A program made the position numbers and the translations under genes. Under the pieces are notes generated by a model, which was given only the letters and a program-made list of their open reading frames with translations, was not told the DNA's origin and searched no databases. Below, piece after piece: positions 1 to 64,000 of a DNA stretch of 64,000 bases (position 1 is the stretch's first letter; each line of letters starts with the position of its first letter). The stretch is from Mycobacteroides chelonae CCUG 47445 (lineage in GTDB: Bacteria; Actinomycetota; Actinomycetes; Mycobacteriales; Mycobacteriaceae), in assembly GCF_001632805.1 (NCBI RefSeq), contig NZ_CP007220.1, forward strand, positions 1 to 64,000, in the 5' to 3' direction.

Positions 1-46
1 GGGGCTACTGTCGACGTGTCCCCTACTGCCAGAGAGATGCTCGCCG

Positions 47-1522
47 TTGACTGATGAACTGAATTCCCAGTTCACGGCGGTATGGAATACCGTCGTCGCA
101 GAGCTCAATGGTGACGACAACCAATATTTGTCGAGTTTTCCGCCACTCACCCCTCAGCAGCGCGCCTGGCTCACATTGGTCAAGCCACTCACCATGGCCG
201 AAGGTTTCGCACTGCTTTCCGTGCCGTCCAGCTTCGTGCAAAACGAGATCGAACGGCATCTGCGCGGACCCATCGTGGAGGCCCTTTCACGTCGCCTCGG
301 CGAGAACGTCGAACTGGGTGTGCGCATCGCGGCACCGGCTCCTGGCGAAGATTTGGAAGTCGCCGGCCCCACGCCCGAGCTCGAGCTCGACGAGGTCGAC
401 GAGACCACCGAGGCGCTTGCTAGCGCACACGAATCGTGGCCGTCGTACTTCATCAACCGTCCGGGCGGGGCCGACAAGGCCGAGACTCCTGACACGAGCC
501 TCAATGCGCGCTATACCTTCGAATCTTTCGTCATCGGCGCATCCAACCGGTTCTCGCACGCAGCCGCCGTCGCAGTTTCCGAAGCTCCGGCCCGCGCGTA
601 CAACCCCTTGTTCATCTGGGGTGAATCCGGGTTGGGTAAGACGCATCTACTGCACGCCGCCGGGAACTACGCCCAGCGCCTGTTTCCCGGTATGCGCGTC
701 AAGTACGTCTCCACCGAAGAATTCACCAACGACTTCATCAATTCTTTGCGCGATGACCGTCGGGTCGCGTTCAAACGCAGCTACCGCGACATCGATGTTC
801 TCCTGGTCGACGACATCCAGTTCATCGAGGGCAAGGAAGGTATCCAGGAGGAGTTCTTCCACACCTTCAACACCCTGCACAACGCCAACAAGCAGATCGT
901 GATCTCCTCCGACCGGCCGCCGAAGGGCCTGGCCACTCTTGAGGACCGGCTGCGCACCCGCTTTGAGTGGGGCCTCATTACCGATGTTCAGCCCCCCGAA
1001 CTGGAAACGCGGATCGCGATCCTGCGCAAGAAGGCACAGATGGACCGGCTGGACGTCCCCGATGACGTCTTGGAGCTGATCGCAAGCCGGATCGAACGCA
1101 ATATCCGGGAACTTGAAGGTGCGCTCATCCGGGTGACAGCGTTCGCCTCTCTGAACAAGTCCCCCATCGAGCTGTCGCTGGCCGAGATTGTGCTGCGCGA
1201 CCTCATCCCCGACTCAAACTCCATTCAGATCAGCGCCGCCACGATCATGGCGGTCACCGCGGAGTACTTCGATACCACCGTGGAAGAGCTTCGTGGCCCC
1301 GGCAAGACACGGGCGCTCGCGCAAGCACGCCAGATCGCCATGTACCTCTGCCGCGAACTCACGGACCTCTCGCTACCCAAGATCGGCCAAACGTTTGGAC
1401 GCGACCACACCACCGTCATGTATGCCGACAAGAAGGTTCGTGGCGAAATGGCTCAGCGGCGTGAGGTTTTCGATCACGTCAAGGAACTCACCGCCCGGAT
1501 CCGCCAGCGTTCCCGGCACTGA
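47..1522 (+). CDS. dnaA: Chromosomal replication initiator protein DnaA
   Basis: DnaA binds DnaA boxes at oriC, opens the adjacent AT-rich DNA and loads the replicative helicase. The 491-residue product has the family layout: an N-terminal interaction domain (about 1-100), an acidic variable linker (about 110-145), an AAA+ ATPase core with Walker A GESGLGKT near residue 192 and Walker B LLVDDIQF near 254, and a C-terminal DNA-binding domain with the signature [14 protein letters not shown] near 450. The chosen start is TTG at 47; mycobacterial DnaA proteins begin with a similar MTD(D/E) sequence. Only 46 nt of upstream DNA lie in the window, so its promoter is not fully visible. A hairpin terminator follows directly. 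Confidence 0.98.
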
Positions 1523-1538
1523 CCTAATCCCTCCCCCA

Positions 1539-1563
1539 CCCGGCCCCGCGGCCGGGTTTTTTT
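1539..1563 (+). terminator. Rho-independent terminator after dnaA
   Basis: A 7-bp GC stem (1539-1545 paired with 1550-1556, loop 1546-1549) is followed by seven T residues at 1557-1563. It starts 16 nt after the dnaA stop and separates dnaA transcription from oriC. Confidence 0.85.
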
Positions 1564-2213
1564 GTCTCACCGCACCGCGCCGGGCCCTCAACACGTGCCC
1601 ATTTCAAGACTTTCCAAGATTTTTCTCGATGATTTTTTGTCACCTCGTGTGGCTCACACGTCACATCCACACCAATCGAAGTTGTGCACAGGACTGTGGA
1701 CTGCTGTGGGGCAAACCTACGATCGGTTGGGGGTTGCTGAACGAATGACATGTCCTCCACATCCGCGGGCCGCAACCCTCCCCGGAATCCACAAACTCCT
1801 GACAACCCCTATGGGCCTCTGTCGTGCGACAACACTTGTCTGTCCACAGATTCCACAGCACCTACTAATACTGCTTAGATCTCTATCTAATCTTTCTCTT
1901 GAAAAGCAGCTGTGTGGATGGACGCGTCAACAAGGACCGTCCAGCCGGTAACCCAGCGATGGACTTCAGGGATCGTCGGAGAGACGGATCCGCTTTCCCG
2001 ATGCGTCGAAAGCATCTACGGTTGTGCTTCGGAAGTCGCATGGCCTGACGGCTTCCGACGCCGAGTGACAGGACTTGTGCGCGGTACCCCGGTTACATGC
2101 CGGGGGTCGTCCGATGCGCTGTCAACGCTGTCACCCGGGCGTGCCACGATGGCTATCACGGATTTTTGTGTGCAGACAGTCCGACCTGGACAACGAGGAA
2201 GCGAAGGGTATTC
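1564..2213. other. oriC: Origin of replication oriC (dnaA-dnaN intergenic region)
   Basis: This 650-bp gene-free stretch between dnaA and dnaN is where mycobacterial oriC lies. DnaA-box-like 9-mers related to TTGTCCACA are visible: TTGTGCACA at 1682-1690, TGTGGACTG (reverse orientation) at 1695-1703 and CTGTCCACA at 1840-1848. Weaker matches lie near 1785-1793, 1849-1857 and 1911-1919. An AT-rich tract at about 1861-1905 (CTACTAATACTG onward) is the best candidate unwinding element. Boxes were found by eye; the limits are simply the flanking genes. The dnaN promoter should lie in the last 200 bp, but I could not fix it. Confidence 0.88.
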
Positions 2214-3413
2214 ATGGATCTTGCGAGCCCCACTGCCGCAGACACCAGCCTGAAGTTCAGGGTCGCGCGCGACGACTTCGCCGATTCGGTGGCGTGGGTT
2301 GCGCGGAGTCTGCCCTCGCGGCCGACGGTTCCGGTCTTGGCAGGTGTGCTGCTGACCGCGCATGACACAGGTCTGACCCTCTCGGGCTTCGATTACGAGG
2401 TTTCCGCGCAAGTGCAGGTGCCGGCGGAGGTCGCCGCCTCCGGTAGTGCGCTGGTGTCGGGCCGACTTCTTTCGGACATCACTCGGTCGTTGCCCAACAA
2501 GCCTGTCGATGTGGCCTTGGAGGGCACCCGCCTGCTGATCAGCTGCGGAAGCGCGAAGTTCTCGCTGCCGAGCATGCCGGTCGAGGATTACCCCGCCTTG
2601 CCCTCGCTGCCGGAGGAGACCGGTGCTCTGGGTTCGGAGGTGTTCTCCGAGGCGATCGGTCAGGTCGCTGTTGCCGCGGGCAAGGACGACACGCTTCCGA
2701 TGCTGACGGGTATCCGTGTTGAAATCAACGGCGACACAGTGGTTTTGGCGGCAACAGACCGCTTTCGTCTGGCCGTTCGTGAGCTGAAGTGGACGTCCGG
2801 ATCTAGTGAGACCAGCGCCGCGGTCTTGGTTCCGGCTAAGACGCTGTCCGAGGCGGCAAAGTCTGCGTCCAGCGGATCAGACGTGCAGCTCGCGCTGGGA
2901 GCGGGTTCGGCGATCGGATCCGAAGGTCTGTTGGGCATCGTCAGTAACGGCAAGCGCAGTACCACCCGTCTGCTGGACGCCGAGTTCCCCAAGTTCCGTC
3001 AGTTGCTGCCGACGGAGCACACCGCGTTGGCGACGATTGGTATCGCGGAGTTGGTGGAAGCCATCAAACGTGTTGCGCTGGTTGCCGATCGTGGAGCGCA
3101 GATCCGGTTGGAGTTCGAGCCGGGACTGCTGCGGTTGTCGGCAGGTGCCGATGATGTGGGCCGTGCCGAGGAAGAGCTCGAAGTGGATTTCGTCGGTGAA
3201 CCGCTGACCATCGCCTTCAATCCGACGTACTTGACCGATGGTCTGGGGTCGCTGCACTCAAATCGGGTGACTTTCGGCTTCACCACTCCCAGCCGTCCGG
3301 CGGTACTGCGTCCGGCGGAAGACGATCAAAGCTCGCCAGAAGGTCCCGGGCCGTTTACGGCAGCGCAAACTGACTATGTCTATCTATTGATGCCGGTGCG
3401 CCTGCCCGGCTAG
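2214..3413 (+). CDS. dnaN: DNA polymerase III sliding clamp, beta subunit
   Basis: The clamp is a homodimeric ring that tethers DNA polymerase III to DNA. I chose ATG 2214 (399 aa, near the 402 aa of M. tuberculosis DnaN) because GAAGGG lies 5 nt upstream and the protein then begins at the usual clamp N-terminus. A longer in-frame extension to 2097 has no support. Conserved segments include [19 protein letters not shown], the central [13 protein letters not shown] and [14 protein letters not shown] blocks, and the C-terminal [12 protein letters not shown]. Position after oriC and before recF is standard for actinobacteria. Confidence 0.97.
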
Positions 3414-3462
3414 GGCTTGCGCCCCAATCGGTATAGGTACTGGTCATCGGAGGTTATGGGTC

Positions 3463-4356
3463 ATGCAGCTGGGTTTGGTTGGACTGGGCAAGATGGGTTT
3501 CAACATGCGCGACCGGCTGCGCGCCGGTGGGCATGAGGTCATCGGATACGACCCGCGCCCGGAGGTCACCGATGTGCCGTCGCTTAAAGGGCTGGCCGAT
3601 GCCTTAGAGACTCCTCGTGTGGTGTGGGTGATGGTGCCATCGGGGCCGATTACCCAACAGACGATCGCAGAGCTTGCCGAGGAATTGTCCGAAGGCGACC
3701 TCGTGATCGACGGCGGTAACTCAAGGTTCACCGAAGATCAGCCGAACGCAGATCTGTTGGCCGCCAAGGGGATCGGATACATCGACGCGGGTGTATCCGG
3801 CGGGGTGTGGGGCAAGGAGAACGGTTACGGACTGATGGTCGGCGGCAGTGACGCCGATGTGGCGCGGGCGTTGCCCATCTTTGACACGCTGCGGCCTGAG
3901 GGTGATCGCGAGGACGGCTTCGTACATGCCGGCCCGGTGGGCGCGGGGCACTACGCCAAGATGATTCACAACGGTATCGAGTATGGCCTCATGCATGCCT
4001 ATGCCGAAGGGTACGAGCTGCTGGCGGCCGAACCGCTGATCACCGATGTGCAGGCCGTGCTGCAGGCCTGGACCAAGGGCACCGTGGTGCGGTCATGGCT
4101 GCTGGATCTACTGGCCAAGGCTTTGAAGGAAGATCCTGGCTTCGACGCGATTTCCGGATACACCGAAGACTCCGGAGAGGGACGCTGGACCGTAGAAGAG
4201 GCTATTAATCATCGGGTGCCCGCGCCGGTCATCGCTGCGTCGTTGTTCGCGAGATTTGCTTCGCGGCAGGAAGATTCACCCGCAATGAAGGCCGTCTCGG
4301 CCTTGCGTAACCAGTTCGGCGGCCACGCGGTCAAGCGCGTCGGTCTCTCCGGCTAA
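3463..4356 (+). CDS. gnd: 6-phosphogluconate dehydrogenase, short decarboxylating type
   Basis: The enzyme oxidatively decarboxylates 6-phosphogluconate to ribulose 5-phosphate in the pentose phosphate pathway. The 297-aa protein is of the short GndA/YqeC type, which usually uses NAD. An N-terminal Rossmann fold carries GLVGLGKMG, followed by the substrate-binding GGNSRF segment (about 85-90), SGGVWG, and the catalytic lysine region [13 protein letters not shown] (about 165-177). GGAGG sits 5-9 nt before the ATG. It occupies the gap between dnaN and recF, as in some rapid-growing mycobacteria, whereas M. tuberculosis has none here. Cofactor preference is inferred from family length only. Confidence 0.9.
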
Positions 4357-4375
4357 GGCACGCGCGCGGACCGAC

Positions 4376-5524
4376 GTGTACGTACGACAGCTGGGATTGC
4401 GGGACTTCCGGTCATGGGAACGAGTTGACCTGGAGCTCGAACCCGGTCGCACCGTATTCGTCGGTCCCAACGGCTATGGCAAGACCAATATTGTTGAGGC
4501 CCTTTGGTATTCGTCGACTTTGGGATCGCACCGAGTTGCCACCGACGCTCCGCTGGTACGCAGCGGTGCCGAGAGGGCGGTGGTGTCGACCATCGTCGTC
4601 AACGACGGTCGGGAACTGGCGATCGATCTGGAGATCGCGGCTGGGCGGGCGAACAAGGCCCGGATAAACCGCTCCCCGGTGCGCAGCCCGCGGGAGATCG
4701 TTGGAATTCTGCATGCGGTGCTTTTTGCACCCGAGGATCTGTCCTTGGTGCGCGGCGATCCGTCTGATCGACGCCGTTTTCTTGACGACCTGCTGATTCA
4801 GCGCCGTCCCCGGATGGCTGGCGTGCGTGCCGACTACGACAAGGTGCTCCGGCAGCGCACCGCGCTACTCAAGACCGCGGGTGCGGCGTTGAGACAGCGG
4901 AATGATCAGAGTGTGCTGGACACCCTCGACGTGTGGAACGGGCATTTGGTGGCGCACGGCACCGAGTTACTTTCTGCGCGTATCGAATTGGTGGGCGAGC
5001 TACGGCCACTGGTAGAAAAGTCGTACCAGCTTCTGGCGCCCGCATCGCGGCTGGCCGATATCGCGTACCGCAGTAGCGTCGAGGGTGTCGAAGGAGAACT
5101 TTCGGTGGAACGCCTGGCGGAAGCGCTGTACGCCGGGCTGGCTGCGAAGCGGTCCGCGGAGATTGAACGCGGAGTCTGCCTGGTGGGACCGCACCGAGAC
5201 GATCTGGAGTTACGGCTCGGCGACGGGCCGGCGAAAGGCTTCGCCAGTCACGGGGAATCGTGGTCTTTCGCCTTGGCTCTGCGGCTAGCGGCCTTTGACC
5301 TGCTCCGTTCCGACGGGACCGACCCCCTCCTCATGCTGGACGATGTGTTCGCAGAACTCGATGGCGCCAGGCGGCGGTCGTTGGCCACTGTCGCGGCCAA
5401 CGCGGAGCAAGTACTGGTGACCGCCGCGGTCCCCGACGATGTTCCCGAGGAATTGTCGGCACGCACGGTTACCGTCGACATACAGGAAGATCCTTCGGGA
5501 CGAAAGTCGGTGGCACATGAGTGA
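4376..5524 (+). CDS. recF: DNA replication and repair protein RecF
   Basis: RecF is an SMC-like ATPase that helps load RecA at gaps and stalled forks. The 382-aa protein has a Walker A motif GPNGYGKTN at residues 30-38, a [10 protein letters not shown] segment, and the Walker B/D-loop [11 protein letters not shown] near the C-terminus. The start is GTG at 4376, 19 nt after gnd. Its stop overlaps the next ORF (ATGAGTGA), indicating translational coupling with the DUF721 gene. Confidence 0.96.
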
Positions 5525-6068
5525 GGAAGAGGCCTGGCCGCCGGAGCATCTAGCCGGAGTCACAGGGATGGATCTGGTGCGGCGGGTGCTCGAAGAGGCA
5601 CGTGGCGCGGCCAAGCAGCAAGGTAAAGATATCGGCAGAGGCGGCAGATCCCCGCAGCAGCGCCGACGGGTCGCGGGAGGGCGCCGCACCTGGTCAGGTC
5701 CGGGCCCGGATGCGCGTGATCCGCAGCTGCTGGGTAGGGCCGCAGGAGATCTGGCCAACAGGCGGGGCTGGTCCTCGCGAGTCTCCGAGGGTGCGGTGTT
5801 TGGCCGGTGGGAGGCCGTCGTGGGCGAGCAGATTGCCGCACATGCGACCCCGACCGCCCTGAACGAGGGCGTGCTGACGGTGTCGGCGGAGTCCACGGCC
5901 TGGGCTACGCAGCTGCGGCTGGTGCAGGCACAGCTGCTAGCGAAGATCGCGGCGGCGGTGGGAGACGGTGTGGTGACGAGTTTGAAGATCTCCGGGCCGA
6001 CCGCGCCCTCCTGGCGTAAGGGTCCCCGACATATCGCCGGACGGGGTCCGCGCGATACCTACGGCTGA
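5517..6068 (+). CDS. DUF721 family protein (Rv0004-like)
   Basis: This 183-aa protein overlaps the recF stop by 8 nt. The C-terminal half (from about residue 75: [21 protein letters not shown], then [22 protein letters not shown]) is the DUF721 domain (DciA-related), which lies between recF and gyrB throughout actinobacteria. DciA-type proteins assist DnaB helicase loading in bacteria that lack DnaC. That role is inferred for this homologue. The basic, Arg/Gly/Gln-rich N-terminal part (about 30-65) looks disordered and nucleic-acid-binding. ATG 5517 was preferred over the upstream in-frame extension inside recF. Confidence 0.9.
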
Positions 6069-6204
6069 GGGCTCATCGCCGCGTCGTGCCGTAGAACCGG
6101 TGTCTAGACCGTCCTGACACGGCCTGATCCGAGATATGCGACGGACGGCGTAAATAGAGGGGATGAAACATGCCCTGAAGCTAGGTGCCGCCTGTGCAGA
6201 CCAG

Positions 6205-6210
6205 TAGGAT
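6205..6210 (+). promoter_or_regulatory. Possible -10 element of the gyrB promoter
   Basis: TAGGAT at 6205-6210 lies 71 nt before the gyrB GTG in the 213-bp gap after the DUF721 gene. It fits the mycobacterial TANNNT -10 pattern. I see no convincing -35 box, which is common in mycobacterial promoters. Nothing else is evident in the gap. Confidence 0.35.
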
Positions 6211-6218
6211 GTTGGTAA

Positions 6219-8309
<2,091 letters not shown>

Positions 8310-8314
8310 TGACG

Positions 8315-8331
8315 CTCGCCCGACGGGCGAG
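8315..8331 (+). terminator. Hairpin after gyrB
   Basis: A 7-bp perfect GC stem (8315-8321 with 8325-8331, 3-nt loop) starts 6 nt after the gyrB stop. It lacks a T tract, as many mycobacterial intrinsic terminators do. It separates gyrB from the ECF-type promoter of the next unit. Confidence 0.5.
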
Positions 8332-8376
8332 ATAGTTGCGGATTCAATTTGGTCTTGAATCTTTTTGTCGGTGCGT

Positions 8377-8404
8377 GGAACCGATCCTGAGGCCTCGACG
8401 TCGT
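8377..8404 (+). promoter_or_regulatory. ECF-sigma (SigM-like) promoter 1
   Basis: GGAACC (8377-8382), a 16-nt spacer and CGTCGT (8399-8404) form an ECF-type promoter 38 nt before the ATG of the WXG-type gene at 8442. The same -35 box, spacer length and CGTC core recur at three minus-strand sites: 12800-12827, 13270-13297 and 16835-16862. GGAACC with about 15-16 nt and CGTC is the pattern attributed to mycobacterial SigM. Assignment to SigM itself is inference. Confidence 0.75.
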
Positions 8405-8441
8405 ACGTACGAGTACGAAAGCAGCCGGAGGGATTGTCCAC

Positions 8442-9653
8442 ATGGGTGAGAAGTTCAGCGTCGACATTGCGAAGCTGGCGGGTTTTGGTGGCGGCGTCGA
8501 GGATTTGGCCGGGTATCTGGGCAAGGTTCAGAGTCTGGTCGATGCAGAGGCCGGTCCCAAGGACGGCTGGGAGGGGCTCATGTCCCAGCTGAAGGGGCCC
8601 TTCGAGGCAACGAAGACCAAGACATCGCAGCGCTACGACAAGCGCCAGGTCGCGATGTACATGACCGGCAATGAATTGATCTCGCTGGCCAACACCTACA
8701 AAGAACAAGAAAACAAGACCGGGGCCAGGATCCGGGCCGCCGCATCGCCGCTGCCCGGACACGATTCCAGGCGCGATGGTGATGCGACGACGACGGCTCC
8801 ACACCTCGCGACAGGCGATACTCCCGACCTGACGGCGCCCGAGCATGAGGTGGCCGATGTGGTGTCGATCGTGCGGGAGAAGGCGGCGTGGGTTGCTGAT
8901 GCCGACGAAGCGATCCAGAAGGTCTCCGGATGGAGTCCGATCAACGACACGTTCGAAAAGCTCGTCGGTAACTGGGCCGAGTTGACCCGCATCGGCAACG
9001 TGTATGAGAAGGCCGGCAAGGGCATGGAGGGTGCGGGCAAATCCCTTGAGTCAATGACCGACCAGTCCAAATCGCATTGGGATGGTAAGTCGGCCCAAGC
9101 CTTTGATGAATACGCGAAAAAGCTGAGCAAGGCGCTGGAGGCAGAGGCTCCGCTGACGAAGGTCATCAAGGACTGCCTGGACGTGCTGGTGGAGCAGATC
9201 AAGAAGTTGATCAAAACCATCGTTGACATGGTGGTCGAAAAGCTAAAGCAGGAAGTCCAGATCGACAACTGGAAGGACGCCCTGAAGGTTCTGGCGAAGA
9301 AGATTCCGATCGCCGGAACCGCTTGGCAGGTAGAACGTTTGGCCGCCATTCTCTACGAGGTCTTTCAGGAGGCGCAAAAGCTGGTCGACCAGGTCCAGAA
9401 GGCAGTCGATCTGGTGAAGTCCGTCATCGAGTTCTTCGAGGACCCGGCCGAATATCTGAAAGCCAAGGGGCAGGACGCGTTGAACAAGGCGGTGGATAAC
9501 GCGCTGGGTAAGGCGGGCGTGGAGAGTGATGCCGCGAAGCAACTGGTCAAGGATCTGCCTGCGGCGGTGTTGGCGGCGCCGAGTTATCAAGCTGCGCCCG
9601 GCGACGGCTATACCGGCGGCACGGGAGGTTCTCCGTGGGAGGATGGCAAGTGA
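8442..9653 (+). CDS. WXG100-like type VII secretion substrate, 403 aa
   Basis: The protein is almost entirely helical and hydrophilic with no signal peptide or membrane segment. It looks like two four-helix WXG-type modules: residues 1-100, then a Pro/Thr/Asp linker (about 105-135), then a second module whose hairpin turn carries W213-D-G215 in SHWDGKSAQAF. The C-terminal region (about 260-375) is Lys-rich coiled helix ending in a Gly-rich tail. WXG turns are typical of ESX substrates. RBS GGAGGG precedes ATG 8442. The stop overlaps the next ATG (TGATG), so it is coupled to the 79-aa gene. A toxin domain is not recognisable; secretion is inferred. Confidence 0.7.
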   Translation: MGEKFSVDIAKLAGFGGGVEDLAGYLGKVQSLVDAEAGPKDGWEGLMSQLKGPFEATKTKTSQRYDKRQVAMYMTGNELISLANTYKEQENKTGARIRAAASPLPGHDSRRDGDATTTAPHLATGDTPDLTAPEHEVADVVSIVREKAAWVADADEAIQKVSGWSPINDTFEKLVGNWAELTRIGNVYEKAGKGMEGAGKSLESMTDQSKSHWDGKSAQAFDEYAKKLSKALEAEAPLTKVIKDCLDVLVEQIKKLIKTIVDMVVEKLKQEVQIDNWKDALKVLAKKIPIAGTAWQVERLAAILYEVFQEAQKLVDQVQKAVDLVKSVIEFFEDPAEYLKAKGQDALNKAVDNALGKAGVESDAAKQLVKDLPAAVLAAPSYQAAPGDGYTGGTGGSPWEDGK

Positions 9654-9892
9654 TGGAGGTTCCACTCGATCCGGCGTTACAGGCGCTGGTGCGTAAGGTC
9701 ACCGATGGTGTTGCGGAGATGGAGGCGGTTCGACTGGCCGGTGAACGGTACATCGATACCCCGATCGAGCCGAGTTTTACCGAGCGCAGACAGGCTGCTT
9801 CAGAACCTCAAAAACCCCCTACCCCAACGGAGTTGGAGGAAGACGACTTCTATGCCTTCAAAGATCCGTTCGGTACGAACAAGCGGAAGTGA
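9653..9892 (+). CDS. Small hypothetical protein, partner of the upstream WXG protein
   Basis: This 79-aa acidic protein is translationally coupled to the gene at 8442 through a TGATG overlap and is followed one nucleotide after its stop by the lipoprotein gene. Residues 1-35 form a predicted amphipathic helix (LDPALQALVRKVTDGVAEMEAV); the rest is Pro/Glu-rich and ends with FYAFKDPFGTNKRK. No known domain is recognised. Its place suggests a chaperone or partner of the secreted protein, which is inference only. Confidence 0.65.
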   Translation: MEVPLDPALQALVRKVTDGVAEMEAVRLAGERYIDTPIEPSFTERRQAASEPQKPPTPTELEEDDFYAFKDPFGTNKRK

Positions 9893-9893
9893 T

Positions 9894-10490
9894 ATGAGCA
9901 AACGAGCATTGTTGGTTACGGTCGCCGCAGTGGGGTTTTTTAGCGCTGCGTGCGGTTCACAGGAGGCTGAGGGCACTCAGACGCCTTCGTCGACACCCTC
10001 GGGTTCAGCGGCGGCCACAACCACGCAGTCATCCGAGGCCAAAGATTCGGGCTACCAACCGTTTACCCCTGCGACGGATCCCTGCGGTGTCGTAGCGCCG
10101 GAACGATTGGCCCCACAGGGTGCCGCGCCGATCAAGGCACGTGCAATGGATGATGACGGCACCGGTATCCAGCAATGCAATTACGAGGATGCCGGTGGGC
10201 ATGACGTGCTTAATGTGAAGCTCTTCAAGAATTCGACGGGGGCCGCCAATTTCCGGGCGATTCACCTCAGAATTCTGAAGTCCGAGGGCACCGATATCTA
10301 CGTCATGAAGGATGAACCGAACGAGTGCGGTGTCGGGCTTTTAGGGCCAGAGGACAACATTGCCCAGTTTGAATTCGAGCCGGGCGACGCAGCCGTCGCC
10401 GCTGCTGCCTTGTCCGCCGGACAGACATGGTGTGACTTCTCAGCGCCCGTGATCGTCGAGGCCAACAAGAAGTTGGGTTGGACCAAGTAG
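9894..10490 (+). CDS. DUF3558-type lipoprotein
   Basis: The 198-aa product begins with a lipoprotein signal peptide (residues 1-19) and lipobox FSAAC with Cys20 as the lipidated residue. A Ser/Thr/Ala-rich linker follows, then a globular domain opening with DPCGVVAPERLA, characteristic of DUF3558 lipoproteins, with further Cys near QQCNYED, PNECGVG and TWCDFSA that could form disulfides. ATG 9894 is the only start that exposes the signal peptide; the in-frame upstream extension is rejected. It is the last gene of the three-gene unit driven from 8377. A second DUF3558 lipoprotein lies at 11769-12371. Function unknown. Confidence 0.8.
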   Translation: MSKRALLVTVAAVGFFSAACGSQEAEGTQTPSSTPSGSAAATTTQSSEAKDSGYQPFTPATDPCGVVAPERLAPQGAAPIKARAMDDDGTGIQQCNYEDAGGHDVLNVKLFKNSTGAANFRAIHLRILKSEGTDIYVMKDEPNECGVGLLGPEDNIAQFEFEPGDAAVAAAALSAGQTWCDFSAPVIVEANKKLGWTK

Positions 10491-10497
10491 CGCTAAC

Positions 10498-10530
10498 GAC
10501 TTTGGGTGGCTAAGCCAGCCACCCAGAGTC
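10498..10530. terminator. Bidirectional terminator hairpin
   Basis: A 14-bp stem with one G-T wobble (10498-10511 with 10517-10530, loop AAGCC) lies between two convergent genes. It can terminate both transcripts. Confidence 0.75.
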
Positions 10531-10538
10531 ATTCTGAA

Positions 10539-11750
10539 TCACTCGTATTTGACGTCCCAGCCGAGCTTTTTGTAGCGCTGCTTCTCACGTTCCTGCGCTT
10601 GCTTGTCGGCCTTCTCCTGCTCGCTCCAGTCGCCGATGACGGCAGGTGATGCCTTGGGTAGGTCGCCCATGAACTCGTAGGTGTTGTCGAGGTTGATCAG
10701 GATCGCCGGGGTCTCGTGGTCGTCGTCCTCGTCGTGACCGCCCTTACCGTGGGCGCCCGCGCCCCCCATCATGCCCATGGGACCCATCGCGCCGCCGCGT
10801 ACTCCGGAAGCGCCGACGGCAGCCGGGTTGGTGCCCGCTCCGCTAGTGGCTCCACCGGGAAGTCCGCCGCCGGCTCGCAATGCGCTGGCACCGCCGGCAG
10901 TTCCCGAGGCGAGGCCTGTACCGCCAGCAGAACCTGAGGATCCGTAACCGGCGGCGGTCGTCGCTCCTAGTGGGAGGCCGGAACCACCTGTGCCCGTACC
11001 GGTTCCAGATCCAAACGGCGAGCTTCCGCCAGCACCCGAACCGGAGCCGGAGCCTTGCCCGCCGCCCGAGCCGCTGCCGGAACCTGAACCTGAACCGGCG
11101 CCTTGCCCCTGCCCTTGTCCGCCCTGCCCCTCACCGTTGGCGAGCTGCGGCTTGGTGTCCTTGTTGGCCAGGCCGTCGGCGCCGCCGCCCGGGGACTGCA
11201 GATTGGTACCGGACCCACCACCCGAGTTGCCGCCGCCGCCCCCGCCGCCCCCGCCGGATCCTTGAGGCATCGAGCCCATCGGCGAGCCTTGCTTGGCCTC
11301 ATCAACCTCGGGTCTGTCAACATTGAGTGGCTCGGTGTAGAGACGTTGTGCCTCGGTCCGAACGGCTTCTAGGAGTTTCTGTTTGGCATCTTTGTCGGTG
11401 TTGTCGGGCGGTACGGGGTACTGCTGTGGAACGTAACCCGCGTTGGTTAGGCAAGCTCCGTCCTGAAACAGTGCATTCTGCAGCTTCCCGGCCTTGGTAG
11501 GGATACCATCTTCGGCCTGGAGCTCTTGGTACTTGGCGTTAAGCGCGCCGATTGCAGCCTCGGGTCCTTTACCAGTCCAGATCGGCTGCATAACGCTGGC
11601 AGCCCGCGTGTAGTGCTCGGCGGCATCGGAAACCTTCGTGTAGATATCGCTCCACTTCTGGGCCGCATTGAAGGCGCCGTCGGGCTTGAGCTGACTGAGC
11701 TTTCCGACGATGTCGGCGTGTGACATACCGTCCCATCCGTCACCGGACAT
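10539..11750 (-). CDS. WXG-type ESX substrate with long Gly-rich linker
   Basis: The 403-aa protein has three parts. Residues 1-125 are a helical WXG/PPE-like domain with W58-T-G60 in the turn (MQPIWTGKGPEAA). Residues about 155-330 are a very Gly/Ser-rich low-complexity linker with poly-Gly, Gly-Gln and Gly-Ser runs. The C-terminal part has a His/Asp-rich patch (GGHDEDDDHETP) followed by ILINLDNTYEFMGDLPKASPAVIG and a charged helical end. I know this C-terminal pattern from other actinobacterial ESX-associated proteins but cannot name its function. RBS GGAGGGAG precedes the ATG at 11750. It is the third gene of the unit from the promoter at 12800-12827, 18 nt after the lipoprotein gene. Confidence 0.75.
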   Translation of the reverse strand: MSGDGWDGMSHADIVGKLSQLKPDGAFNAAQKWSDIYTKVSDAAEHYTRAASVMQPIWTGKGPEAAIGALNAKYQELQAEDGIPTKAGKLQNALFQDGACLTNAGYVPQQYPVPPDNTDKDAKQKLLEAVRTEAQRLYTEPLNVDRPEVDEAKQGSPMGSMPQGSGGGGGGGGGNSGGGSGTNLQSPGGGADGLANKDTKPQLANGEGQGGQGQGQGAGSGSGSGSGSGGGQGSGSGSGAGGSSPFGSGTGTGTGGSGLPLGATTAAGYGSSGSAGGTGLASGTAGGASALRAGGGLPGGATSGAGTNPAAVGASGVRGGAMGPMGMMGGAGAHGKGGHDEDDDHETPAILINLDNTYEFMGDLPKASPAVIGDWSEQEKADKQAQEREKQRYKKLGWDVKYE

Positions 11751-11768
11751 GTTTGCTCCCTCCAGTTG

Positions 11769-12371
11769 TCATTTAGGAAGTTTCGCGACCGTATCGGTCG
11801 CAATCTCGATGGCCTTGGTGCAGGCGTCGGGGATCCTGGTGGCGGCTCCGGCATCGACGTTAACGAGGGTCGCGACAACGGCCTTCTGGGACGGGACCTG
11901 CACGGAACAGAATCCGGTACCGGGTTGGCTCAGGCGATGCTGAGAACCTTGCAGCCCGGCAATGGTCAAGGGCTGTGCGTCCGGATAATTGTTGGTGTCG
12001 AGATACTCCGAGATAGAGCGATTGGCTACCAATTGCTGAACGTACCAACCTTTTCCGTTCCAGATACAGCCACGTTGCAGGCCGTCATCTACACCTTTGA
12101 CAGTGGCCGGATCTAGTCCCCATTTACTCAATTCTGCGGCGCTGTAGGCCACGCAGGGATCGAAGGTGGTGCCGTCAGTGTTTGAATTCGGTGTCTGATG
12201 TGGGCCAGAGACGGCGTTGCTGGTCGGAGGTGAAGAGCTAGTCGCGCCGCTAGTCCCTGGGGACGAATCGGCGGTTGCAGTCTTAGCGTCTCCGGACACG
12301 GTGTCAGCACAGCCCGCCATCGCCAGCGCAGTGGCCGCCGTCACGAGCACGAAGCGAGAAGCGCGGCTCAT
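11769..12371 (-). CDS. DUF3558-type lipoprotein
   Basis: This 200-aa protein has a signal peptide with lipobox AMAGC (lipidated Cys21), a Ser/Thr/Pro-rich linker (about 25-68) and a DUF3558-like domain starting FDPCVAYSAAELSKWGLDP. It parallels the lipoprotein at 9894 in size and layout. Its ATG overlaps the stop of the upstream 132-aa gene by 4 nt. Placement between a small helical protein and a WXG protein suggests it acts at the cell surface with the secreted product; the role is unproven. Confidence 0.8.
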   Translation of the reverse strand: MSRASRFVLVTAATALAMAGCADTVSGDAKTATADSSPGTSGATSSSPPTSNAVSGPHQTPNSNTDGTTFDPCVAYSAAELSKWGLDPATVKGVDDGLQRGCIWNGKGWYVQQLVANRSISEYLDTNNYPDAQPLTIAGLQGSQHRLSQPGTGFCSVQVPSQKAVVATLVNVDAGAATRIPDACTKAIEIATDTVAKLPK

Positions 12372-12766
12372 TTGTACTCGACTGTCAGCTTGTGATCAAA
12401 GACGCGGCCGGCGTTGTACGCGTCCATGTTGTTGTACAGAAGCTCCATGGCCAGTACGTGATCGATCTTCGCTTGGCAGTCGGCCTTCAATGCGGTGAGG
12501 CGAGTCACCATCTCAGGCGCCTGTTTGCGGTAATGCGCCATAGCCTGTTGCCCCGTGTTCAGTGCCCCAAAACCTTCAATGTTGCCCGCTTGTTGCGCGA
12601 TTTGAAGCGCCTCGTTGATGAGATCAAGAGCGGGTAGCAGCTCCTTGGCGACCGTTTGCCCGGCCTTTTCGTCCATGTGCAGCACCTGACCAGCGTCGTT
12701 GGCCGCGCTCCGCTGCGCGTCGGGGGTCATCCCACCCAAATCGAAGTCGTAGTTCTTTTCCGTCAT
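12368..12766 (-). CDS. Small helical protein, probable ESX-associated partner
   Basis: The 132-aa protein is soluble and mostly helical, with no signal peptide. It contains the segments TVAKELLPALDLINEALQIAQQAG and LTALKADCQAKIDHVLAMELLYNNMD. I chose ATG 12766 because GGAGGCGGAG lies directly upstream and the promoter at 12800-12827 leaves a short leader. The in-frame extension to 12793 would begin at about the transcription start. It opens a three-gene unit, overlapping the lipoprotein start by ATGA. It could be a WXG-like partner or chaperone for the 403-aa protein; no family is recognised. Confidence 0.7.
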   Translation of the reverse strand: MTEKNYDFDLGGMTPDAQRSAANDAGQVLHMDEKAGQTVAKELLPALDLINEALQIAQQAGNIEGFGALNTGQQAMAHYRKQAPEMVTRLTALKADCQAKIDHVLAMELLYNNMDAYNAGRVFDHKLTVEYK

Positions 12767-12799
12767 GCTCCGCCTCCAGAAACCTGCTCTCAAATGGAT

Positions 12800-12827
12800 A
12801 CGACGCCCCTACCCCAGGTTCGGTTCC
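12800..12827 (-). promoter_or_regulatory. ECF-sigma (SigM-like) promoter 2
   Basis: Read on the minus strand, GGAACC (12827-12822), 16 nt, then CGTCGT (12805-12800). It is 34 nt upstream of the ATG at 12766 and has the geometry of promoter 1. Confidence 0.75.
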
Positions 12828-12927
12828 ATCTTTCCGGAACTTTCTTTGACGGAGTCCGGGCGGGGTCTACCTCGCCGCGTACCTGGGAAGAAAACCCCAG
12901 ACCAGGGTCCTAATCGTAGGCGAAGCT

Positions 12928-13236
12928 TTAGCCCTGACGGGACGGGTCGCCACCGAGCCCGGAGGCGGTTCGGTCGTCGGTCGCGATGAATGCTGTGCTG
13001 GTCAGCCGAAGCTTGTCGCGATAGTCATCGCAGCGGGCCCCGTCACCGGTCATCAGCCCGGCTAGCCGCTCGACGGCGGGTCCGATGTCGGCCATCTGGT
13101 CGGCGTAGTGAGAGCCAAATGTCTCGGCGCGCAGCTCGCAGGACCGAACCTTGTCCCCTTGAGCCCGCAGACCCTCGGCGGCGCGTCCCCAGACGCCCGC
13201 CAAACTCTCGACACCGTCGGAGTCGATGTACGTCAT
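12928..13236 (-). CDS. Small EspC/WXG-like secreted protein
   Basis: The 102-aa protein is helical and resembles the EspC/WXG-like class of about 100-aa ESX-associated proteins in size and helix-turn-helix layout, but it lacks an obvious WXG turn. ATG 13236 has AAGGG upstream; the longer frame to 13260 would start near the transcription start of promoter 3. It forms a one-gene unit, ending 161 bp before the next minus-strand gene, whose own promoter lies in that gap. Family placement is tentative. Confidence 0.6.
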   Translation of the reverse strand: MTYIDSDGVESLAGVWGRAAEGLRAQGDKVRSCELRAETFGSHYADQMADIGPAVERLAGLMTGDGARCDDYRDKLRLTSTAFIATDDRTASGLGGDPSRQG

Positions 13237-13269
13237 AAGAGCGACCCTTCTTAGTTTCAACTACCTATT

Positions 13270-13297
13270 CCGACGCAGGCCCACGGAAATCGGTTCC
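13270..13297 (-). promoter_or_regulatory. ECF-sigma (SigM-like) promoter 3
   Basis: On the minus strand, GGAACC (13297-13292), 16 nt, CGTCGG (13275-13270), 34 nt upstream of ATG 13236. The promoter-to-start distance equals that of promoter 2. Confidence 0.75.
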
Positions 13298-13313
13298 ATG
13301 AATTTCGTGTGGA

Positions 13314-14243
13314 TTACAGCTCCGGGCAGGTGGCGGTGAGCTCGACGGGGTGGGGCTCGTCGAACGTCTTGTTTCGGTAGATCCGATACAGGTTGGCCTT
13401 GATGTGAAGGGTGTTGCCTTCTTTGGTCACCGATGCTTCGGCGGGAACCCGGGTGGTGTAGTTGAACAGGGCCCCGCCGACATAGCCGTGAAGTACGGCA
13501 CCATCTTTCACCTCAAAGGTGAGGGTGTTTCCGGGGTTACCCAAGCCCGGTTTAACCGCAATCTTCAACGAGCCGTTCGGTTCTCGGCTGCAGGAGGCGG
13601 CATCGGTGCCGTCGACCAGGACTCGTCCGTCCACCGTCGCATCCACTCGCGGCCCCCTGGGGTCGGTCTTGGGAGGCACGGGCGGTGCCGACGGCTGCTG
13701 TGGATGGGGGTAAGCGGGGCATGTTGCCGTGACGGTAAACGGAATCGGCTTAGGCTCACCCGGGTCCAGATTCAGGAACACCACACCGGAAACGTTGTAG
13801 GTCGAGCCCTGCACCACCACGGTGGGAGGTGATGGCAGATGGGACCACGTCTTCCACAGATACATGCCACCATCCGGTGCCCCGATGCGAATCTCGTTCA
13901 CGGTGGATGTCCCGGTGTCCAGCCGCAAGCTCAGTGAACTCGCTTGTGGTGCCGTGCTAAAGCCGATTGTGGGCTCCTCAGTAAACCCGAGACAGACCGG
14001 GTCGCTGAATGCCAGCGGATGCCCGTCGAGGGTGGCTTCGATGGTGGCCGGACCGCGAGGGAAATTGGGAGGGAGGGGCGCCGTGGTGGTCGAGACCGGC
14101 GCCACCGCCGATGTCGCGGTGGGCGTATCGGCCGGCGGCTTCGGATCGCACGCGGCAGCGGGCACCCCGACGAGCAATGCCAGGAGGATTCCCAAGGTCC
14201 TCTTCGTCGCCGGGCTAGCGCTCAGTCCCGATATCCGTAACAT
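13314..14243 (-). CDS. Lipoprotein with two tandem LpqH-like domains
   Basis: The 309-aa product has a signal peptide and lipobox PAAAC (lipidated Cys32), then a Pro/Thr-rich linker. Two domains of about 110 aa follow that each resemble the 19-kDa antigen LpqH fold. Both start with a (I/V)(E/D)ATLDG/ATVDG-type strand, carry a Cys in the next segment, and end with a TATCP motif (near residues 190 and 306). ATG 14243 with GAGGGGG upstream exposes the signal peptide; the frame extends 148 codons further upstream but overlaps the preceding gene with no coding character. It is the last gene of the four-gene unit from promoter 4. LpqH family members are surface lipoproteins; the duplication is unusual. 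Confidence 0.75.
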   Translation of the reverse strand: MLRISGLSASPATKRTLGILLALLVGVPAAACDPKPPADTPTATSAVAPVSTTTAPLPPNFPRGPATIEATLDGHPLAFSDPVCLGFTEEPTIGFSTAPQASSLSLRLDTGTSTVNEIRIGAPDGGMYLWKTWSHLPSPPTVVVQGSTYNVSGVVFLNLDPGEPKPIPFTVTATCPAYPHPQQPSAPPVPPKTDPRGPRVDATVDGRVLVDGTDAASCSREPNGSLKIAVKPGLGNPGNTLTFEVKDGAVLHGYVGGALFNYTTRVPAEASVTKEGNTLHIKANLYRIYRNKTFDEPHPVELTATCPEL

Positions 14244-14302
14244 CAGAGCCCCCTCAACTAATCTGTCCACCAGAGTTTTTCGCTTGTGTGGCCGCCGACG
14301 GA

Positions 14303-15079
14303 TCATGCGGCGCAGGCACCCCCGCGCCGGACGGACTGCAGTGCGGATAGCGGAATACGGGGCTGCCACGCGGCGGAGTGAACCGGTCCCATACGTTCGG
14401 CGGGCATGACGAGCACAAGGTCGTCGCCGTCGAGGTACCAGGCCTTGTAGTCGCCGCTGTAGCCGCCGTGGCCGGGCTGGGGTTCGAACTGGCCAATGGT
14501 GAATTGGGGGGTCTTGTCCAGGGCGACAGCCTGCTCCACGTAAGGGCGTATGAGCGGCGGGAGTGCGGTCAGCGGATCGACACCCGGGCAGAACAGGTCC
14601 GCGAGCGCGAGCTGCCTTCTGTTCGTCTGCTCGAAAGTGAAGGTGACCACCGCATCGTTGGGGTGCGGCGTTCCGGTGACGAACCAATCTTCTGTGAAGA
14701 CGACGGACAGGGTGTGCGGAGACTTATAGGTCTTGTAGCCCAGGCTCGCTTCGCTGTTTTGCGTGAGGTTGTCATTCGGGTGGCCGAATTTGTTGAAGAA
14801 GCCGGTGAGGAATTGTTGGAGCACCGGTCCGGCTGCTGGGTCGTCCAGCAGGTTAACGGGATAGGTGGCTTGAACTTTCGCCGTGATGTTCTTCGCGTTC
14901 GTGCCGGTAAGTGCGCAGCTTTCCTTGGAGCCGTCCCACGTGCCACCCACGTTCGTGCACAGGTCTGTCGGCGGCGCGGCGGTTGCGGGACTTTGCACGG
15001 GACTCGCGGTGGAGCAGGCTGCCAGCGCGAGAAGAAGCGCTGCCAGCGGACGTAGTTTCCGGACTGTCATTGTCGCCAT
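14303..15079 (-). CDS. DUF3298 (RsiV/MPT64-like) lipoprotein
   Basis: The 258-aa protein has an N-terminal signal with lipobox LAAC (Cys22). The C-terminal third matches the DUF3298 pattern: LALADLFCPG, a helical segment LPPLIRPYVEQ, then AWYLDGDDLVLVMPAERMGP and WQPRIPLSAL. DUF3298 is found in the Bacillus anti-sigma factor RsiV, where it binds lysozyme, and in MPT64-type mycobacterial antigens. It begins 13 nt after the stop of the GH19-domain gene, so it is co-transcribed with it. A role as receptor or inhibitor of that enzyme is an attractive inference. RBS GGAAGG precedes ATG 15079; an alternative ATG lies 9 nt inside. Confidence 0.75.
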   Translation of the reverse strand: MATMTVRKLRPLAALLLALAACSTASPVQSPATAAPPTDLCTNVGGTWDGSKESCALTGTNAKNITAKVQATYPVNLLDDPAAGPVLQQFLTGFFNKFGHPNDNLTQNSEASLGYKTYKSPHTLSVVFTEDWFVTGTPHPNDAVVTFTFEQTNRRQLALADLFCPGVDPLTALPPLIRPYVEQAVALDKTPQFTIGQFEPQPGHGGYSGDYKAWYLDGDDLVLVMPAERMGPVHSAAWQPRIPLSALQSVRRGGACAA

Positions 15080-15092
15080 GGTGTTCCTTCCG

Positions 15093-16487
15093 TCATCCGC
15101 CGAGCGCCGTCAGCGCTCTCTGATAAACGTCGCGCTTCTTATCCCGGTTGCCGTCGTAGTAGTTGACGATATCGGTCACCGCGTCGATTCCTCCGCTATC
15201 GGCAGCGGCATTGATCCCGTGGGCGGTCCAGTACCACTCCGCGGCCGCGAATCCGTACTCGGGCTGTTGGAGCAGTTCGGGTGTCTGGGTGAAATCCATT
15301 GGCGGATTTGGGCTATAGCTCTGGTTGTACCACTCGGTGAATCGCTGGTAGTTGCTTCTGCCGGTGACCTGGATCGGACCACGCCCCATAAACCGCGCAC
15401 CGTCGCCCGGTTCTGTGTTTCCGAGCTCTTGCCCTTTCGAGGTTTGCGGGCCGTAGTGCGCGTTGAACCAGTCGGCGTCGGGCCCGCCCGGATAGGCGCC
15501 CTCGTACCACATGGTCAGCTCACCGGATTCGATTGCACAGGTGGCAAGGAACGCTGCCTGCCGCTGCGGGGTATCGATGCCGGCGTGTTCCATCATGGCG
15601 TTGAGCTGGTCGAGAATTCGTTGTTGCTGTTCCGGGGGCAGGCTTGCGAAGGCGCCTTGATTGAAGACGGCCTGCAGCTGATCCATCGTCACCTTGTGGA
15701 AAGAGCTGTCCTCCGGGCCGTTTTCGCCGATGTTGAGTGCTTGGCGCAGGATGGTGTAGTTGTCGGTGACGAATTGGTCCATGCTGGTGTTGGCGTCGTT
15801 GAAGGCGGCGATGGCGGTGGCGAATGCGCCGATGACGCTGGTGCGTAGGTCGTCTTTGACTTGTCGGGCAGGCCAATTGACGCCGGGGCTGCCGTGCCAG
15901 GCATAGAGATGTTTTTCTGAGCCTTCGACTCCGGTGTTGTTGGCGCTGATCGCGGCGGCGCCGGTGGTGAGCCGGTTGGCGAAATCGGTGGGGTTGTTCT
16001 GAATCGTTCCTTCAATCATCAGGGTGATCGCCGCGGTGTATTCGTCTTGTTTTTTGTTCAGACCGAAGTACAGGTTGTCGTCGACGCCTTTGACGGCTTC
16101 TTGGGCGTCCTTGAGCTTTTGAAGGTTGGCTTGCAGTTGTTCGGTGTTGGTTTTGTATTTCTCCCAGGCCGCATCGGCGGCATGGCCTTTGACGTATTGC
16201 GAGAGGCGTTCGGTCTCCCCGATCAGCCCGACTTGTTCGGTGCCACCGGTGACCGCGTCTTGCAGGTGGTCTCCGGATTCGCGGATCACCTTCAAGTTGA
16301 TGTCGGCTTCCTTGTAGTAGGCGGCCTCAAAATCGGCGGCACTGCGGTCCATCGGCAGCCCCGATAAGTCGACCCCGGCCTGACTCAACTCGCCCTGGTG
16401 AGTCTTCAAAATCTCCCAGTACCCACAAAAATCCCGGATCTTGGCACCGTCATCGAGCACCTGCCGACCCGTGTCATAAACCACCAC
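15093..16487 (-). CDS. Predicted ESX-associated protein with C-terminal GH19/COG3179 chitinase-muramidase domain
   Basis: The 464-aa protein has a long helical N-terminal region (about 1-270, Gln/Lys/Ala-rich, no signal peptide) that resembles ESX substrate helices. The C-terminal domain (about 300-464) carries the GH19/COG3179 signatures: AFLATCAIESGE with the presumed catalytic Glu320, GDGARFMGRGPIQVTGRSNY, and the C-terminal DIVNYYDGN...R segment. Such domains cleave chitin or peptidoglycan. Starts are GTG codons at 16490, 16487 or 16484; I picked 16487 for its spacing from GAGGGGG. It follows the 91-aa gene by 17 nt and precedes a DUF3298 lipoprotein. Secretion by ESX and the substrate are inferences. 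Confidence 0.75.
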   Translation of the reverse strand: MVVYDTGRQVLDDGAKIRDFCGYWEILKTHQGELSQAGVDLSGLPMDRSAADFEAAYYKEADINLKVIRESGDHLQDAVTGGTEQVGLIGETERLSQYVKGHAADAAWEKYKTNTEQLQANLQKLKDAQEAVKGVDDNLYFGLNKKQDEYTAAITLMIEGTIQNNPTDFANRLTTGAAAISANNTGVEGSEKHLYAWHGSPGVNWPARQVKDDLRTSVIGAFATAIAAFNDANTSMDQFVTDNYTILRQALNIGENGPEDSSFHKVTMDQLQAVFNQGAFASLPPEQQQRILDQLNAMMEHAGIDTPQRQAAFLATCAIESGELTMWYEGAYPGGPDADWFNAHYGPQTSKGQELGNTEPGDGARFMGRGPIQVTGRSNYQRFTEWYNQSYSPNPPMDFTQTPELLQQPEYGFAAAEWYWTAHGINAAADSGGIDAVTDIVNYYDGNRDKKRDVYQRALTALGG

Positions 16488-16504
16488 CACAAACCCCCTC
16501 AGCC

Positions 16505-16780
16505 CTAGTACTTCAGCCGGTTTCCACGAAATTCCCAGAAGCTGTCCTCGTCGTCCCAACCGGGTGCGGCCGGCCGCGTCCGGGACACATCTTTGGCCGC
16601 GATGGGGGACTCCTTCGCAGGTAAAGGCGCGTTTCCTGCTTCCCAGGCGGCGCGTTCCCGTGCCTGGCGGGTCTGCTCGGCGCGGATTTCTTGGAAGCGC
16701 TGGGCGGTTTTCAATTTACGAGCCTCAGAGGAGCGCCCAAACTCCAGTTGTAAGGCGTACAGCCGGTCCGCGTACCCCAT
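16505..16780 (-). CDS. Small hypothetical protein opening the GH19 operon
   Basis: The frame is open from 16894, but promoter 4 (16835-16862) lies inside that longer version, so translation must begin downstream. ATG 16780, with GAAGGGA about 10 nt upstream, gives a 91-aa basic, charged protein. It has a long helix (residues about 1-50, Arg/Glu/Gln-rich) and a C-terminal GWDDEDSFWEFRGNRLKY end. No known family is recognised. GTG 16798 would give a leader of about 30 nt like the other three units but has poor RBS spacing. It probably serves the GH19 protein as partner or chaperone (inference). Confidence 0.55.
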   Translation of the reverse strand: MGYADRLYALQLEFGRSSEARKLKTAQRFQEIRAEQTRQARERAAWEAGNAPLPAKESPIAAKDVSRTRPAAPGWDDEDSFWEFRGNRLKY

Positions 16781-16834
16781 GTGCCCATGTCCCTTCACGC
16801 CCTCGAAGTGCCCAGATTCCGCCTCTAAGTACTT

Positions 16835-16862
16835 GAGACGGCGGTACGCCAGATTCGGTTCC
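16835..16862 (-). promoter_or_regulatory. ECF-sigma (SigM-like) promoter 4
   Basis: On the minus strand, GGAACC (16862-16857), 16 nt, CGTCTC (16840-16835). It drives the four-gene unit 16780 to 13314 and decides the start of its first gene. Confidence 0.72.
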
Positions 16863-16986
16863 ATCGAATTCGGGTGTGTGGAGAACGGCACCACGCAGGG
16901 TGCGGTGGGCTCGATGCTTCAGCGGCGGAGCGCTTGCCGCGCATCAAGATCCACACATACTCGTGAGTACCGCGCGAATCTGGGGA

Positions 16987-17691
16987 TCACCACACGCCCG
17001 GAACCAGCCGGTAGCGCACCCGGGCCGCGTACTCGGGATAGCCGTCGAGTTCCCGGCTGAGCAGCCGCTCTTCCCCGACTGCGCGAAATCCCAGCGCGAG
17101 GACGGTCGCCACCGACCCGGCCAAGCCGTACCAGGAGCCCAGCAGCAGCGGCATGCCTATGAGGAACGGGATCGCACCCGAGTACATGGGATGGCGGACA
17201 TAGGCATAGGGGCCCGTATCGACAATCGAATGTCCACGCTCTGCTTGCACCTTTACGACGGGCGCGGCAAAGCTGTTGGCGCGGAAGACGAGCACCATGG
17301 ACAACAGCGAGACGGCGATGAGTACCGCGCCTACGACCTGGATCCAGATTGGCACCGTTGACCAGCTCCAGCGATGGTCGAGCCCGGGTACCGCGAACCA
17401 GATCGGCATGCTGATGATGGCGAACACCACAAAGACTTTGTCCCATGAGGTTTGGTTGGGCTGGCGGGGTGAGCCGAGCCGCTCGGCGAGCAGGGCCGGG
17501 TTGTAGTTGAGCAGCCAGAGGTGCACCCCGAGGTTCAGGACGGTGACCTCGATTCCGAGAATCCATAGCTGGGGCCAATGCCAGGTTCCCGCGGCCAGGA
17601 CCATGAGCCCGCCCAAGGCGAGGGTGGACACGATGTTGGCGACGAGCAGCTTGACCAGCAGCCGCGTCTTCGACGGAATGGCCTGGGGCAT
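16987..17691 (-). CDS. ICMT-like membrane methyltransferase
   Basis: The 234-aa protein has about five to six membrane segments and the C-terminal signature of the isoprenylcysteine carboxyl methyltransferase / phospholipid methyltransferase superfamily: GPYAYVRHPMYSGAIPFLIG (about 158-177), then GEERLLSRELDGYPEYAARVRYRLVP near the end. These enzymes use S-adenosylmethionine to methylate lipids or lipid-linked groups in the membrane. The substrate is unknown. It starts 9 nt downstream of the stop of the N-acetyltransferase gene on the same strand, so the two probably share a transcript. Confidence 0.8.
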   Translation of the reverse strand: MPQAIPSKTRLLVKLLVANIVSTLALGGLMVLAAGTWHWPQLWILGIEVTVLNLGVHLWLLNYNPALLAERLGSPRQPNQTSWDKVFVVFAIISMPIWFAVPGLDHRWSWSTVPIWIQVVGAVLIAVSLLSMVLVFRANSFAAPVVKVQAERGHSIVDTGPYAYVRHPMYSGAIPFLIGMPLLLGSWYGLAGSVATVLALGFRAVGEERLLSRELDGYPEYAARVRYRLVPGVW

Positions 17692-17700
17692 GTATCGACG

Positions 17701-18537
17701 TTACTGCTCTGCCAGCCGTTCTAACAGCAGTGACGACTCGTCGTCCTTCAGTTCGATACCGAAGATGTCTCGCAGCGTCACCACGACTTCCTCGGGTTTC
17801 AGCTGCCGAGTCTCACGGCCTATGCCGGGTCGGATGTCGTGCAGCTCGCGGTGATCCAGGATGTACGCGTGATCGGCCGCGATTTTCTGTACGAAAACCC
17901 TTGTACTGAAGGGTGAATGGGGACTCGATGCGACGAAGTAACTCGCGGCGCGATAGTCGATCGGGTATTGCGGTTCCAGTACGAAGGTGTACCGGCTCAT
18001 CCACCCCGGCAGCGCCCCGTCCCCGGCGGCCTCGGACAGGGTCCAGCCGTCGGCGCCGGGGGTGACCTCGCCGCGCAGCAGTTGGTACGTCCACGATTCG
18101 TCGTCGACGGTGTCCTCGTCGACAATGCGTATCGGAGCAAGAGGGCTGGTGCCGAATCCGACGTCGCAGAGCCAGTGTTGTCCGTCCAGCCGGACCACAA
18201 GCATGCCGTGCGTCGCGGGTCGAATCGTGGTGGCGCCCATCTGCACGCGCCCTTGAATTCCGAAGAAGTCGAAGCCGAGGCGCTCCAGAACCGCAGCGAA
18301 CAGGGCGACATGCTCGTAGCAGTAGCCGCCGCGGGGTCCGCGCAGCAGCTTCGCCTGGACCGTCGGGATATCCAGTGCGACGTGCTTGTGCAGCACCGCA
18401 TCGAGGTTCTCCCACTTGACGTTCAGGACGTGCCCGCGCTGTAGGCGCCGCAGGGTGTCCAGGGACGGCGACGGGGCGCCGTCGAAGCCTATGAAGGCCA
18501 GGTATTCGTCGAGCTCGAGCTCGTCTCCGTTCCACAT
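17701..18537 (-). CDS. nat: Arylamine N-acetyltransferase
   Basis: NAT transfers acetyl from acetyl-CoA to arylamines and hydrazines; mycobacterial homologues can acetylate isoniazid. The 278-aa protein is family length. The Cys-His-Asp triad is visible: Cys73 in RGGYCYEH, His110 in ATHGMLVV and Asp125 in CDVGFG. The N-terminal segment LDEYLAFIGFDG and HVLNVKWENLD are also typical. The start is ATG 18537. In this genome it is followed by the ICMT-like gene rather than the hsa/bph steroid catabolic genes found beside nat in M. tuberculosis. Confidence 0.93.
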   Translation of the reverse strand: MWNGDELELDEYLAFIGFDGAPSPSLDTLRRLQRGHVLNVKWENLDAVLHKHVALDIPTVQAKLLRGPRGGYCYEHVALFAAVLERLGFDFFGIQGRVQMGATTIRPATHGMLVVRLDGQHWLCDVGFGTSPLAPIRIVDEDTVDDESWTYQLLRGEVTPGADGWTLSEAAGDGALPGWMSRYTFVLEPQYPIDYRAASYFVASSPHSPFSTRVFVQKIAADHAYILDHRELHDIRPGIGRETRQLKPEEVVVTLRDIFGIELKDDESSLLLERLAEQ

Positions 18538-18708
18538 GGTGTGGACAACTTACTTGCTCCCGGCCACAGGCCTGTAGCGCCATGGACCATATCTGGCAGA
18601 ACGGTGAAACGGTGCTGTTCACGGCGTCAATCGGGTGTGTTTCGTCGTCGGTGAGGGCGCCGACGGGCACGGGTCTGTCATGTCACCGCGCACCCGTACC
18701 CTAACCAC

Positions 18709-19281
18709 ATGGCCGCTGACCGTCCCACCATCTTCTTTGCGTCGCAACGAGACTGGGAAGAGTGGCTGGAAGAGAACCACGAGAACTCCCCCGGCGTCTG
18801 GATCAAGATGGCCAAGAAGGCCAGCGGCATCCCCAGCATCAACCACAAGGAAGCCCTGGAGGAGGCACTGTGCTTCGGGTGGATCGACGGACAGGCCAAA
18901 TCGCTCGACGAGCAGTACACCTTGCGCATGTTCACTCCACGTCGCGCCCGCAGTACCTGGTCGAAGATCAACGTCGGCCATATCGAACGGCTTACCGGTG
19001 AGGGCCGGCTCAGGCCCGCTGGCCTACGAGAAGTGGATGCCGCCAAGTCCGACGGCCGTTGGGACGCCGCCTACAGCTCGCAGGCCACCATCGAAGTCCC
19101 CGAGGACTTCGCGCAGGCACTGCGCGCCGAGCCGCATGCGCAGCAGTTCTTCGACTCCCTGACCAAGACGGCGCGCTGGCCGTTCCTGTTCCGGCTCACC
19201 ACCATCAAGAGACCGGAGACTCGCGCCCGGCGGATCGTGCAGTACGTCGAGTTGCTGGCGCAGGGAAAGAAGTTGAGCTAG
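18709..19281 (+). CDS. YdeI/OmpD-associated family protein
   Basis: The 190-aa protein matches the YdeI-like family (COG4430): IFFASQRDWEEWLEENH at the N-terminus, GVWIKMAKKASG, and the hallmark EALEEALCFGWIDGQAK (about 48-64), followed by FTPRRARSTWSKIN. The C-terminal half ends with KRPETRARRIVQYVELLAQGKKL, usual for the family. The biochemical role is unknown. ATG 18709 lies 10 nt after a TACCCT sequence that may be part of the promoter. The 171 bp upstream shows nothing else. Confidence 0.85.
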   Translation: MAADRPTIFFASQRDWEEWLEENHENSPGVWIKMAKKASGIPSINHKEALEEALCFGWIDGQAKSLDEQYTLRMFTPRRARSTWSKINVGHIERLTGEGRLRPAGLREVDAAKSDGRWDAAYSSQATIEVPEDFAQALRAEPHAQQFFDSLTKTARWPFLFRLTTIKRPETRARRIVQYVELLAQGKKLS

Positions 19282-19286
19282 CGCGC

Positions 19287-20207
19287 TCATGCCTTGTGCG
19301 CGACGGACACGATGTAGTCCGAATGCAGCGAGAAGAGCCTCATACCTACCGAATTGAACTGCGCGCGCAGCAGCGGGTTGACATGTTTCATATCGGGTTG
19401 GCGCAGTCGCTTGGCCAGGAACTTGGACAGCGGCGGATAGACATCATCGGCGATGGACCATGTCTCGGCCCGCGCAAAGCCCATGTCCAGCAGCAGATCC
19501 CGGTAGCCCTGGACATCGACGGCCCAGGGCACCGCGCTCGGTGGCGCACCTTGCCAGCCGCGACGGGCCACCTGATTACGTGCCAGCGCGGTAAGCGCGG
19601 TGCGGCGCGGGACGATGTCTGCCGTCACCAGACGTCCACCGGGCTTGAGCACACGCAGCGCCTCCCGGAAGAAGTCGATGCGCGACGGGAAATGAAAGGC
19701 CGACTCCAGCGCGACCACCTTGGTGCAGGACTCGTTCCCGAACGGTAGATCGGTGGCCGAGGCCTTGACATAGGAGATCGTGTCGGACAGACCGGCCTCG
19801 GCGACCCGTTGAGTCGAGATCGCGATCTGTTCCTCGGCGATGTTGACCCCGGTGATCTTTTTTACCTTGAACTCGTTGGCCCACAGAATGTCTTGATCGC
19901 CGTATCCGCAACCGCAATCCACCACCACGTCCTTCGAGGTGAACCCGGCGCTGGAGGCAACCAGGCGTGCAAGGTCGCGGCTGGCCTCGTCGAGGGTCGT
20001 CGGGTGGTCGCGCCAGTACCCGAAGTTGATGAAGAGGGACTCTTCGCCGAACAAGTTCTGCGGACCGACGATGTCGTAGACCATCCCGGTCTTGGGGCCG
20101 TCGGCGTTTGATACCGCGACCGCCGCCATGCGCCGCCACTCGTCGGCCCATCGGCGTAGCCGTTCGCCGGTGGATTCCTCGGTGAAATCGGACGTCAGAG
20201 TGGTCAT
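19287..20207 (-). CDS. SAM-dependent small-molecule methyltransferase
   Basis: The 306-aa protein has a class I methyltransferase fold with motif I VVDCGCGYGDQD (about residues 111-122), an acidic post-I region, FPSRIDFFREALRVLKPGGRLVTADI (motifs IV-VI) and a substrate-binding C-terminal domain. It resembles methyltransferases that act on macrolide or sugar hydroxyls. The substrate is not predictable. ATG 20207 with AGGGAG upstream was chosen; the frame extends 29 codons further without an RBS. It is divergent from gyrA and convergent with the YdeI-like gene. Confidence 0.8.
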   Translation of the reverse strand: MTTLTSDFTEESTGERLRRWADEWRRMAAVAVSNADGPKTGMVYDIVGPQNLFGEESLFINFGYWRDHPTTLDEASRDLARLVASSAGFTSKDVVVDCGCGYGDQDILWANEFKVKKITGVNIAEEQIAISTQRVAEAGLSDTISYVKASATDLPFGNESCTKVVALESAFHFPSRIDFFREALRVLKPGGRLVTADIVPRRTALTALARNQVARRGWQGAPPSAVPWAVDVQGYRDLLLDMGFARAETWSIADDVYPPLSKFLAKRLRQPDMKHVNPLLRAQFNSVGMRLFSLHSDYIVSVAHKA

Positions 20208-20352
20208 GGCTGGCAGCTCCCTTTCGGCCCTGGCCGCCTCGTTGCGGCTCACGCCTGCGTAACAAACAGTACCGGATACCTGGGATATCGGCATCTAAAG
20301 CCGCTGAGAACGACGCACGGGCCTGGATCCGAGAAACCCATCGCACAAGTGA

Positions 20353-20386
20353 CTAGGCTGGTGGGGTTGCCCGGCCTTCTCCGGGC
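20353..20386 (+). promoter_or_regulatory. gyrA leader: possible -10 box and hairpin
   Basis: TAGGCT at 20353-20358 fits a -10 element, and GCCCGG (20369-20374) pairs with CCGGGC (20381-20386) in the likely leader of gyrA. Because gyrA is 12 kb from gyrB it needs its own promoter, and this 199-bp divergent gap must hold it. The assignment is by eye. Confidence 0.35.
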
Positions 20387-20406
20387 GCAGCATGAACGAG
20401 GAGCAC

Positions 20407-22920
20407 ATGACCGACACAACGCTGCCCCCCGGCGGTGACGACGCCGTCGACCGGATCGAGCCGGTAGACATCCAGCAGGAGATGCAGCGCAGCTACATCG
20501 ATTACGCCATGAGCGTCATCGTGGGCCGCGCCCTGCCTGAAGTGCGCGACGGCCTTAAGCCCGTGCACCGTCGCGTCCTCTACGCGATGTACGACTCCGG
20601 GTTCCGGCCCGACCGCAGCCACGCCAAGTCGGCGCGCTCGGTAGCCGAGACCATGGGTAACTACCACCCGCACGGCGACTCGTCGATCTACGACACCTTG
20701 GTGCGTATGGCGCAGCCATGGTCGCTGCGCTACCCACTGGTGGACGGCCAGGGAAACTTCGGCTCGCCGGGTAACGACCCCGCCGCCGCCATGCGTTACA
20801 CCGAGGCCAGGCTGACACCGCTGGCCATGGAAATGCTGCGTGAAATCGACGAGGAAACAGTCGATTTCAGCCCGAACTACGACGGCCGGGTCATGGAGCC
20901 GACCGTGCTGCCGAGCCGGTTCCCCAACCTGCTCGCCAACGGCAGCGGCGGTATCGCCGTCGGTATGGCCACCAACATGCCGCCGCACAACCTGCGTGAG
21001 TTGGCTGAGGCCGTCTACTGGGCACTGGATAACCACGAGGCCGACGAGGAGACCACCCTCAAGGCGGTCTGCGAGAGGATCAGCGGTCCCGATTTCCCGA
21101 CATCCGGTTTGATTGTTGGGACACAAGGGATTCACGACGCCTACACCACCGGACGCGGCTCCATCCGCATGCGCGGTGTGGCTGAAATCGAGGAAGACTC
21201 CAAGGGCAGAACGTCTTTGGTGATCACCGAGTTGCCGTACCAGGTCAATCACGACAACTTCATCACTTCGATCGCCGAGCAGGTGCGCGACGGAAAGATC
21301 GCCGGCATCTCCAACATCGAAGACCAGAGCTCCGACCGTGTCGGCCTGCGAATCGTGGTGGTGCTCAAGCGTGATGCCGTTGCCAAGGTGGTGCTGAACA
21401 ACCTCTACAAGCACACCCAGCTGCAGACCAGCTTCGGCGCCAACATGCTCTCGATCGTCGACGGCGTACCCCGCACCTTGCGCCTGGACCAGCTGATCCG
21501 GCACTACGTCAATCACCAGTTGGACGTCATCATCCGGCGTACCCGGTACCGGTTGCGCAAGGCCAACGAGCGTGCACACATCTTGCGCGGTTTGGTCAAA
21601 GCCCTTGACGCCCTTGACGAAGTGATCGCGTTGATCCGTGCTTCGCAGACTGTCGATATCGCCCGGCAGGGCCTTATCGAGCTGCTCGACGTCGACGAGA
21701 TTCAGGCCCAGGCCATCCTCGACATGCAGCTGCGCCGCCTGGCGGCCCTCGAGCGGCAGAAGATCGTCGAGGATCTCGCCAAGATCGAGGCCGAGATCGC
21801 CGACCTGGAAGACATCCTGGCCAAGCCGGAGCGTCAGCGTGCCATCGTCAAGGACGAACTCGCCGAGATCACCGAGAAGTACGGCGACGATCGCCGCACG
21901 CGCATCATCTCCGCCGACGGCGATGTCGCCGACGAAGACCTCATCGCACGCGAGGACGTCGTCGTCACCATCACCGAAACCGGATATGCCAAGCGCACCA
22001 AGACCGACCTGTATCGCAGCCAGAAGCGCGGCGGTAAGGGCGTGCAAGGTGCGGGCCTGAAGCAGGACGACATCGTCAAGCACTTCTTCGTGTGCTCGAC
22101 GCATGACTGGATCCTGTTCTTCACCACCAAGGGTCGCGTCTACCGGGCCAAGGCGTACGACCTGCCCGAGGCGGCTCGTACTGCGCGGGGCCAGCACGTT
22201 GCCAACCTGCTGGCCTTCCAGCCGGAGGAGCGCATCGCCCAGGTCATCCAGATCAAGGGTTATGAGGACGCGCCTTACCTGGTGCTGGCCACCAAGAACG
22301 GTCTGGTGAAGAAGTCCAAGCTCACCGACTTCGATTCCAACCGCAGCGGCGGCCTGGTGGCAGTCAACCTGCGTGACGGCGACGAATTGGTGGGCGCGGT
22401 GCTGTGCGCCGCCGAGGACGATCTGCTGCTGGTGTCGGCGCACGGCCAGTCCATCCGGTTCAGCGCGACCGACGAGGCGTTGCGGCCGATGGGCCGCGCT
22501 ACCTCGGGTGTGCAGGGCATGCGGTTCAACGGGGAGGACGAGCTGTTGTCGCTCAATGTCGTCCGCGAGGGCACCTACCTGCTGGTGGCGACGTCGGGCG
22601 GCTACTCCAAGCGCACCGCGATCGAGGAGTACCCGGTGCAGGGCCGTGGCGGTAAGGGCGTGCTGACGGTTCAGTACGACCCGCGCCGGGGTTCTCTGGT
22701 GGGTGCACTCATCGTGGACGAGGACGCCGAGCTCTACGCCATCACGTCCGGCGGCGGCGTCATCCGCACCATCTCGAAACAGGTTCGTAAGGCCGGTCGC
22801 CAGACCAAGGGCGTGCGGTTGATGAATCTCGGCGAGGGCGACACCCTATTGGCAATCGCGCATAATGCCGATGAGGGTGATGCTGACCCTGACGACGACA
22901 CAGCCAGCGCAAGCGAGTAA
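20407..22920 (+). CDS. gyrA: DNA gyrase subunit A
   Basis: GyrA is the DNA breakage-reunion subunit. The 837-aa protein begins at ATG 20407, with GAGGAG just upstream, matching the MTDTTLPP start of other mycobacteria; an ATG at 20392 is less likely. The catalytic Tyr131 is in [11 protein letters not shown]. The quinolone-resistance region reads [13 protein letters not shown] (about 84-96). The residue equivalent to E. coli Ser83 and M. tuberculosis Ala90 is Ser92. The C-terminal beta-pinwheel carries the GyrA box QKRGGKG. Confidence 0.98.
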
Positions 22921-22930
22921 GGAGCTGTAG

Positions 22931-23887
22931 GTGAGTTCACCGAACGATCCGGGGGAGTCTGGCGCCAACGAACGCCCCGTGGACCAGGCGGACTTGCCTC
23001 CCTGGCAGCGGGCGGAGCGGCGGCGTGGTTCACACGCCGCCGCCACCGGCCCGCAGCGGATTCCCAGCAGGGAACCGCGCCCCGGCGGCGCCCCGACGGA
23101 GATCATCCCCATCGTGGACGACGCCACCGCGCCTCCAACGGCTCCGACGTCGGCGCCGCGGCCCGGGCCCCGCCCGTCGGCCGGCCTGGATGCCCGGCTC
23201 AGCCGGTTCATCTCGGGCACCGCGGCCCCGGCCGGATTCAACACCCCGCCGGAGCGTCCCGAACCCGAAGCAGCAGTGCCGGAGCTGGAGTCCTACGACG
23301 AGGCGCCGGAGCATCCCGAGGTGCCGGAGCGTCCCGAAAGAACCGAGCGGCCCCAGCGGCCCGAGCCGGTGCGTTCGGGCACCCCGTGGGGCGAGGCGAG
23401 CGCACAAGAGCCCGTGCGCGCCCCCAAGAACAACGACCTGCCCGACCTGTCGGGCCCGGTCCCCCGTCCTCCGCGTAGAAGTGATGCGGCACAAGGTGGT
23501 TCGGCAGTAACGGTGGGCCCCTCGCGCCGCGGCCCGCTGCGGGCGGCCATGCAGATCAGGCGCGTGGATCCGTGGGCGACCCTCAAGGTGTCGTTGGTGT
23601 TGTCGGTGGTGTTCTTCTTCGTCTGGATGATCGCCGTCGCGATGCTGTATCTGGTGCTCGGCGCGATGGGTGTGTGGTCCAAGCTCAACGAGAACGTCGG
23701 TGAGCTCATCACCAACAGCGGCGGCGGTGAGCTGGTGTCCAGTGGCACCATCTTCGGCACCGCGCTGCTGATCGGTTTGGTGAACATCGTGCTGATGACC
23801 GCGGCCGCCACCATCGGTGCGTTCATCTACAACCTGACCACCGATCTAGTCGGCGGTATCGAGGTCACACTGGCCGATCGCGACTAA
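22931..23887 (+). CDS. DUF3566 membrane protein (Rv0007-like)
   Basis: The 318-aa protein starts at GTG 22931, 10 nt after gyrA. Residues 1-195 are Pro/Arg/Glu-rich and disordered, with a run of PERPE-like repeats (about 105-150). The C-terminal DUF3566 domain (about 205-318) has two membrane helices (VSLVLSVVFFFVWMIAVAMLY; IFGTALLIGLVNIVLMTAAATIGAF) and ends with NLTTDLVGGIEVTLADRD. The gene follows gyrA in mycobacteria generally. Its function is unknown; a cell-envelope role is suggested by the conserved neighbourhood. Confidence 0.9.
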   Translation: MSSPNDPGESGANERPVDQADLPPWQRAERRRGSHAAATGPQRIPSREPRPGGAPTEIIPIVDDATAPPTAPTSAPRPGPRPSAGLDARLSRFISGTAAPAGFNTPPERPEPEAAVPELESYDEAPEHPEVPERPERTERPQRPEPVRSGTPWGEASAQEPVRAPKNNDLPDLSGPVPRPPRRSDAAQGGSAVTVGPSRRGPLRAAMQIRRVDPWATLKVSLVLSVVFFFVWMIAVAMLYLVLGAMGVWSKLNENVGELITNSGGGELVSSGTIFGTALLIGLVNIVLMTAAATIGAFIYNLTTDLVGGIEVTLADRD

Positions 23888-23935
23888 CGGTTTGGGATGC
23901 AACCCATCCGTGCGGTAATCTCTGCCTTCGGTTCA

Positions 23936-24012
23936 GGGGCTATAGCTCAGGTGGTTAGAGCGCTTCGCTGATAACGAAGAGGTCGGAGGTTCGAGTCCTC
24001 CTAGCCCCACCA
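23936..24012 (+). tRNA. ileT: tRNA-Ile (GAT)
   Basis: A full cloverleaf: acceptor GGGGCTA pairs with TAGCCCC, the D-loop is AGCTCAGGTGGTTAGAGC, the anticodon GAT at 23970-23972 sits on a perfect stem, and the T-loop is GGTTCGAGTCC. CCA is encoded at 24010-24012. Confidence 0.97.
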
Positions 24013-24034
24013 CACTCGTTGGGAGGTCGACCAC

Positions 24035-24148
24035 ATGAGAGTGCTGCTGCTGGTGCTCACATTGCTGGGCGTGGCCTACGCGACAGCAATCACCGTGGCG
24101 CGCAACAACATGGAAGTGTGGCACACAGCAGCAGGTGAGGGGCCTTAG
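24035..24148 (+). CDS. DLW-39-type mini-protein
   Basis: A 37-codon ORF (ATG 24035, TAG 24146) with a strong RBS GGGAGGT 7 nt upstream lies between the two tRNA genes. It encodes a hydrophobic N-terminal segment (MRVLLLVLTLLGVAYATAI) followed by VARNNMEVWHTAAG. The size, position after tRNA-Ile and one-helix layout match the DLW-39 family of actinobacterial mini-proteins. The stop codon overlaps the acceptor stem of tRNA-Ala. Function unknown. Confidence 0.75.
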   Translation: MRVLLLVLTLLGVAYATAITVARNNMEVWHTAAGEGP

Positions 24149-24211
24149 CTCAGTTGGTAGAGCGCTACCTTTGCAAGGTAGATGTCAGGAGTTCGATTCT
24201 CCTAGGCTCCA
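24139..24211 (+). tRNA. alaT: tRNA-Ala (TGC)
   Basis: The acceptor GGGGCCT pairs with AGGCTCC through one G-T pair, the anticodon TGC is at 24172-24174, and the T-loop is AGTTCGATTCT. No CCA is encoded. It starts inside the 3' end of the DLW-39-type ORF. Confidence 0.97.
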
Positions 24212-24245
24212 CTCAAGTTTCCCGTTCGCGCGACCCGATACGGCC

Positions 24246-24650
24246 CTACGGCTGAGGTTGCGAATCCACACTCGGCGCCAGCGGCGACGGTTCGGGCTGC
24301 CCTGAGCGCCGCAGCACGCTGAATGCGACGGCGCCCGCACCCAGCAGACCGACGACCGCAAGGCCGGTCAACGCGCGCGGCAGCTTGCGCTTGCGGGCTC
24401 CGCTGACCACCTCGGGCAGGGTGTCCACGACATCGGCGACGGCCTCCTGCACCTCCGACGACACCGCCTTGCCGCGACGCACCAGCTTGCCGGCCACGCC
24501 CGCCGCCGATTTGGCCAGCCCGAACCCGAGTCCAGCGGTACCGCGTGAGACGTCGATGGGGGCCAGCGCGGCCTCCTTCAGACCCCGTACGAGCCGCTCC
24601 CCGGAGGTGAGCTTGACGGCGGGTTCGGAGGTCTTGGTCAGCAGGCTCAT
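24246..24650 (-). CDS. cwsA: Cell wall synthesis protein CwsA
   Basis: CwsA is a small membrane protein that works with Wag31 and CrgA in polar growth and division of mycobacteria. The 134-aa product has a long helical region (LVRGLKEAALAPIDVSRGTAGLGFGLAKSA) and a single membrane segment near the C-terminus (LTGLAVVGLLGAGAVAFSVL), with a short Pro-rich tail. Its position, between tRNA-Ala and ppiA and on the opposite strand, matches Rv0008c. The start is ATG 24650. Confidence 0.88.
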   Translation of the reverse strand: MSLLTKTSEPAVKLTSGERLVRGLKEAALAPIDVSRGTAGLGFGLAKSAAGVAGKLVRRGKAVSSEVQEAVADVVDTLPEVVSGARKRKLPRALTGLAVVGLLGAGAVAFSVLRRSGQPEPSPLAPSVDSQPQP

Positions 24651-24775
24651 TGTCAGCGGGTCCCTTCGTCGGGCGGTGATCTCCAGAATGACTGGTACTC
24701 CAGATTGCCATCTTTGCGCCGCCTATTGGGAAACATCCGCATGAATGTCTTTTCGGCGCGGATAAGGTGGTCGTC

Positions 24776-25303
24776 GTGACTTCACCAATCCAGACACAGA
24801 CCGCCACCTTGCACACCAACCACGGCGACGTCGTCATCGCGCTCTTCGGCAACCACGCCCCGAAGACCGTCGCCAACTTCGTCGGTCTCGCCGACGGCAG
24901 CAAGGACTACTCCACGAAGAACGCCAAGGGCGAGGTCGCCGGCCCGTTCTACGACGGCGCCGTCTTCCACCGCGTCATCGAGGGATTCATGATCCAGGGC
25001 GGTGACCCCACCGGCACCGGCCGCGGTGGCCCCGGATACCAGTTCGCCGACGAGTTCCACCCCGAGCTGCAGTTCGACAAGCCGTACCTGCTGGCCATGG
25101 CCAACGCCGGACCCGGCACCAACGGCTCCCAGTTCTTCATCACGGTCGGCAAGACCCCGCACCTGAATCGTCGCCACACCATCTTCGGTGAGGTTGTGGA
25201 CCCCGCTTCCCAGAAGGTCGTCGACGCCATCGCCTCCACCTCCGTCGATCGCGGCGATCGTCCCACCGAGGACGTCGTGATCAACTCCATCACCATCAGC
25301 TAG
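24776..25303 (+). CDS. ppiA: Peptidyl-prolyl cis-trans isomerase (cyclophilin)
   Basis: PpiA catalyses proline isomerisation during protein folding. The 175-aa cyclophilin has the conserved catalytic blocks FHRVIEGFMIQGGDPTGTGRGGPGY (Arg/Phe/Gln of the active site), LAMANAGPGTNGSQFFIT and HTIFGEV. It is cytoplasmic since no signal peptide is present. GTG 24776 was chosen, with AAGG about 8 nt upstream; a second GTG at 24767 is possible. Confidence 0.95.
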   Translation: MTSPIQTQTATLHTNHGDVVIALFGNHAPKTVANFVGLADGSKDYSTKNAKGEVAGPFYDGAVFHRVIEGFMIQGGDPTGTGRGGPGYQFADEFHPELQFDKPYLLAMANAGPGTNGSQFFITVGKTPHLNRRHTIFGEVVDPASQKVVDAIASTSVDRGDRPTEDVVINSITIS

Positions 25304-25309
25304 ATCTCG

Positions 25310-26176
25310 ATGGCTCATCCCGGACAGGTACCGGTCTACGGGTGCGCTTGGCACCCGGACCGGGCCACCGCGGTGCGCTGCGTGCGCTGCGGGCGCCCCG
25401 TGTGTCCGGACTGCATGCGATCAGCGCCCGTCGGACAGCAGTGTGTCGAATGCGTCCAGCAGGGCGCCAAGTCGGTACGTCAGGTCAAACCGCTGCGACA
25501 GGCGCGGGCCTGGGCCACCTGGGCGCTGATCGCCGTCAACGTGCTCGTGTACTCCGCCGTGGTGGGGGGCACCGACGAGACCATGGCCGTCACCACCAGT
25601 CCACTGTTCCGGGATCTGGTCCTGTACCTGCCGTGGGTGGCGCAGGGTGAGCTGTGGCGCACGGTCACCGCGGGTTTCCTGCATTTCGGCCTGATGCACA
25701 TCGGGGTCAACATGCTTTCGCTGGCCTTGATCGGGCCCGGCCTGGAGCACGCGTTCGGTCGTGAGCGCTACGCCACGATCTACGGCACCGCGCTACTGGG
25801 CAGCAGCGCCATCGCAATGTGGTTCAGTCCGAATGCGTTGGTGGCCGGTGCATCCGGCGCCATTTACGGTCTGCTGGGTGCGGCGCTGGTGCTGTATCTG
25901 CGGGAGCGGCTGAACCCGCAGACCATCATCATCGTGCTGGTGCTCAACATCGGGCTGAGCATCTCGCTGCCCGGCATCTCGTTGGCCGGGCATATGGGCG
26001 GCCTGCTGTTCGGCGTTCTGAGCGCGGGCGCGCTGTTGTACTACCGCGAGGTGTGCCGTGGGGTCGGTGTACCGGACCTGGTGCAGAAGCCCTCGACGCC
26101 GTGGGTGTTGGCTGCGGTCGTGATCGCGTTGTCGGTGGCGCTCATCGTGGCGAGGGTTCTCACCTACTCCGGATAG
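25310..26176 (+). CDS. Rhomboid-family intramembrane serine protease
   Basis: The 288-aa protein combines an N-terminal Cys/His zinc-binding B-box-like region (Cys12, His15, Cys24, Cys27, Cys32, Cys35 and more) with a six- to seven-helix rhomboid domain. The catalytic serine is in GASGAIYGLLGA, the histidine in LAGHMGGLLFG, and the HxxxN motif is LMHIGVNM. It resembles Rv0110 of M. tuberculosis. It begins 6 nt after ppiA, so the two are probably co-transcribed, and its 3' end overlaps the convergent methyltransferase gene by 13 nt. Confidence 0.92.
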   Translation: MAHPGQVPVYGCAWHPDRATAVRCVRCGRPVCPDCMRSAPVGQQCVECVQQGAKSVRQVKPLRQARAWATWALIAVNVLVYSAVVGGTDETMAVTTSPLFRDLVLYLPWVAQGELWRTVTAGFLHFGLMHIGVNMLSLALIGPGLEHAFGRERYATIYGTALLGSSAIAMWFSPNALVAGASGAIYGLLGAALVLYLRERLNPQTIIIVLVLNIGLSISLPGISLAGHMGGLLFGVLSAGALLYYREVCRGVGVPDLVQKPSTPWVLAAVVIALSVALIVARVLTYSG

Positions 26177-27093
26177 TGCACGTGCGGCAGCTTGGCTCTG
26201 AGAAACTGCCATTGGGTGTGCTGCTTGACGATGTCCGGTACGTCGTCAGTGAACGGCCGGTCGTAGCGTGCGGCGATCTCGGCGGCCGTCTGTACGTCGG
26301 TGGTCCAGCCGTGGCCCGTCAGCCAGTCCGCGGGGGGCATGCGGGAATCCGGATATGTCAGCATCCAGAAATTGGCGGCCCGGATATCTTCGGGGACAAC
26401 GGGTTCGGCGAGTGAATCCCACGTCTCGGTCGACTGCAGGAAGATGTTGGCATCGCTGCAGATGGCGCTGCCCGGCGCGGACAGCTCGATGATGCGCTCG
26501 AAGAGCAGGTCCTGTGCCTGGCCGGGCAGGCCCGCCATGATCAGCGGCGCGATCAGCCAGGCCGTGGACTGCTCGGGGTCAAAGCCCGCGGCGCACAGAT
26601 CCTCCGCCCACGGACCGGCGGTCGTCGCCACGGGTATGAGTCGCTGCGTCACCGCGGCGACAGCGCCGTGCTCCCTGAGCACGCGGGACCGGAACTCCAG
26701 CGTGTGCGGATGGTCCACTTCGTACAGGACGGCATCGGTCGGCCACGGGAGTCGATAGGCCCGGGTGTCCAGGCCCGCGACGAACTGCACGACTTGCCGG
26801 GTTCCCGATTCGAGCTCCGTGCCAATGAAGTCGTCGCCGTACCGCGTGAAGATTCCCGACGCGTTGATGAGAAGAAAGGTGCCGTCGGCTGCCGAGGGGT
26901 TCTCGGGAAATCCGGTGGCGAGGAAGGCACTACTGAGTGGCTCGTTCGCCGCGGTGACCAGGACCTCCGCAAGGGGATCGTCGATCAATGGATGGCCGCG
27001 CCGACTTTCCAGCGCTCGCAGAGCTGCGGCAATCAGATCGAACTGATATTTGTGCGCCGGTGAGGTCACAGCCTTTTCCGGTTGACCATCCAA
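26164..27093 (-). CDS. Putative SAM-dependent methyltransferase, TIGR00027 (LCM-like) family, copy 1
   Basis: The protein belongs to the mycobacterial leucine carboxyl methyltransferase-like family. It has VVQFVAGLDTRAYRLPWP, the family form of the SAM-binding motif, then VLYEVDHPHTLEFR, WLIAPLIMAGLP in place of the usual WLAEGLLxYLP, and LSAPGSAI. Substrates of this family are largely unknown. I took TTG 27093 as start (309 aa, family length) because AGGTGA lies just upstream. ATG 27135 lacks an RBS. It is the most divergent of three neighbouring copies. Confidence 0.75.
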   Translation of the reverse strand: MDGQPEKAVTSPAHKYQFDLIAAALRALESRRGHPLIDDPLAEVLVTAANEPLSSAFLATGFPENPSAADGTFLLINASGIFTRYGDDFIGTELESGTRQVVQFVAGLDTRAYRLPWPTDAVLYEVDHPHTLEFRSRVLREHGAVAAVTQRLIPVATTAGPWAEDLCAAGFDPEQSTAWLIAPLIMAGLPGQAQDLLFERIIELSAPGSAICSDANIFLQSTETWDSLAEPVVPEDIRAANFWMLTYPDSRMPPADWLTGHGWTTDVQTAAEIAARYDRPFTDDVPDIVKQHTQWQFLRAKLPHVHYPE

Positions 27094-27199
27094 GGAATCA
27101 CCTGCCTTCTTGCACGTTGCCCCCAAGATAGCCATCGTGCGGCGCAAAGGTAATGGTGCTGCGCAAGCTGCCCGGCGAGACCGGGCTACCGAACCAAGC

Positions 27200-28165
27200 T
27201 CACTGTGCCGCGGGCCCGTCACTCGGCGGCGTTTCCGTGGAATGCGCAAGGTAATCGGCCGGCAGCATCGCGGTCAGGAAGCGACGGTCCGCGAGATCGT
27301 CGAACCCCGGCACCAGCTCGTCTCCGAACGGTCGGCCATAGCGCTCGGCGAGCTCACGTGTCGTGTACGTCCGGGTCAGCCACCCGTGCCCGGAGAGCCA
27401 GTCCCCGGGATGGGTGCGTTCATCACGATGTGCGAGCGCCGAGTAGTCGGCGCCGCGAAGCGCGTCCGGTAGGACGGTGTCCACGGCCTCGCCCCATGTC
27501 CGCCCGGACGGGGCCAGCGGATCATTGTCCGTCGCGATGATGCTGCCCGGAGCCGACATCTCGATGATCCGCTCGAACATCGTGTCGTGGCTGCCACCGG
27601 GAAGGTTGCAGACGACGCACTCGGCGAGCCACGCGGTGGGAATGTCTGGGTCGAATCCGGCCAGGGTCAGCTCCGCTTGCCACTGCTCGCCCAGGCCACA
27701 CAGGACCATCCGCTGTGTCGTATGCGGCTCAGCCCCCGCGTTGTCGAGTGCCTTCATCTTGACGGTGAGGGCCTCGGCATAGTCGACCTCATAGACGACG
27801 GTGCCGGCGGGCCAGGAGAGCCGGTAGGCCCGGGTATCGAGGCCCCCGGCCAGCAGCACCACCTGGCGGATGCCGTTGGTGACGGACGCGAGCAGGGACT
27901 CGTCGTAGTACCGGCACATCGCCGCCACGTAGTTGGCGAGCAGATGGGTGCTCAGCTCATTCGCCGTCGACGGGTTCTCGTGAAGGCCGATGTCCAGGAG
28001 CGCTTGGGTGTGGGGATCAGCGACGGCATCGAGGATCGTCCGGGCGTGCTCGTCGTACAGCAATGGCTGTACGCGGCGTGCCTCGAGCGCCTTCATTGCG
28101 GCGATCGTCAGCCCGATCTGCATACTCTGGCGGACGAATCCGCTGCTATGCCCATCTCCTGGCAT
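27200..28165 (-). CDS. Putative SAM-dependent methyltransferase, TIGR00027 family, copy 2
   Basis: The 321-aa protein has the family motifs VVLLAGGLDTRAYRLSWP, TVVYEVDYAEALTVK, a WLAECVVCNLPGG block and MSAPGSIIATDND. It lies in the same orientation as the copies on either side but is clearly diverged from them, so the array is not a recent duplication. The start ATG 28165 is the first in frame; the RBS is weak. The 161-bp gap upstream holds no other gene. Confidence 0.8.
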   Translation of the reverse strand: MPGDGHSSGFVRQSMQIGLTIAAMKALEARRVQPLLYDEHARTILDAVADPHTQALLDIGLHENPSTANELSTHLLANYVAAMCRYYDESLLASVTNGIRQVVLLAGGLDTRAYRLSWPAGTVVYEVDYAEALTVKMKALDNAGAEPHTTQRMVLCGLGEQWQAELTLAGFDPDIPTAWLAECVVCNLPGGSHDTMFERIIEMSAPGSIIATDNDPLAPSGRTWGEAVDTVLPDALRGADYSALAHRDERTHPGDWLSGHGWLTRTYTTRELAERYGRPFGDELVPGFDDLADRRFLTAMLPADYLAHSTETPPSDGPAAQ

Positions 28166-28326
28166 AAAGTCCAGCTTTCAATCCCCCAACCGTCAAACGA
28201 CAGGCCTTTGCCACGTGGCCTGTTCGTACAGACGGCACCCTTGTGATCGATTGCATGGGAAACTTTAGTCGAAACGGGACAGTAAGGTCCCACCCCAGCA
28301 TCGGTCCGCGCGCCTTGCACGCAGGG

Positions 28327-29226
28327 CTAGCGGGTGGCGGTGATGAAGTAGGCGTCCGACCACAGCGCGGTGATTTCGCTGTGCTCCTCGGGGGCGGGCC
28401 GTCCGTAGTCGGCTGCCTGTTCCAGGCGGTTGGTGACATCGACCTGCCAACCATGTTCGCCGAGCCATTCGATGGGTTCTTTGCGCTCATCGTCGTAGAT
28501 CAGATCGCCGATGCTGACGTTCTGGAGAAACTCCGGCTTGAGCTTGTTCACGGCGTCCTGCCATTGGCCGGCGGTGGCCACCCGGCGGCGCCATTCGGTG
28601 GACAGGAAGCTGCCGGGGGCGGAATGGGCGGTGATCTTCTCGAACAAGGCATCCTGGGCGGCACCCGGCAGGTACGCCAGCAGGCCCTCTGCGAGCCAGG
28701 CCGTGGGCTTGCTCGCATCGAAGCCCGCGGTCTCCAGCGCGGCGATCCAGTCATCGCGTAGGTCGACGGCGACTTCGCGCCGCTCGGCCCGCGCGACCGC
28801 GTTCTCTTCAGCAAGGACGTGGTCCTTGAATTCGAGGACCTTCGGCTGGTCCAGTTCGTAGACGACGGTGCCGTCCGGCCAGGGCAGCCGGTAGGCCCGC
28901 GCATCCAGGCCAGCAGCCAGGATGACTACCTGTCGAACACCGGAAGCTGTTGCGGTGGTAAAGAATTCATCGAAGTACTTGGTGCGGACGGCGAGGTGAT
29001 TGACCAGGTACGTGGTGGCGACGTCCCATTCGGACTCGGCCCGTGGCGCGGCCAGTGCCTCGGTGAGATGAGGTTCCCCGGAAGCCTCCACGAAGGCGCG
29101 GGCGTATTCGTCGCGGATGAGTGGTTCAGATCGGGTGGTCTCCAGGGCACGGAACGACGACACCATGAGGGCCGTGAAACCGACGCTGCTGACAATGTCC
29201 CACTGATCGCCCTCGGTCCGTGTCAT
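28327..29226 (-). CDS. Putative SAM-dependent methyltransferase, TIGR00027 family, copy 3
   Basis: This 299-aa copy is closest to the family consensus: WDIVSSVGFTALMVSSFRALE at the N-terminus, VVILAAGLDARAYRLPWPDGTVVYELDQPKVLEFK, WLAEGLLAYLPGAAQDALF, and a C-terminal WLGEHGWQV. ATG 29226 was chosen over the in-frame extension to 29328, which would overlap the PH-domain gene. Its substrate is unknown. Confidence 0.85.
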   Translation of the reverse strand: MTRTEGDQWDIVSSVGFTALMVSSFRALETTRSEPLIRDEYARAFVEASGEPHLTEALAAPRAESEWDVATTYLVNHLAVRTKYFDEFFTTATASGVRQVVILAAGLDARAYRLPWPDGTVVYELDQPKVLEFKDHVLAEENAVARAERREVAVDLRDDWIAALETAGFDASKPTAWLAEGLLAYLPGAAQDALFEKITAHSAPGSFLSTEWRRRVATAGQWQDAVNKLKPEFLQNVSIGDLIYDDERKEPIEWLGEHGWQVDVTNRLEQAADYGRPAPEEHSEITALWSDAYFITATR

Positions 29227-29284
29227 GTGCCCGCCTCTTACCTCGGAGTAATTACCTAAGGCAACGATACGCGCGTTGTGGCAT

Positions 29285-29707
29285 TCACGCCCGATACTGG
29301 GCGGCGCGCAGTGCCTCGTGCACTTCACGGGGGTCGGTACCCAGATCCCAACGATTCAGGACGATCAGGTCATCTCCGGATTCGATCTCCAGCAGCCGGG
29401 TGCGTCGGCCCAGTCGGCGGAACTCGCTGACCTTCACCGAGTCCACCGCGGCGCGGGGTAGCAGCGTGAGGCGGGTCAGGCCTTGCAGCTCAAGACCCTC
29501 GTCGGCGATGCGCAGTTTCGGACGGCACCGCCAGGACACGGCGGCGAACCCCAGCAGACCGAGCGCGGCCACCGAGGCCAACAGACGCCCGGGTGCATCG
29601 GCCACGAGGAAGACGGCGATACCGAACGCGACACCCACGAGGGCGGCGGCAGCGATACCGGCTGGTTTCGGGCCCCATTCGGCAGGGGATGCGGTCGGTT
29701 TATCCAC
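29285..29707 (-). CDS. PH-domain membrane protein (Rv0010c-like)
   Basis: The 140-aa protein has two N-terminal membrane helices (about 17-55) and a cytoplasmic bacterial PH-like domain with LRIADEGLELQGLTRLTLLPRAAVDSVKV and LIVLNRWDLGTDPREVHEAL. It matches Rv0010c in position next to crgA. Function unknown, probably envelope-associated. Confidence 0.82.
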   Translation of the reverse strand: MDKPTASPAEWGPKPAGIAAAALVGVAFGIAVFLVADAPGRLLASVAALGLLGFAAVSWRCRPKLRIADEGLELQGLTRLTLLPRAAVDSVKVSEFRRLGRRTRLLEIESGDDLIVLNRWDLGTDPREVHEALRAAQYRA

Positions 29708-29828
29708 AGGCGTTATCCACAGTGGGGATAAATCACATCGTTGTGATTGGGTGTCTCTTGGGTGGACTCGACGGAAACGGGTGCTAACCGGACCGGCAAC
29801 GGCGGCCCGGGCTCCATCCCGTCTCGTG

Positions 29829-30092
29829 TCACCGCCACCGCATGGTCAGCAATAGTCCGGTGATCATGAAGGCAAACGCGATGGCGTAGTTCCACGGCCC
29901 CAGATCCAGCATCCAGGTGATGTGCTGTGCGGCGAGCTGGAACACCATCAACCAGGCCAGGCCGATGAGCATGAGGGTGAGGAAGAACGCGACGAACCAG
30001 ACGCTCGACGGACCGGCTTTCACCTTGACCGGAGTACGGCTAACGGTGGTCGCGTTGAACGCTGACTTCTTACGGACCTTGGACTTGGGCAT
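29829..30092 (-). CDS. crgA: Cell division protein CrgA
   Basis: CrgA is a small divisome membrane protein that contacts FtsZ, FtsQ, FtsI and CwsA. The 87-aa product starts [12 protein letters not shown], has a basic cytoplasmic tail and two membrane segments ([43 protein letters not shown]). Length and location, divergent from the DUF881 gene and near the pknAB block, are as in other mycobacteria. Confidence 0.96.
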
Positions 30093-30202
30093 CGACTACC
30101 TCGGAAGCATCTGGGATATGGCGGCACGGCGACTGATCGCCATGGCCGGAGTCGTCATGGGTTCCTACGCAGGTTACAGCCCGATGCTGCGACAATCTTC
30201 TG

Positions 30203-31012
30203 GTGACCGCCGATGAGGCCCCCCGGAGCGGGGCCAGCCCCCAGCGCGAACCGGCGGCTCCTTCGGCCCGAGGGGGTCTTCTCTGGCGGGTCGGGGTGCC
30301 CCTGGTGTGCGCGCTTGCGGGCTTCCTGCTGGCCGCGACGCACACGGTGTCGGGCGGCAACGAGATCCGGCGGGGGGACTCTCCGTCGCCCCGGCTGGTG
30401 GATCTGGTGCGCGAGACGCAGAAGTCCGTCGACAAACTCAGCGCCACCCGCGACGGTTTGGCGAATGAGATGGCTGCCGCGCGGGCACAGTCGGCCGGGG
30501 GTGACAGCCAGGTGGCGGCGGCGCTCGCCGAAACCGGTGAGATGGCCGATGCCGCCGGCGTGCAGCCCGTCACGGGTCCCGGCCTGGTGGTGACGCTGAC
30601 CGATGCCAAGCGCGACGCGTACGGGCGTTTCCCCCGCGATGCATCACCGGATGACTTGGTGGTGCACCAGCAGGATGTCGAAGGTGTGCTCAACGCCTTG
30701 TGGAGTGCGGGTGCCGAGGCCATTCAGATGCAGGATGACCAGCGCCTGGTCGCGAGTTCGGTACCTCGATGTGTCGGTAACACCCTGCTGCTGCACGGCC
30801 GTACCTACAGCCCGCCGTACGTGATCACGGCCATCGGTGATGCCGACGCCATGCAGGCGGCACTCGACGCGGCTCCGCTGGTAACCCTGTACCGGCAGTA
30901 TGTCGCGCGATTTGGCTTGGGATATACGGTGACTCGCGGCCATCACCTCGAGGTGGCCGGATATCGGGATGCGGTGGGGCCCGGCCGTGCGGCTCCGCTG
31001 GAGGGCCGGTAG
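30203..31012 (+). CDS. DUF881 family protein (Rv0012-like)
   Basis: The 269-aa protein has one membrane segment (VGVPLVCALAGFLLAATHTV, about 32-51), then a coiled-coil stretch (about 68-110) and an extracytoplasmic DUF881 domain containing GVQPVTGPGLVVTLTDA, LVVHQQDVEGVLNALWSAGAEAIQMQDDQRL and the C-terminal NTLLLHGRTYSPPYVITAIGD. The GTG start at 30203 is the first codon in register with an MTADEAP-like N-terminus. The function is unknown; the gene is conserved beside crgA and trpG in mycobacteria. Confidence 0.85.
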   Translation: MTADEAPRSGASPQREPAAPSARGGLLWRVGVPLVCALAGFLLAATHTVSGGNEIRRGDSPSPRLVDLVRETQKSVDKLSATRDGLANEMAAARAQSAGGDSQVAAALAETGEMADAAGVQPVTGPGLVVTLTDAKRDAYGRFPRDASPDDLVVHQQDVEGVLNALWSAGAEAIQMQDDQRLVASSVPRCVGNTLLLHGRTYSPPYVITAIGDADAMQAALDAAPLVTLYRQYVARFGLGYTVTRGHHLEVAGYRDAVGPGRAAPLEGR

Positions 31013-31080
31013 ACATCGGTCGGCACCTGTCCGGTTAAACCGGCTGGGAATCCGCTGGCGCGGGTCCGTACCCTTGACCT

Positions 31081-31755
31081 GTGCGCATCCTGGTCGTCGA
31101 CAACTACGACAGCTTCGTGTTCAACCTGGTCCAGTACCTGGGTCAGCTCGGCGTGGACGCGACCGTGTGGCGCAACGACGACCCGCGACTGGCCGACACC
31201 GATGCGGTGGCCGCCGACTTCGACGGCGTACTGATCAGCCCCGGCCCGGGGACACCAGAGAGCGCGGGCGCGTCCATCGCGATGGTGCATTCCTGCGCGA
31301 AGACGGGCACCCCGCTGCTCGGGGTGTGCCTGGGACACCAGGCGATCGGGGTGGCGTTCGGCGGCACCGTCGACCGCGCACCAGAGTTATTGCACGGCAA
31401 GACGAGCACGGTCGAGCATGAAGACGCCGGGGTGCTGCGCGGTCTGCCAAACCCGTTCACGGCCACCAGGTATCACTCGCTGACGATCCTCCCAGACACC
31501 GTGCCTGAGGGGCTTCGGGTGATCGCCCGCACCGCCAGCGGGGTGATCATGGGTGTCATGCACACCGAACATCCGATTCACGGGGTGCAGTTCCACCCGG
31601 AGTCGATCCTCACCGAGGGTGGGCACCGGATGTTGGCCAACTGGCTCACCTATTGTGGTGCGCCCCTTGATGAATCGCTGGTGCGCTCGCTTGAGGCAGA
31701 GGTCGCCTCGGCACTGGACGGCGTCAGCGGACGCGTGAGCGCCCTCGGCGGCTGA
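31081..31755 (+). CDS. trpG: Anthranilate/para-aminobenzoate synthase glutamine amidotransferase subunit
   Basis: This class I amidotransferase supplies ammonia from glutamine to chorismate in tryptophan or folate synthesis. The 224-aa protein has the oxyanion PGPGTPE (about 54-60), the catalytic Cys83 in GVCLGHQAIG and the His-Glu pair in GVQFHPESIL. Start GTG 31081. The gene is annotated trpG or pabA in mycobacteria; which pathway it serves cannot be told from sequence. It ends 3 nt from the convergent pknB. Confidence 0.93.
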   Translation: MRILVVDNYDSFVFNLVQYLGQLGVDATVWRNDDPRLADTDAVAADFDGVLISPGPGTPESAGASIAMVHSCAKTGTPLLGVCLGHQAIGVAFGGTVDRAPELLHGKTSTVEHEDAGVLRGLPNPFTATRYHSLTILPDTVPEGLRVIARTASGVIMGVMHTEHPIHGVQFHPESILTEGGHRMLANWLTYCGAPLDESLVRSLEAEVASALDGVSGRVSALGG

Positions 31756-31758
31756 GGT

Positions 31759-33642
31759 CTAGCCCGTACCGAAACGCAGCTTGATCGTTGCGTTGTAGTT
31801 GACCCCGGCACCGGGCTGCGGGTCCTGAAAGACCACGCGTGCCCTGTTGTTGCCATCGGACGGCACGTCCTCGGTGGTGATGTCGCCGGTCCATCCAAGG
31901 CTGCGAAGCTGTGGCTCGGCATCGACCCAGAACTTGCCCATCACGCTCGGCATGCGGAATTGCCCGCCGGATGACACCCGGATCTCGATGGCACCGTCCT
32001 CGGGGAACATGGTTCCGGCGGTCGGATTCGTGCTCAGGATCTGCCCCTTTGGCTCCGGGCTGGGGACCGGGATCACCGTGGGCGGTGCCGTGAAGCCGTA
32101 GGTGGGCAGGTTCTTGAGGGCAACGTCGATGTTCTGCCCGACGAAGTCTGGTGCGGGCTTCTCCCCCGGGCCCTTGCCGACAACGATGGTGATGTTGTTG
32201 GTGACCGCCGAGTACTGTCCGGCCGGCGGGTTGGTGGCCATGACGCGGCCCTTGTCCTCGGGCAGCGACTTGGTCTCGCTCTGGGTGAAGGTGCCCTTGA
32301 ACCCGGCGGCCTGCAGCTTCTTGACCGCGTCGCCGAAGCTGAGGCCATGGCAGTCGGGTACCTGCTGGCTCTCCGGCCCGATGGACACGTTCAGCGTCAC
32401 CTCGGAACCGGCCGTCACGGTGGAACCCTTCGCGGGATCGGTGTCGATGACTCTCTCGGGAGCAAGCTTTGAGCTCGTGTTCTTCTGGATCTTGGTCTTG
32501 AACCCAAGGTTCTGCAGCGCGGCGACGGCGTCGGCCTGGGACTTGCCCGTCACGTCGGGAACCTGGACATCACGCGAGGGGCCGTTGCCCAAGATGATGG
32601 CGAAGGTGACCACCACGGTCAGCACCACCAGCGCGGCAAGTCCGACCAGCCAGCGGCTCAGTGGATTGCGCCGCGGCTCCGCGTAATGGCTGGGCAGCGG
32701 ATTGGTCTGAGGTCCGGAGGCCGGGAAGGCCTTGGCGTTGGAGGGGGTGCTGAGCATGGAGCTGCGCTCGGCGTCGGTGAGAACCTTCGGGGCCTCCGGC
32801 TGCTCGCCCTGATACACCCGCATGAGGTCGGTGCGCATCTCGGCGGCGTTCTGGTACCGGTTATCGGGGTTCTTCGAAAGTGCTTTGAGCACAACCGAAT
32901 CAAGACCGGGAGGAATCTCGGGGTTGTGCTTGGAGGGCGCAACCGGATCTTCACGCACATGCTGGTAGGCCACCGCGACAGGTGAATCGCCGACGAAAGG
33001 CGGCTCGCCGGTGAGCAATTCGTAGAGAACGCAGCCCAGGGAGTACACGTCGGAACGCGCGTCCACGGTCTCGCCGCGCGCCTGTTCCGGCGAAAGATAC
33101 TGCGCGGTCCCGATGACCGCCGCGGTCTGGGTGACGCTGACACCGGCGTCCGACACGGCCCGCGCGATCCCGAAGTCCATCACCTTTACCGCGCCGGTCT
33201 TGCTGATCATGATGTTGGCGGGCTTGACATCACGATGGATGATGCCGTGCTGGTGGCTGAAGTTGAGCGCCTGGCAGGAGTCGGCGATGACCTCGATCGC
33301 CCGGCGGATCGGCATGGGGCCGTCGTCCTTGACGATGTCGCGCAGGGTGATGCCGTCGACGTACTCCATGACGATGTACGGCAGCGGCCCCGTGGGCGTC
33401 TCGGCCTCGCCCGTGTCGTAGACCGCCACGATCGCCGGGTGGTTCAGTGCGGCGGCGTTCTGTGCCTCGCGGCGGAAACGCAGATAGAAGCTGGGGTCCC
33501 GGGCCAGATCGGCGCGCAGCACCTTGATCGCGACGTCACGGTTCAACCGTTGGTCGCGCGCCAGGTGAACCTCGGACATGCCTCCATAGCCGAGGATCTC
33601 CCCCAGCTCATAGCGGTCCGAGAGGTGCTGCGGAGTGGTCAT
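31759..33642 (-). CDS. pknB: Serine/threonine protein kinase PknB
   Basis: PknB senses peptidoglycan fragments or lipid II and phosphorylates growth and division proteins. The 627-aa protein has an N-terminal kinase domain (Gly-loop GYGGMSEV at 18-25, Lys40, catalytic Asp138 in HRDVKPAN, DFG at 156-158, activation-loop Thr171 and Thr173). One membrane helix follows (about 335-355), then four extracellular PASTA repeats. The start overlaps the pknA stop by one nucleotide (TAATG). It is the last gene of the division operon. Confidence 0.98.
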   Translation of the reverse strand: MTTPQHLSDRYELGEILGYGGMSEVHLARDQRLNRDVAIKVLRADLARDPSFYLRFRREAQNAAALNHPAIVAVYDTGEAETPTGPLPYIVMEYVDGITLRDIVKDDGPMPIRRAIEVIADSCQALNFSHQHGIIHRDVKPANIMISKTGAVKVMDFGIARAVSDAGVSVTQTAAVIGTAQYLSPEQARGETVDARSDVYSLGCVLYELLTGEPPFVGDSPVAVAYQHVREDPVAPSKHNPEIPPGLDSVVLKALSKNPDNRYQNAAEMRTDLMRVYQGEQPEAPKVLTDAERSSMLSTPSNAKAFPASGPQTNPLPSHYAEPRRNPLSRWLVGLAALVVLTVVVTFAIILGNGPSRDVQVPDVTGKSQADAVAALQNLGFKTKIQKNTSSKLAPERVIDTDPAKGSTVTAGSEVTLNVSIGPESQQVPDCHGLSFGDAVKKLQAAGFKGTFTQSETKSLPEDKGRVMATNPPAGQYSAVTNNITIVVGKGPGEKPAPDFVGQNIDVALKNLPTYGFTAPPTVIPVPSPEPKGQILSTNPTAGTMFPEDGAIEIRVSSGGQFRMPSVMGKFWVDAEPQLRSLGWTGDITTEDVPSDGNNRARVVFQDPQPGAGVNYNATIKLRFGTG

Positions 33643-34904
33643 TACGGTGATTTCGTCCCAGTGATCGGGTCCGGTTCGGCGACCGGAAGCAGAGCCACGA
33701 TATTAGCTGGCGCAAGCGCTCCTGGCGAAGCTGAAGCCGGACTTGAGGGTGCCTCGCTGCTGGGCGTCGTCGCCGATGGGAGCGGCACGTCATTCTTCTG
33801 CTCACTTGCTCGCAGAAGGATGAGCGCCGCGATGATGATCGCGAAGATGCCCAGCACCGCGGCCGCCCACATCAGGGCCTTCTGGCCGGGCGAGAACGTG
33901 CCACGCCGGGGCGGTGGCGGCCGGTGCGAGCCCGTAGGCGGTCGGGTGCGGGAGGTGGGCGGGGCAACTCGGCTGGGTGTCCCCACGGCAGGCCGCACCT
34001 GCGTGGCGGGCGGGATGGCCGCCGGCGTGGCCCTGCTGATGGTCGGCGCCTGGTTGGGCCGGGGTGGGCGGCGACCGGCACGCACCGCCGCCACCGCATC
34101 GGCGAACGGGCCGCCGCTGGTGTACCGATTCTGGGGGTTCTTCACCAGCGTGATCTCGATGAGCTCGCGCACGTTCGGGGGTAGATCGGCGGGCAACGGC
34201 GACGGTGTCTCCTTGATGTGCTTCATCGCGACCGTCAGCGCGCCGTCGCCCGAGAACGGGCGCTTACCCGAAACTGCTTCGTAGCCAACAACTCCCAGTG
34301 CGTAGACATCGCTGGCGGGGGTGGCGTCGTGACCCAGAGCCTGTTCGGGGGCGATGTATTGGGCGGTGCCCATCACCATGCCGGTCTGGGTGACCGGGGC
34401 GGCGTCCACGGCCTTGGCGATGCCGAAGTCGGTGAGTTTCACCTGCCCGGTGGGCGTGATCAGGATGTTGCCCGGCTTCACGTCACGATGCACCAGGCCC
34501 GCGGCGTGCGCGACCTGCAGGGCACGCCCGGTCTGCTCCAGCATGTCCAGCGAGTGGCGCAGCGACAGCCGGCCGGTGCGCTTGAGCACCGAGTTCAGCG
34601 GCTCGCCGTGAATCAGTTCCATGACCAGGTACGCGGTGCGGCCCTCGCTGTCGATGTCGGTTTCGCCGTAGTCGTACACGCTGGCGATGCCGGGATGGTT
34701 GAGCATCGCCACGGTGCGTGCCTCGGCGCGGAACCGCTCGATGAACTCTGGATCCGACGAGAACTCGGCCTTGAGCACCTTGACGGCCACCTTGCGGCCC
34801 AGGCGGCTATCGGTGCCCTCCCAGACCTGGCCCATACCGCCGGTAGCGATGAGCCGCTGCAACCGGTAGCGGCCCGAAAGCGTTTCTCCCACACGAACTG
34901 TCAT
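33642..34904 (-). CDS. pknA: Serine/threonine protein kinase PknA
   Basis: PknA is an essential mycobacterial kinase that acts with PknB on Wag31, FtsZ and cell-wall enzymes. The 420-aa protein has a kinase domain (ATP-binding loop ATGGMGQV, Lys42, catalytic Asp141 in VHRDVKPGN), a Pro/Arg-rich juxtamembrane region (about 280-340), one membrane helix ([21 protein letters not shown]) and a short extracellular tail without PASTA repeats. The ATG overlaps the pbpA stop (ATGA). Confidence 0.98.
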
Positions 34905-36415
34905 GAGGCCCCCTGTAGTGCTGCGGCAATGACCTGCCGCCCGATGGGTGCGGCGACGGAGCCGCCGGTGGCCGCGAGGGCGCGGTCTCCGCCATCTTCG
35001 ACGAGTACCGCGATGGCCACCTTAGGGGTGACCACCGTGGCTTGAGGATCCGATGTGGTGCTCGATGCCGGTGCAAACGCGATGTACCACGCGTGTGGTG
35101 GGGTGTTGCGCGGATCGGTGCCGTGCTCGGCGGTGCCGGTCTTGGATGCGATCTGCACGCTGGGGATGGCTCCGGTCTGTGCGGTGCGCTGTTCTGAGGC
35201 AATCATCAGTTCGGTCAATGTGTTCGCGATAGCGGGTGTCACGGCTTGGCCAATGTCATCCGGGGTGGTGGTGGACAGATTCGAAAGGTCTGGGCCCTTA
35301 AGGCTATCGACCAGGTGCGGCTGCATCAGCACACCCTTGTTGGCAACGGCCGCAGCGACCATCGCGTTCTGCAAGGGGGTCACCGCGACGTCCTTTTGCC
35401 CGATGCTCGACATCGCGACGGCCGCGTCATCGGACATCGACCCGACGGTGGAGGTAGCCACCTGGAGTGGGATGCCGTCGATTTCGTGGTCGAGACCGAA
35501 GGCTTGCGCGGCCTTGACCAGCTTGTCGCGCTTGAGTTGTTCGGATCCGAGTTTGGCGAAGGCGGTGTTGCAGGAGCGCGCGAACGCCTCCTTGAGGGTG
35601 GTGTTGTCGCCACCCCCGCAGGAGGTCCTGTTGTAGTTCTCCAGGGTTGCGTTGCTACCCGGCAGGAAGATGGTTGGGGACGCGGTCACCTCGGTGTTGA
35701 CCGTCTTGCCGTCGGCCAGCGCCGCGGCCGTAGTGATCACCTTGAAGGTCGATCCCGGTGGGTAGGTCTGCGAGATGGCGCGGTTCAGCATCGGCTGCGC
35801 GGGGTCTTCCTGCAGCTGCTTCCAGGCCGCGTTCTCCTTCGCGGAGTCCTGGCTGGCCAGCAGATTGGGGTCGTAGGAGGGCGTCGACACCATCGCGAGG
35901 ATCTTTCCGGTGGAGGGTTCGAGCGCGACCACCGAGCCGCGGCAGCCGTCCTTGCAGCCGCGGTGCATGGCGTCGTAGGCGGCCTGCTGCACATCGGGGC
36001 GGATGGTCGTGACCACGCTGCCGCCACGTGGATCGCGGCCCGTGAAGAAGTCCGCGAGTCTGCGGCCGAAAAGCCGGGGATCGGATCCGTTGAGCACGCT
36101 GTCCTCGGCGCGTTCCAGCCCGGCGCTGGAGTAGTTGAGCGAGTAGAAGCCGGTGACGGGCGCGTAGACCAGTGGATCGGCGTACTGCCGCAGGAAGCGG
36201 AAACGACTGTCGGTGGCCACCGAGGAGGCGAGTAACTGCCCGCTCGCCGATATCTGCCCCCGCTGGCGCGAGTACTCATCGAGCAGCACCCGCTGATTGC
36301 GGGGGTCGGCGCGCAGTCCGGGTGCCGTGAACACCTGGGTGAGCGTGGCATTGGCCAGCAGTAGCACGACCAGTGCCATGACGACGAGAGATACCCGGCG
36401 GATCGATGTGTTCAT
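34901..36415 (-). CDS. pbpA: Penicillin-binding protein PbpA (class B transpeptidase)
   Basis: PbpA cross-links septal peptidoglycan. The 504-aa protein has an N-terminal membrane anchor ([19 protein letters not shown]), a dimerisation domain and the transpeptidase domain with Ser222 in PGSTFK, the SCN motif in ARSCNTAF and KTGTAEHG. It pairs with the SEDS protein RodA just upstream, overlapping its stop by 4 nt. Such pairing indicates a bipartite peptidoglycan synthase. Confidence 0.97.
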
Positions 36416-37845
36416 ACGCGATCGATCAGTTCCGTCCGGGCCTCCGCGATGGGGGCGGCGTTGGGTGCGGAGGTGGTGGTCAGTGGTCGGCGGGCGATAT
36501 GCGAGATGCGCAGCAGGATGGCCAGCAGCACGTAATTGGATACCAGTGACGAACCGCCGTAGGAGATCCAGGGCGTGGTGAGCCCGGTCAGCGGAATGAG
36601 CTTGGTGACACCGCCGACGACGATGAACAGCTGCAGCGCCAGCGCCGCCGAGAGGCCGGAGGCCAGCAGCTTGCCGAAGCTGTCACGCACCGCCAGCGCG
36701 GTGCGGAAGCCCCGGACGATGAGAATGGTGAACACGAGCAGCACTCCGGCCAGGCCGACCAGTCCGAGTTCCTCGCCGATCGCGGCGATGATGAAATCCG
36801 TTGATGCGGCAGGAACCGTGCCCGGCTGACCGTTTCCGAGACCGGTGCCGAAGATGCCACCGGTGGCGAAGCTGAACAGCGACTGCATCATCTGGTACCC
36901 GTTGCCGTCCGCATCCGCGAAGGGGTCCAGCCAGGTTTCGACCCGCACGCGCACATGCGCGAACAAGAAGTACGCCAAAAACGCGCCGACGACGAAGAGG
37001 CCCAGGCCGATCAGCACCCAGCTGATCCGTGCCGTGGCGATGTACAGCACCGTGAGAAATGAGGTGTACAGCAGCAGCGAGGTGCCCAGGTCCTTCTCAA
37101 AGACCATGACGCCCACGGATATTGCCCACACCGCGAGCAGCGGGCCCAGGTCCCTGGCCCGGGGCGACTCCACGCCCCAGTAGCTGCGGCCGGCAGTGCG
37201 AAACAGGTCGCGTTTGGTCATCAGGAAGGCCGCGAAGAACACCAGCAACAGAATCTTGGCGGCCTCGGCGGGCTGAATCGACAAGAACGGCAATTCGATC
37301 CAGATTTTGGCGCCGTTTCGTTCCGAGGCCGAGGACGGCAACAGCGCGGGGATGGCCAGCAGGACGATGCCAAGGATGCCGAAGGTGTAGCCGTACCGTG
37401 CCAGCACCCGGTGATCCTTGACGGCTACCAGGATCCCGACGAGCGCGGCGACACCCACCAGCGTCCAGAGCACCTGCGCGTTGGCTTCCACCGTCTCGGA
37501 GCCATCGCCGGCGGCCGCTTTCGCCAGGTCCAGACGATGGATCATCACCAGCCCGAGGCCGTTCAGCAGTGCGACACAGGGCAGCAGCAGCGGATCGGCG
37601 TAGGGCGCGTAACGGCGAATCCCTAGATGTGCCAACGTAAACAGGACGAGGTACGCAAGTCCGTATTTCAGTAGATCCCAGGAAAGTCCCCGCTCGAGGT
37701 TCGCCTCGACCAGGATCAGTGCCACGGTGGTGATCGCGGCGGCGAAGCCGAGGAGCCCCAACTCCGCGCTACGTCGTGTGGATTGGGGTGGTGGCGAGGT
37801 GCCTGCCCCACGGGCCACTACAGCGGTTTGGGGCGCCGTCGTCAT
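36412..37845 (-). CDS. rodA: SEDS-family peptidoglycan glycosyltransferase RodA
   Basis: The 477-aa protein has about twelve membrane segments and SEDS signatures: IWIELPFLSIQPAEAAKILLLVFFAAFL, VFEKDLGTSLLLY, FIIAAIGEELGLVG and TGLTTPWISYGGSS. SEDS proteins polymerise lipid II glycans together with a class B PBP. ATG 37845 overlaps the pstP stop (ATGA); the in-frame extension upstream into pstP lacks coding character. Confidence 0.96.
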   Translation of the reverse strand: MTTAPQTAVVARGAGTSPPPQSTRRSAELGLLGFAAAITTVALILVEANLERGLSWDLLKYGLAYLVLFTLAHLGIRRYAPYADPLLLPCVALLNGLGLVMIHRLDLAKAAAGDGSETVEANAQVLWTLVGVAALVGILVAVKDHRVLARYGYTFGILGIVLLAIPALLPSSASERNGAKIWIELPFLSIQPAEAAKILLLVFFAAFLMTKRDLFRTAGRSYWGVESPRARDLGPLLAVWAISVGVMVFEKDLGTSLLLYTSFLTVLYIATARISWVLIGLGLFVVGAFLAYFLFAHVRVRVETWLDPFADADGNGYQMMQSLFSFATGGIFGTGLGNGQPGTVPAASTDFIIAAIGEELGLVGLAGVLLVFTILIVRGFRTALAVRDSFGKLLASGLSAALALQLFIVVGGVTKLIPLTGLTTPWISYGGSSLVSNYVLLAILLRISHIARRPLTTTSAPNAAPIAEARTELIDRV

Positions 37846-39353
37846 GACACGGTCCGGCAGGTGACGCCCGGCTCTTGTGGTGGCGCCGGCAGTGGCGCCG
37901 GCGCGGGGGTGGATGTTGTGGTCTGCGTCGTGCTTGCGCCGGGTGTCGCCGGAGACGTGGGCGCGGGCGACGGCCGCGTGGTTGTGGTCGTCGTGGGGGA
38001 TCCGGATGTGGCGGACGGGGAGCGTCCCGCGGTGGTCGGTGCGGGCGGCGCTGTCTTGGGCGCGGGCGGTGCGCACGGGGGCAGCGCGCTCTTGGTGAGC
38101 TGACGTAGCTGGCCGATGGCCTGGTCGAGAGTGCCTCCGGGCAGACCCGTTTCGACCTGCTGACGCTCGGACGGGCGCAGATCGGACACCTTGAAGTACT
38201 TGCAGGACAGGCTGGATGCGGACTCGCCGTAGCTCACCAGCGACAGGTCACCGCGGTTGTCAAGGCAACCCACCAGGTCCGGCCGCTGCAGCCGATAACC
38301 CAGGAGGGAGCCCTGGACGCCCTGCATGATGGAGACGTTGCCTTCGTAGGCGCTCACATAATAGTTGTTGAGCACCACGCGGCGGCCGATCGCCAGGCCG
38401 GCCAGCGCGATCAACACCACGAGCACCGCCGCGATCAGCCAGCGGAGCCGGCGTTTCTTGGGCCGTGTGGTATCGGAATCGGTTGTGTCGCTATCGGATT
38501 CGTCCTGAGCGGGCTCGGGCTCTTTGAGCGCGCGCTGGATGGCGGCGGCCCGCCCGGCGGCGGTGTTCGGCGGAGGTGTGTCGGTGTCGGCGTCGGCGGA
38601 TATCGCCCCCGCCACGATCGGCCGGGTTTGCCCGTAGTCCAGCTCCACGACATCGGCGACGACGACGGTGACATTGTCGGGTCCACCGCTGCGCAGCGCC
38701 AGCTCGATGAGCCGGTCGGCGGCGGCGGAGACATCGGGGATCTCCAACGCCTCGGCGATGGTCTCGTGGCTCACCGGATCGGACAGTCCGTCCGAACAGA
38801 GCAGGTATCTGTCTCCCGCCTGCGCCTCACGGATTACGAGAGTGGGCTCGACCGGTGCACCGGTGAGCGCGCGCATGATGAGCGAGCGCTGCGGATGGTT
38901 GTGTGCCTGTTCCGGAGTGATGCGACCCTCGTCGACAAGGGTCTGGACGAAGGTGTCGTCCTTGGAGATCTGCGCCAGCTCGCCATCGCGCATCAGGTAG
39001 GCGCGTGAGTCGCCGATATGCACCATGCCCAGCCGTTTCCCGGTGAACAGGAAAGCCGTCAGCGTGGTGCCCATTCCGTCGAGCTCGGGCTCGGCGCGCA
39101 CATGGTCGGCGATCGCCGCGTTACCGGAGTGCACCGCGTCGGCCAGCGTATCCAGCAGATCGCCGCCAGGCTCATCGTCGTCGAGTGGGGCCAACGCCGC
39201 GATGACCAGCTGTGAGGCGACTTCACCGGCGGCATGACCGCCCATGCCGTCGGCCAATGCCAAGAGGCGGGCACCGGCGTAGACGGAGTCCTCGTTGTTC
39301 GACCGCACAAGTCCGCGGTCGCTACGCGCTGCGTAGCGAAGCACCAGTGTCAC
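37842..39353 (-). CDS. pstP: Ser/Thr protein phosphatase PstP (PP2C)
   Basis: PstP reverses PknA/PknB phosphorylation. The 503-aa protein has a cytoplasmic PP2C domain (about 1-235) with metal ligands in RSNNEDS, LADGMGGH, GDSRAYLM, SDGLSD and GGPDNVT. It then has an Asp/Ser-rich linker, one membrane helix (WLIAAVLVVLIALAGLAIG) and an extracellular region ending in a long Pro/Thr-rich tail. GTG start, overlapping fhaB by 4 nt. Confidence 0.97.
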   Translation of the reverse strand: MTLVLRYAARSDRGLVRSNNEDSVYAGARLLALADGMGGHAAGEVASQLVIAALAPLDDDEPGGDLLDTLADAVHSGNAAIADHVRAEPELDGMGTTLTAFLFTGKRLGMVHIGDSRAYLMRDGELAQISKDDTFVQTLVDEGRITPEQAHNHPQRSLIMRALTGAPVEPTLVIREAQAGDRYLLCSDGLSDPVSHETIAEALEIPDVSAAADRLIELALRSGGPDNVTVVVADVVELDYGQTRPIVAGAISADADTDTPPPNTAAGRAAAIQRALKEPEPAQDESDSDTTDSDTTRPKKRRLRWLIAAVLVVLIALAGLAIGRRVVLNNYYVSAYEGNVSIMQGVQGSLLGYRLQRPDLVGCLDNRGDLSLVSYGESASSLSCKYFKVSDLRPSERQQVETGLPGGTLDQAIGQLRQLTKSALPPCAPPAPKTAPPAPTTAGRSPSATSGSPTTTTTTRPSPAPTSPATPGASTTQTTTSTPAPAPLPAPPQEPGVTCRTVS

Positions 39354-39814
39354 GAGCGCAGCTCGATCACTGTCTTACCGATCCGTACCGGCGTCCCCTG
39401 GGGAACCCGCAGCGCCGTCGTCACCTTCTCCCTATCCAGATATGTGCCGTTGGTCGATCCTAGATCCTCGACGTACCAATCGGCCCCGCGTGGCGATAGC
39501 CGCGCGTGCCGCGTCGACGAGTAATCGTCAGTGAGCACCAGTGTTGAGTCGTCCGCACGGCCGATCAAAATGGGCTGGGTGCCGAGCGTGATCCGGGTGC
39601 CGGCCAGGGCGCCCTCGGTCACCAACAGGTACTGCATCTGACGCCGGCCCGCCTTCGCGGGACTAATCGCACGCAGGTTCAAACCGCGATTGGCCATCAG
39701 CTGACCGGTGGGGGCGTAGATATCGGTCCGCAATATGCGCAGCACCGACCAGATGAACACCCACAACAGCAACAGGAACCCACCGCGGGTGAGCTGGAGC
39801 ACCAGTCCCTGCAT
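39350..39814 (-). CDS. fhaB: FHA-domain protein FhaB (FipA)
   Basis: FhaB binds phosphothreonine on partner proteins and links PknA signalling to FtsZ and FtsQ. The 154-aa protein has an N-terminal membrane helix (GGFLLLLWVFIWSVL) and a C-terminal FHA domain with ILIGRADDSTLVLTDDYSSTRHARL and LGSTNGTYL. ATG 39814 (MQGLVLQLTRGGF) matches the M. tuberculosis start; the frame extends 76 codons upstream without support. Confidence 0.96.
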   Translation of the reverse strand: MQGLVLQLTRGGFLLLLWVFIWSVLRILRTDIYAPTGQLMANRGLNLRAISPAKAGRRQMQYLLVTEGALAGTRITLGTQPILIGRADDSTLVLTDDYSSTRHARLSPRGADWYVEDLGSTNGTYLDREKVTTALRVPQGTPVRIGKTVIELRS

Positions 39815-39975
39815 CCGGTTGTCGTTCCTCTCGCTGGTCCATCGCGCCTCGGCGAGGGTGTCCGGAAGACCGGACATATTCGGCAGGGCAACGATACTTG
39901 GCCGGGTTACCCGCCGGGGCTCGATACGTGCAGCCTGTGTCGAACGCGGCGTTGCGGGTGCGGTTCTCCTGTTCC

Positions 39976-41331
39976 CTACTGGACCCGAACGATGATCTCG
40001 GAGTGGCCCAGCCGGATGATGTCGCCGTCGGCCAACTGCCATTCGGTGACCGGCGCGTTGTTGACGGTGGTGCCGTTGGTCGAATTCAGGTCCGACAGCA
40101 GCGCGGCATGCCCGTCGAAGCGCACCTCGAGGTGGCGGCGCGAGACGCCGGTATCGGGCAGACGGAACTGCGCGTCCTGACCGCGGCCGATCACATTGGT
40201 GCCCTCACGCAACTGGTACGTGCGTCCGCTGCCGTCGTCCAGCTGCAGGGTGACGGTGGTGCGACCGGCACCGGCGCCGCCTCCAGTGGGAGCGCCGTAG
40301 TCGGGGCTGCTCTGGTAGCCGCCGTGCTCGTAGTCGCCGTACTCGGGCTCGCCGTAACCGCCCTGAGGTGATCCGTAGCCGCCCTGCTGCGGCGGGGCGC
40401 CGTAGCCACCCTGCTGCGGGTAGGCCGGGGGACGACCGTAGTCCTGGCCCGGAGGCGGACCCTGCGGTGCGCCATAGCCACCGCCCTGTTCGTACTCGCC
40501 GTAGTTGGGACGAGGAGGCTCGCCGTACCCACCCTGTTGCGGCGGGGCGCCGTAGCCGCCCTGCTGCGGAGGTGCCGGGGGACGGCCGTATTCCTGACCG
40601 CCGCCATAGCCGCCCTGCTCATAGCCACCGCGGCCGCCTTGGTCGTAGCCACCCTGCTGTGGCGGGCGCTGTTGGTAGCCGCCCTGCTCATAGCCGGCCG
40701 GTGGGCGACCGTAATCCTGCCCGTACTGCTGGCCCTGCCCATATCCGCCCTGGCGCGGGGGGTATCCCTGGTCACCCTGCGGAGGCTGCTGACCACGTGG
40801 ATCCTGTTCGGGACGTCCGTAGCGGTCGTCCTCTCGGCCGTACTCTTCGCCGGGGCGTCCCTGCTGGGGACCTGGGTTGTCAGTCATGGATGCTCCTGGT
40901 TGTGGATCCGGGGTCGAAGGGGCAGTCGTCACGGCGCCGTGCGTACGGTCCCGCTTGGTGTCGGGATTGACCACACCGCGCGTGCGAAACTGGCCGGTGT
41001 GCAAGTTCGGTGATTGTTCGAATCGGACAACAACTTCACCATACGTTTGCCACCCCTGATCGCGAACATATTCGCGCAGGTGTTCGGCGAACGTGTCTGC
41101 GTTGAGATCGCGGTCGTCGGCCGCCTTCTCGTGATCTCCGGTGCTGAGGAGAACAAAGAACTCGTTGGGAGCCAGCAGCCGTCCCTGGCCCGCGGATCGG
41201 ACGCCGTCGGCGGCCTCGCGACGCAGTGAGGCCTGCACTTCCTGAGGGACGATGCTGCCGCCGAATACGCGGGCGAAGGCATCGCCGACCACGTCTTCTA
41301 GCTTGCGCTCGAAGCGTTGGACAATTCCCAT
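39976..41331 (-). CDS. fhaA: FHA-domain protein FhaA
   Basis: FhaA binds the phosphorylated pseudokinase domain of MviN and helps regulate peptidoglycan precursor flipping. The 451-aa protein has an N-terminal DUF3662 domain (about 1-125: MGIVQRFERKLEDVVGDAFARVFGG), a long Gly/Gln/Tyr/Pro repeat linker (about 150-360, many QQGGYG and RPP units) and a C-terminal FHA domain (NVIGRGQDAQFRLPDTGVSRRHLEV, LNSTNGT). AGGAGGAGG lies just before ATG 41331. The longer open frame to 41694 crosses tRNA-Leu on the other strand and is not coding. It is the first gene of the fhaA-to-pknB transcription unit. Confidence 0.96.
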   Translation of the reverse strand: MGIVQRFERKLEDVVGDAFARVFGGSIVPQEVQASLRREAADGVRSAGQGRLLAPNEFFVLLSTGDHEKAADDRDLNADTFAEHLREYVRDQGWQTYGEVVVRFEQSPNLHTGQFRTRGVVNPDTKRDRTHGAVTTAPSTPDPQPGASMTDNPGPQQGRPGEEYGREDDRYGRPEQDPRGQQPPQGDQGYPPRQGGYGQGQQYGQDYGRPPAGYEQGGYQQRPPQQGGYDQGGRGGYEQGGYGGGQEYGRPPAPPQQGGYGAPPQQGGYGEPPRPNYGEYEQGGGYGAPQGPPPGQDYGRPPAYPQQGGYGAPPQQGGYGSPQGGYGEPEYGDYEHGGYQSSPDYGAPTGGGAGAGRTTVTLQLDDGSGRTYQLREGTNVIGRGQDAQFRLPDTGVSRRHLEVRFDGHAALLSDLNSTNGTTVNNAPVTEWQLADGDIIRLGHSEIIVRVQ

Positions 41332-41586
41332 GCCTCCTCCTTTCGGCGATCGCGTGACAGTTCTGAGCGCATGACACAGCGCTCCGCCACGAGCGGATCT
41401 CGAGTAGATCGTATCGGTTTGATGATCGTCGGCACCCACTCCTCTATTACGAGACGACATCGTCTTGGCACCAAGAGGCCTTCTATGCTCGCCGTTTGAG
41501 AGGATTGGCGTGCGTGCGCGGGCTCTGGCGGGCTGTTCGCGGTTCAAAGATGAGGCCACGAGCGTGATAGGCTCTCGCGGTCGTTG

Positions 41587-41669
41587 GGGCGAGTGGCGGA
41601 ATGGCAGACGCGCTGGCTTCAGGTGCCAGTGTCCTTCGGGACGTGGGGGTTCAAGTCCCCCTTCGCCCA
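41587..41669 (+). tRNA. leuT: tRNA-Leu (CAG)
   Basis: A class II tRNA: acceptor GGGCGAG pairs with TTCGCCC, anticodon CAG is at 41620-41622, a long variable arm (TGTCCTTCGGGACGT) is present and the T-loop is GGTTCAAGTCC. It lies next to fhaA in the opposite orientation, as in other mycobacteria. Confidence 0.96.
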
Positions 41670-41703
41670 CAAGTGAGTGGGCTAAGAAGCCCAACGACAG
41701 AAG

Positions 41704-41750
41704 GCCGGAGACCCGAGGGTTTCCGGCTTTCTTGTTTGTTGTTGTTTGTT
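41704..41750 (+). terminator. Rho-independent terminator after tRNA-Leu
   Basis: An 11-bp imperfect stem (GCCGGA at 41704-41709 pairs with TCCGGC at 41722-41727, with ACCC/GGGT inside) is followed by a T-rich tract to 41750. The rest of the gap to 41921 shows nothing further. Confidence 0.75.
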
Positions 41751-41920
41751 GGTACAGACGTCAGGTTCGGATATCCGCCGCATAGGGCGGTCGGCGTGGG
41801 TGCGGCACGACGGCGCCGGAGTATTTGCTGCAACGCTTCCGGTGTATGCCGTCATTCGAGGCTGCTGCTGTAAGTTCACTCGTAGTGTGTTTCCTATGAT
41901 TCGGGCCTAAGGGGGAAAAG

Positions 41921-42538
41921 ATGCCCGATTCGTCCGTAGGCGACGAAGAATCTGAACACCGTGAGCCGCCACCGGTTCGCGGCGCCGTGCGCTGGCAGGA
42001 GCCGGGTATCACCCTGCCGCGGCCGCCCACCGTCGCTGAGTCACGGGCCCGCGACAAGGCGCGCCGGACACGCGAAGCCCAGCGCAGGCTGGCCGAGGTT
42101 CAGGCTCAGAAGGCCGAGGAACGGCGCCGGACCCGTAACCACGTTCTGATGGGTTCGATGGTGGTCGCCGGTATCGCGGCGGTGGTGGCCGTGGGTTACG
42201 CGGTGATCGACCGTGATGACGACATCGAGGCGACGTGCGTGCAGGACGGGTCGAATGTCGTGGCCCCCGAGGAGTACTGCGAGCGGGGCACCGCGTCGTC
42301 CTCGGGCGGCGTGTTCATCTACGCGGGCTCGCCCTATCGCTACTACTACGGCGGACACAACCGAGGTATCGGCACCATCGCGACCGGCGGCAGCGTGGAG
42401 CTGCCCAGGGGCACGAGGGCCAAGACCAGTTCGGGCACCACCCTCACCAAGTCCGACAACTCGGGGAGCATTTCCCGGTCTCCGTCGGTCTCGCGGGGTG
42501 GCTTCGGGTCGAGCAGCTCGGGAAGTTCGGGAAGCTGA
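41921..42538 (+). CDS. DUF1190/YgiB-like membrane protein
   Basis: The 205-aa protein has a charged, Arg/Glu-rich coiled N-terminal half (about 45-72), one membrane segment (VLMGSMVVAGIAAVVAVGYAV) and an extracytoplasmic domain with two Cys. Its C-terminal end, ...SPSVSRGGFGSSSSGSSG, is the Ser/Gly-rich tail typical of the YgiB (DUF1190) family. Its stop overlaps the start of the ATP-grasp gene by TGATG, and YgiB-YgiC pairs are adjacent in enterobacteria. Family assignment is by pattern and context. Confidence 0.65.
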   Translation: MPDSSVGDEESEHREPPPVRGAVRWQEPGITLPRPPTVAESRARDKARRTREAQRRLAEVQAQKAEERRRTRNHVLMGSMVVAGIAAVVAVGYAVIDRDDDIEATCVQDGSNVVAPEEYCERGTASSSGGVFIYAGSPYRYYYGGHNRGIGTIATGGSVELPRGTRAKTSSGTTLTKSDNSGSISRSPSVSRGGFGSSSSGSSGS

Positions 42539-43704
42539 TGCGCCGTGAGCACGCGCCGCCCCGCATAGGTTGGGAAGAAATCGTTGCCTCCCAAGGAATG
42601 TGCTACGGCACACCGGCGCGGATGGCAGACGGCAGTGACCGGCCCTACTGGGACGAGTCGGTGCACTACGTCTTCGATATGGACGAGGTGCTCTCCCTCG
42701 AGGCGACCGTGGAGGTACTGCATTCCATGTGCCTGGACGCCGTTGAACACGTTGTCCTCACCGGGCGCTACCAAGACTTCGGGCTGCCGGAATGGACATG
42801 GGAGCACATCGAAAAATCCTGGCGCAGAAGAGATCCGCACCTCTACGGGCGCTTCGATCTCCGTTATGACGGCCGCCGGCCGCCGGTTCTCTTGGAATAC
42901 AACGCCGATACCCCCACCTCACTGCTGGAGGCCTCGATCCTGCAGTGGCACTGGAAGACGGATGTGTTCCCCGACGACGACCAATGGAACTCCCTGCATG
43001 AACAGCTCGTCGCGCGCTGGAAGCAGATCGGCAAGCAACTAGCCGGTGCAGAAACACATTTCACGTGGTCATCGGCGGACCAGAGCGGTGAAGACAACGT
43101 CACCCTGGCCTATCTTCAGGAATGCGCGGCAGAGGCCGGTATCAACACGGTGGGCCTGCCGATCGAGGACATCGGCTGGGATCACGATCTGAACCGTCTC
43201 GTGGATCTGGAAGAGGCGCCGATCGAATCGATCTTCAAGCTGTATCCGTGGGAGTGGATCGTCGACGACGAGTTCGGCCGCCATGCCCTGGACCTGCTGC
43301 CCGAGACCCTATGGATTGAGCCCCTGTGGAAAGCGCTGTTGAGCAACAAGGCGATTTTGGCGGTGCTCTGGGAGATGTACCCCGGCCACCCCAATCTGCT
43401 TCCGGCCTACGTCGACAGCCCTCACGAACTGACCGAGTACGTCCGCAAGCCGAAACTGGGCCGAGAAGGCGCCAACATCACGGTGGTGGGAGCGGGCTAT
43501 GAGACGGCCACCGGAGGTGTCTACGGTGAGGAAGGCTACGTCTACCAGCTGCTGGACCCGTTACCGGAGTTCGGCGGCATGAGGCCGGCCCTGGGTGCCT
43601 GGATTATCGGCGACGAATCGGCAGGGTTGGGTATCCGGGAGACCGCAGGCCTGATCACCGACGACGGCGCCGCCTTCGTTCCACACCGGATATCACCTCA
43701 GTAG
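42538..43704 (+). CDS. Glutathionylspermidine synthase-like ATP-grasp protein (YgiC-like)
   Basis: The 388-aa protein has the pre-ATP-grasp/ATP-grasp domain of the GSP synthase family, without the amidase domain of E. coli Gsp. It shows GRFDLRYDGRRPPVLLEYNADTPTSLLEASILQW, SIFKLYPWEWIVDDEF, LLSNKAILAVLWEMYPGHPNLLPAY and a C-terminal GAWIIGDESAGLGIRE. Such proteins ligate an amine to a carboxylate using ATP. Glutathione is not made by mycobacteria, so the true substrate is unknown. ATG 42538 overlaps the upstream stop; the longer frame to 42235 overlaps the upstream gene. Confidence 0.85.
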   Translation: MRREHAPPRIGWEEIVASQGMCYGTPARMADGSDRPYWDESVHYVFDMDEVLSLEATVEVLHSMCLDAVEHVVLTGRYQDFGLPEWTWEHIEKSWRRRDPHLYGRFDLRYDGRRPPVLLEYNADTPTSLLEASILQWHWKTDVFPDDDQWNSLHEQLVARWKQIGKQLAGAETHFTWSSADQSGEDNVTLAYLQECAAEAGINTVGLPIEDIGWDHDLNRLVDLEEAPIESIFKLYPWEWIVDDEFGRHALDLLPETLWIEPLWKALLSNKAILAVLWEMYPGHPNLLPAYVDSPHELTEYVRKPKLGREGANITVVGAGYETATGGVYGEEGYVYQLLDPLPEFGGMRPALGAWIIGDESAGLGIRETAGLITDDGAAFVPHRISPQ

Positions 43705-43738
43705 CGACACCCGAACACGAGAGATGGGGAAGGCAACC

Positions 43739-44176
43739 ATGAGCGCAGCAGGGTACTGGTCGATAGTCGCTCACGGAGCGGCCGCGATCTGGCTATACGC
43801 GGCTGTCGGTTTCGTGTTGATGGTCGTCGGGTTCTTTGTGCTGGGCTGGACCACTCCCGGCCCGCTGCGTCAGATGGTCCGCGCGGGATTGCCTAACGCT
43901 GTCGTGATTACCGCGGCGGGGCTTCTCTCGCAGGCGTTCGTGATCGTGCTGGCGATCTACACCGCCTCGGGAAACATCACCGAGGGCCTGGTGCGCGCGT
44001 TGGTATTCGGGCTTATCGGTATTGCGGCCCAGACGATCTGCATCAGGCTGATCGAGTGGGTGGTGGGCCTTGACGTAGGAGATCTGCTGGCACACAGGAG
44101 GTTCGCGCCCGCGACGCTCGTCGTTGCCGCGGCCTATGTCGCCGTGGGCCTGATCATCGCCGCCGCGATTCTGTAG
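43739..44176 (+). CDS. DUF350 membrane protein (YjfL-like)
   Basis: The 145-aa protein has four membrane segments with the DUF350 pattern: LYAAVGFVLMVVGFFVLGWTTPG, VVITAAGLLSQAFVIVLAIYTASG, LVFGLIGIAAQTICIRLIEWVVG and LVVAAAYVAVGLIIAAAI. GGGGAAGG precedes ATG 43739; an earlier ATG at 43724 is possible. DUF350 genes accompany GSP-synthase-like and DUF1190 genes in many bacteria, so the three genes from 41921 form one functional unit. Function unknown. Confidence 0.82.
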   Translation: MSAAGYWSIVAHGAAAIWLYAAVGFVLMVVGFFVLGWTTPGPLRQMVRAGLPNAVVITAAGLLSQAFVIVLAIYTASGNITEGLVRALVFGLIGIAAQTICIRLIEWVVGLDVGDLLAHRRFAPATLVVAAAYVAVGLIIAAAIL

Positions 44177-44196
44177 TCGATATCTGTGTGGGCTAC

Positions 44197-44412
44197 CTAA
44201 TGCCCGGTGTCCACCCACTCCATGTAGGCAGACCCGCCTACCGGATTGCCTTGGTATTCGCCGGTATAGCTGTAGGCGCCCGCGTAGCCGCGGCCATGGC
44301 CGTAGCGCAGAGGTGAGTCGACGAGCCCGTCGACGGTGAGCACGTGGTCGTCGCGGACTGTCCAGTTCAGGCGGCACGGAAGACGCATGGAGCGCCCCTG
44401 CTCGTCGATCAT
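44197..44412 (-). pseudogene. C-terminal remnant of an AttH/carotenoid-hydratase-like lipocalin protein
   Basis: The 71-codon frame (from ATG 44412) reads like only the C-terminal end of a larger beta-barrel protein. It has LNWTVRDDHVLTVDGLVDSPLRYGHGRGY, AGAYSYTGEYQGNPVGGSAY and MEWVDTGH, a pattern I associate with the end of AttH/CrtC-type lipocalin-like proteins. Those run to several hundred residues, and here the reading frame upstream runs into the TetR gene on the opposite strand. A decayed gene is likely, though a short functional gene cannot be excluded. Confidence 0.4.
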
Positions 44413-44458
44413 TGGTTTCTCTACGAACGTGCACGGACACTCCGCTACCGTCGTACGC

Positions 44459-45070
44459 GTGCAACCCGTCCGGACCGGCAGCAAGGGAATGCCCCGGCAG
44501 GAGCGGGAGCAATGGATCTTGACTGCCGCCGCGGACGAGTTCGGAGAATCGACCTTCGTGGCGTCGAGCATGAATGGGATCGCCGCCCGTGCCGGGGTAT
44601 CGAAGGCCCTCGTGCTGGCCTATTTCGGGTCTAAAGAGGATCTCTACGTCGCGTGCGTCGAACGGGCCGGGGAGCGGCTGGTCGCGGCGATCGGCGGCGC
44701 ACTGTCCGGATCGTCTGCGCGTCAAGAGGTCGCCGAATCGGTATTGACGGCGATCTTCACCACCTTGGAAGGCCGGCGCAGCGATTGGCCGGTTCTCTAC
44801 GACAGAACGGTGCCCAGCGGACGGGCCCGCGATGCCGCGAGGCGCCAGCGGACCGTGCTGCGTGAACAGGCCGCGGCGGCGGTGACGGAGGCGCTCGGCG
44901 CCTCGGGCCTGAGCGACGAGGATGACTTGTCGGCCGCGACGCTGGTCTGGGAGAACATGGTCTCAGCGTTGGTGCAGTGGTGGTGGCACCACCCCGAGCG
45001 GTCGGCCGATGAGATGGCGGCGCGTGCACGCAGAGTTCTCTCGGCGCTGTCAGACCGTCCGGTTGAGTGA
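44459..45070 (+). CDS. TetR-family transcriptional regulator
   Basis: The 203-aa protein has an N-terminal helix-turn-helix domain (REQWILTAAADEFGESTFVASSMNGIAARAGVSKALVLAYFGSKEDLYVACVE) of TetR type and a variable ligand-binding domain. GTG 44459 is used; ATG 44489 would give a shorter protein that still retains the whole HTH. Target genes are unknown; the neighbouring gene fragment may have been its former partner. Confidence 0.88.
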   Translation: MQPVRTGSKGMPRQEREQWILTAAADEFGESTFVASSMNGIAARAGVSKALVLAYFGSKEDLYVACVERAGERLVAAIGGALSGSSARQEVAESVLTAIFTTLEGRRSDWPVLYDRTVPSGRARDAARRQRTVLREQAAAAVTEALGASGLSDEDDLSAATLVWENMVSALVQWWWHHPERSADEMAARARRVLSALSDRPVE

Positions 45071-45505
45071 TCCCGACTCCGGAGACGCCGCAGGCGGCAC
45101 CGTTGCTAGTGACTTGTGCCACAGTGGCGCAAGAGCGCACAGGCCCGAACGGTTAGCGCACTAAAGAGATTTTTCTAGACCGAGGGCGTGATAAGCGCAG
45201 TTCACACCCGAGCGCGGGGAGTCGATCGGGCTGAATATCGATTCCAGCAACCTACAAGTTTCTAATTGAAACAGCTCAGTACTGGTGAATCAACATTGAG
45301 CGAACTGTCGACAACAGTGTTAGGCGATGCTAATTTCCCCTTATGCGGTCATCGATTCGCAGGGTTGGTCGATCACCAATGATCTTTACAGCTACTTCAA
45401 ATTGCCTGCAGGTGAGGACGTTTCCCGGGCCAGTGCGCGCAGATGCGCCCAGCCCGCGTCTTCGCTCGTCAGTGAGCATGCTGCTCAGGGAAGGGAGTAC
45501 CCACG
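45071..45505. other. 435-bp intergenic region upstream of PE-PPE-esx cassette
   Basis: No gene is convincing here; a 60-codon frame at 45327-45509 has no family match or RBS. The stretch is more AT-rich than its neighbours (notably 45160-45300) and contains the IdeR-like box at 45320-45338. It probably carries the cassette promoter and a long leader. Confidence 0.6.
45320..45338 (+). promoter_or_regulatory. IdeR-like iron box
   Basis: TTAGGCGATGCTAATTTCC matches the 19-bp IdeR consensus (TTAGGTTAGGCTAACCTAA) at 12 of 19 positions and keeps the TTAG...CTAA dyad. It lies 168 nt upstream of the PE gene. Iron control of an ESX-3-type cassette is well precedented; the site itself is weak and unproven. 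Confidence 0.45.
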
Positions 45506-45814
45506 ATGAATCTGAATGTCATTCCGGAAGGTCTGCTTGCCACTAGTGCTGCGGTGGAGGCGCTGACCGCGCGTCTGGCTGCCGCACATGCTGCCGCCGC
45601 CCCGGTGATCGGTGCGGTGGTGCCGCCGGCGGCCGATCCGGTGTCGTTGGAGACCGCGGCCGGTTTTAGTGCCCGCGGTGTGGAACACACCGGTGTGGCC
45701 GCGCTGGCTGTTGAGGAGCTGGGCCGGGCCGGGCTGGGTGTTTCGGAGTCCGCGGCCAGCTACACCACCGGGGATATGCAGGCCGCGATGACGTACATGA
45801 TCGCGCGGGGGTAG
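45506..45814 (+). CDS. PE family protein (PE5-like)
   Basis: The 102-aa protein is a PE domain only: Pro7-Glu8 in NVIPEGL, an Ala-rich helical hairpin, and the C-terminal [26 protein letters not shown] is the RBS. PE proteins pair with PPE partners and are exported by ESX systems. The next gene is its PPE partner, 4 nt downstream. Confidence 0.93.
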
Positions 45815-45818
45815 TTCA

Positions 45819-47336
45819 TTGTCTGCCCCCATCTGGATGGCTGCACCTCCCGAGGTCCACTCCGCTCTGTTGTCCAGCGGTCCCGGTCCCGGTGCCTTGC
45901 TGGCTGCGGCCGCGCAATGGCAGGCGCTGTCCGCGCAGTATGCCACTGCCGCAACGGAGTTGACACAGCTGCTCGCTGCCACCAACGCCGGGCCCTGGCA
46001 GGGGCCCAGCGCCACCCAGTATGTGGCCAGTCATGCACCGTATCTGGCCTGGCTGACCCAGCAGAGCACGCTGAGCGCCTCCAATGCGGTGTTGCAGGAG
46101 ACGGCCGCCGCCGCCTACATGACGGCGCTGGCCGCGATGCCGACGCTGGCCGAGCTGGCGGCCAACCACATGATTCACGGAGTGCTGCTGGCCACCAATT
46201 TCCTGGGTATCAACACCATTCCGATCGCTCTCAATGAGGCCGACTACATCCGGATGTGGGTCCAAGCCGCCACCACCATGGGCGTCTACCAAGGGGTCTC
46301 GTCCACCGCGCTGGCTGCTACGGCTCCGACAGAGCCCACGCCGATGATCATGGCTCCCGGTGGGGAAATGTCGCGAATGTCCGCCGATATGACCTCGATG
46401 GCGGCACAACCGCAAGCCCTCGAATCCGGTACCGCGCTGGATAACAGCAACAACATGATCGACCAGCTCATGCGGTTCATGACAAACCCGCTCGGCACGC
46501 TCCAGGACATGATCGAAGACTTCATGAAGAACCCGATCGCTGCGTTCTTCGCGTGGTTCCCACTGCTGTTCTTCATCGCGTACGAGGCGTTCTTCATCCC
46601 CTTCGGTTTCACCTTCTGGGGCATTGTGCTTTCGGCGCCGGCTTGGCTGCCGATTGTGCTCGGGCTCGCGCTTTCGGCCCTGGTTCCACCGGCCGGTATT
46701 GAAGAGCCCGGACATGAGGATGAGCCCGGCCGCGAGCCGGCACGGATCGAGCGCCGCAACCCCCAGCAGGATCTACAGCTGGCGCAGGTGCCGTCGGGGC
46801 AGTCGATGCCAGGCGGTTCATCCTCCGCCCCAACGACTTCCAGTGCGCCCGCGTCCACATCACCGGCCCCGGCGGCCGCCACTCCTGCCTACATGGTGTA
46901 TGCGGTGCAGGAGGATCCACCGGCGGCGCGCTTTGGGCCGACGTTGAATGAAGGTGCGGGTGCCAAGGCGCCGGCGGCGGGGATCTCTGCGGCGGCCGCA
47001 GCGGCCGCGTCGGCGCGTTCACGCGCCCGCCGCAAGCGCGCGGCCCGGATCAAAGATCCGGCCCCACAGTTCATGGACATGAATTCCACAGTGGACCCGG
47101 ACTTTTCGGAACCGGCAGCGCGCCAGCCCGCGGGCGTGGGGGCATCTTCCCGCGGCACGGGCCAGCTCGGCTTCTCCGGGACGGTGTCCAGGAGTACAGC
47201 GAGCACCAGCGCGGCCGGCCTGATCGAACGCGAGATCGCCTCAGAGAGCATGGACGGCACGCGCACGATGCCCATGCTCCCCACCACGTGGGGAGCCGAA
47301 CCTGACGGACCCTCCGAAGGGGGGTCCAGCAGCTGA
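45819..47336 (+). CDS. PPE family protein (PPE4-like)
   Basis: The 505-aa protein starts at TTG 45819 and has Pro10-Pro11-Glu12 in MAAPPEV, the PPE helical domain to about residue 175 with the WQG turn (GPWQGPSA), then a hydrophobic segment pair ([19 protein letters not shown] and [26 protein letters not shown], about 245-290). It ends in a long Pro/Ala/Ser/Arg-rich C-terminal region. This arrangement resembles PPE4 of the ESX-3 locus. It lies between the PE gene and esxG, so the heterodimer with the PE protein is expected. Confidence 0.92.
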
Positions 47337-47399
47337 CCGGCCGCTCCACTTCGATGACCATGTGAATCACATGCAACACAACACAATTCAGGAGGAACA

Positions 47400-47693
47400 A
47401 TGAGTTTGCTTGATGCGCACATTCCGGCCCTGGTGGCTGCGGAGGGCACGTTTGGTGCTAAGACCGCGTTGATGCGTTCGACGATTTCGCAGGCGGAGTC
47501 GGCCGCGATGTCGGCCCAGGCGTTCCATGTCGGAGAGTCCTCGGTGGCGTTCCAGGCCGCACATGCCCGGTTCGTGGAGGTCGCCGCCAAGGTCAACGCT
47601 CTGCTCGATATCGCGCAGATCAACCTGGGTGATGCCGCCGCGACCTATGTGGCCGAGGATGCCGCCGCCGCCAGCCGTTACGTCGGTGTTTAA
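47400..47693 (+). CDS. esxG: ESX-3-type WXG100 protein EsxG
   Basis: The 97-aa protein is closely similar to EsxG of the ESX-3 system (MSLLDAHIPALVAAEGTFGAK, then AFHVGESSVAFQAAHARFV). The canonical WXG is replaced by HVG, as the EsxG/TB9.8 group lacks tryptophan there. AGGAGG precedes the ATG. It forms a heterodimer with EsxH. The core ESX-3 secretion genes are not in the window, so this cassette is an orphan or paralogous copy. Confidence 0.93.
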   Translation: MSLLDAHIPALVAAEGTFGAKTALMRSTISQAESAAMSAQAFHVGESSVAFQAAHARFVEVAAKVNALLDIAQINLGDAAATYVAEDAAAASRYVGV

Positions 47694-47717
47694 GACCGGA
47701 CTTTTGAGGAGATAGAA

Positions 47718-48008
47718 ATGTCGCAGATTACTTTCAACTACCCCGCGATGCTGGCCCACGCCGGCGAGATGAACACCTACTCCGGTGTGCTGACCGCCCT
47801 GGGTGCCGACCTGGCCGCCCAGCAGGCTTCCCTGCAGGCAGCCTGGCACGGTGATACCTCGATGAGCCAGGCCGCTTGGCAGGCCCAGTGGAACACCGCG
47901 ATGGAAGAACTCATCCGCGCCTACCGCGCCATGGGTTCCACCCACGAAACCAACACCTTATCGATGAACGCCCGCGACATGGCCGAAGGAGCCAAATGGG
48001 GCGCATAA
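47718..48008 (+). CDS. esxH: ESX-3-type WXG100 protein EsxH
   Basis: The 96-aa protein matches EsxH/TB10.4: [18 protein letters not shown], the WHG turn at 43-45 (AAWHGDTS), and the C-terminal [10 protein letters not shown]. It is encoded 24 nt after esxG and is its dimer partner. EsxG-EsxH of ESX-3 are needed for iron acquisition in mycobacteria. A hairpin follows. Confidence 0.94.
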
Positions 48009-48028
48009 ACGCCGACTAGCGATTCGAT

Positions 48029-48070
48029 GCAGAAGGGCCAGAGACTCCAAAGGGTCTCTGGCCCTTCTGC
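48029..48070 (+). terminator. 17-bp perfect hairpin after esxH
   Basis: GCAGAAGGGCCAGAGAC (48029-48045) pairs perfectly with 48054-48070 around an 8-nt loop, 20 nt after the esxH stop. No T tract follows. It probably ends the PE-PPE-esxGH transcript. Confidence 0.7.
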
Positions 48071-48161
48071 ATTAGGTCATCACCGAGCCCGGTCGTGTTC
48101 TTCGCCGTTGATTGCCAAAGTCGGGGTATTGCTTCCGGCGCAGGAAAGTGTACCGTCCCCA

Positions 48162-48183
48162 GTATATACCGAACAGTATATAC
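48162..48183 (+). promoter_or_regulatory. Double GTATATAC operator-like element
   Basis: Two copies of the 8-bp palindrome GTATATAC (48162-48169 and 48176-48183) repeat with a 14-nt period, 61 nt before the oxygenase ATG. Paired palindromes of this kind suit a dimeric repressor such as TetR. No regulator gene adjoins. Confidence 0.5.
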
Positions 48184-48243
48184 CCGGTACTATTAGTTAC
48201 GATAATGTGGCGAATGGCCGCCACGGGACGGGGAAGTGGACAA

Positions 48244-49290
48244 ATGAGTGTCGAAGTAACCAACGAACGAGGCCAGGCCCGCAGGCGCGCGGACGTTGAC
48301 CCGCAGTTAGCGGCAGAACGCCGACTGAAAGCCTCGGCTGAGAAGAGTTACGACCCCGAGATCGACATCGATTGGGATGCACCGATTGACCCTGACCGGC
48401 CGTGGGTGAGCGAGCAACGGGTCAGCCTGGATGGTACGGGGCTATGGGAGAAGCTGACTCGGGAGCAACAGATCGAATTCGGCAGACAACAGTTTGGCTC
48501 GATCCTCATCCTCGGTATCTGGTTCGAGACGGCGTTGGCGGTGTTTCTCTATCGCGATCTCATGGTAAGTCCGGTGACCGATAGCCGGAGCAGATATCTG
48601 CTCACTGAAATTGGTGAAGAAACAAGACATTCCGCCATGTTCGCCCGTCTGGTCGAGAAGATGGGCGAACACTCATCCGCCGTGGAATTCCGGTTGCCGC
48701 GGTTCGCACGCGCGGCGGTTCCATTCTTCAGTTCCCTGGTGCCGGTGGGCCCTGCGATGTACACCGCGGTCTTGATGGCGGAGGAGATCTTGGATCGCCT
48801 CCAGCGGGAAGGAATGAACGACTCCACTCTGCAACCGCATGTGCGTACCGCGATGCGCATACACGTGATCGAGGAAGCACGTCATGTCGCCTTCGCAAAG
48901 GAGGAGATTGTGCGCGGCTACCGACAAGGGGGTCCTCTTGACCGTTTCCTGGCGCGGATGGCGGCGGCCGGAGCGGCGTTGGCCTTTCCGGCGCTGGCGC
49001 TGAGTAATCCGCGGAGCTACCGGGCGGTTGGAATCAATCCGGTCCAGGGCGTGCTGGCAGGCTTCTTCGGTCGGCGGTACCGCGAAAACGCGCAGTTTCT
49101 ATACGGACCAATTTCGAGGTTCTTCTACGACGTCGGGATCATCAAAGGCTTTCCCGCCGTCCTACTTTGGCGGCTGTCTCGCGCCCTACCGGACGACGTG
49201 TCAGCCGCGATCAAGCGCGACCGTCGGTTACGGCGCAGGCCAGCGCCGCTATCGCTGGTACGCCCGGCATCCATCGCTGAGGAACGATGA
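48244..49290 (+). CDS. AurF-like diiron oxygenase
   Basis: The 348-aa protein matches the AurF (p-aminobenzoate N-oxygenase) family of diiron enzymes. It has two carboxylate-histidine motifs, EIGEETRHSAMFARL and HVIEEARHVAFAKEE, each of EExxH type, within a helical bundle. The substrate here is unknown. ATG 48244 was chosen, with GGGGAAG upstream; the frame extends 44 codons into the operator region. Its stop overlaps the next gene by ATGA, so the two form an operon. Confidence 0.82.
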   Translation: MSVEVTNERGQARRRADVDPQLAAERRLKASAEKSYDPEIDIDWDAPIDPDRPWVSEQRVSLDGTGLWEKLTREQQIEFGRQQFGSILILGIWFETALAVFLYRDLMVSPVTDSRSRYLLTEIGEETRHSAMFARLVEKMGEHSSAVEFRLPRFARAAVPFFSSLVPVGPAMYTAVLMAEEILDRLQREGMNDSTLQPHVRTAMRIHVIEEARHVAFAKEEIVRGYRQGGPLDRFLARMAAAGAALAFPALALSNPRSYRAVGINPVQGVLAGFFGRRYRENAQFLYGPISRFFYDVGIIKGFPAVLLWRLSRALPDDVSAAIKRDRRLRRRPAPLSLVRPASIAEER

Positions 49291-49748
49291 GCCGGGCGCG
49301 TACACCCGATTGGGTACTGGGAGCGGGAGCCTGGGCGATGGAGACCGCCCACAAGCTGCTTCTGGCGGTAACGGGTGGACGCCTAGGGCAACGATTCGGG
49401 CGAAATCAGACCGTCGAGCTACACATCGCCGGACGTAGAACGGGCCGCCGCATCTCGACGCTGTTGACGTCACCTGTCTACGCGCCCGAGCGCATGGTGC
49501 TGGTGGCCTCAAAGGGCGGATCGTCGGATCACCCCGACTGGTACAAGAACCTGACGGCCAACCCGATTCTCGATATCACGGCGGAGGGGGTCACCCGAAC
49601 GTATCAAGCACACACCGCCTCCGCGGAGGAGAAGGCGGAGCTGTGGCCGGGGATCATCAGGTCGTTTCCCGGCTACGAGGGATACCAGCGAAACACCGAC
49701 AGAGTCATCCCGGTGGTGATCTGCGAGGTCGTGCCCGTCGGACTCTAA
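49287..49748 (+). CDS. Deazaflavin-dependent nitroreductase family (Ddn-like) protein
   Basis: The 153-aa protein has the split beta-barrel fold of the F420-dependent Ddn/DUF385 family: LHIAGRRTGRRISTLLTSPVY, LVASKGGSSDHPDWYKNLTANP and the C-terminal VIPVVICEVVPV. These enzymes use F420H2 to reduce quinones or nitro compounds. It is translationally coupled to the AurF-like gene, so a paired N-oxygenation/reduction role is possible but unproven. Confidence 0.88.
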   Translation: MSRARTPDWVLGAGAWAMETAHKLLLAVTGGRLGQRFGRNQTVELHIAGRRTGRRISTLLTSPVYAPERMVLVASKGGSSDHPDWYKNLTANPILDITAEGVTRTYQAHTASAEEKAELWPGIIRSFPGYEGYQRNTDRVIPVVICEVVPVGL

Positions 49749-49757
49749 GACGAAACC

Positions 49758-52700
49758 CTACCGGGCAGCGTTGATGGCCTTGATGATTCGTTGTTCGCTG
49801 ACCGCACGCGCGGTGCCGAGCTGCTGGGCCCACAGGCTCACACGCAGTTCCTCGATGAACCACGCGATATCCCTGATATCGGGATCATCGGAGCGCCCGG
49901 CGGGTAGATCACGCAGCAGGTCGTCATAGACGTCCTCGACCGCGTGCACGCGTTGCATGCGTTCGCGGTCCGCCTCCACCCCTTGGGGTAGACGTTCTAG
50001 TCGCTTAACGATCGCGGTGACGTAACGCGCAAGGTCGGCCAGCTTCGCAGCGCCGGTGGCCGCGACGAATCCCGCCTCCAGCAGTCTGGCGAGCTGATCG
50101 CGCATATCGGCAATCGCATCGGCCTGCACCGCAGGCACTGTGGTGGGCAGCGCCACGTGTACCTCGCTCCAGGCCGTCACAACTTTCTCGGCACGGCGCA
50201 CGATATCGAGCGTGGTGGCTGCCAGGCTCTGTGCCGCATGGTCGCGGAGCGCCGCGAACTCGGCCCGGGTCCATACGGGTGTGGGGGCCAGCAGATCGAC
50301 GGCCGCGTCGGCGCAGTCATCGAGCAACGCGGCCAAGGAACCGTCTGGGTTGGATGAGAGTACGAGCCTGGATCGCGGGTCCAGACCGCGCTCAACGGCT
50401 TTCATCGGTGACGGAATCGACAGCCGCAGCAGGCGACGGGTGCCTGCCGCCATGGAAGCCCGTTGCTCGGCAGCGGTGGCGAACACGTGAATGTCCACGG
50501 CGCTACCCGTATCCACCAGTGCCGGATACCCGCGTATGGTGTGTGCGCCGCTGACTTGTTCTATGGTGCAGGGTAATTCGGGTAGATCCTCCGGCCAGCC
50601 GCGTAGATCCTGGCGCTCCCAATCTCCCGCGACCACCGCCGCTACGGCCTGGCGGGTGGAACCCGCAAGCTGCTGCTGCAGTGCATCGAGGTTCTTGTCA
50701 CGAGCCACCTCGGAGCCGTCGGCGGACTCGACCACGAAGGTCACCCGCAGGTGCGGGGGCACCTTGTCCAGGTCGAACGCGTCGGTGGGTACACGGATGC
50801 CGGTGCGCCGGTGCAGCTCCCGCCCCAACGCGTACACCAGCGGTTCTGGTCCGGGCTCAATGTTCTCGAGCACCGCGCGGGCGGTGTCGGGCGCGGGAAC
50901 AAAGTTGCGGCGCAGATCTTTCGGTAACGAACGGATGAGCGCGGTGACCAGCTCTTCGCGTAGAGCAGGTACATGCCAGGCGAATTCGTCACCGCCCAGG
51001 CGAGCAAGAACCTCGACTGGAATATGCACGGATACGCCGTCATCAGCCGCGCCGGGTTCGAATCGATAACTGACCGGCAACGCCACATCACCGGATCTCC
51101 AGGTGTCGGGCATATCGTCGGTCGCGTGCTCGGAACGCAGTAGGTCGTCACGAGTGAACGTCAGAAGAGTAGGCGTCTTGTGCCGCTGCTTGCGCCACCA
51201 GGCATCAAAATGCCTGGCGGACACGGCATCCTCCGGTATGCGCGCTGCGTACAGGATGAAGATCTCGTCATCGCCTACCAGCAGATCGCGCCGGCGCGCC
51301 TTGTCCTCGAGCTCGGACAGTTCCCGCAGCAGTCGCGCGTTGTCCCGCAGGAAGTGGTGCTTGCTCTGCCAGTCACCCTCCACCAGGGCGTGCCGGATGA
51401 ACATCTCGCGAGCCAGCTCTGGGTCCACCTGCGCGTAACCCACCCGGCGGCGAGGTATCAATGGCAGCCCGTACAGAGTCACGCGCTCGAAGGCCATCAC
51501 AGATCCGCGCTCGGCGTCCCAGTGCGGCTCGCTATAGGTGCGCTGTACCAGGTCCCCGGCGATCCGCTCTACCGACTGCGGTTCGACGCGGGCCGCAATC
51601 CGGCCGAACAGCCGACTGGTCTCGACCAGATCGGCGACGACCACCCACCGGGGTGGCTTTTTGGTCAGTACTGAGCCAGGGGCGAGTACGAATTTGGTGT
51701 TGCGTGCGCCGGAATAGTCGCGAGAGTCGCCTTCGCGCAGACCGATATGAGACAGCAGGCCTGCGATCAGGGCTGCGTGGACCAGTCCCGGATCGGCGGG
51801 CTCACCCGACTCGCGGATGCCGAGGTCGCGCGCGATGCTGCGCAGCTGCCCCACCAAGTCCTGCCATTCCCGGATACGCAGGTAATGCAGGAACTCCTCG
51901 CGGCACATGCGCCGGAAAGCGCTGCCCGAGAGTTGGCTTCGTTGATCTTGGATGTATCGCCAGAGATTGAGGTAGGCACTGAAGTCGGAGTGGTCGTCGG
52001 CGAAGCGCGCGTGCTTTTGGCGAGCTGCCTCTTCGCGGTCGGCCGGACGTTCCCGCGGATCGGGAATCGACAGTGCGGCCGCGAGTACCAAGATTTCCCC
52101 GACGCAGCCCTCGGCATCGGCCTGCAAGATCATCCGGCCGATTCGCGGGTCGAGGGGTAGTCGTGCCAGCCGTCGCCCCAGCTCGGTGATCGCACCGCCG
52201 GTATCGAATGCACCCAATTCCTGCAGCAGCTGCACACCATCGCGGATGCTGCGTTTGTCGGGCGGATCCAGAAACGGGAAGTTCTCGATATCGCCGAGCT
52301 GCAGCGCCGCCATCTGCAGGATGACGGCAGCAAGGTTGGTGCGCAGGATCTCCGGATCGGTGTAGCGGGGCCGGGCCTCGAAGTCTTGTTCGGAGTACAG
52401 CCGGATGCAGATACCGGGTGCCGTTCGTCCGGACCGTCCGGACCGCTGTGCGGCTGACGCCTGGGAGATGGGTTCGATGGGCAGGCGCTGCACCTTGGTG
52501 CGTCGGCTGTAGCGGGAGATGCGCGCGGTGCCGGGGTCGATGACGTATCGGATGCCCGGAACGGTCAGGGAGGTTTCGGCGACGTTGGTCGCCAGCACCA
52601 CACGCCGGCCGGTGTGAGGCGCAAAGACCTTGTGTTGCTCTGCTGTTGGTAGACGTGCGTAGAGCGGAAGAACCTCAGTGTTGCGGAAGCTGCCGCGCAG

Positions 52701-53651
52701 CGTCTCGGCGCAATCGCGGATCTCGCGCTCACCGGACAGAAACACCAGTACATCGCCGGAGGGTTCGGCCTCCAGCTCGCGGACCGCGTCGGCGATGGCC
52801 TCGGTCTGGTCGCGGATCTCGGTACGGACGATTTCATGGTCGGGGTCGTCCGGATCATCTGACGAATCGCCGGAAGCAGGGACCTCCAGCGGCCGGTAGC
52901 GGATCTCGACCGGGTACGTCCGCCCGGACACCTCGACGATGGGTGCGCCTCCGAAATGCGCCGCAAAGCGTTGCGGCTCAATGGTGGCCGAGGTGACGAT
53001 GACCTTCAGGTCGGGCCGCTGCGGCAGCAGCTCGCGCAGATAGCCCAGGAGGAAGTCGATATTGAGGCTGCGTTCGTGCGCCTCGTCCAGGATGAGGGTG
53101 TCGTAGCGCAGTAGTCGTCGGTCGCGCTGGATCTCCGCGAGCAGAATGCCGTCAGTCATCAGCTTGACCAGGGTGCGGTCGCTGGCTTGGTCGGTGAATC
53201 TGACGGTGTAGCCCACGGTTTCGCCGAGGGGGGTGCCCAGTTCCTCGGCGATACGTTCGGCGACGGTGCGTGCCGCGAGTCGGCGTGGCTGGGTGTGGCC
53301 GATGGTGCCACGGATTCCACGGCCCAGCTCCAGACAGATCTTGGGAAGCTGTGTGGTTTTCCCCGAGCCGGTGGCGCCGGCGACGACGACCACTTGATGC
53401 GCGGAAATCGCGCGGGCGAGTTCGTCCCGGTGCGCGCTGACGGGTAGGTCCGGGTACGTGATCGTCGGGACGGCCGCGGTCCGGGTGGCCACCAGTGCCT
53501 CGGCGGTGGAGATCTGTTCGAGGAGCTTCTCGGCATCGGCCGGGTTGCGCAGGTTCTTGAGGCGGCGGCCGAGCCGGGACGCATCGCGAAGGGTCACGCC
53601 GTCGAGGCGCGCGCGCAACGCGGAACGGGACTCCCCCGACAATTCGGACAC
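49758..53651 (-). CDS. hrpA: ATP-dependent RNA helicase HrpA
   Basis: The 1297-aa protein is a DEAH helicase: Walker A GATGSGKT (92-99), DEAHERSLNIDFLLGYL, VTSATIEPQRFA, VFLSGEREI, ATNVAETSLT and QRSGRSGR, followed by helicase-associated, OB-fold and long HrpA-specific C-terminal regions. Length is normal for HrpA. GTG 53651 was chosen where family similarity begins; the open frame to 53924 overlaps the MinD-like gene. HrpA has roles in mRNA processing and rescue of stalled ribosomes. Confidence 0.96.
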   Translation of the reverse strand: MSELSGESRSALRARLDGVTLRDASRLGRRLKNLRNPADAEKLLEQISTAEALVATRTAAVPTITYPDLPVSAHRDELARAISAHQVVVVAGATGSGKTTQLPKICLELGRGIRGTIGHTQPRRLAARTVAERIAEELGTPLGETVGYTVRFTDQASDRTLVKLMTDGILLAEIQRDRRLLRYDTLILDEAHERSLNIDFLLGYLRELLPQRPDLKVIVTSATIEPQRFAAHFGGAPIVEVSGRTYPVEIRYRPLEVPASGDSSDDPDDPDHEIVRTEIRDQTEAIADAVRELEAEPSGDVLVFLSGEREIRDCAETLRGSFRNTEVLPLYARLPTAEQHKVFAPHTGRRVVLATNVAETSLTVPGIRYVIDPGTARISRYSRRTKVQRLPIEPISQASAAQRSGRSGRTAPGICIRLYSEQDFEARPRYTDPEILRTNLAAVILQMAALQLGDIENFPFLDPPDKRSIRDGVQLLQELGAFDTGGAITELGRRLARLPLDPRIGRMILQADAEGCVGEILVLAAALSIPDPRERPADREEAARQKHARFADDHSDFSAYLNLWRYIQDQRSQLSGSAFRRMCREEFLHYLRIREWQDLVGQLRSIARDLGIRESGEPADPGLVHAALIAGLLSHIGLREGDSRDYSGARNTKFVLAPGSVLTKKPPRWVVVADLVETSRLFGRIAARVEPQSVERIAGDLVQRTYSEPHWDAERGSVMAFERVTLYGLPLIPRRRVGYAQVDPELAREMFIRHALVEGDWQSKHHFLRDNARLLRELSELEDKARRRDLLVGDDEIFILYAARIPEDAVSARHFDAWWRKQRHKTPTLLTFTRDDLLRSEHATDDMPDTWRSGDVALPVSYRFEPGAADDGVSVHIPVEVLARLGGDEFAWHVPALREELVTALIRSLPKDLRRNFVPAPDTARAVLENIEPGPEPLVYALGRELHRRTGIRVPTDAFDLDKVPPHLRVTFVVESADGSEVARDKNLDALQQQLAGSTRQAVAAVVAGDWERQDLRGWPEDLPELPCTIEQVSGAHTIRGYPALVDTGSAVDIHVFATAAEQRASMAAGTRRLLRLSIPSPMKAVERGLDPRSRLVLSSNPDGSLAALLDDCADAAVDLLAPTPVWTRAEFAALRDHAAQSLAATTLDIVRRAEKVVTAWSEVHVALPTTVPAVQADAIADMRDQLARLLEAGFVAATGAAKLADLARYVTAIVKRLERLPQGVEADRERMQRVHAVEDVYDDLLRDLPAGRSDDPDIRDIAWFIEELRVSLWAQQLGTARAVSEQRIIKAINAAR

Positions 53652-53685
53652 TCCGGAAAGGATAGGCGCCCCCGGCGCTATGCCG

Positions 53686-54897
53686 TTAGACGCTCCAGGC
53701 GCTCGCCAGGCCAGCCGAGACCGAGGCTGCCGCGGTGACCAGGCCATGCCAGGTCTCGGGCTGCAGCTGATGGATATCCAACGGACCCGCCGTGGCGATA
53801 TGCGGGTCATAAGGCACGGCGACGATGTGGTTCGGCGAGATCCAGCGGTGGAACCGGGCGACCATCGCCGCCACCAGGCGCTCGGAGTTCCTGCGATCTT
53901 CGCGATTGTCGTAGCCACGGACATGGTTGATCACCACCACCATGCGGGGGATCAGGTACTCGTAGCCCTCGGAGATGAGCCACTCGATCGCGCGGACCGC
54001 ACCCTCGGCGCCGACCGGCGTGGCGGCCGCAACCAGCACCACACCGTTGGCAGATCGCAGCACGCCAGGCATCACCGGATGCCAGAAGTCCACGCCGGTA
54101 TCGGTGAGCAGCAGGCTGTAAAGCCGCTGCAGCCGACTGTGCGCCTGGGTGTAGATCTCGGCATTGAGTTCCCCGCGCGGGCGCACCGAATGTGCGTTGG
54201 CGGCAAGCACATCCAGGCCGGTCACCGGATTCTGGCCAACGAAGAAGCGCAGATCGAAGTTGCGCTCGGGTTCGTCTTGAGCCAGCACATCGGCGAAGGT
54301 GGATGAGGCTGACGGGTCAATCCACGACGCCAGATTGGCCGACTGGCCCGGATCGGCGTCGGTGGCCAGCACCATGTCTTTGCGGCGCAGCTCTGAGAGC
54401 ACCGAACCGAGAGCGGCGGTGATCATCGTCTTGCCGACGCCGCCGTTTCCGCCCAAGACCGCCAGGGAGTGGATGCCCCGCCAGGGGGTGCGCACCACGG
54501 CGGTCAGCTCACGAAGCTCGGCCTCTTCACGGGATTCGCCCGGATTGATAACGCCAAAACTCCCGCGGTACACCCACTTACGCCAACCAATCGACGCGGG
54601 CCGACGCGGCGAGGGCAGAATTTCTGAACGAAGCTGCGCTCCCAACGCGTCGCCGATGGCCGGAGGGAGATCGACATGCGGATCATGCGGAGGTACGGCG
54701 TCGACGATGGACAGCGGGCCACGAGGCGGCAATTGCAGTGGGCGGGGTTCGACATCGGGCTGGCGCTGTTGCAGCGAGGCGGCCTCGGCGCGTTGCCGTT
54801 TGGCGTGCGCGCCCAGCTTGATGGGGATGATGGGTCCGGTTCGGTCGAGGATCTCGTCCTCGGAGCCGTCCGCCGGGGAATCGTTGGGCGCACTCAC
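53686..54897 (-). CDS. MinD/ParA-like ATPase (EspI-like)
   Basis: The 403-aa protein has a Pro/Gln-rich N-terminal region (about 1-130) and a C-terminal SIMIBI ATPase domain with the deviant Walker A LGGNGGVGKTMI, switch segments LATDADPGQSANLAS and LLTDTGVDFWHPVM, and VVVINHVRG. This layout is that of ESX-associated EspI/MinD-like proteins. GTG 54897 has GGAGGAGGAG upstream; GTG 54915 is an alternative. No ESX machinery adjoins. The target is unknown. Confidence 0.85.
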   Translation of the reverse strand: MSAPNDSPADGSEDEILDRTGPIIPIKLGAHAKRQRAEAASLQQRQPDVEPRPLQLPPRGPLSIVDAVPPHDPHVDLPPAIGDALGAQLRSEILPSPRRPASIGWRKWVYRGSFGVINPGESREEAELRELTAVVRTPWRGIHSLAVLGGNGGVGKTMITAALGSVLSELRRKDMVLATDADPGQSANLASWIDPSASSTFADVLAQDEPERNFDLRFFVGQNPVTGLDVLAANAHSVRPRGELNAEIYTQAHSRLQRLYSLLLTDTGVDFWHPVMPGVLRSANGVVLVAAATPVGAEGAVRAIEWLISEGYEYLIPRMVVVINHVRGYDNREDRRNSERLVAAMVARFHRWISPNHIVAVPYDPHIATAGPLDIHQLQPETWHGLVTAAASVSAGLASAWSV

Positions 54898-55093
54898 GGC
54901 AATCTCCTCCTCCACCAGAAGCCGTTTGGCCCCAGCGCTCCGACAGTTTCGATCTGCATCGCGGGCAGCGTGAGACCCGTCGCATACGCAGTCTCTTATG
55001 GCCGTTGCGCGGTTGGCGAGGGCCGTTACCCACCCGTGTCTGAATCGGCATCAAATGGAACGAGGTTGGTATGTAGTCGGTACCGGCGCTAAA

Positions 55094-55408
55094 TCAGCAG
55101 GTCACATCCACGTACATGGTCTTGGTGGTTGTGGTGTTGGTGAAGACGCCCGGACGCTTGTTGCTCGGCAGGCCGTAATCGGACCGCACGGTGGTCTGCC
55201 CGGGACGCACGCTGCTGGCGGTGCACTGGTTGAGGGCCTTGGATCCGGTCTTGCTGACGATCACGCTGTAGCCCTGTGCCTGAAGCTCGCTGACGGTCTG
55301 CTGTGCGTTGGAGCCGTCGGTCTGAGCGGATGCGGTGCCGAGGGCGAAGCCGAGTGGTGTCAGCGCGAGGGCAGCGGCGGCGGTTCCGGCGATGATGTAC
55401 TTCTTCAT
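55094..55408 (-). CDS. Small secreted protein with Sec signal peptide
   Basis: The 104-aa protein has a typical signal peptide (MKKYIIAGTAAAALALTPLGFALGTASA, cleavage after about residue 28). A mature part of about 76 aa carries two Cys (ALNQCTASSV and the C-terminal VDVTC) that could form a disulfide. A good RBS AGGAG precedes ATG 55408. It resembles other small exported mycobacterial proteins of unknown function. It is divergent from the two-component system at 55583 across a gap containing a 20-bp palindrome. Confidence 0.82.
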   Translation of the reverse strand: MKKYIIAGTAAAALALTPLGFALGTASAQTDGSNAQQTVSELQAQGYSVIVSKTGSKALNQCTASSVRPGQTTVRSDYGLPSNKRPGVFTNTTTTKTMYVDVTC

Positions 55409-55531
55409 GATTTCTCCTGTGCCAGTGGGTTTTTGAGTTGGATCACCGGGTTGCTTGGTGATACTTCAACGATGCGGCGCGGAGGCCGGAATGTATGTCG
55501 GGCGACCGGCTGATACACCGGAGGATCTTGA

Positions 55532-55551
55532 TGTCCCCCAATTGGGGGACA
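55532..55551. promoter_or_regulatory. Perfect 20-bp palindrome upstream of response regulator
   Basis: Each half reads TGTCCCCCAA and the element is perfectly self-complementary with an AATT centre. It lies 31 nt before the response regulator start and 123 nt upstream of the divergent secreted-protein gene. Its length suits dimer binding by a NarL-type regulator; the site is not the DosR box. A second inverted repeat (ATCACC...GGTGAT, about 55442-55462) lies nearer the secreted-protein gene. Confidence 0.65.
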
Positions 55552-55582
55552 CACGTGGATTTGGCGTGCCAAGCTTGCGTTT

Positions 55583-56230
55583 GTGCAGGTGAGCGGCGAA
55601 CTTGTGCGGGTGGTTGTCGGCGATGACCACCCGCTTTTTCGCGAGGGTGTGGTGCGGGCGCTGACCGCAAGCGGCCAGATATCCGTGGTGGCGGAGGCTC
55701 AGGACGGCGCGGGTGCGCTCGCGTTGATCAGAGAGCACCTGCCCGATGTCGCGCTGCTCGATTACCGGATGCCGGAGCTTGACGGGACGCAGGTGGCGGC
55801 TGCCGTGCGCCGTGACGAGCTACGTACCCGGGTGCTGCTGCTCTCGGCGCATGATGACGCGGCGATCGTCTATCACGCTCTGGCGGAGGGCGCCGCGGGC
55901 TTCCTGTCGAAGGAGTCCACACGCGCGGAGCTGGTCAGCGCGGTGCTCGACTGTGCGCGGGGCCGGGACGTGGTGACGGCCAGCCTCACGGCGGGGCTGG
56001 CCGGCGAGATCCGCAAGCGCGCACAACCGGCAGGCCCGTCGTTGAGCACGCGTGAACGTGAGGTGCTCCGGATGATCGCCGACGGTCTCACCGTGCCCGC
56101 CATGGCCAAGCGACTGTTCCTGGCTCCGTCCACGGTGAAAACCCATGTGCAGCGGCTGTACGAAAAACTCGGCGTCGGTGACCGGGCGGCGGCGGTGGCT
56201 GAGGCCATGCGGCGTGGATTGCTCGAGTAG
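55583..56230 (+). CDS. NarL/LuxR-family response regulator
   Basis: The 215-aa protein has a receiver domain with DD at 14-15, phospho-acceptor Asp60 in DVALLDYRMP and Lys near LSKES, and a C-terminal LuxR helix-turn-helix (STREREVLRMIADGLTVPAMAKRLFLAPSTVKTHVQRLYEKLG). It is encoded 2 nt before its partner kinase, so the two form a two-component system. Start GTG 55583. The adjacent palindrome and divergent secreted protein are candidate targets. Confidence 0.93.
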   Translation: MQVSGELVRVVVGDDHPLFREGVVRALTASGQISVVAEAQDGAGALALIREHLPDVALLDYRMPELDGTQVAAAVRRDELRTRVLLLSAHDDAAIVYHALAEGAAGFLSKESTRAELVSAVLDCARGRDVVTASLTAGLAGEIRKRAQPAGPSLSTREREVLRMIADGLTVPAMAKRLFLAPSTVKTHVQRLYEKLGVGDRAAAVAEAMRRGLLE

Positions 56231-56232
56231 CC

Positions 56233-57417
56233 GTGGTGCTGGAGCGGGTGGCCGCGTACTTCACCGCTGAACCCATGCGGGTTTCGGCCTGGCTACGGCT
56301 GCCCCTGATCGTGCTGATTGTGCTGCTGGGGTCTAACCCGAACATCGAAATGTGGCATGTCGGTGTGTATTACGGGGTGCTGGCCGTGTACACGGTGTCT
56401 GCGATTGTGTGGGTGCTGATCGCGGTTCGTGGACATGTCCCGATGTGGGTGGCCCCTGCCGCCACCGCCGTGGACATCGCCGCCGTGGTGGCGCTGTGTG
56501 TGGCCTCCGGTTATGGCACGTCGGAATTGCTTCCGGTGTTCTTCCTGCTTCCCGTTTCAGTGGCCTTTCAAGAGCGCCCGGCTGTGACGGCTCTCCTCGG
56601 AACCGTGACCGCTGCAGGATATTTGGGCGTTCTGGTGTTCTACACCAGGAGTGGCAACATCGACGGTATTCCCGGCGACGAGTACCTCACCGTTGTGACA
56701 TTGCTGTGGCTGGCCGCTGCGACCGCCGGAATGTGCTTCGTCCTCAAGCGCCGCTCCGAACACGTCGAGCAGCTTTTGCACACACGCGAGCAGCTGGTGC
56801 TGGAAGCGATGCGCGCCGAGGAGCGGCACAACCGCGAAGTCGCCGAGCGGTTGCATGACGGCCCGCTGCAGAATCTGCTGGCGGCACGTCTGGAAATCGA
56901 GGAAGTTCTTGAACGACAACCTGATCCGGTGTTGGAGGCGGTGCACGCGTCGTTGCGCGACACGGCAGCGGAATTGCGCGGCGCGGTGTCGGCCCTGCAT
57001 CCGCAGGTGCTCGCCGAGCTGGGATTGACGGCGGCGATCCGCGAGCTCGGTCGCCAGTACGCGGCGCGGGGCACCGTCGAGGTCAACACGGAACTGCGGG
57101 AAGTGGGCAGCCCCCCGGCGCAGCCGCTGGTGTACCGGGCGGTCAAAGAGCTGTTGACCAATGCGGTGAAGCACGGACGCGCCAAGAACATTCACGTCGA
57201 ACTGACTCGAGATGAAGAGTTCCTGACGCTGGTGGTCGCGGATGACGGTAGGGGCTTTGATCCGCGCGATGTGTCCGCGTCAGTCGCCGACGGACACATC
57301 GGGCTGGCCTCGCTGACGGTCCCCATCAATGCCGCGGGCGGCGATGTCGTGATCACGTCGGCGCCGGGCGCCGGTACCCGGGTGTGCGTCACGGTGCCGG
57401 CCGATATGGCAGCGTAA
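56233..57417 (+). CDS. NarL-type sensor histidine kinase
   Basis: The 394-aa membrane kinase has an N-terminal part with several membrane segments (about 15-175), a short coiled-coil, the HisKA_3 dimerisation domain with His208 in [23 protein letters not shown], and a HATPase domain ([40 protein letters not shown]). Signal and targets are unknown. The start is GTG 56233. Confidence 0.93.
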
Positions 57418-57467
57418 GGGGGAACGCTCGGCACCGAGAGAGCGCGCCCTCAACGGATGGAGAACAG

Positions 57468-58871
57468 GTGTACGACCTCGTCATCATCGGTTCCGGCAGC
57501 GGAAACTCGTTGCCTGATGACCGCTTCGCGGACCAGGAGGTCGCGATCGTCGATCGCGGTGTGTACGCGGGCGCCTACGGCGGCACCTGCCTGAACGTCG
57601 GCTGTATACCCACCAAGATGTTCGTCTACCCCGCCGACCTGGCCGACGAGGCCCGCGACGGCTCCCGGCTCGGTGTGGACAGCTCGGTGCGCGGAACCCG
57701 CTGGGCCGACATCCGTGAACGCGTCTTCGGCAGGATCGATCCGATCGCGGCGGGTGGATTGCGCTACCGCGTCGAGGACTGCCCCAACATCACGGTCTTT
57801 CAGCAGGAAGCGCGATTCATCGCGCCAGGCACCGATGCCGAGGGCGACCCGATCCATCGACTCCAGCTGGCGGACGGCACGATCCTGGAGGCCCGGCAGG
57901 TGGTCATCGCCGCGGGTTCACGTCCGGTCATCCCGCCGGTGATCACCGACAGCGGCGTGGCGTTTCACACCAACGACGACATCATGCGTCTACCGGAGTT
58001 ACCCGAGCGTGTGGTGATCGTGGGCAGTGGCTTCATCGCCGCCGAGTTCGCGCATGTGTTCAGCGGCTTGGGCTCGGCGGTCACGGTGATCGCGCGCGGC
58101 CCGCGGCTATTGCGCGCGCAGGACGAGACGATCGCGCAGCGTTTCACCGAGGTGGTATCGGCGCGGTGGGATGTGCGGCTGAACACGGAAGTGGTGGCCG
58201 CTCGCGAGACCGATGGTGGCGGTGTCGAACTGGACCTCACCGACGGATCAACGGTGACGGGTGATGTGCTGCTGGTCGCGACCGGACGCACCCCCAATGG
58301 TGATCAGCTGGACGTGTCAGCGGCGGGACTGACGCTCGACGAGAAGGGCCGGGTGCCGGTCGACCAGTACCAGCGCACACCGGTGCGCGGCATCTACGCC
58401 CTGGGTGACGTGAGTTCGCACTATCTGCTCAAGCACGTGGCCAATCACGAAGCGCGGGTGGTACAGGCGAATCTGCTGTCCGGCTGGGACACCCCGACCA
58501 CCGCCAGCGATCACCGGTTTGTCCCCGGTGCGGTGTTCAGCCGTCCGCAGGTGGCATCGGTGGGATTGTCAGAGGACCAGGCGCGGCAACGCGGGATCGA
58601 TGTGGCGGTCAAGGTGCAGACATACGGCGACATCGCGTACGGATGGGCGATGGAGGACACCGAGGGGCTGTGCAAGCTGGTCGCCGACCGGGCGACGGGG
58701 CTGCTGGTGGGCGCGCACATCGTCGGTTACCAGGCGTCGGCGTTGATCCAATCGCTGATCACCGCGATGAGCTTCTCGATACCTGTGCGCGAGATGGCGC
58801 GAGGTCAGTACTGGATACACCCGGCACTGCCCGAGCTGATCGAGAACGCGTTGCTCGGCCTGGAGCTCTAG
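57468..58871 (+). CDS. mtr: Mycothione reductase
   Basis: The flavoenzyme reduces mycothiol disulfide with NADPH, keeping the actinobacterial thiol pool reduced. The 467-aa protein has FAD-binding IIGSGSGNS, redox-active Cys41/Cys46 in [13 protein letters not shown], an NADPH-binding [21 protein letters not shown], and the C-terminal His in [23 protein letters not shown] 57468 with GGAGA upstream matches the family N-terminus; the upstream extension lies in the kinase gene. It starts 50 nt after the kinase. Confidence 0.96.
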
Positions 58872-58877
58872 CCGAAC

Positions 58878-59264
58878 TCAGCCGGCCATGAACTCGTCGT
58901 ACGCGGAGGCCAGGCCCGGCGGCAGCACGGTGACATTGCATTCGCGCTGCGCATCACCGATCGGGGCCAGGATGCCGCGGAGCTCGTGGTACTCGCCGGG
59001 GTTGGCGGTGAAGTACGCGCGGATGTTCGCGGCGGCCTGGGCGCGCGGTTGGTCGGGCGCGGCGTCGAGCACTGCCCGTGCTCCGGGGTGATTGTCGAGG
59101 TATCCGCGGGCGGCGATTGTTGTGGATCCGACGGTGTCGGAGAGCCTCTCGCGGCTACAGTCGGGCGCGGCCGCAGCCGTGGGCAATATGGCTGTCGCGG
59201 TGATGAACCCGAGCGCACCGGCGGTACTGGTGGCCCGGCGAATGAGGGTGTGGGAGAGCGTCAT
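58878..59264 (-). CDS. Secreted haem-binding protein (MHB family)
   Basis: The 128-aa protein has a signal peptide (residues about 1-33) and a mature helical domain with Cys residues at the start and end (PDCSRERLSDTVGSTTIAARGYLDNHPGARAVLD and ILAPIGDAQRECNVTV). This is the pattern of the Rv0203-type haemophore haem-binding family, which takes haem in the periplasm or outside the cell. GAAGGAAAC precedes ATG 59264. Haem binding itself is inferred from family. Confidence 0.78.
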   Translation of the reverse strand: MTLSHTLIRRATSTAGALGFITATAILPTAAAAPDCSRERLSDTVGSTTIAARGYLDNHPGARAVLDAAPDQPRAQAAANIRAYFTANPGEYHELRGILAPIGDAQRECNVTVLPPGLASAYDEFMAG

Positions 59265-59345
59265 GTCGATGTTTCCTTCGCTGGGGGCAGTTCTTGCTGA
59301 TCCCCGATCCACGCGAGGTGTACCCCGTAAACGAGTGCTGAAACA

Positions 59346-60596
59346 TCAGGAGACGAGCGGTACCTCCGCGGCGATGAGGTCCAGCAGGGCCGGGTAGCGC
59401 TTGGCTTCCTTGTGGTTACCTGGCTTGCCGCTGCTGACCACGCCGACGGACAGCGCACGGGCGGGGTCCGCCCACATGGCGATGTCCACCAGCCCGGTGT
59501 GCCCGAACGCCGCAGGCGAGTTGCGCCCGAACGGCCCGAACCGCTCAGAGCCCAGCATGTATCCGGTCCCCCAGCGCATCGGCATTCCGCCGGTTGCCAT
59601 ATCCGGTCGCAGGCGCCGGGCCGGTGCCGCCGCGGCCCGGATGGTCTCGGGGGACATGACCCGCACCCCATCGAGTTCGCCACCCCGGCAGAGGATTTCG
59701 GCAAAGCGGGATAGCTCGTTCGCGGTGGAGACAGTGTTAGACGACGGCACCACGCCGGTGAGGAAGAAGGGCTGGTTCGACATCGGGATAATCTCGTGCA
59801 TGGTCCCGCCGACCACCGCCCGGAAGGCCGCGCGCATGGGCGCGGGCAATGGCTTGCCAGTGGGATGGCTCGGTGCCACCAGCGGCACATCCTCCGGGGC
59901 CACACCGTAGTTGGTCCACCGGAACCCAAGGGGATCGAGGATTTCCGCGGCAAGGATGTCGCGGATGCTCTTACCGGTCGCACCGAGAACGATCTCGCGC
60001 ACCAACGGCCCCCAGGTCAGTGCGTGATACATGTGCACCAGGCCGGGACGGTAGAGCGGGCGCAGCTGGCCTAGTTGTTCGCGGGTGTACTCGCTGTCAT
60101 CCATTCGGGTGACATCCGGCCGGGGTCCGGTGGGCACCGGGATTCCCGCGCTATGCGTCAGCACGTGGCGGATGGTGATGCGATCCTTGCCGCGGCTGGT
60201 GAAGGTGGGCAGGTATTCGCAGACGCGGTCGTCGAGCGATAGCGCACCGCGTTCGATGAGCAGGTGCATCACCGTCGTTGAGACGGCCTTGGCGGCCGAG
60301 TACACGCAAAACGGTGTGTCGGTGGTGACGGGGATCTTCTCGGCATCGGCCGGATCGGTGGGCGCGTTACCCCAACCATGACCGATGGCACGGTTGAGGA
60401 TCACTTTTCCCTTGTGCCGCAAACACACCTGGATCGCCGGGTGCATACCCGCCTGATACCAGTACCGGGTCGCCGCCCAAATGCGCTCCACGGCGGCGGG
60501 GTCGATGTCGGAGTGGTCTTCGGCCTGATCGCCGCTGCCGATATCCGTGACCGAGTCCAGGTCTGCTGGAACTCGTATGCGTCCGTCGTCGGTCAT
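59346..60596 (-). CDS. Serine beta-lactamase-fold hydrolase (esterase/carboxypeptidase-like)
   Basis: The 416-aa protein has the class C beta-lactamase/EstB fold: Ser100-x-x-Lys103 in CVYSAAKAV, the Tyr motif in LVHMYHALTWG, and a C-terminal GHTGLVDIAMWADP. Such mycobacterial proteins (LipE/LipD-type) are usually esterases. No signal peptide is present, so it is probably cytoplasmic. ATG 60596. Confidence 0.85.
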   Translation of the reverse strand: MTDDGRIRVPADLDSVTDIGSGDQAEDHSDIDPAAVERIWAATRYWYQAGMHPAIQVCLRHKGKVILNRAIGHGWGNAPTDPADAEKIPVTTDTPFCVYSAAKAVSTTVMHLLIERGALSLDDRVCEYLPTFTSRGKDRITIRHVLTHSAGIPVPTGPRPDVTRMDDSEYTREQLGQLRPLYRPGLVHMYHALTWGPLVREIVLGATGKSIRDILAAEILDPLGFRWTNYGVAPEDVPLVAPSHPTGKPLPAPMRAAFRAVVGGTMHEIIPMSNQPFFLTGVVPSSNTVSTANELSRFAEILCRGGELDGVRVMSPETIRAAAAPARRLRPDMATGGMPMRWGTGYMLGSERFGPFGRNSPAAFGHTGLVDIAMWADPARALSVGVVSSGKPGNHKEAKRYPALLDLIAAEVPLVS

Positions 60597-60629
60597 GGAT
60601 TCCTTCCTACCCGACTCACTGGGCGAGCC

Positions 60630-61775
60630 TCAGAAGCCCAGGTCGCGACCGATGAGCTCCTTCATGATCTCGTTGGAACCGGCCCAGATCTTGGTGACAC
60701 GGGCGTCCATCCAGGCGCGTGCCACGCGGTACTCCTTCATGTAGCCGTAGCCACCATGCAGCTGCACGCAGGCGTCGATGACCTCGTTCTGCACCTGAGA
60801 GGACCACCACTTGGCCTTCGCGGCATCGATCGCCGAGAGCTCGCCCTTGCTGTGCGCGAGCACACCCTGATCGACGTACACCTGCGCCGCTTCGAGTTTG
60901 GTGACGAGCTCGGCGATGAGGAACTTGTTGTACTGCAGGCTGCCGATCTGCTGACCGAATGCCTTGCGCTCCTTGGCGTACTCGATCGTCTCCTCGAGCA
61001 CCCCGGCCGCGTGGGCGATGTTGGCGACCGCACAGCCCATCCGCTCCTGGGGCAGGCGCTGCATCATCGAGATGAATCCCTGGTTGACCTCACCGATCAC
61101 GTTCTCGGCGGGCACCCGCACATCGGTGAAGAACAGTTCGGCGGTATCGGCCTCGGGCTGGCCCACCTTGTCCAGCTTGCGGCCGCGCTCGAAGCCGGGC
61201 ATGCCCTCTTCGACCGCGAACAAGGTGATGCCCTTGGCCTTGAGCTCGGGTGCGGTGCGCGCGGCGACGACGACGAGATCGGCACGCGCGCCGTTGGTGA
61301 TGAACGTCTTGGATCCGTTGATGACCCAGTCGTCACCGTCTTTGACCGCAGTGGTCTTGAGGGCGGCCAGGTCGGAGCCACCTGACGGTTCGGTCATGCC
61401 GATGGCGGTGATCATCTCGCCGCTGCAGAATTTCGGCAGCCAGCGCTGCTTCTGCTCATCGGTGGTCAGCTCGACCAGGTACGGGGCGACGATGTCGAAG
61501 TGGATGGACATCGATGAGGCCAGTGCGGCACTGGAGCGCGACAGCTCCTCCTGCAGAACCGCGTTGTAGCGGTAGTCGCCGGCACTGCTGCCGCCGAACT
61601 CCTCGGGCACGTCGAGCCCCAGGTAGCCCTGCTTGCCTGCCTCCAACCACAGCTCGCGGTCGATGTAGCGCTGCTCGATGAAGTTCTCGGCGCGCGGCTC
61701 GACGTGGCGCTGCACGAATGCCTTCACGGACTCCCGGAACGCGTCGTGGTCCTCGGTGTAGATAGTGCGTTGCAT
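60630..61775 (-). CDS. Acyl-CoA dehydrogenase (FadE family)
   Basis: The 381-aa flavoenzyme catalyses the first step of beta-oxidation. It has ITAIGMTEPSGGSDLAALKTTA, WVINGSKTFITNG, RKAFGQQIGSLQYNKF, and a C-terminal GGYGYMKEYRVARAWMDARVTKIWAGSNEIMKELIGR with the probable catalytic Glu in KEYRVAR. Substrate chain length is not predictable. It is in the same orientation as the hydrolase downstream and may be co-transcribed. Confidence 0.95.
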   Translation of the reverse strand: MQRTIYTEDHDAFRESVKAFVQRHVEPRAENFIEQRYIDRELWLEAGKQGYLGLDVPEEFGGSSAGDYRYNAVLQEELSRSSAALASSMSIHFDIVAPYLVELTTDEQKQRWLPKFCSGEMITAIGMTEPSGGSDLAALKTTAVKDGDDWVINGSKTFITNGARADLVVVAARTAPELKAKGITLFAVEEGMPGFERGRKLDKVGQPEADTAELFFTDVRVPAENVIGEVNQGFISMMQRLPQERMGCAVANIAHAAGVLEETIEYAKERKAFGQQIGSLQYNKFLIAELVTKLEAAQVYVDQGVLAHSKGELSAIDAAKAKWWSSQVQNEVIDACVQLHGGYGYMKEYRVARAWMDARVTKIWAGSNEIMKELIGRDLGF

Positions 61776-61834
61776 GGTGTTATCGAAGCACGCGTCTAAA
61801 TCCGCGTGCTCGGGTGTTCGGTGAGGTGGTAGGG

Positions 61835-62752
61835 ATGGAGATCGTGAAACTGCTCGCCGCTGCCGCTCTCGCTGTCCTCGTCGCGGGCTGCGCCGCCTCG
61901 CCGGAGGCGTCCGAACAGCATGAACACGGGAACTCGCTGACCGCGCCGGTGGCGGGAGACCCGATCTGGACGCAGCCGCGCGCTCCCATCCGCGTGCACG
62001 GTGACACCTATTACGTCGGGACCGAGGGCATCAGTTCGGTGCTGATCCGGACCGACGAGGGGCTGATTCTTTTGGACGTGGGTATGCCGCAATCGGCGCC
62101 CCAGGTGGAGGACAACATCCGCACGCTGGGGTTCGCCGTCGAGGACCTGAAGTACGTGCTGTCCTCTCATACTCACGTCGACCATGCCGGTGGTATCGCC
62201 GCGGTGGTTCATGACAGTGGCGCTACGGCGGTATCGAGCCCTATCGGCGCACAGTCGCTGCGCGCCGGGCACGTGTCCGCCGATGATCCGCAGGCCTCCG
62301 ATACCGCGAACGCCGCCTTCCCTGCCGTTGAACGAGTTCGGGAGGTCGCCGATGGGGAGGTGTTGAAGCTTGGAAATGTGGCGCTGACAGCGCATTTCAC
62401 GCCGGGCCATACGCCCGGCGGTGTCAGCTGGACCTGGAAATCGTGCGAGGGCGGCCGGTGCCTGGACATGGTCTACGCCGATAGCCTCAATGCCGTCGCC
62501 ACCGGCAACTACCGCTTTACGCCAGGTCACGTGTCCAGGTTCCGGCAGAGCATTCAGACGGTGCGCGCCCTACCCTGCGACATCTTGTTCTCCGTGCACC
62601 CTGAACAAGCCGATGACATCACGAAGCTGAACAGGCTCGCGGTGCAACGTGACCCGAACCCGATGATTGACCCGACGGCGTGCACGGCGCTTGCTGACAC
62701 GTTCGACGCGAAGCTGGATAAGCGGATCGCCGACGAGCGGGCGGCCCGCTAG
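61835..62752 (+). CDS. Subclass B3 metallo-beta-lactamase, lipoprotein
   Basis: The 305-aa protein is a B3-type enzyme with zinc ligands His112, His114, Asp116 and His117 in SSHTHVDHAGG, His192 in PGHTPGGVSWTW and His255 in FSVHPEQ. B3-typical YADSL (residues 214-218) and RVHGDTYYVGTEGISSVLI are also present. It has a lipoprotein signal with lipobox VAGC (Cys19), so it should be anchored at the outer face of the membrane. ATG 61835 follows GAGGTGGTAGGG. The divergent acyl-CoA dehydrogenase has no evident link. B3 enzymes hydrolyse penicillins, cephalosporins and carbapenems; activity here is inferred from intact active-site residues. Confidence 0.85.
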   Translation: MEIVKLLAAAALAVLVAGCAASPEASEQHEHGNSLTAPVAGDPIWTQPRAPIRVHGDTYYVGTEGISSVLIRTDEGLILLDVGMPQSAPQVEDNIRTLGFAVEDLKYVLSSHTHVDHAGGIAAVVHDSGATAVSSPIGAQSLRAGHVSADDPQASDTANAAFPAVERVREVADGEVLKLGNVALTAHFTPGHTPGGVSWTWKSCEGGRCLDMVYADSLNAVATGNYRFTPGHVSRFRQSIQTVRALPCDILFSVHPEQADDITKLNRLAVQRDPNPMIDPTACTALADTFDAKLDKRIADERAAR

Positions 62753-62861
62753 CGAGGCGTGTGCATCTGCGGTGACGGTGGCATCGATCGCCAGCTCAAC
62801 GTGACGCTGAACACCCCGTGAAGTGTGCTTTTCGGTTTGCGATGGCTACCGTCTTCATCTT

Positions 62862-62878
62862 AGATACAAGTTGTGTCT
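62862..62878 (+). promoter_or_regulatory. Imperfect palindrome, likely GntR operator
   Basis: AGATACAAGTTGTGTCT is an imperfect 17-bp inverted repeat that overlaps the GTG start at 62873. FCD-type GntR regulators commonly bind such sites in their own promoters. TTGCGA at 62837-62842 could be a -35 box at suitable distance. Confidence 0.5.
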
Positions 62879-63517
62879 ATTATTCGAACAGTGGCAATCT
62901 CCGCAAGTGAAGAGGCGTATCGCTCGGTGAAGGAGCGCATCCTCAGCGGCGATATCCCCGGCGGTGAGCTGCTGAGCGAAGGGGAGATCTCGGCGCGGAT
63001 GGGGTGCAGCCGTACTCCGGTGCGCGAGGCCTTCCTTCGGCTTGAAACCGAAGGCTGGCTGCGGCTCTATCCCAAGCGCGGGGCGCTGGTGGTGCCCATC
63101 ACCCCCGAGGAACGGCGACACGTCGTCGATGCGCGCCGCGTCGTTGAGGGTGCCGCTGCGGCGCGTATTGCCGAACGCGGAGCATCTCCGGCACTCCTGT
63201 CAGACCTGTCAGCACTCATCGAGGTGCAATTGGGGCGTGCCGCGCAGGGCGATGCCGCGGGTTTTGCCGCCGCAGACGTGGACTTCCACCGCGCGATCGT
63301 GGCCAAGCTGGGAAACCCACTGCTGGAGAACTTCTACGACAGCCTGCGTGAACGCCAGCGCCGAATGGCGGCCGCCGCTATCGGGGTAGACCCGGTGCGG
63401 GTCGCGCGCTCGGTTGCCGGGCACCGCGCGCTGGTGGACGCGCTTGCGGCGGGTGACGCGGCCCGCTTCAGCGTCGAGCTGGTCGAGCACATGAAAGTGG
63501 TGACCGAGCGTGACTAG
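62873..63517 (+). CDS. GntR-family (FCD) transcriptional regulator
   Basis: The 214-aa protein has an N-terminal winged helix (AYRSVKERILSGDIPGGELLSEGEISARMGCSRTPVREAFLRLETEGWLRLYPKRGALVVP) and an all-helical FCD effector domain (DFHRAIVAKLGNPLLENFYD, HRALVDALAAGD). GTG 62873 may be the first codon of a leaderless transcript; GTG 62891 is an alternative without clear RBS. The stop overlaps the downstream transporter by 8 nt, so it likely regulates that gene. Confidence 0.9.
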   Translation: MSIIRTVAISASEEAYRSVKERILSGDIPGGELLSEGEISARMGCSRTPVREAFLRLETEGWLRLYPKRGALVVPITPEERRHVVDARRVVEGAAAARIAERGASPALLSDLSALIEVQLGRAAQGDAAGFAAADVDFHRAIVAKLGNPLLENFYDSLRERQRRMAAAAIGVDPVRVARSVAGHRALVDALAAGDAARFSVELVEHMKVVTERD

Positions 63518-64000
63518 CCGACTGCTGGCGCCGTGGCAGCGGGTGGCCCTCGCTATGTTCGGAATTGCCTGGGGCGGTAATGAATTCACCCCGCTGCTGG
63601 TGATGTATCGGCAGGCCGGACAATCCGCCGCATCCGTTGACACGCTGTTGTTCGCCTACGTGCTGGGCATCATTCCAGCGCTCTTCCTGGGCGGCCCGCT
63701 TTCGGATCGGTACGGCCGGCGCGCGGTGATGCTGCCGGCCCCGTTCATCTCGATGGCCGGGTCTCTGGTGCTTGCGCTGGGAGCGCAGCATTTCGCGTTG
63801 CTCTTCACGGGGCGGGTGCTCTCCGGTATCGCGCTGGGCCTGGCGATGGCCGCGGGCAGCTCATGGGTCAAGGAACTGTCGGCTCCCCCGTTTGACCGGA
63901 TCGGCGCCGGTGCGCGGCGTGGAGCCATGAGCCTGACCGCGGGATTCGCGCTCGGCGCGGCCGTGGCCGGAGCGTTGGCGCAGTGGGGTCCCTGGCCGCA
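63510..64000 (+). CDS. MFS transporter, truncated by window edge
   Basis: From GTG 63510 the frame stays open to the end of the window (163 codons shown). It encodes membrane helices typical of a major facilitator: an N-terminal VALAMFGIAWGGNEFTPLLVM, the motif A loop GGPLSDRYGRRAV, and two further helices (ISMAGSLVLALGAQHFALLF; IALGLAMAAGSS). It overlaps the GntR gene. The substrate is unknown, and the C-terminal part lies outside the window. Confidence 0.85.
   Translation, partial: MTSRLLAPWQRVALAMFGIAWGGNEFTPLLVMYRQAGQSAASVDTLLFAYVLGIIPALFLGGPLSDRYGRRAVMLPAPFISMAGSLVLALGAQHFALLFTGRVLSGIALGLAMAAGSSWVKELSAPPFDRIGAGARRGAMSLTAGFALGAAVAGALAQWGPWP

Follow-up and report, generated by a model that had tools for sequence, protein, structure and literature searches.

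Probable SigM-type promoters in the gyrB-gyrA island of Mycobacteroides chelonae and across its genome

The gyrB-gyrA island of Mycobacteroides chelonae CCUG 47445 holds several short operons that are preceded by the same pair of boxes, which raises the question of what reads these boxes and whether the island forms one regulatory unit. In the window, that is, the whole stretch of 64,000 nt that was analysed, four exact matches to GGAACC-N16-CGTC, an element of 26 nt, were found (sites A to D, Table 1), against 0.29 expected from 100 dinucleotide shuffles of the window (maximum two). All four sites reported in an earlier note are present, but the outer ends given there (8404, 12800, 13270, and 16835) are 2 nt too long. 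Each site lies 5' of the first gene of its transcription unit and the four spacers differ in sequence, both as the note had described, and the last base of CGTC is followed by the start codon after 39 (A), 35 (B), 35 (C), and 56 nt (D). If the start is chosen mechanically, site D falls inside an ORF (16505-16864); however, the stretch between site D and the ATG carries single-base indels in relatives, hence the 91-aa start of D1 is favoured.

Table 1. Promoter sites and genes of units A to D in the gyrB-gyrA island.
Feature	Position	Strand	Description	Evidence
Promoter A	8377..8402	+	GGAACC-N16-CGTC; start codon 8442	exact match
A1	8442..9653	+	403 aa, weak WXG100 / EspA-EspE-like region (179-233)	PF06013 E 4e-4 and TIGR03930 E 8e-4, both below cut-off
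A2	9653..9892	+	79 aa	no Pfam family match
A3	9894..10490	+	198 aa, DUF3558-like	E 1e-5, below cut-off
B3	10539..11750	-	403 aa	weak PPE-like N-terminal part, glycine-rich middle, conserved C-terminal part
B2	11769..12371	-	200 aa, DUF3558 lipoprotein, lipobox MAGC	73 bits, cut-off 34.1
B1	12368..12766	-	132 aa, small protein	no T7SS family match
Promoter B	12802..12827	-	GGAACC-N16-CGTC; start codon 12766	exact match
C1	12928..13236	-	102 aa, EspC-like	PF10824 E 3e-4, 21.7 bits, below cut-off 23.5
Promoter C	13272..13297	-	GGAACC-N16-CGTC; start codon 13236	exact match
D4	13314..14243	-	309 aa, two Myco_19_kDa (LpqH-type) stretches	49.3 bits, cut-off 23
D3	14303..15079	-	258 aa, lipoprotein, lipobox LAAC	lipobox
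D2	15093..16484	-	463 aa, helical N-terminal part and C-terminal GH19 lysozyme/endolysin-type domain	predicted fold
D1	16505..16780	-	91 aa	no Pfam family match
Promoter D	16837..16862	-	GGAACC-N16-CGTC; start codon 16780	exact match

All WXG100, PE, PPE, and EspC matches of the island proteins lie below the Pfam cut-off, and matches above it are found in units E, G, N, and P elsewhere in the genome. A3 and D4 may be lipoproteins, as judged by eye from SAAC and AAAC, respectively; a scripted lipobox pattern gave no match in A3. Cassettes H, I, J/K, and N encode proteins related to B3.

Across the genome (5.03 Mb), the strict pattern GGAACCRRW-N13-CGTC, which leaves 16 nt between the boxes, has 17 sites (Poisson 2e-8), as compared with 4, 1, 5, 3, and 2 sites for spacers of 14, 15, 17, 18, and 19 nt, respectively. 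The mechanical gene caller places 16 of the 17 between genes, within stretches that are 85% coding, while the remaining one, site D, is intergenic depending on the start choice. Six of the eight sites with a spacer of 17 or 18 nt were examined and all six fall within called genes; the one in L061 sits right at the beginning of an ORF. Operons encoding WXG100/PE/PPE/EspC/EspA-like or DUF3558 products, many recognized through weak matches, are headed by 13/17 strict sites, and lipoproteins recur among them. The extended motif consists of an A-rich tract, AT-GGAACC-R-R-W, and CGTC at 16 nt from GGAACC, often followed by GTA. Two strict sites fit poorly, namely one located 139 nt before an M48 peptidase gene, which has neither A-tract nor AT (L057), and one at 734910 without a same-strand gene within 600 nt (L052). 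A looser search for GGAAC-N17-CGTC (96 vs. 61) is too noisy for use alone. With 17 strict sites per 5.03 Mb and four of them within 8.5 kb, the motif is not equally dense elsewhere. The earlier note had equated the regulon with the island, yet the 17 strict sites and a variant before esxU-esxT are spread across the genome, and the island holds only four.

For the comparison with relatives, upstream regions were located through their downstream genes, with the own sequence included as a row. Both boxes are kept in 23/23 gene-anchored rows, the own four among them, while the spacers drift (7/7 rows for promoter A, one with a spacer of 17; 5/5 for B, one of them, a paralogue, L163, with a spacer of 17; 5/5 for C; 6/6 for D). 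Among the 21 rows with a spacer of 16, the boxes reach a pairwise identity of 100%, compared with 72% for the spacer, 61% for the 30 nt upstream, and 70% for the 30 nt downstream. A motif search of 396 genomes led to nine relatives, chosen for high counts, which carry 10-16 strict sites each, in total 120 vs. 14 for the reversed pattern. The exact spacer of 16, the shared boxes, and their conservation bear out a single promoter class, and the 17 sites at 16 nt, conserved boxes, and drifting spacers support the proposal that the match reflects selection. Relatives differ in which of operons A-D they carry, each operon being acquired or lost individually and together with its promoter. The island is therefore a series of separate cassettes, and a reading of it as a single unit was rejected on the same grounds. 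An A1-based scan for related loci yielded only two loci, and in a protein search of 41 genomes A1 was absent from all 24 other same-genus genomes, presumably because few genomes of the clade are in the sample.

The consensus of SigM promoters comprises a GGAAC -35 box, 16-18 nt, and a CGTC -10 box, and both sites A-D and the strict set match it. SigM is present in the genome (equivalog NF007225, 289 bits, cut-off 190). In ESX-4 loci of other mycobacteria, picked where motif matches clustered, the motif precedes eccC4 in 10/10 and the esxU-esxT-type pair in 9/9 loci. According to the available parts of the sources, esxU rises 1800-fold and esxT 70-fold when sigM is overexpressed in M. tuberculosis (PMC8593097, citing Raman 2006), while sigM deletion reduces esx-4 genes 2-4-fold without abolishing expression (PMC10117145), and SigM of M. 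smegmatis is activated by cell contact (PMC9514802, citing Clark 2018). In the genome studied here, the match upstream of esxU-esxT is strong (32 bits, higher than sites A and C), yet CATC replaces CGTC in 8/8 rows. The motif is missing upstream of eccC4 in 6/6 gene-anchored rows, and no site was found in this genome upstream of eccB4, eccC4, eccD4, and mycP4 (L073) or in the sigM stretch (L063), where the best score is 11.9 bits and autoregulation of sigM through this motif was rejected. The classical SigM set is therefore incomplete here, and ESX-4 itself has nearly left the motif set in this clade. In the sigM stretch, thioredoxin reductase and thioredoxin genes come after sigM.

The exact spacing, operon-heading position, conservation, link to ESX-4, and presence of SigM make it very probable that these are SigM promoters; judged from sequence, we put the probability that sites A-D are SigM-type ECF promoters, within a set that spans the genome and comprises 17 strict sites and the CATC variant before esxU-esxT, at about 0.8. 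On spacing, ESX-4 link, conservation, and presence, SigM is also the best candidate for the reader of the motif, as the earlier note had suggested, and we infer that it is the reader in this organism. Published consensus sequences of M. tuberculosis sigma factors are nonetheless described as poor predictors (6/15 known sigma-sigma links) in the available part of PMC4821874. The approximately 18 sites most likely switch on small clusters of secretion-type proteins together, through one regulator. On release of SigM by its anti-sigma factor, RNA polymerase would start a few bases past CGTC, and many short operons for type VII secretion-type proteins, lipoproteins, and cell-envelope enzymes would be turned on together, with cell contact as the putative trigger and ESX-4 (or ESX-3) as the presumed exit. 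Nothing here favours the label of a stress regulon, and the SigM reports, in their available parts, concern ESX-4 control and cell contact in M. smegmatis.

Several cassette products look like weapons or tools acting on bacterial cell walls and membranes. The C-terminal domain of D2 is predicted to adopt a GH19 fold (9ms7, E 2e-8; 8xcl, E 5e-6), and two of its residues, E319 and E328, hardly vary across an alignment of 15 sequences. Full-length relatives that carry an organism name are from Mycobacteroides, and a metagenome protein (P0008) is 36% identical. The N-terminal part of D2 bears another C-terminal domain in relatives, where D2-like pairs occur (L144, L145, and L147, the last with one of the paired N-terminal parts shortened), and one relative (L153) has an Ntox37 domain in a SigM-type unit, with a like gene order in L154. 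The differing C-terminal domains on the D2 N-terminal part resemble polymorphic toxins, and it may be guessed that the neighbouring lipoproteins confer immunity. Tentatively, SigM may have turned from a switch of the ESX-4 machine into an arsenal switch in the Mycobacteroides clade: the promoter would travel with each effector-lipoprotein cassette, thus placing every new cassette under one contact-sensing sigma factor, the secretion machine would be made independently, and the gyrB-gyrA island would be a growing and shrinking array of antibacterial cassettes. It is conceivable, if short of an even chance, that the promoters are real and the operons serve the cell's own envelope maintenance, with GH19, NlpC/P60, and phospholipase domains remodelling the own envelope in contact or mating. 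A cell wall hydrolase is reported among the SigM contact targets of M. smegmatis (PMC9514802, available part, citing Clark 2018), and the recurrent lipoproteins also fit; however, systems of antagonism, unlike housekeeping genes, typically combine one N-terminal part with varied C-terminal domains, and the Ntox37 domain is likewise typical of antagonism.

That another ECF sigma factor of the clade reads the promoters, or that SigM shares them with SigE or SigH, is unlikely. Mycobacterial SigE and SigH also use a GGAAC-type -35 box, and their -10 box is CGTT/GTT. Besides this common -35 box, the 18 sigma-70 region-2 proteins of the genome, that is, 17 besides SigM, and the ESX-4 core genes without motif would fit such a reader. 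However, with CGTT in place of CGTC the genome-wide search gave four matches, none of them at spacer 16, vs. 17 for CGTC (reversed pattern, seven), on which grounds a SigE/SigH reading of the boxes was rejected, and in 10 other genomes the motif is a mark of ESX-4, which is driven by SigM in M. tuberculosis and M. smegmatis according to the available parts of PMC10117145, PMC8593097, and PMC9514802.

It is most improbable that the matches arose by chance or as by-products of recent operon duplication. Cassettes B, H, I, J/K, and N do show kinship, so some promoters may share one ancestor, but the boxes are conserved while spacers drift and are also found ahead of units A, C, D, and O, for whose products BLAST gave no match to other units. 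Chance was rejected by the shuffles and by the spacing, position, and box controls. In the control with look-alike -10 boxes, 41 sites combine a good -35 with a different -10; of the 14 that were examined, picked for resemblance, 12 are inside genes, whereas two are intergenic, as is a 15th in L063 at 5007548.

If SigM reads these promoters, the motif yields candidates for ESX-4 substrates, namely the operons that follow 16 of the strict sites (no gene is within reach of the 17th), and the nine further genomes add more candidate sites. The available part of a 2025 M. abscessus study states that ESX-4 substrates beyond EsxU/EsxT are still to be identified (PMC11791044). The question of whether ESX-4 and SigM act in contact-dependent antagonism among mycobacteria, instead of or besides intracellular life in a host, also becomes testable. 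Among titles and abstract openings, a literature search found neither a definition of the SigM regulon for M. abscessus or M. chelonae nor a treatment of this island as SigM targets; a term search of PMC9401124 found SigM unmentioned, and a search on DUF3558 gave no match containing that word. A start-site table for M. abscessus is listed as published (PMC4974804, Dataset S1).

Three known systems invite comparison with the SigM-type cassettes, besides one operon of a relative. LXG/WXG polymorphic toxins belong to the type VIIb systems of Firmicutes; they share with the D2 units one N-terminal part with varied C-terminal domains, a small gene ahead, and candidate immunity genes nearby, whereas no LXG family match is found here, the host is a diderm actinobacterium, and lipoproteins are the candidates for immunity. 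GH19 endolysins and the T6SS effector TseP share the predicted fold of the D2 C-terminal domain, which in D2 is fused to a helical N-terminal part. Unit E, a minus-strand PE-PPE-EspG operon at 144 kb, resembles the M. abscessus PE/PPE/EspG operon MAB_0149c-MAB_0147c in order and place, the only two features from which orthology is judged; the latter rises in synthetic sputum, and the available part of the source mentions no SigM-type promoter for it (PMC4974804). The third system is the SigM/ESX-4 regulon of M. tuberculosis and M. smegmatis, with which the present set shares a SigM equivalog, the boxes found before esxU-esxT and eccC4 of other mycobacteria, and, as far as the available parts of the reports go, Esx-type targets. 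In contrast, most of the 17 strict sites here head cassettes instead of ESX-4, the motif is absent before eccC4, and esxU-esxT carries CATC for CGTC.

The earlier note had described four GGAACC-N16-CGTC sites in the gyrB-gyrA island, one ahead of each of the gene units A to D, and all four are exact matches in the window, against 0.29 expected from shuffling. The element is 26 nt long, with 39, 35, 35 and 56 nt between it and the start codon at promoters A, B, C and D, and the four units comprise eleven genes; the mechanical gene caller on its own starts A3 and B2 later, and D1 earlier, than adopted here. MAB_0008, MAB_0014 and MAB_0015, reported among 24 Abscessus-Chelonae clade-specific proteins (PMC5819568), would by gene number fall inside the island (window 8442-16780).

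The genome-wide search that the note had called for extends the pattern well beyond the island. On the single contig searched (5,029,817 bases), the loose form GGAAC-N17-CGTC has 96 matches and its reversed pattern 61, and GGAACCRRW with CGTC over six spacings has 32 against 27; by spacer, however, 17 of these 32 fall at 16 nt, where the reversed pattern gives 4, and 4, 1, 5, 3 and 2 fall at 14, 15, 17, 18 and 19 nt. The GGAACCRRW form thus separates the promoter signal from the noise of the looser pattern. Four of the 17 strict sites lie in the window, all inside 8.5 kb. With CGTT replacing CGTC there are 4 matches genome-wide and 7 with the reversed pattern, and GGAACCRRW with CGTT at spacer 16 does not occur in this genome.

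Position relative to genes was judged with a home-made caller based on codon usage, in stretches fetched around all 13 strict sites beyond the window and six of the eight sites of spacer 17 or 18. Although 85% of this sequence is coding, all 13 strict sites are intergenic, as are promoters A-C, whereas all six spacer-17/18 sites lie within called genes, one of them (in L061) at the very start of its ORF and hence with the same doubt about start choice as promoter D. The caller places promoter D inside a longer ORF with an alternative start, which is disfavoured because of single-base indels in relatives. Among the first 30 of the 96 loose loci by position, RRW sites are intergenic in 8/9 cases (promoter D being the exception) and the others in 3/21. 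GGAACCRA followed at spacer 16 by CG but not CGTC occurs 41 times; of 14 such look-alikes fetched, chosen for resemblance and not at random, 12 lie within genes and two are intergenic, as is a fifteenth encountered in L063.

Most strict sites have an A-rich tract upstream, AT directly precedes GGAACC in 14/17, the bases after it (RRW by selection) are mostly AAT or AT, and an A stands three bases past CGTC in 16/17. A matrix trained on the same 17 sites found one additional strong site (32.4 bits), 5' of esxU-esxT of ESX-4, whose -10 box is CATC and whose score exceeds those of promoters A and C. No site was found before eccB4, eccC4, eccD4 or mycP4 of this genome, and scores do not exceed 8 bits across the ESX-3 stretch or 12 bits across the sigM stretch. 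At unit P, and at several eccC4 genes elsewhere among mycobacteria, CGTC is just 9-10 nt ahead of the called start codon, and these transcripts would be leaderless if the called starts hold.

Units headed by strict sites, and related features. Coordinates of units A to D are window positions; L-numbers are fetched stretches.
Feature	Coordinates	Strand	Product	Basis
Unit A	8442-10490	+	DUF3558	gene calls and reading of sequence; Pfam
Unit B	12766-10539	-	DUF3558	gene calls and reading of sequence; Pfam
Unit C	13236-12928	-		gene calls and reading of sequence
Unit D	16780-13314	-	weak GH19 match, LpqH-type protein	gene calls and reading of sequence; Pfam
Unit E			PE, PPE, EspG	Pfam
Units F, M			WXG100, EspC or PPE types	Pfam
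Unit G			WXG100, EspA-like TPR protein	Pfam
Units H, J, N			DUF3558	Pfam
Unit I			WXG100, EspC or PPE types; DUF3558	Pfam
Unit K			WXG100, EspC or PPE types; Tle1-like phospholipase domain	Pfam (Tle1-like: 225 bits, cut-off 27)
Unit L			M48 peptidase	Pfam
Unit O			NlpC/P60, YbaB	Pfam
Unit P (site)	L065:5029-5054		WXG100, EspC or PPE types	Pfam
Unit X (site)	L052:5411-5436 (genome 734910-734935)	-	no gene in reach	matrix scan
esxU-esxT site	L073:4118-4143			matrix scan
Atypical site	L057:5454-5479 (genome 2963453-2963478)	+		
Promoter D of G205	L149:7715-7740			
LpqN-type lipoprotein gene	L056:2563-3165	+		
Extra cassette	L144:13997-16156			
Ntox37 unit	L153:4092-6815			

A T7SS-substrate-type or DUF3558 product stands behind 13/17 sites and an envelope hydrolase behind two more (D and O), many of the Pfam matches being under Pfam's cut-off. 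Cassettes B, H, I, J/K (units J and K have genes in common) and N are related, with a small first protein, a DUF3558 lipoprotein and a protein of ~360-455 aa with a common C-terminal part; some pairs of the small proteins are without a match, and lipoboxes are present in B2 and in units H, I, J and N. In unit J/K the gene for the Tle1-like phospholipase faces a convergent LpqN-type lipoprotein gene, whose product is a candidate immunity partner of the phospholipase. The strict site 5' of the M48 peptidase gene of unit L is atypical, and look-alikes of it (GGAACCAAAAC...) are present in 6/9 high-count relatives.

Conservation in relatives, which the note had named as support, was found. AT-GGAACCRR-N14-CGTC has a match in 156/396 genomes of the genus, the reversed pattern giving 0-2 per genome. 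In nine high-count genomes (G396, count 7, was omitted), strict and reversed-pattern sites number 16 and 3 (G104), 12 and 0 (G325), 14 and 1 (G184), 15 and 1 (G050), 10 and 0 (G162), 11 and 3 (G205), 15 and 5 (G235), 14 and 0 (G313) and 13 and 1 (G258); eight have the window's gene neighbourhood, none being seen for G162. When the search began from the genes and not from the motif, both boxes were retained upstream of A1, B1, C1 and D1 homologues in 7/7, 5/5, 5/5 and 6/6 rows, this genome counted and a 32-residue A1 fragment in L149 omitted, in stretches picked around motif hits, so that site-less genomes with the gene elsewhere could escape. Two rows have spacer 17 (A in L150; B in L163, at 37% identity); in the other 21, pairwise identity is 100% in the boxes, 72% in the spacer, and 61% and 70% in the 30 nt upstream and downstream. 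Operon and promoter are gained or lost jointly (G235 has only A, G313 A and B, G258 A, C and D), except in G205, where promoter D is retained with the gene behind it absent. The unit X site, at full strength (31 bits), has no same-strand gene within 600 nt and reads into a convergent gene judged Nudix-like by eye; such geneless promoters are possibly scars of lost cassettes. In L144, L146 and L147 an extra SigM-type cassette (77 + 95 + 515 aa in L144) lies between the NAT gene and the match of window 18709-19281, an interval with no such SigM-type site in the window.

We take GGAAC-N16-18-CGTC to be the SigM consensus, and this genome has a SigM equivalog, after which come genes for thioredoxin reductase and thioredoxin. 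Overexpression of sigM in M. tuberculosis is reported to raise esxU, esxT, esxF and esxE 1800-, 70-, 60- and 100-fold (PMC8593097, citing Raman 2006), sigM deletion to lower esx-4 genes 2-4-fold without abolishing expression (PMC10117145), and contact in M. smegmatis to activate SigM and, along with it, ESX-4 as well as a nuclease and a cell wall hydrolase (PMC9514802, citing Clark 2018). Against assignment by motif, M. tuberculosis consensus sequences are reported to have predicted only 6/15 known sigma-sigma links (PMC4821874). In M. abscessus, the PQS signal is described as raising sigM, esxT, esxU and the WXG100 gene MAB_3747c, and also esxG and esxH of ESX-3 (PMC11768086), and synthetic sputum as raising the PE/PPE/EspG operon MAB_0149c-0147c (PMC4974804); we infer that MAB_3747c fits unit P by gene number, six from esxT, and that MAB_0149c-0147c fits unit E in gene order and location.

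In ten ESX-4 loci of ten genomes, chosen for motif clustering and with EccC4 46-54% identical to that here, the motif lies 5' of eccC4 in 10/10, and 5' of a gene pair encoding 107-109 and 98 aa in 9/9 (the tenth stretch is cut off at this point); the second protein of the pair matches this genome's EsxT at 33-38%. In five of the eight other stretches analysed, a small gene (87-111 aa) with a site ahead of it or at its start is followed by a larger gene, an arrangement not found in L135, L137 and L142. The esxU-esxT promoter of this clade differs from those nine in having CATC for CGTC, with the rest intact, in 8/8 rows (this genome and seven relatives), and eccC4 is without the motif in 6/6 rows, which may reflect either loss or a motif never present; cargo-type cassettes, in contrast, have perfect sites. 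The most unexpected result is that, judged from promoter sequence, this clade would have its cargo under SigM and its secretion machine outside SigM.

In the AlphaFold model of D2 (pLDDT 83.7, pTM 0.49, 15 sequences) the N-terminal part is helical; the C-terminal domain finds matches in GH19 endolysins and in the T6SS effector TseP, with GH19 chitinase lower in the ranking. Operons of three relatives (L144, L145, L147) each have two D2-like genes, one with GH19 and one, N-terminally shortened in L147, ending in another domain, in which Cys, His and Asn motifs resemble those of papain-like peptidases; the Pfam scan of this protein named no papain-like peptidase domain. In a SigM-type unit of L153, two WXG100 genes precede a gene whose product has Ntox37 at its end (75 bits, cut-off 27.8; L153 scan only), and a 243-aa gene comes next. 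L154 has a similar gene order; across L153 and L154 the third protein has 430-437 aa and the fourth, a candidate immunity protein, 243-247 aa. By eye the unit adjoins a truB-like gene; none of the strict sites of this genome heads a unit of this type. Regulon lipoproteins are likewise candidate immunity proteins. The paired D2-like genes with different domains and the Ntox37 unit of the relatives have the look of polymorphic toxins, a likeness on account of which we consider antagonism between bacteria a likely use for part of the regulon.
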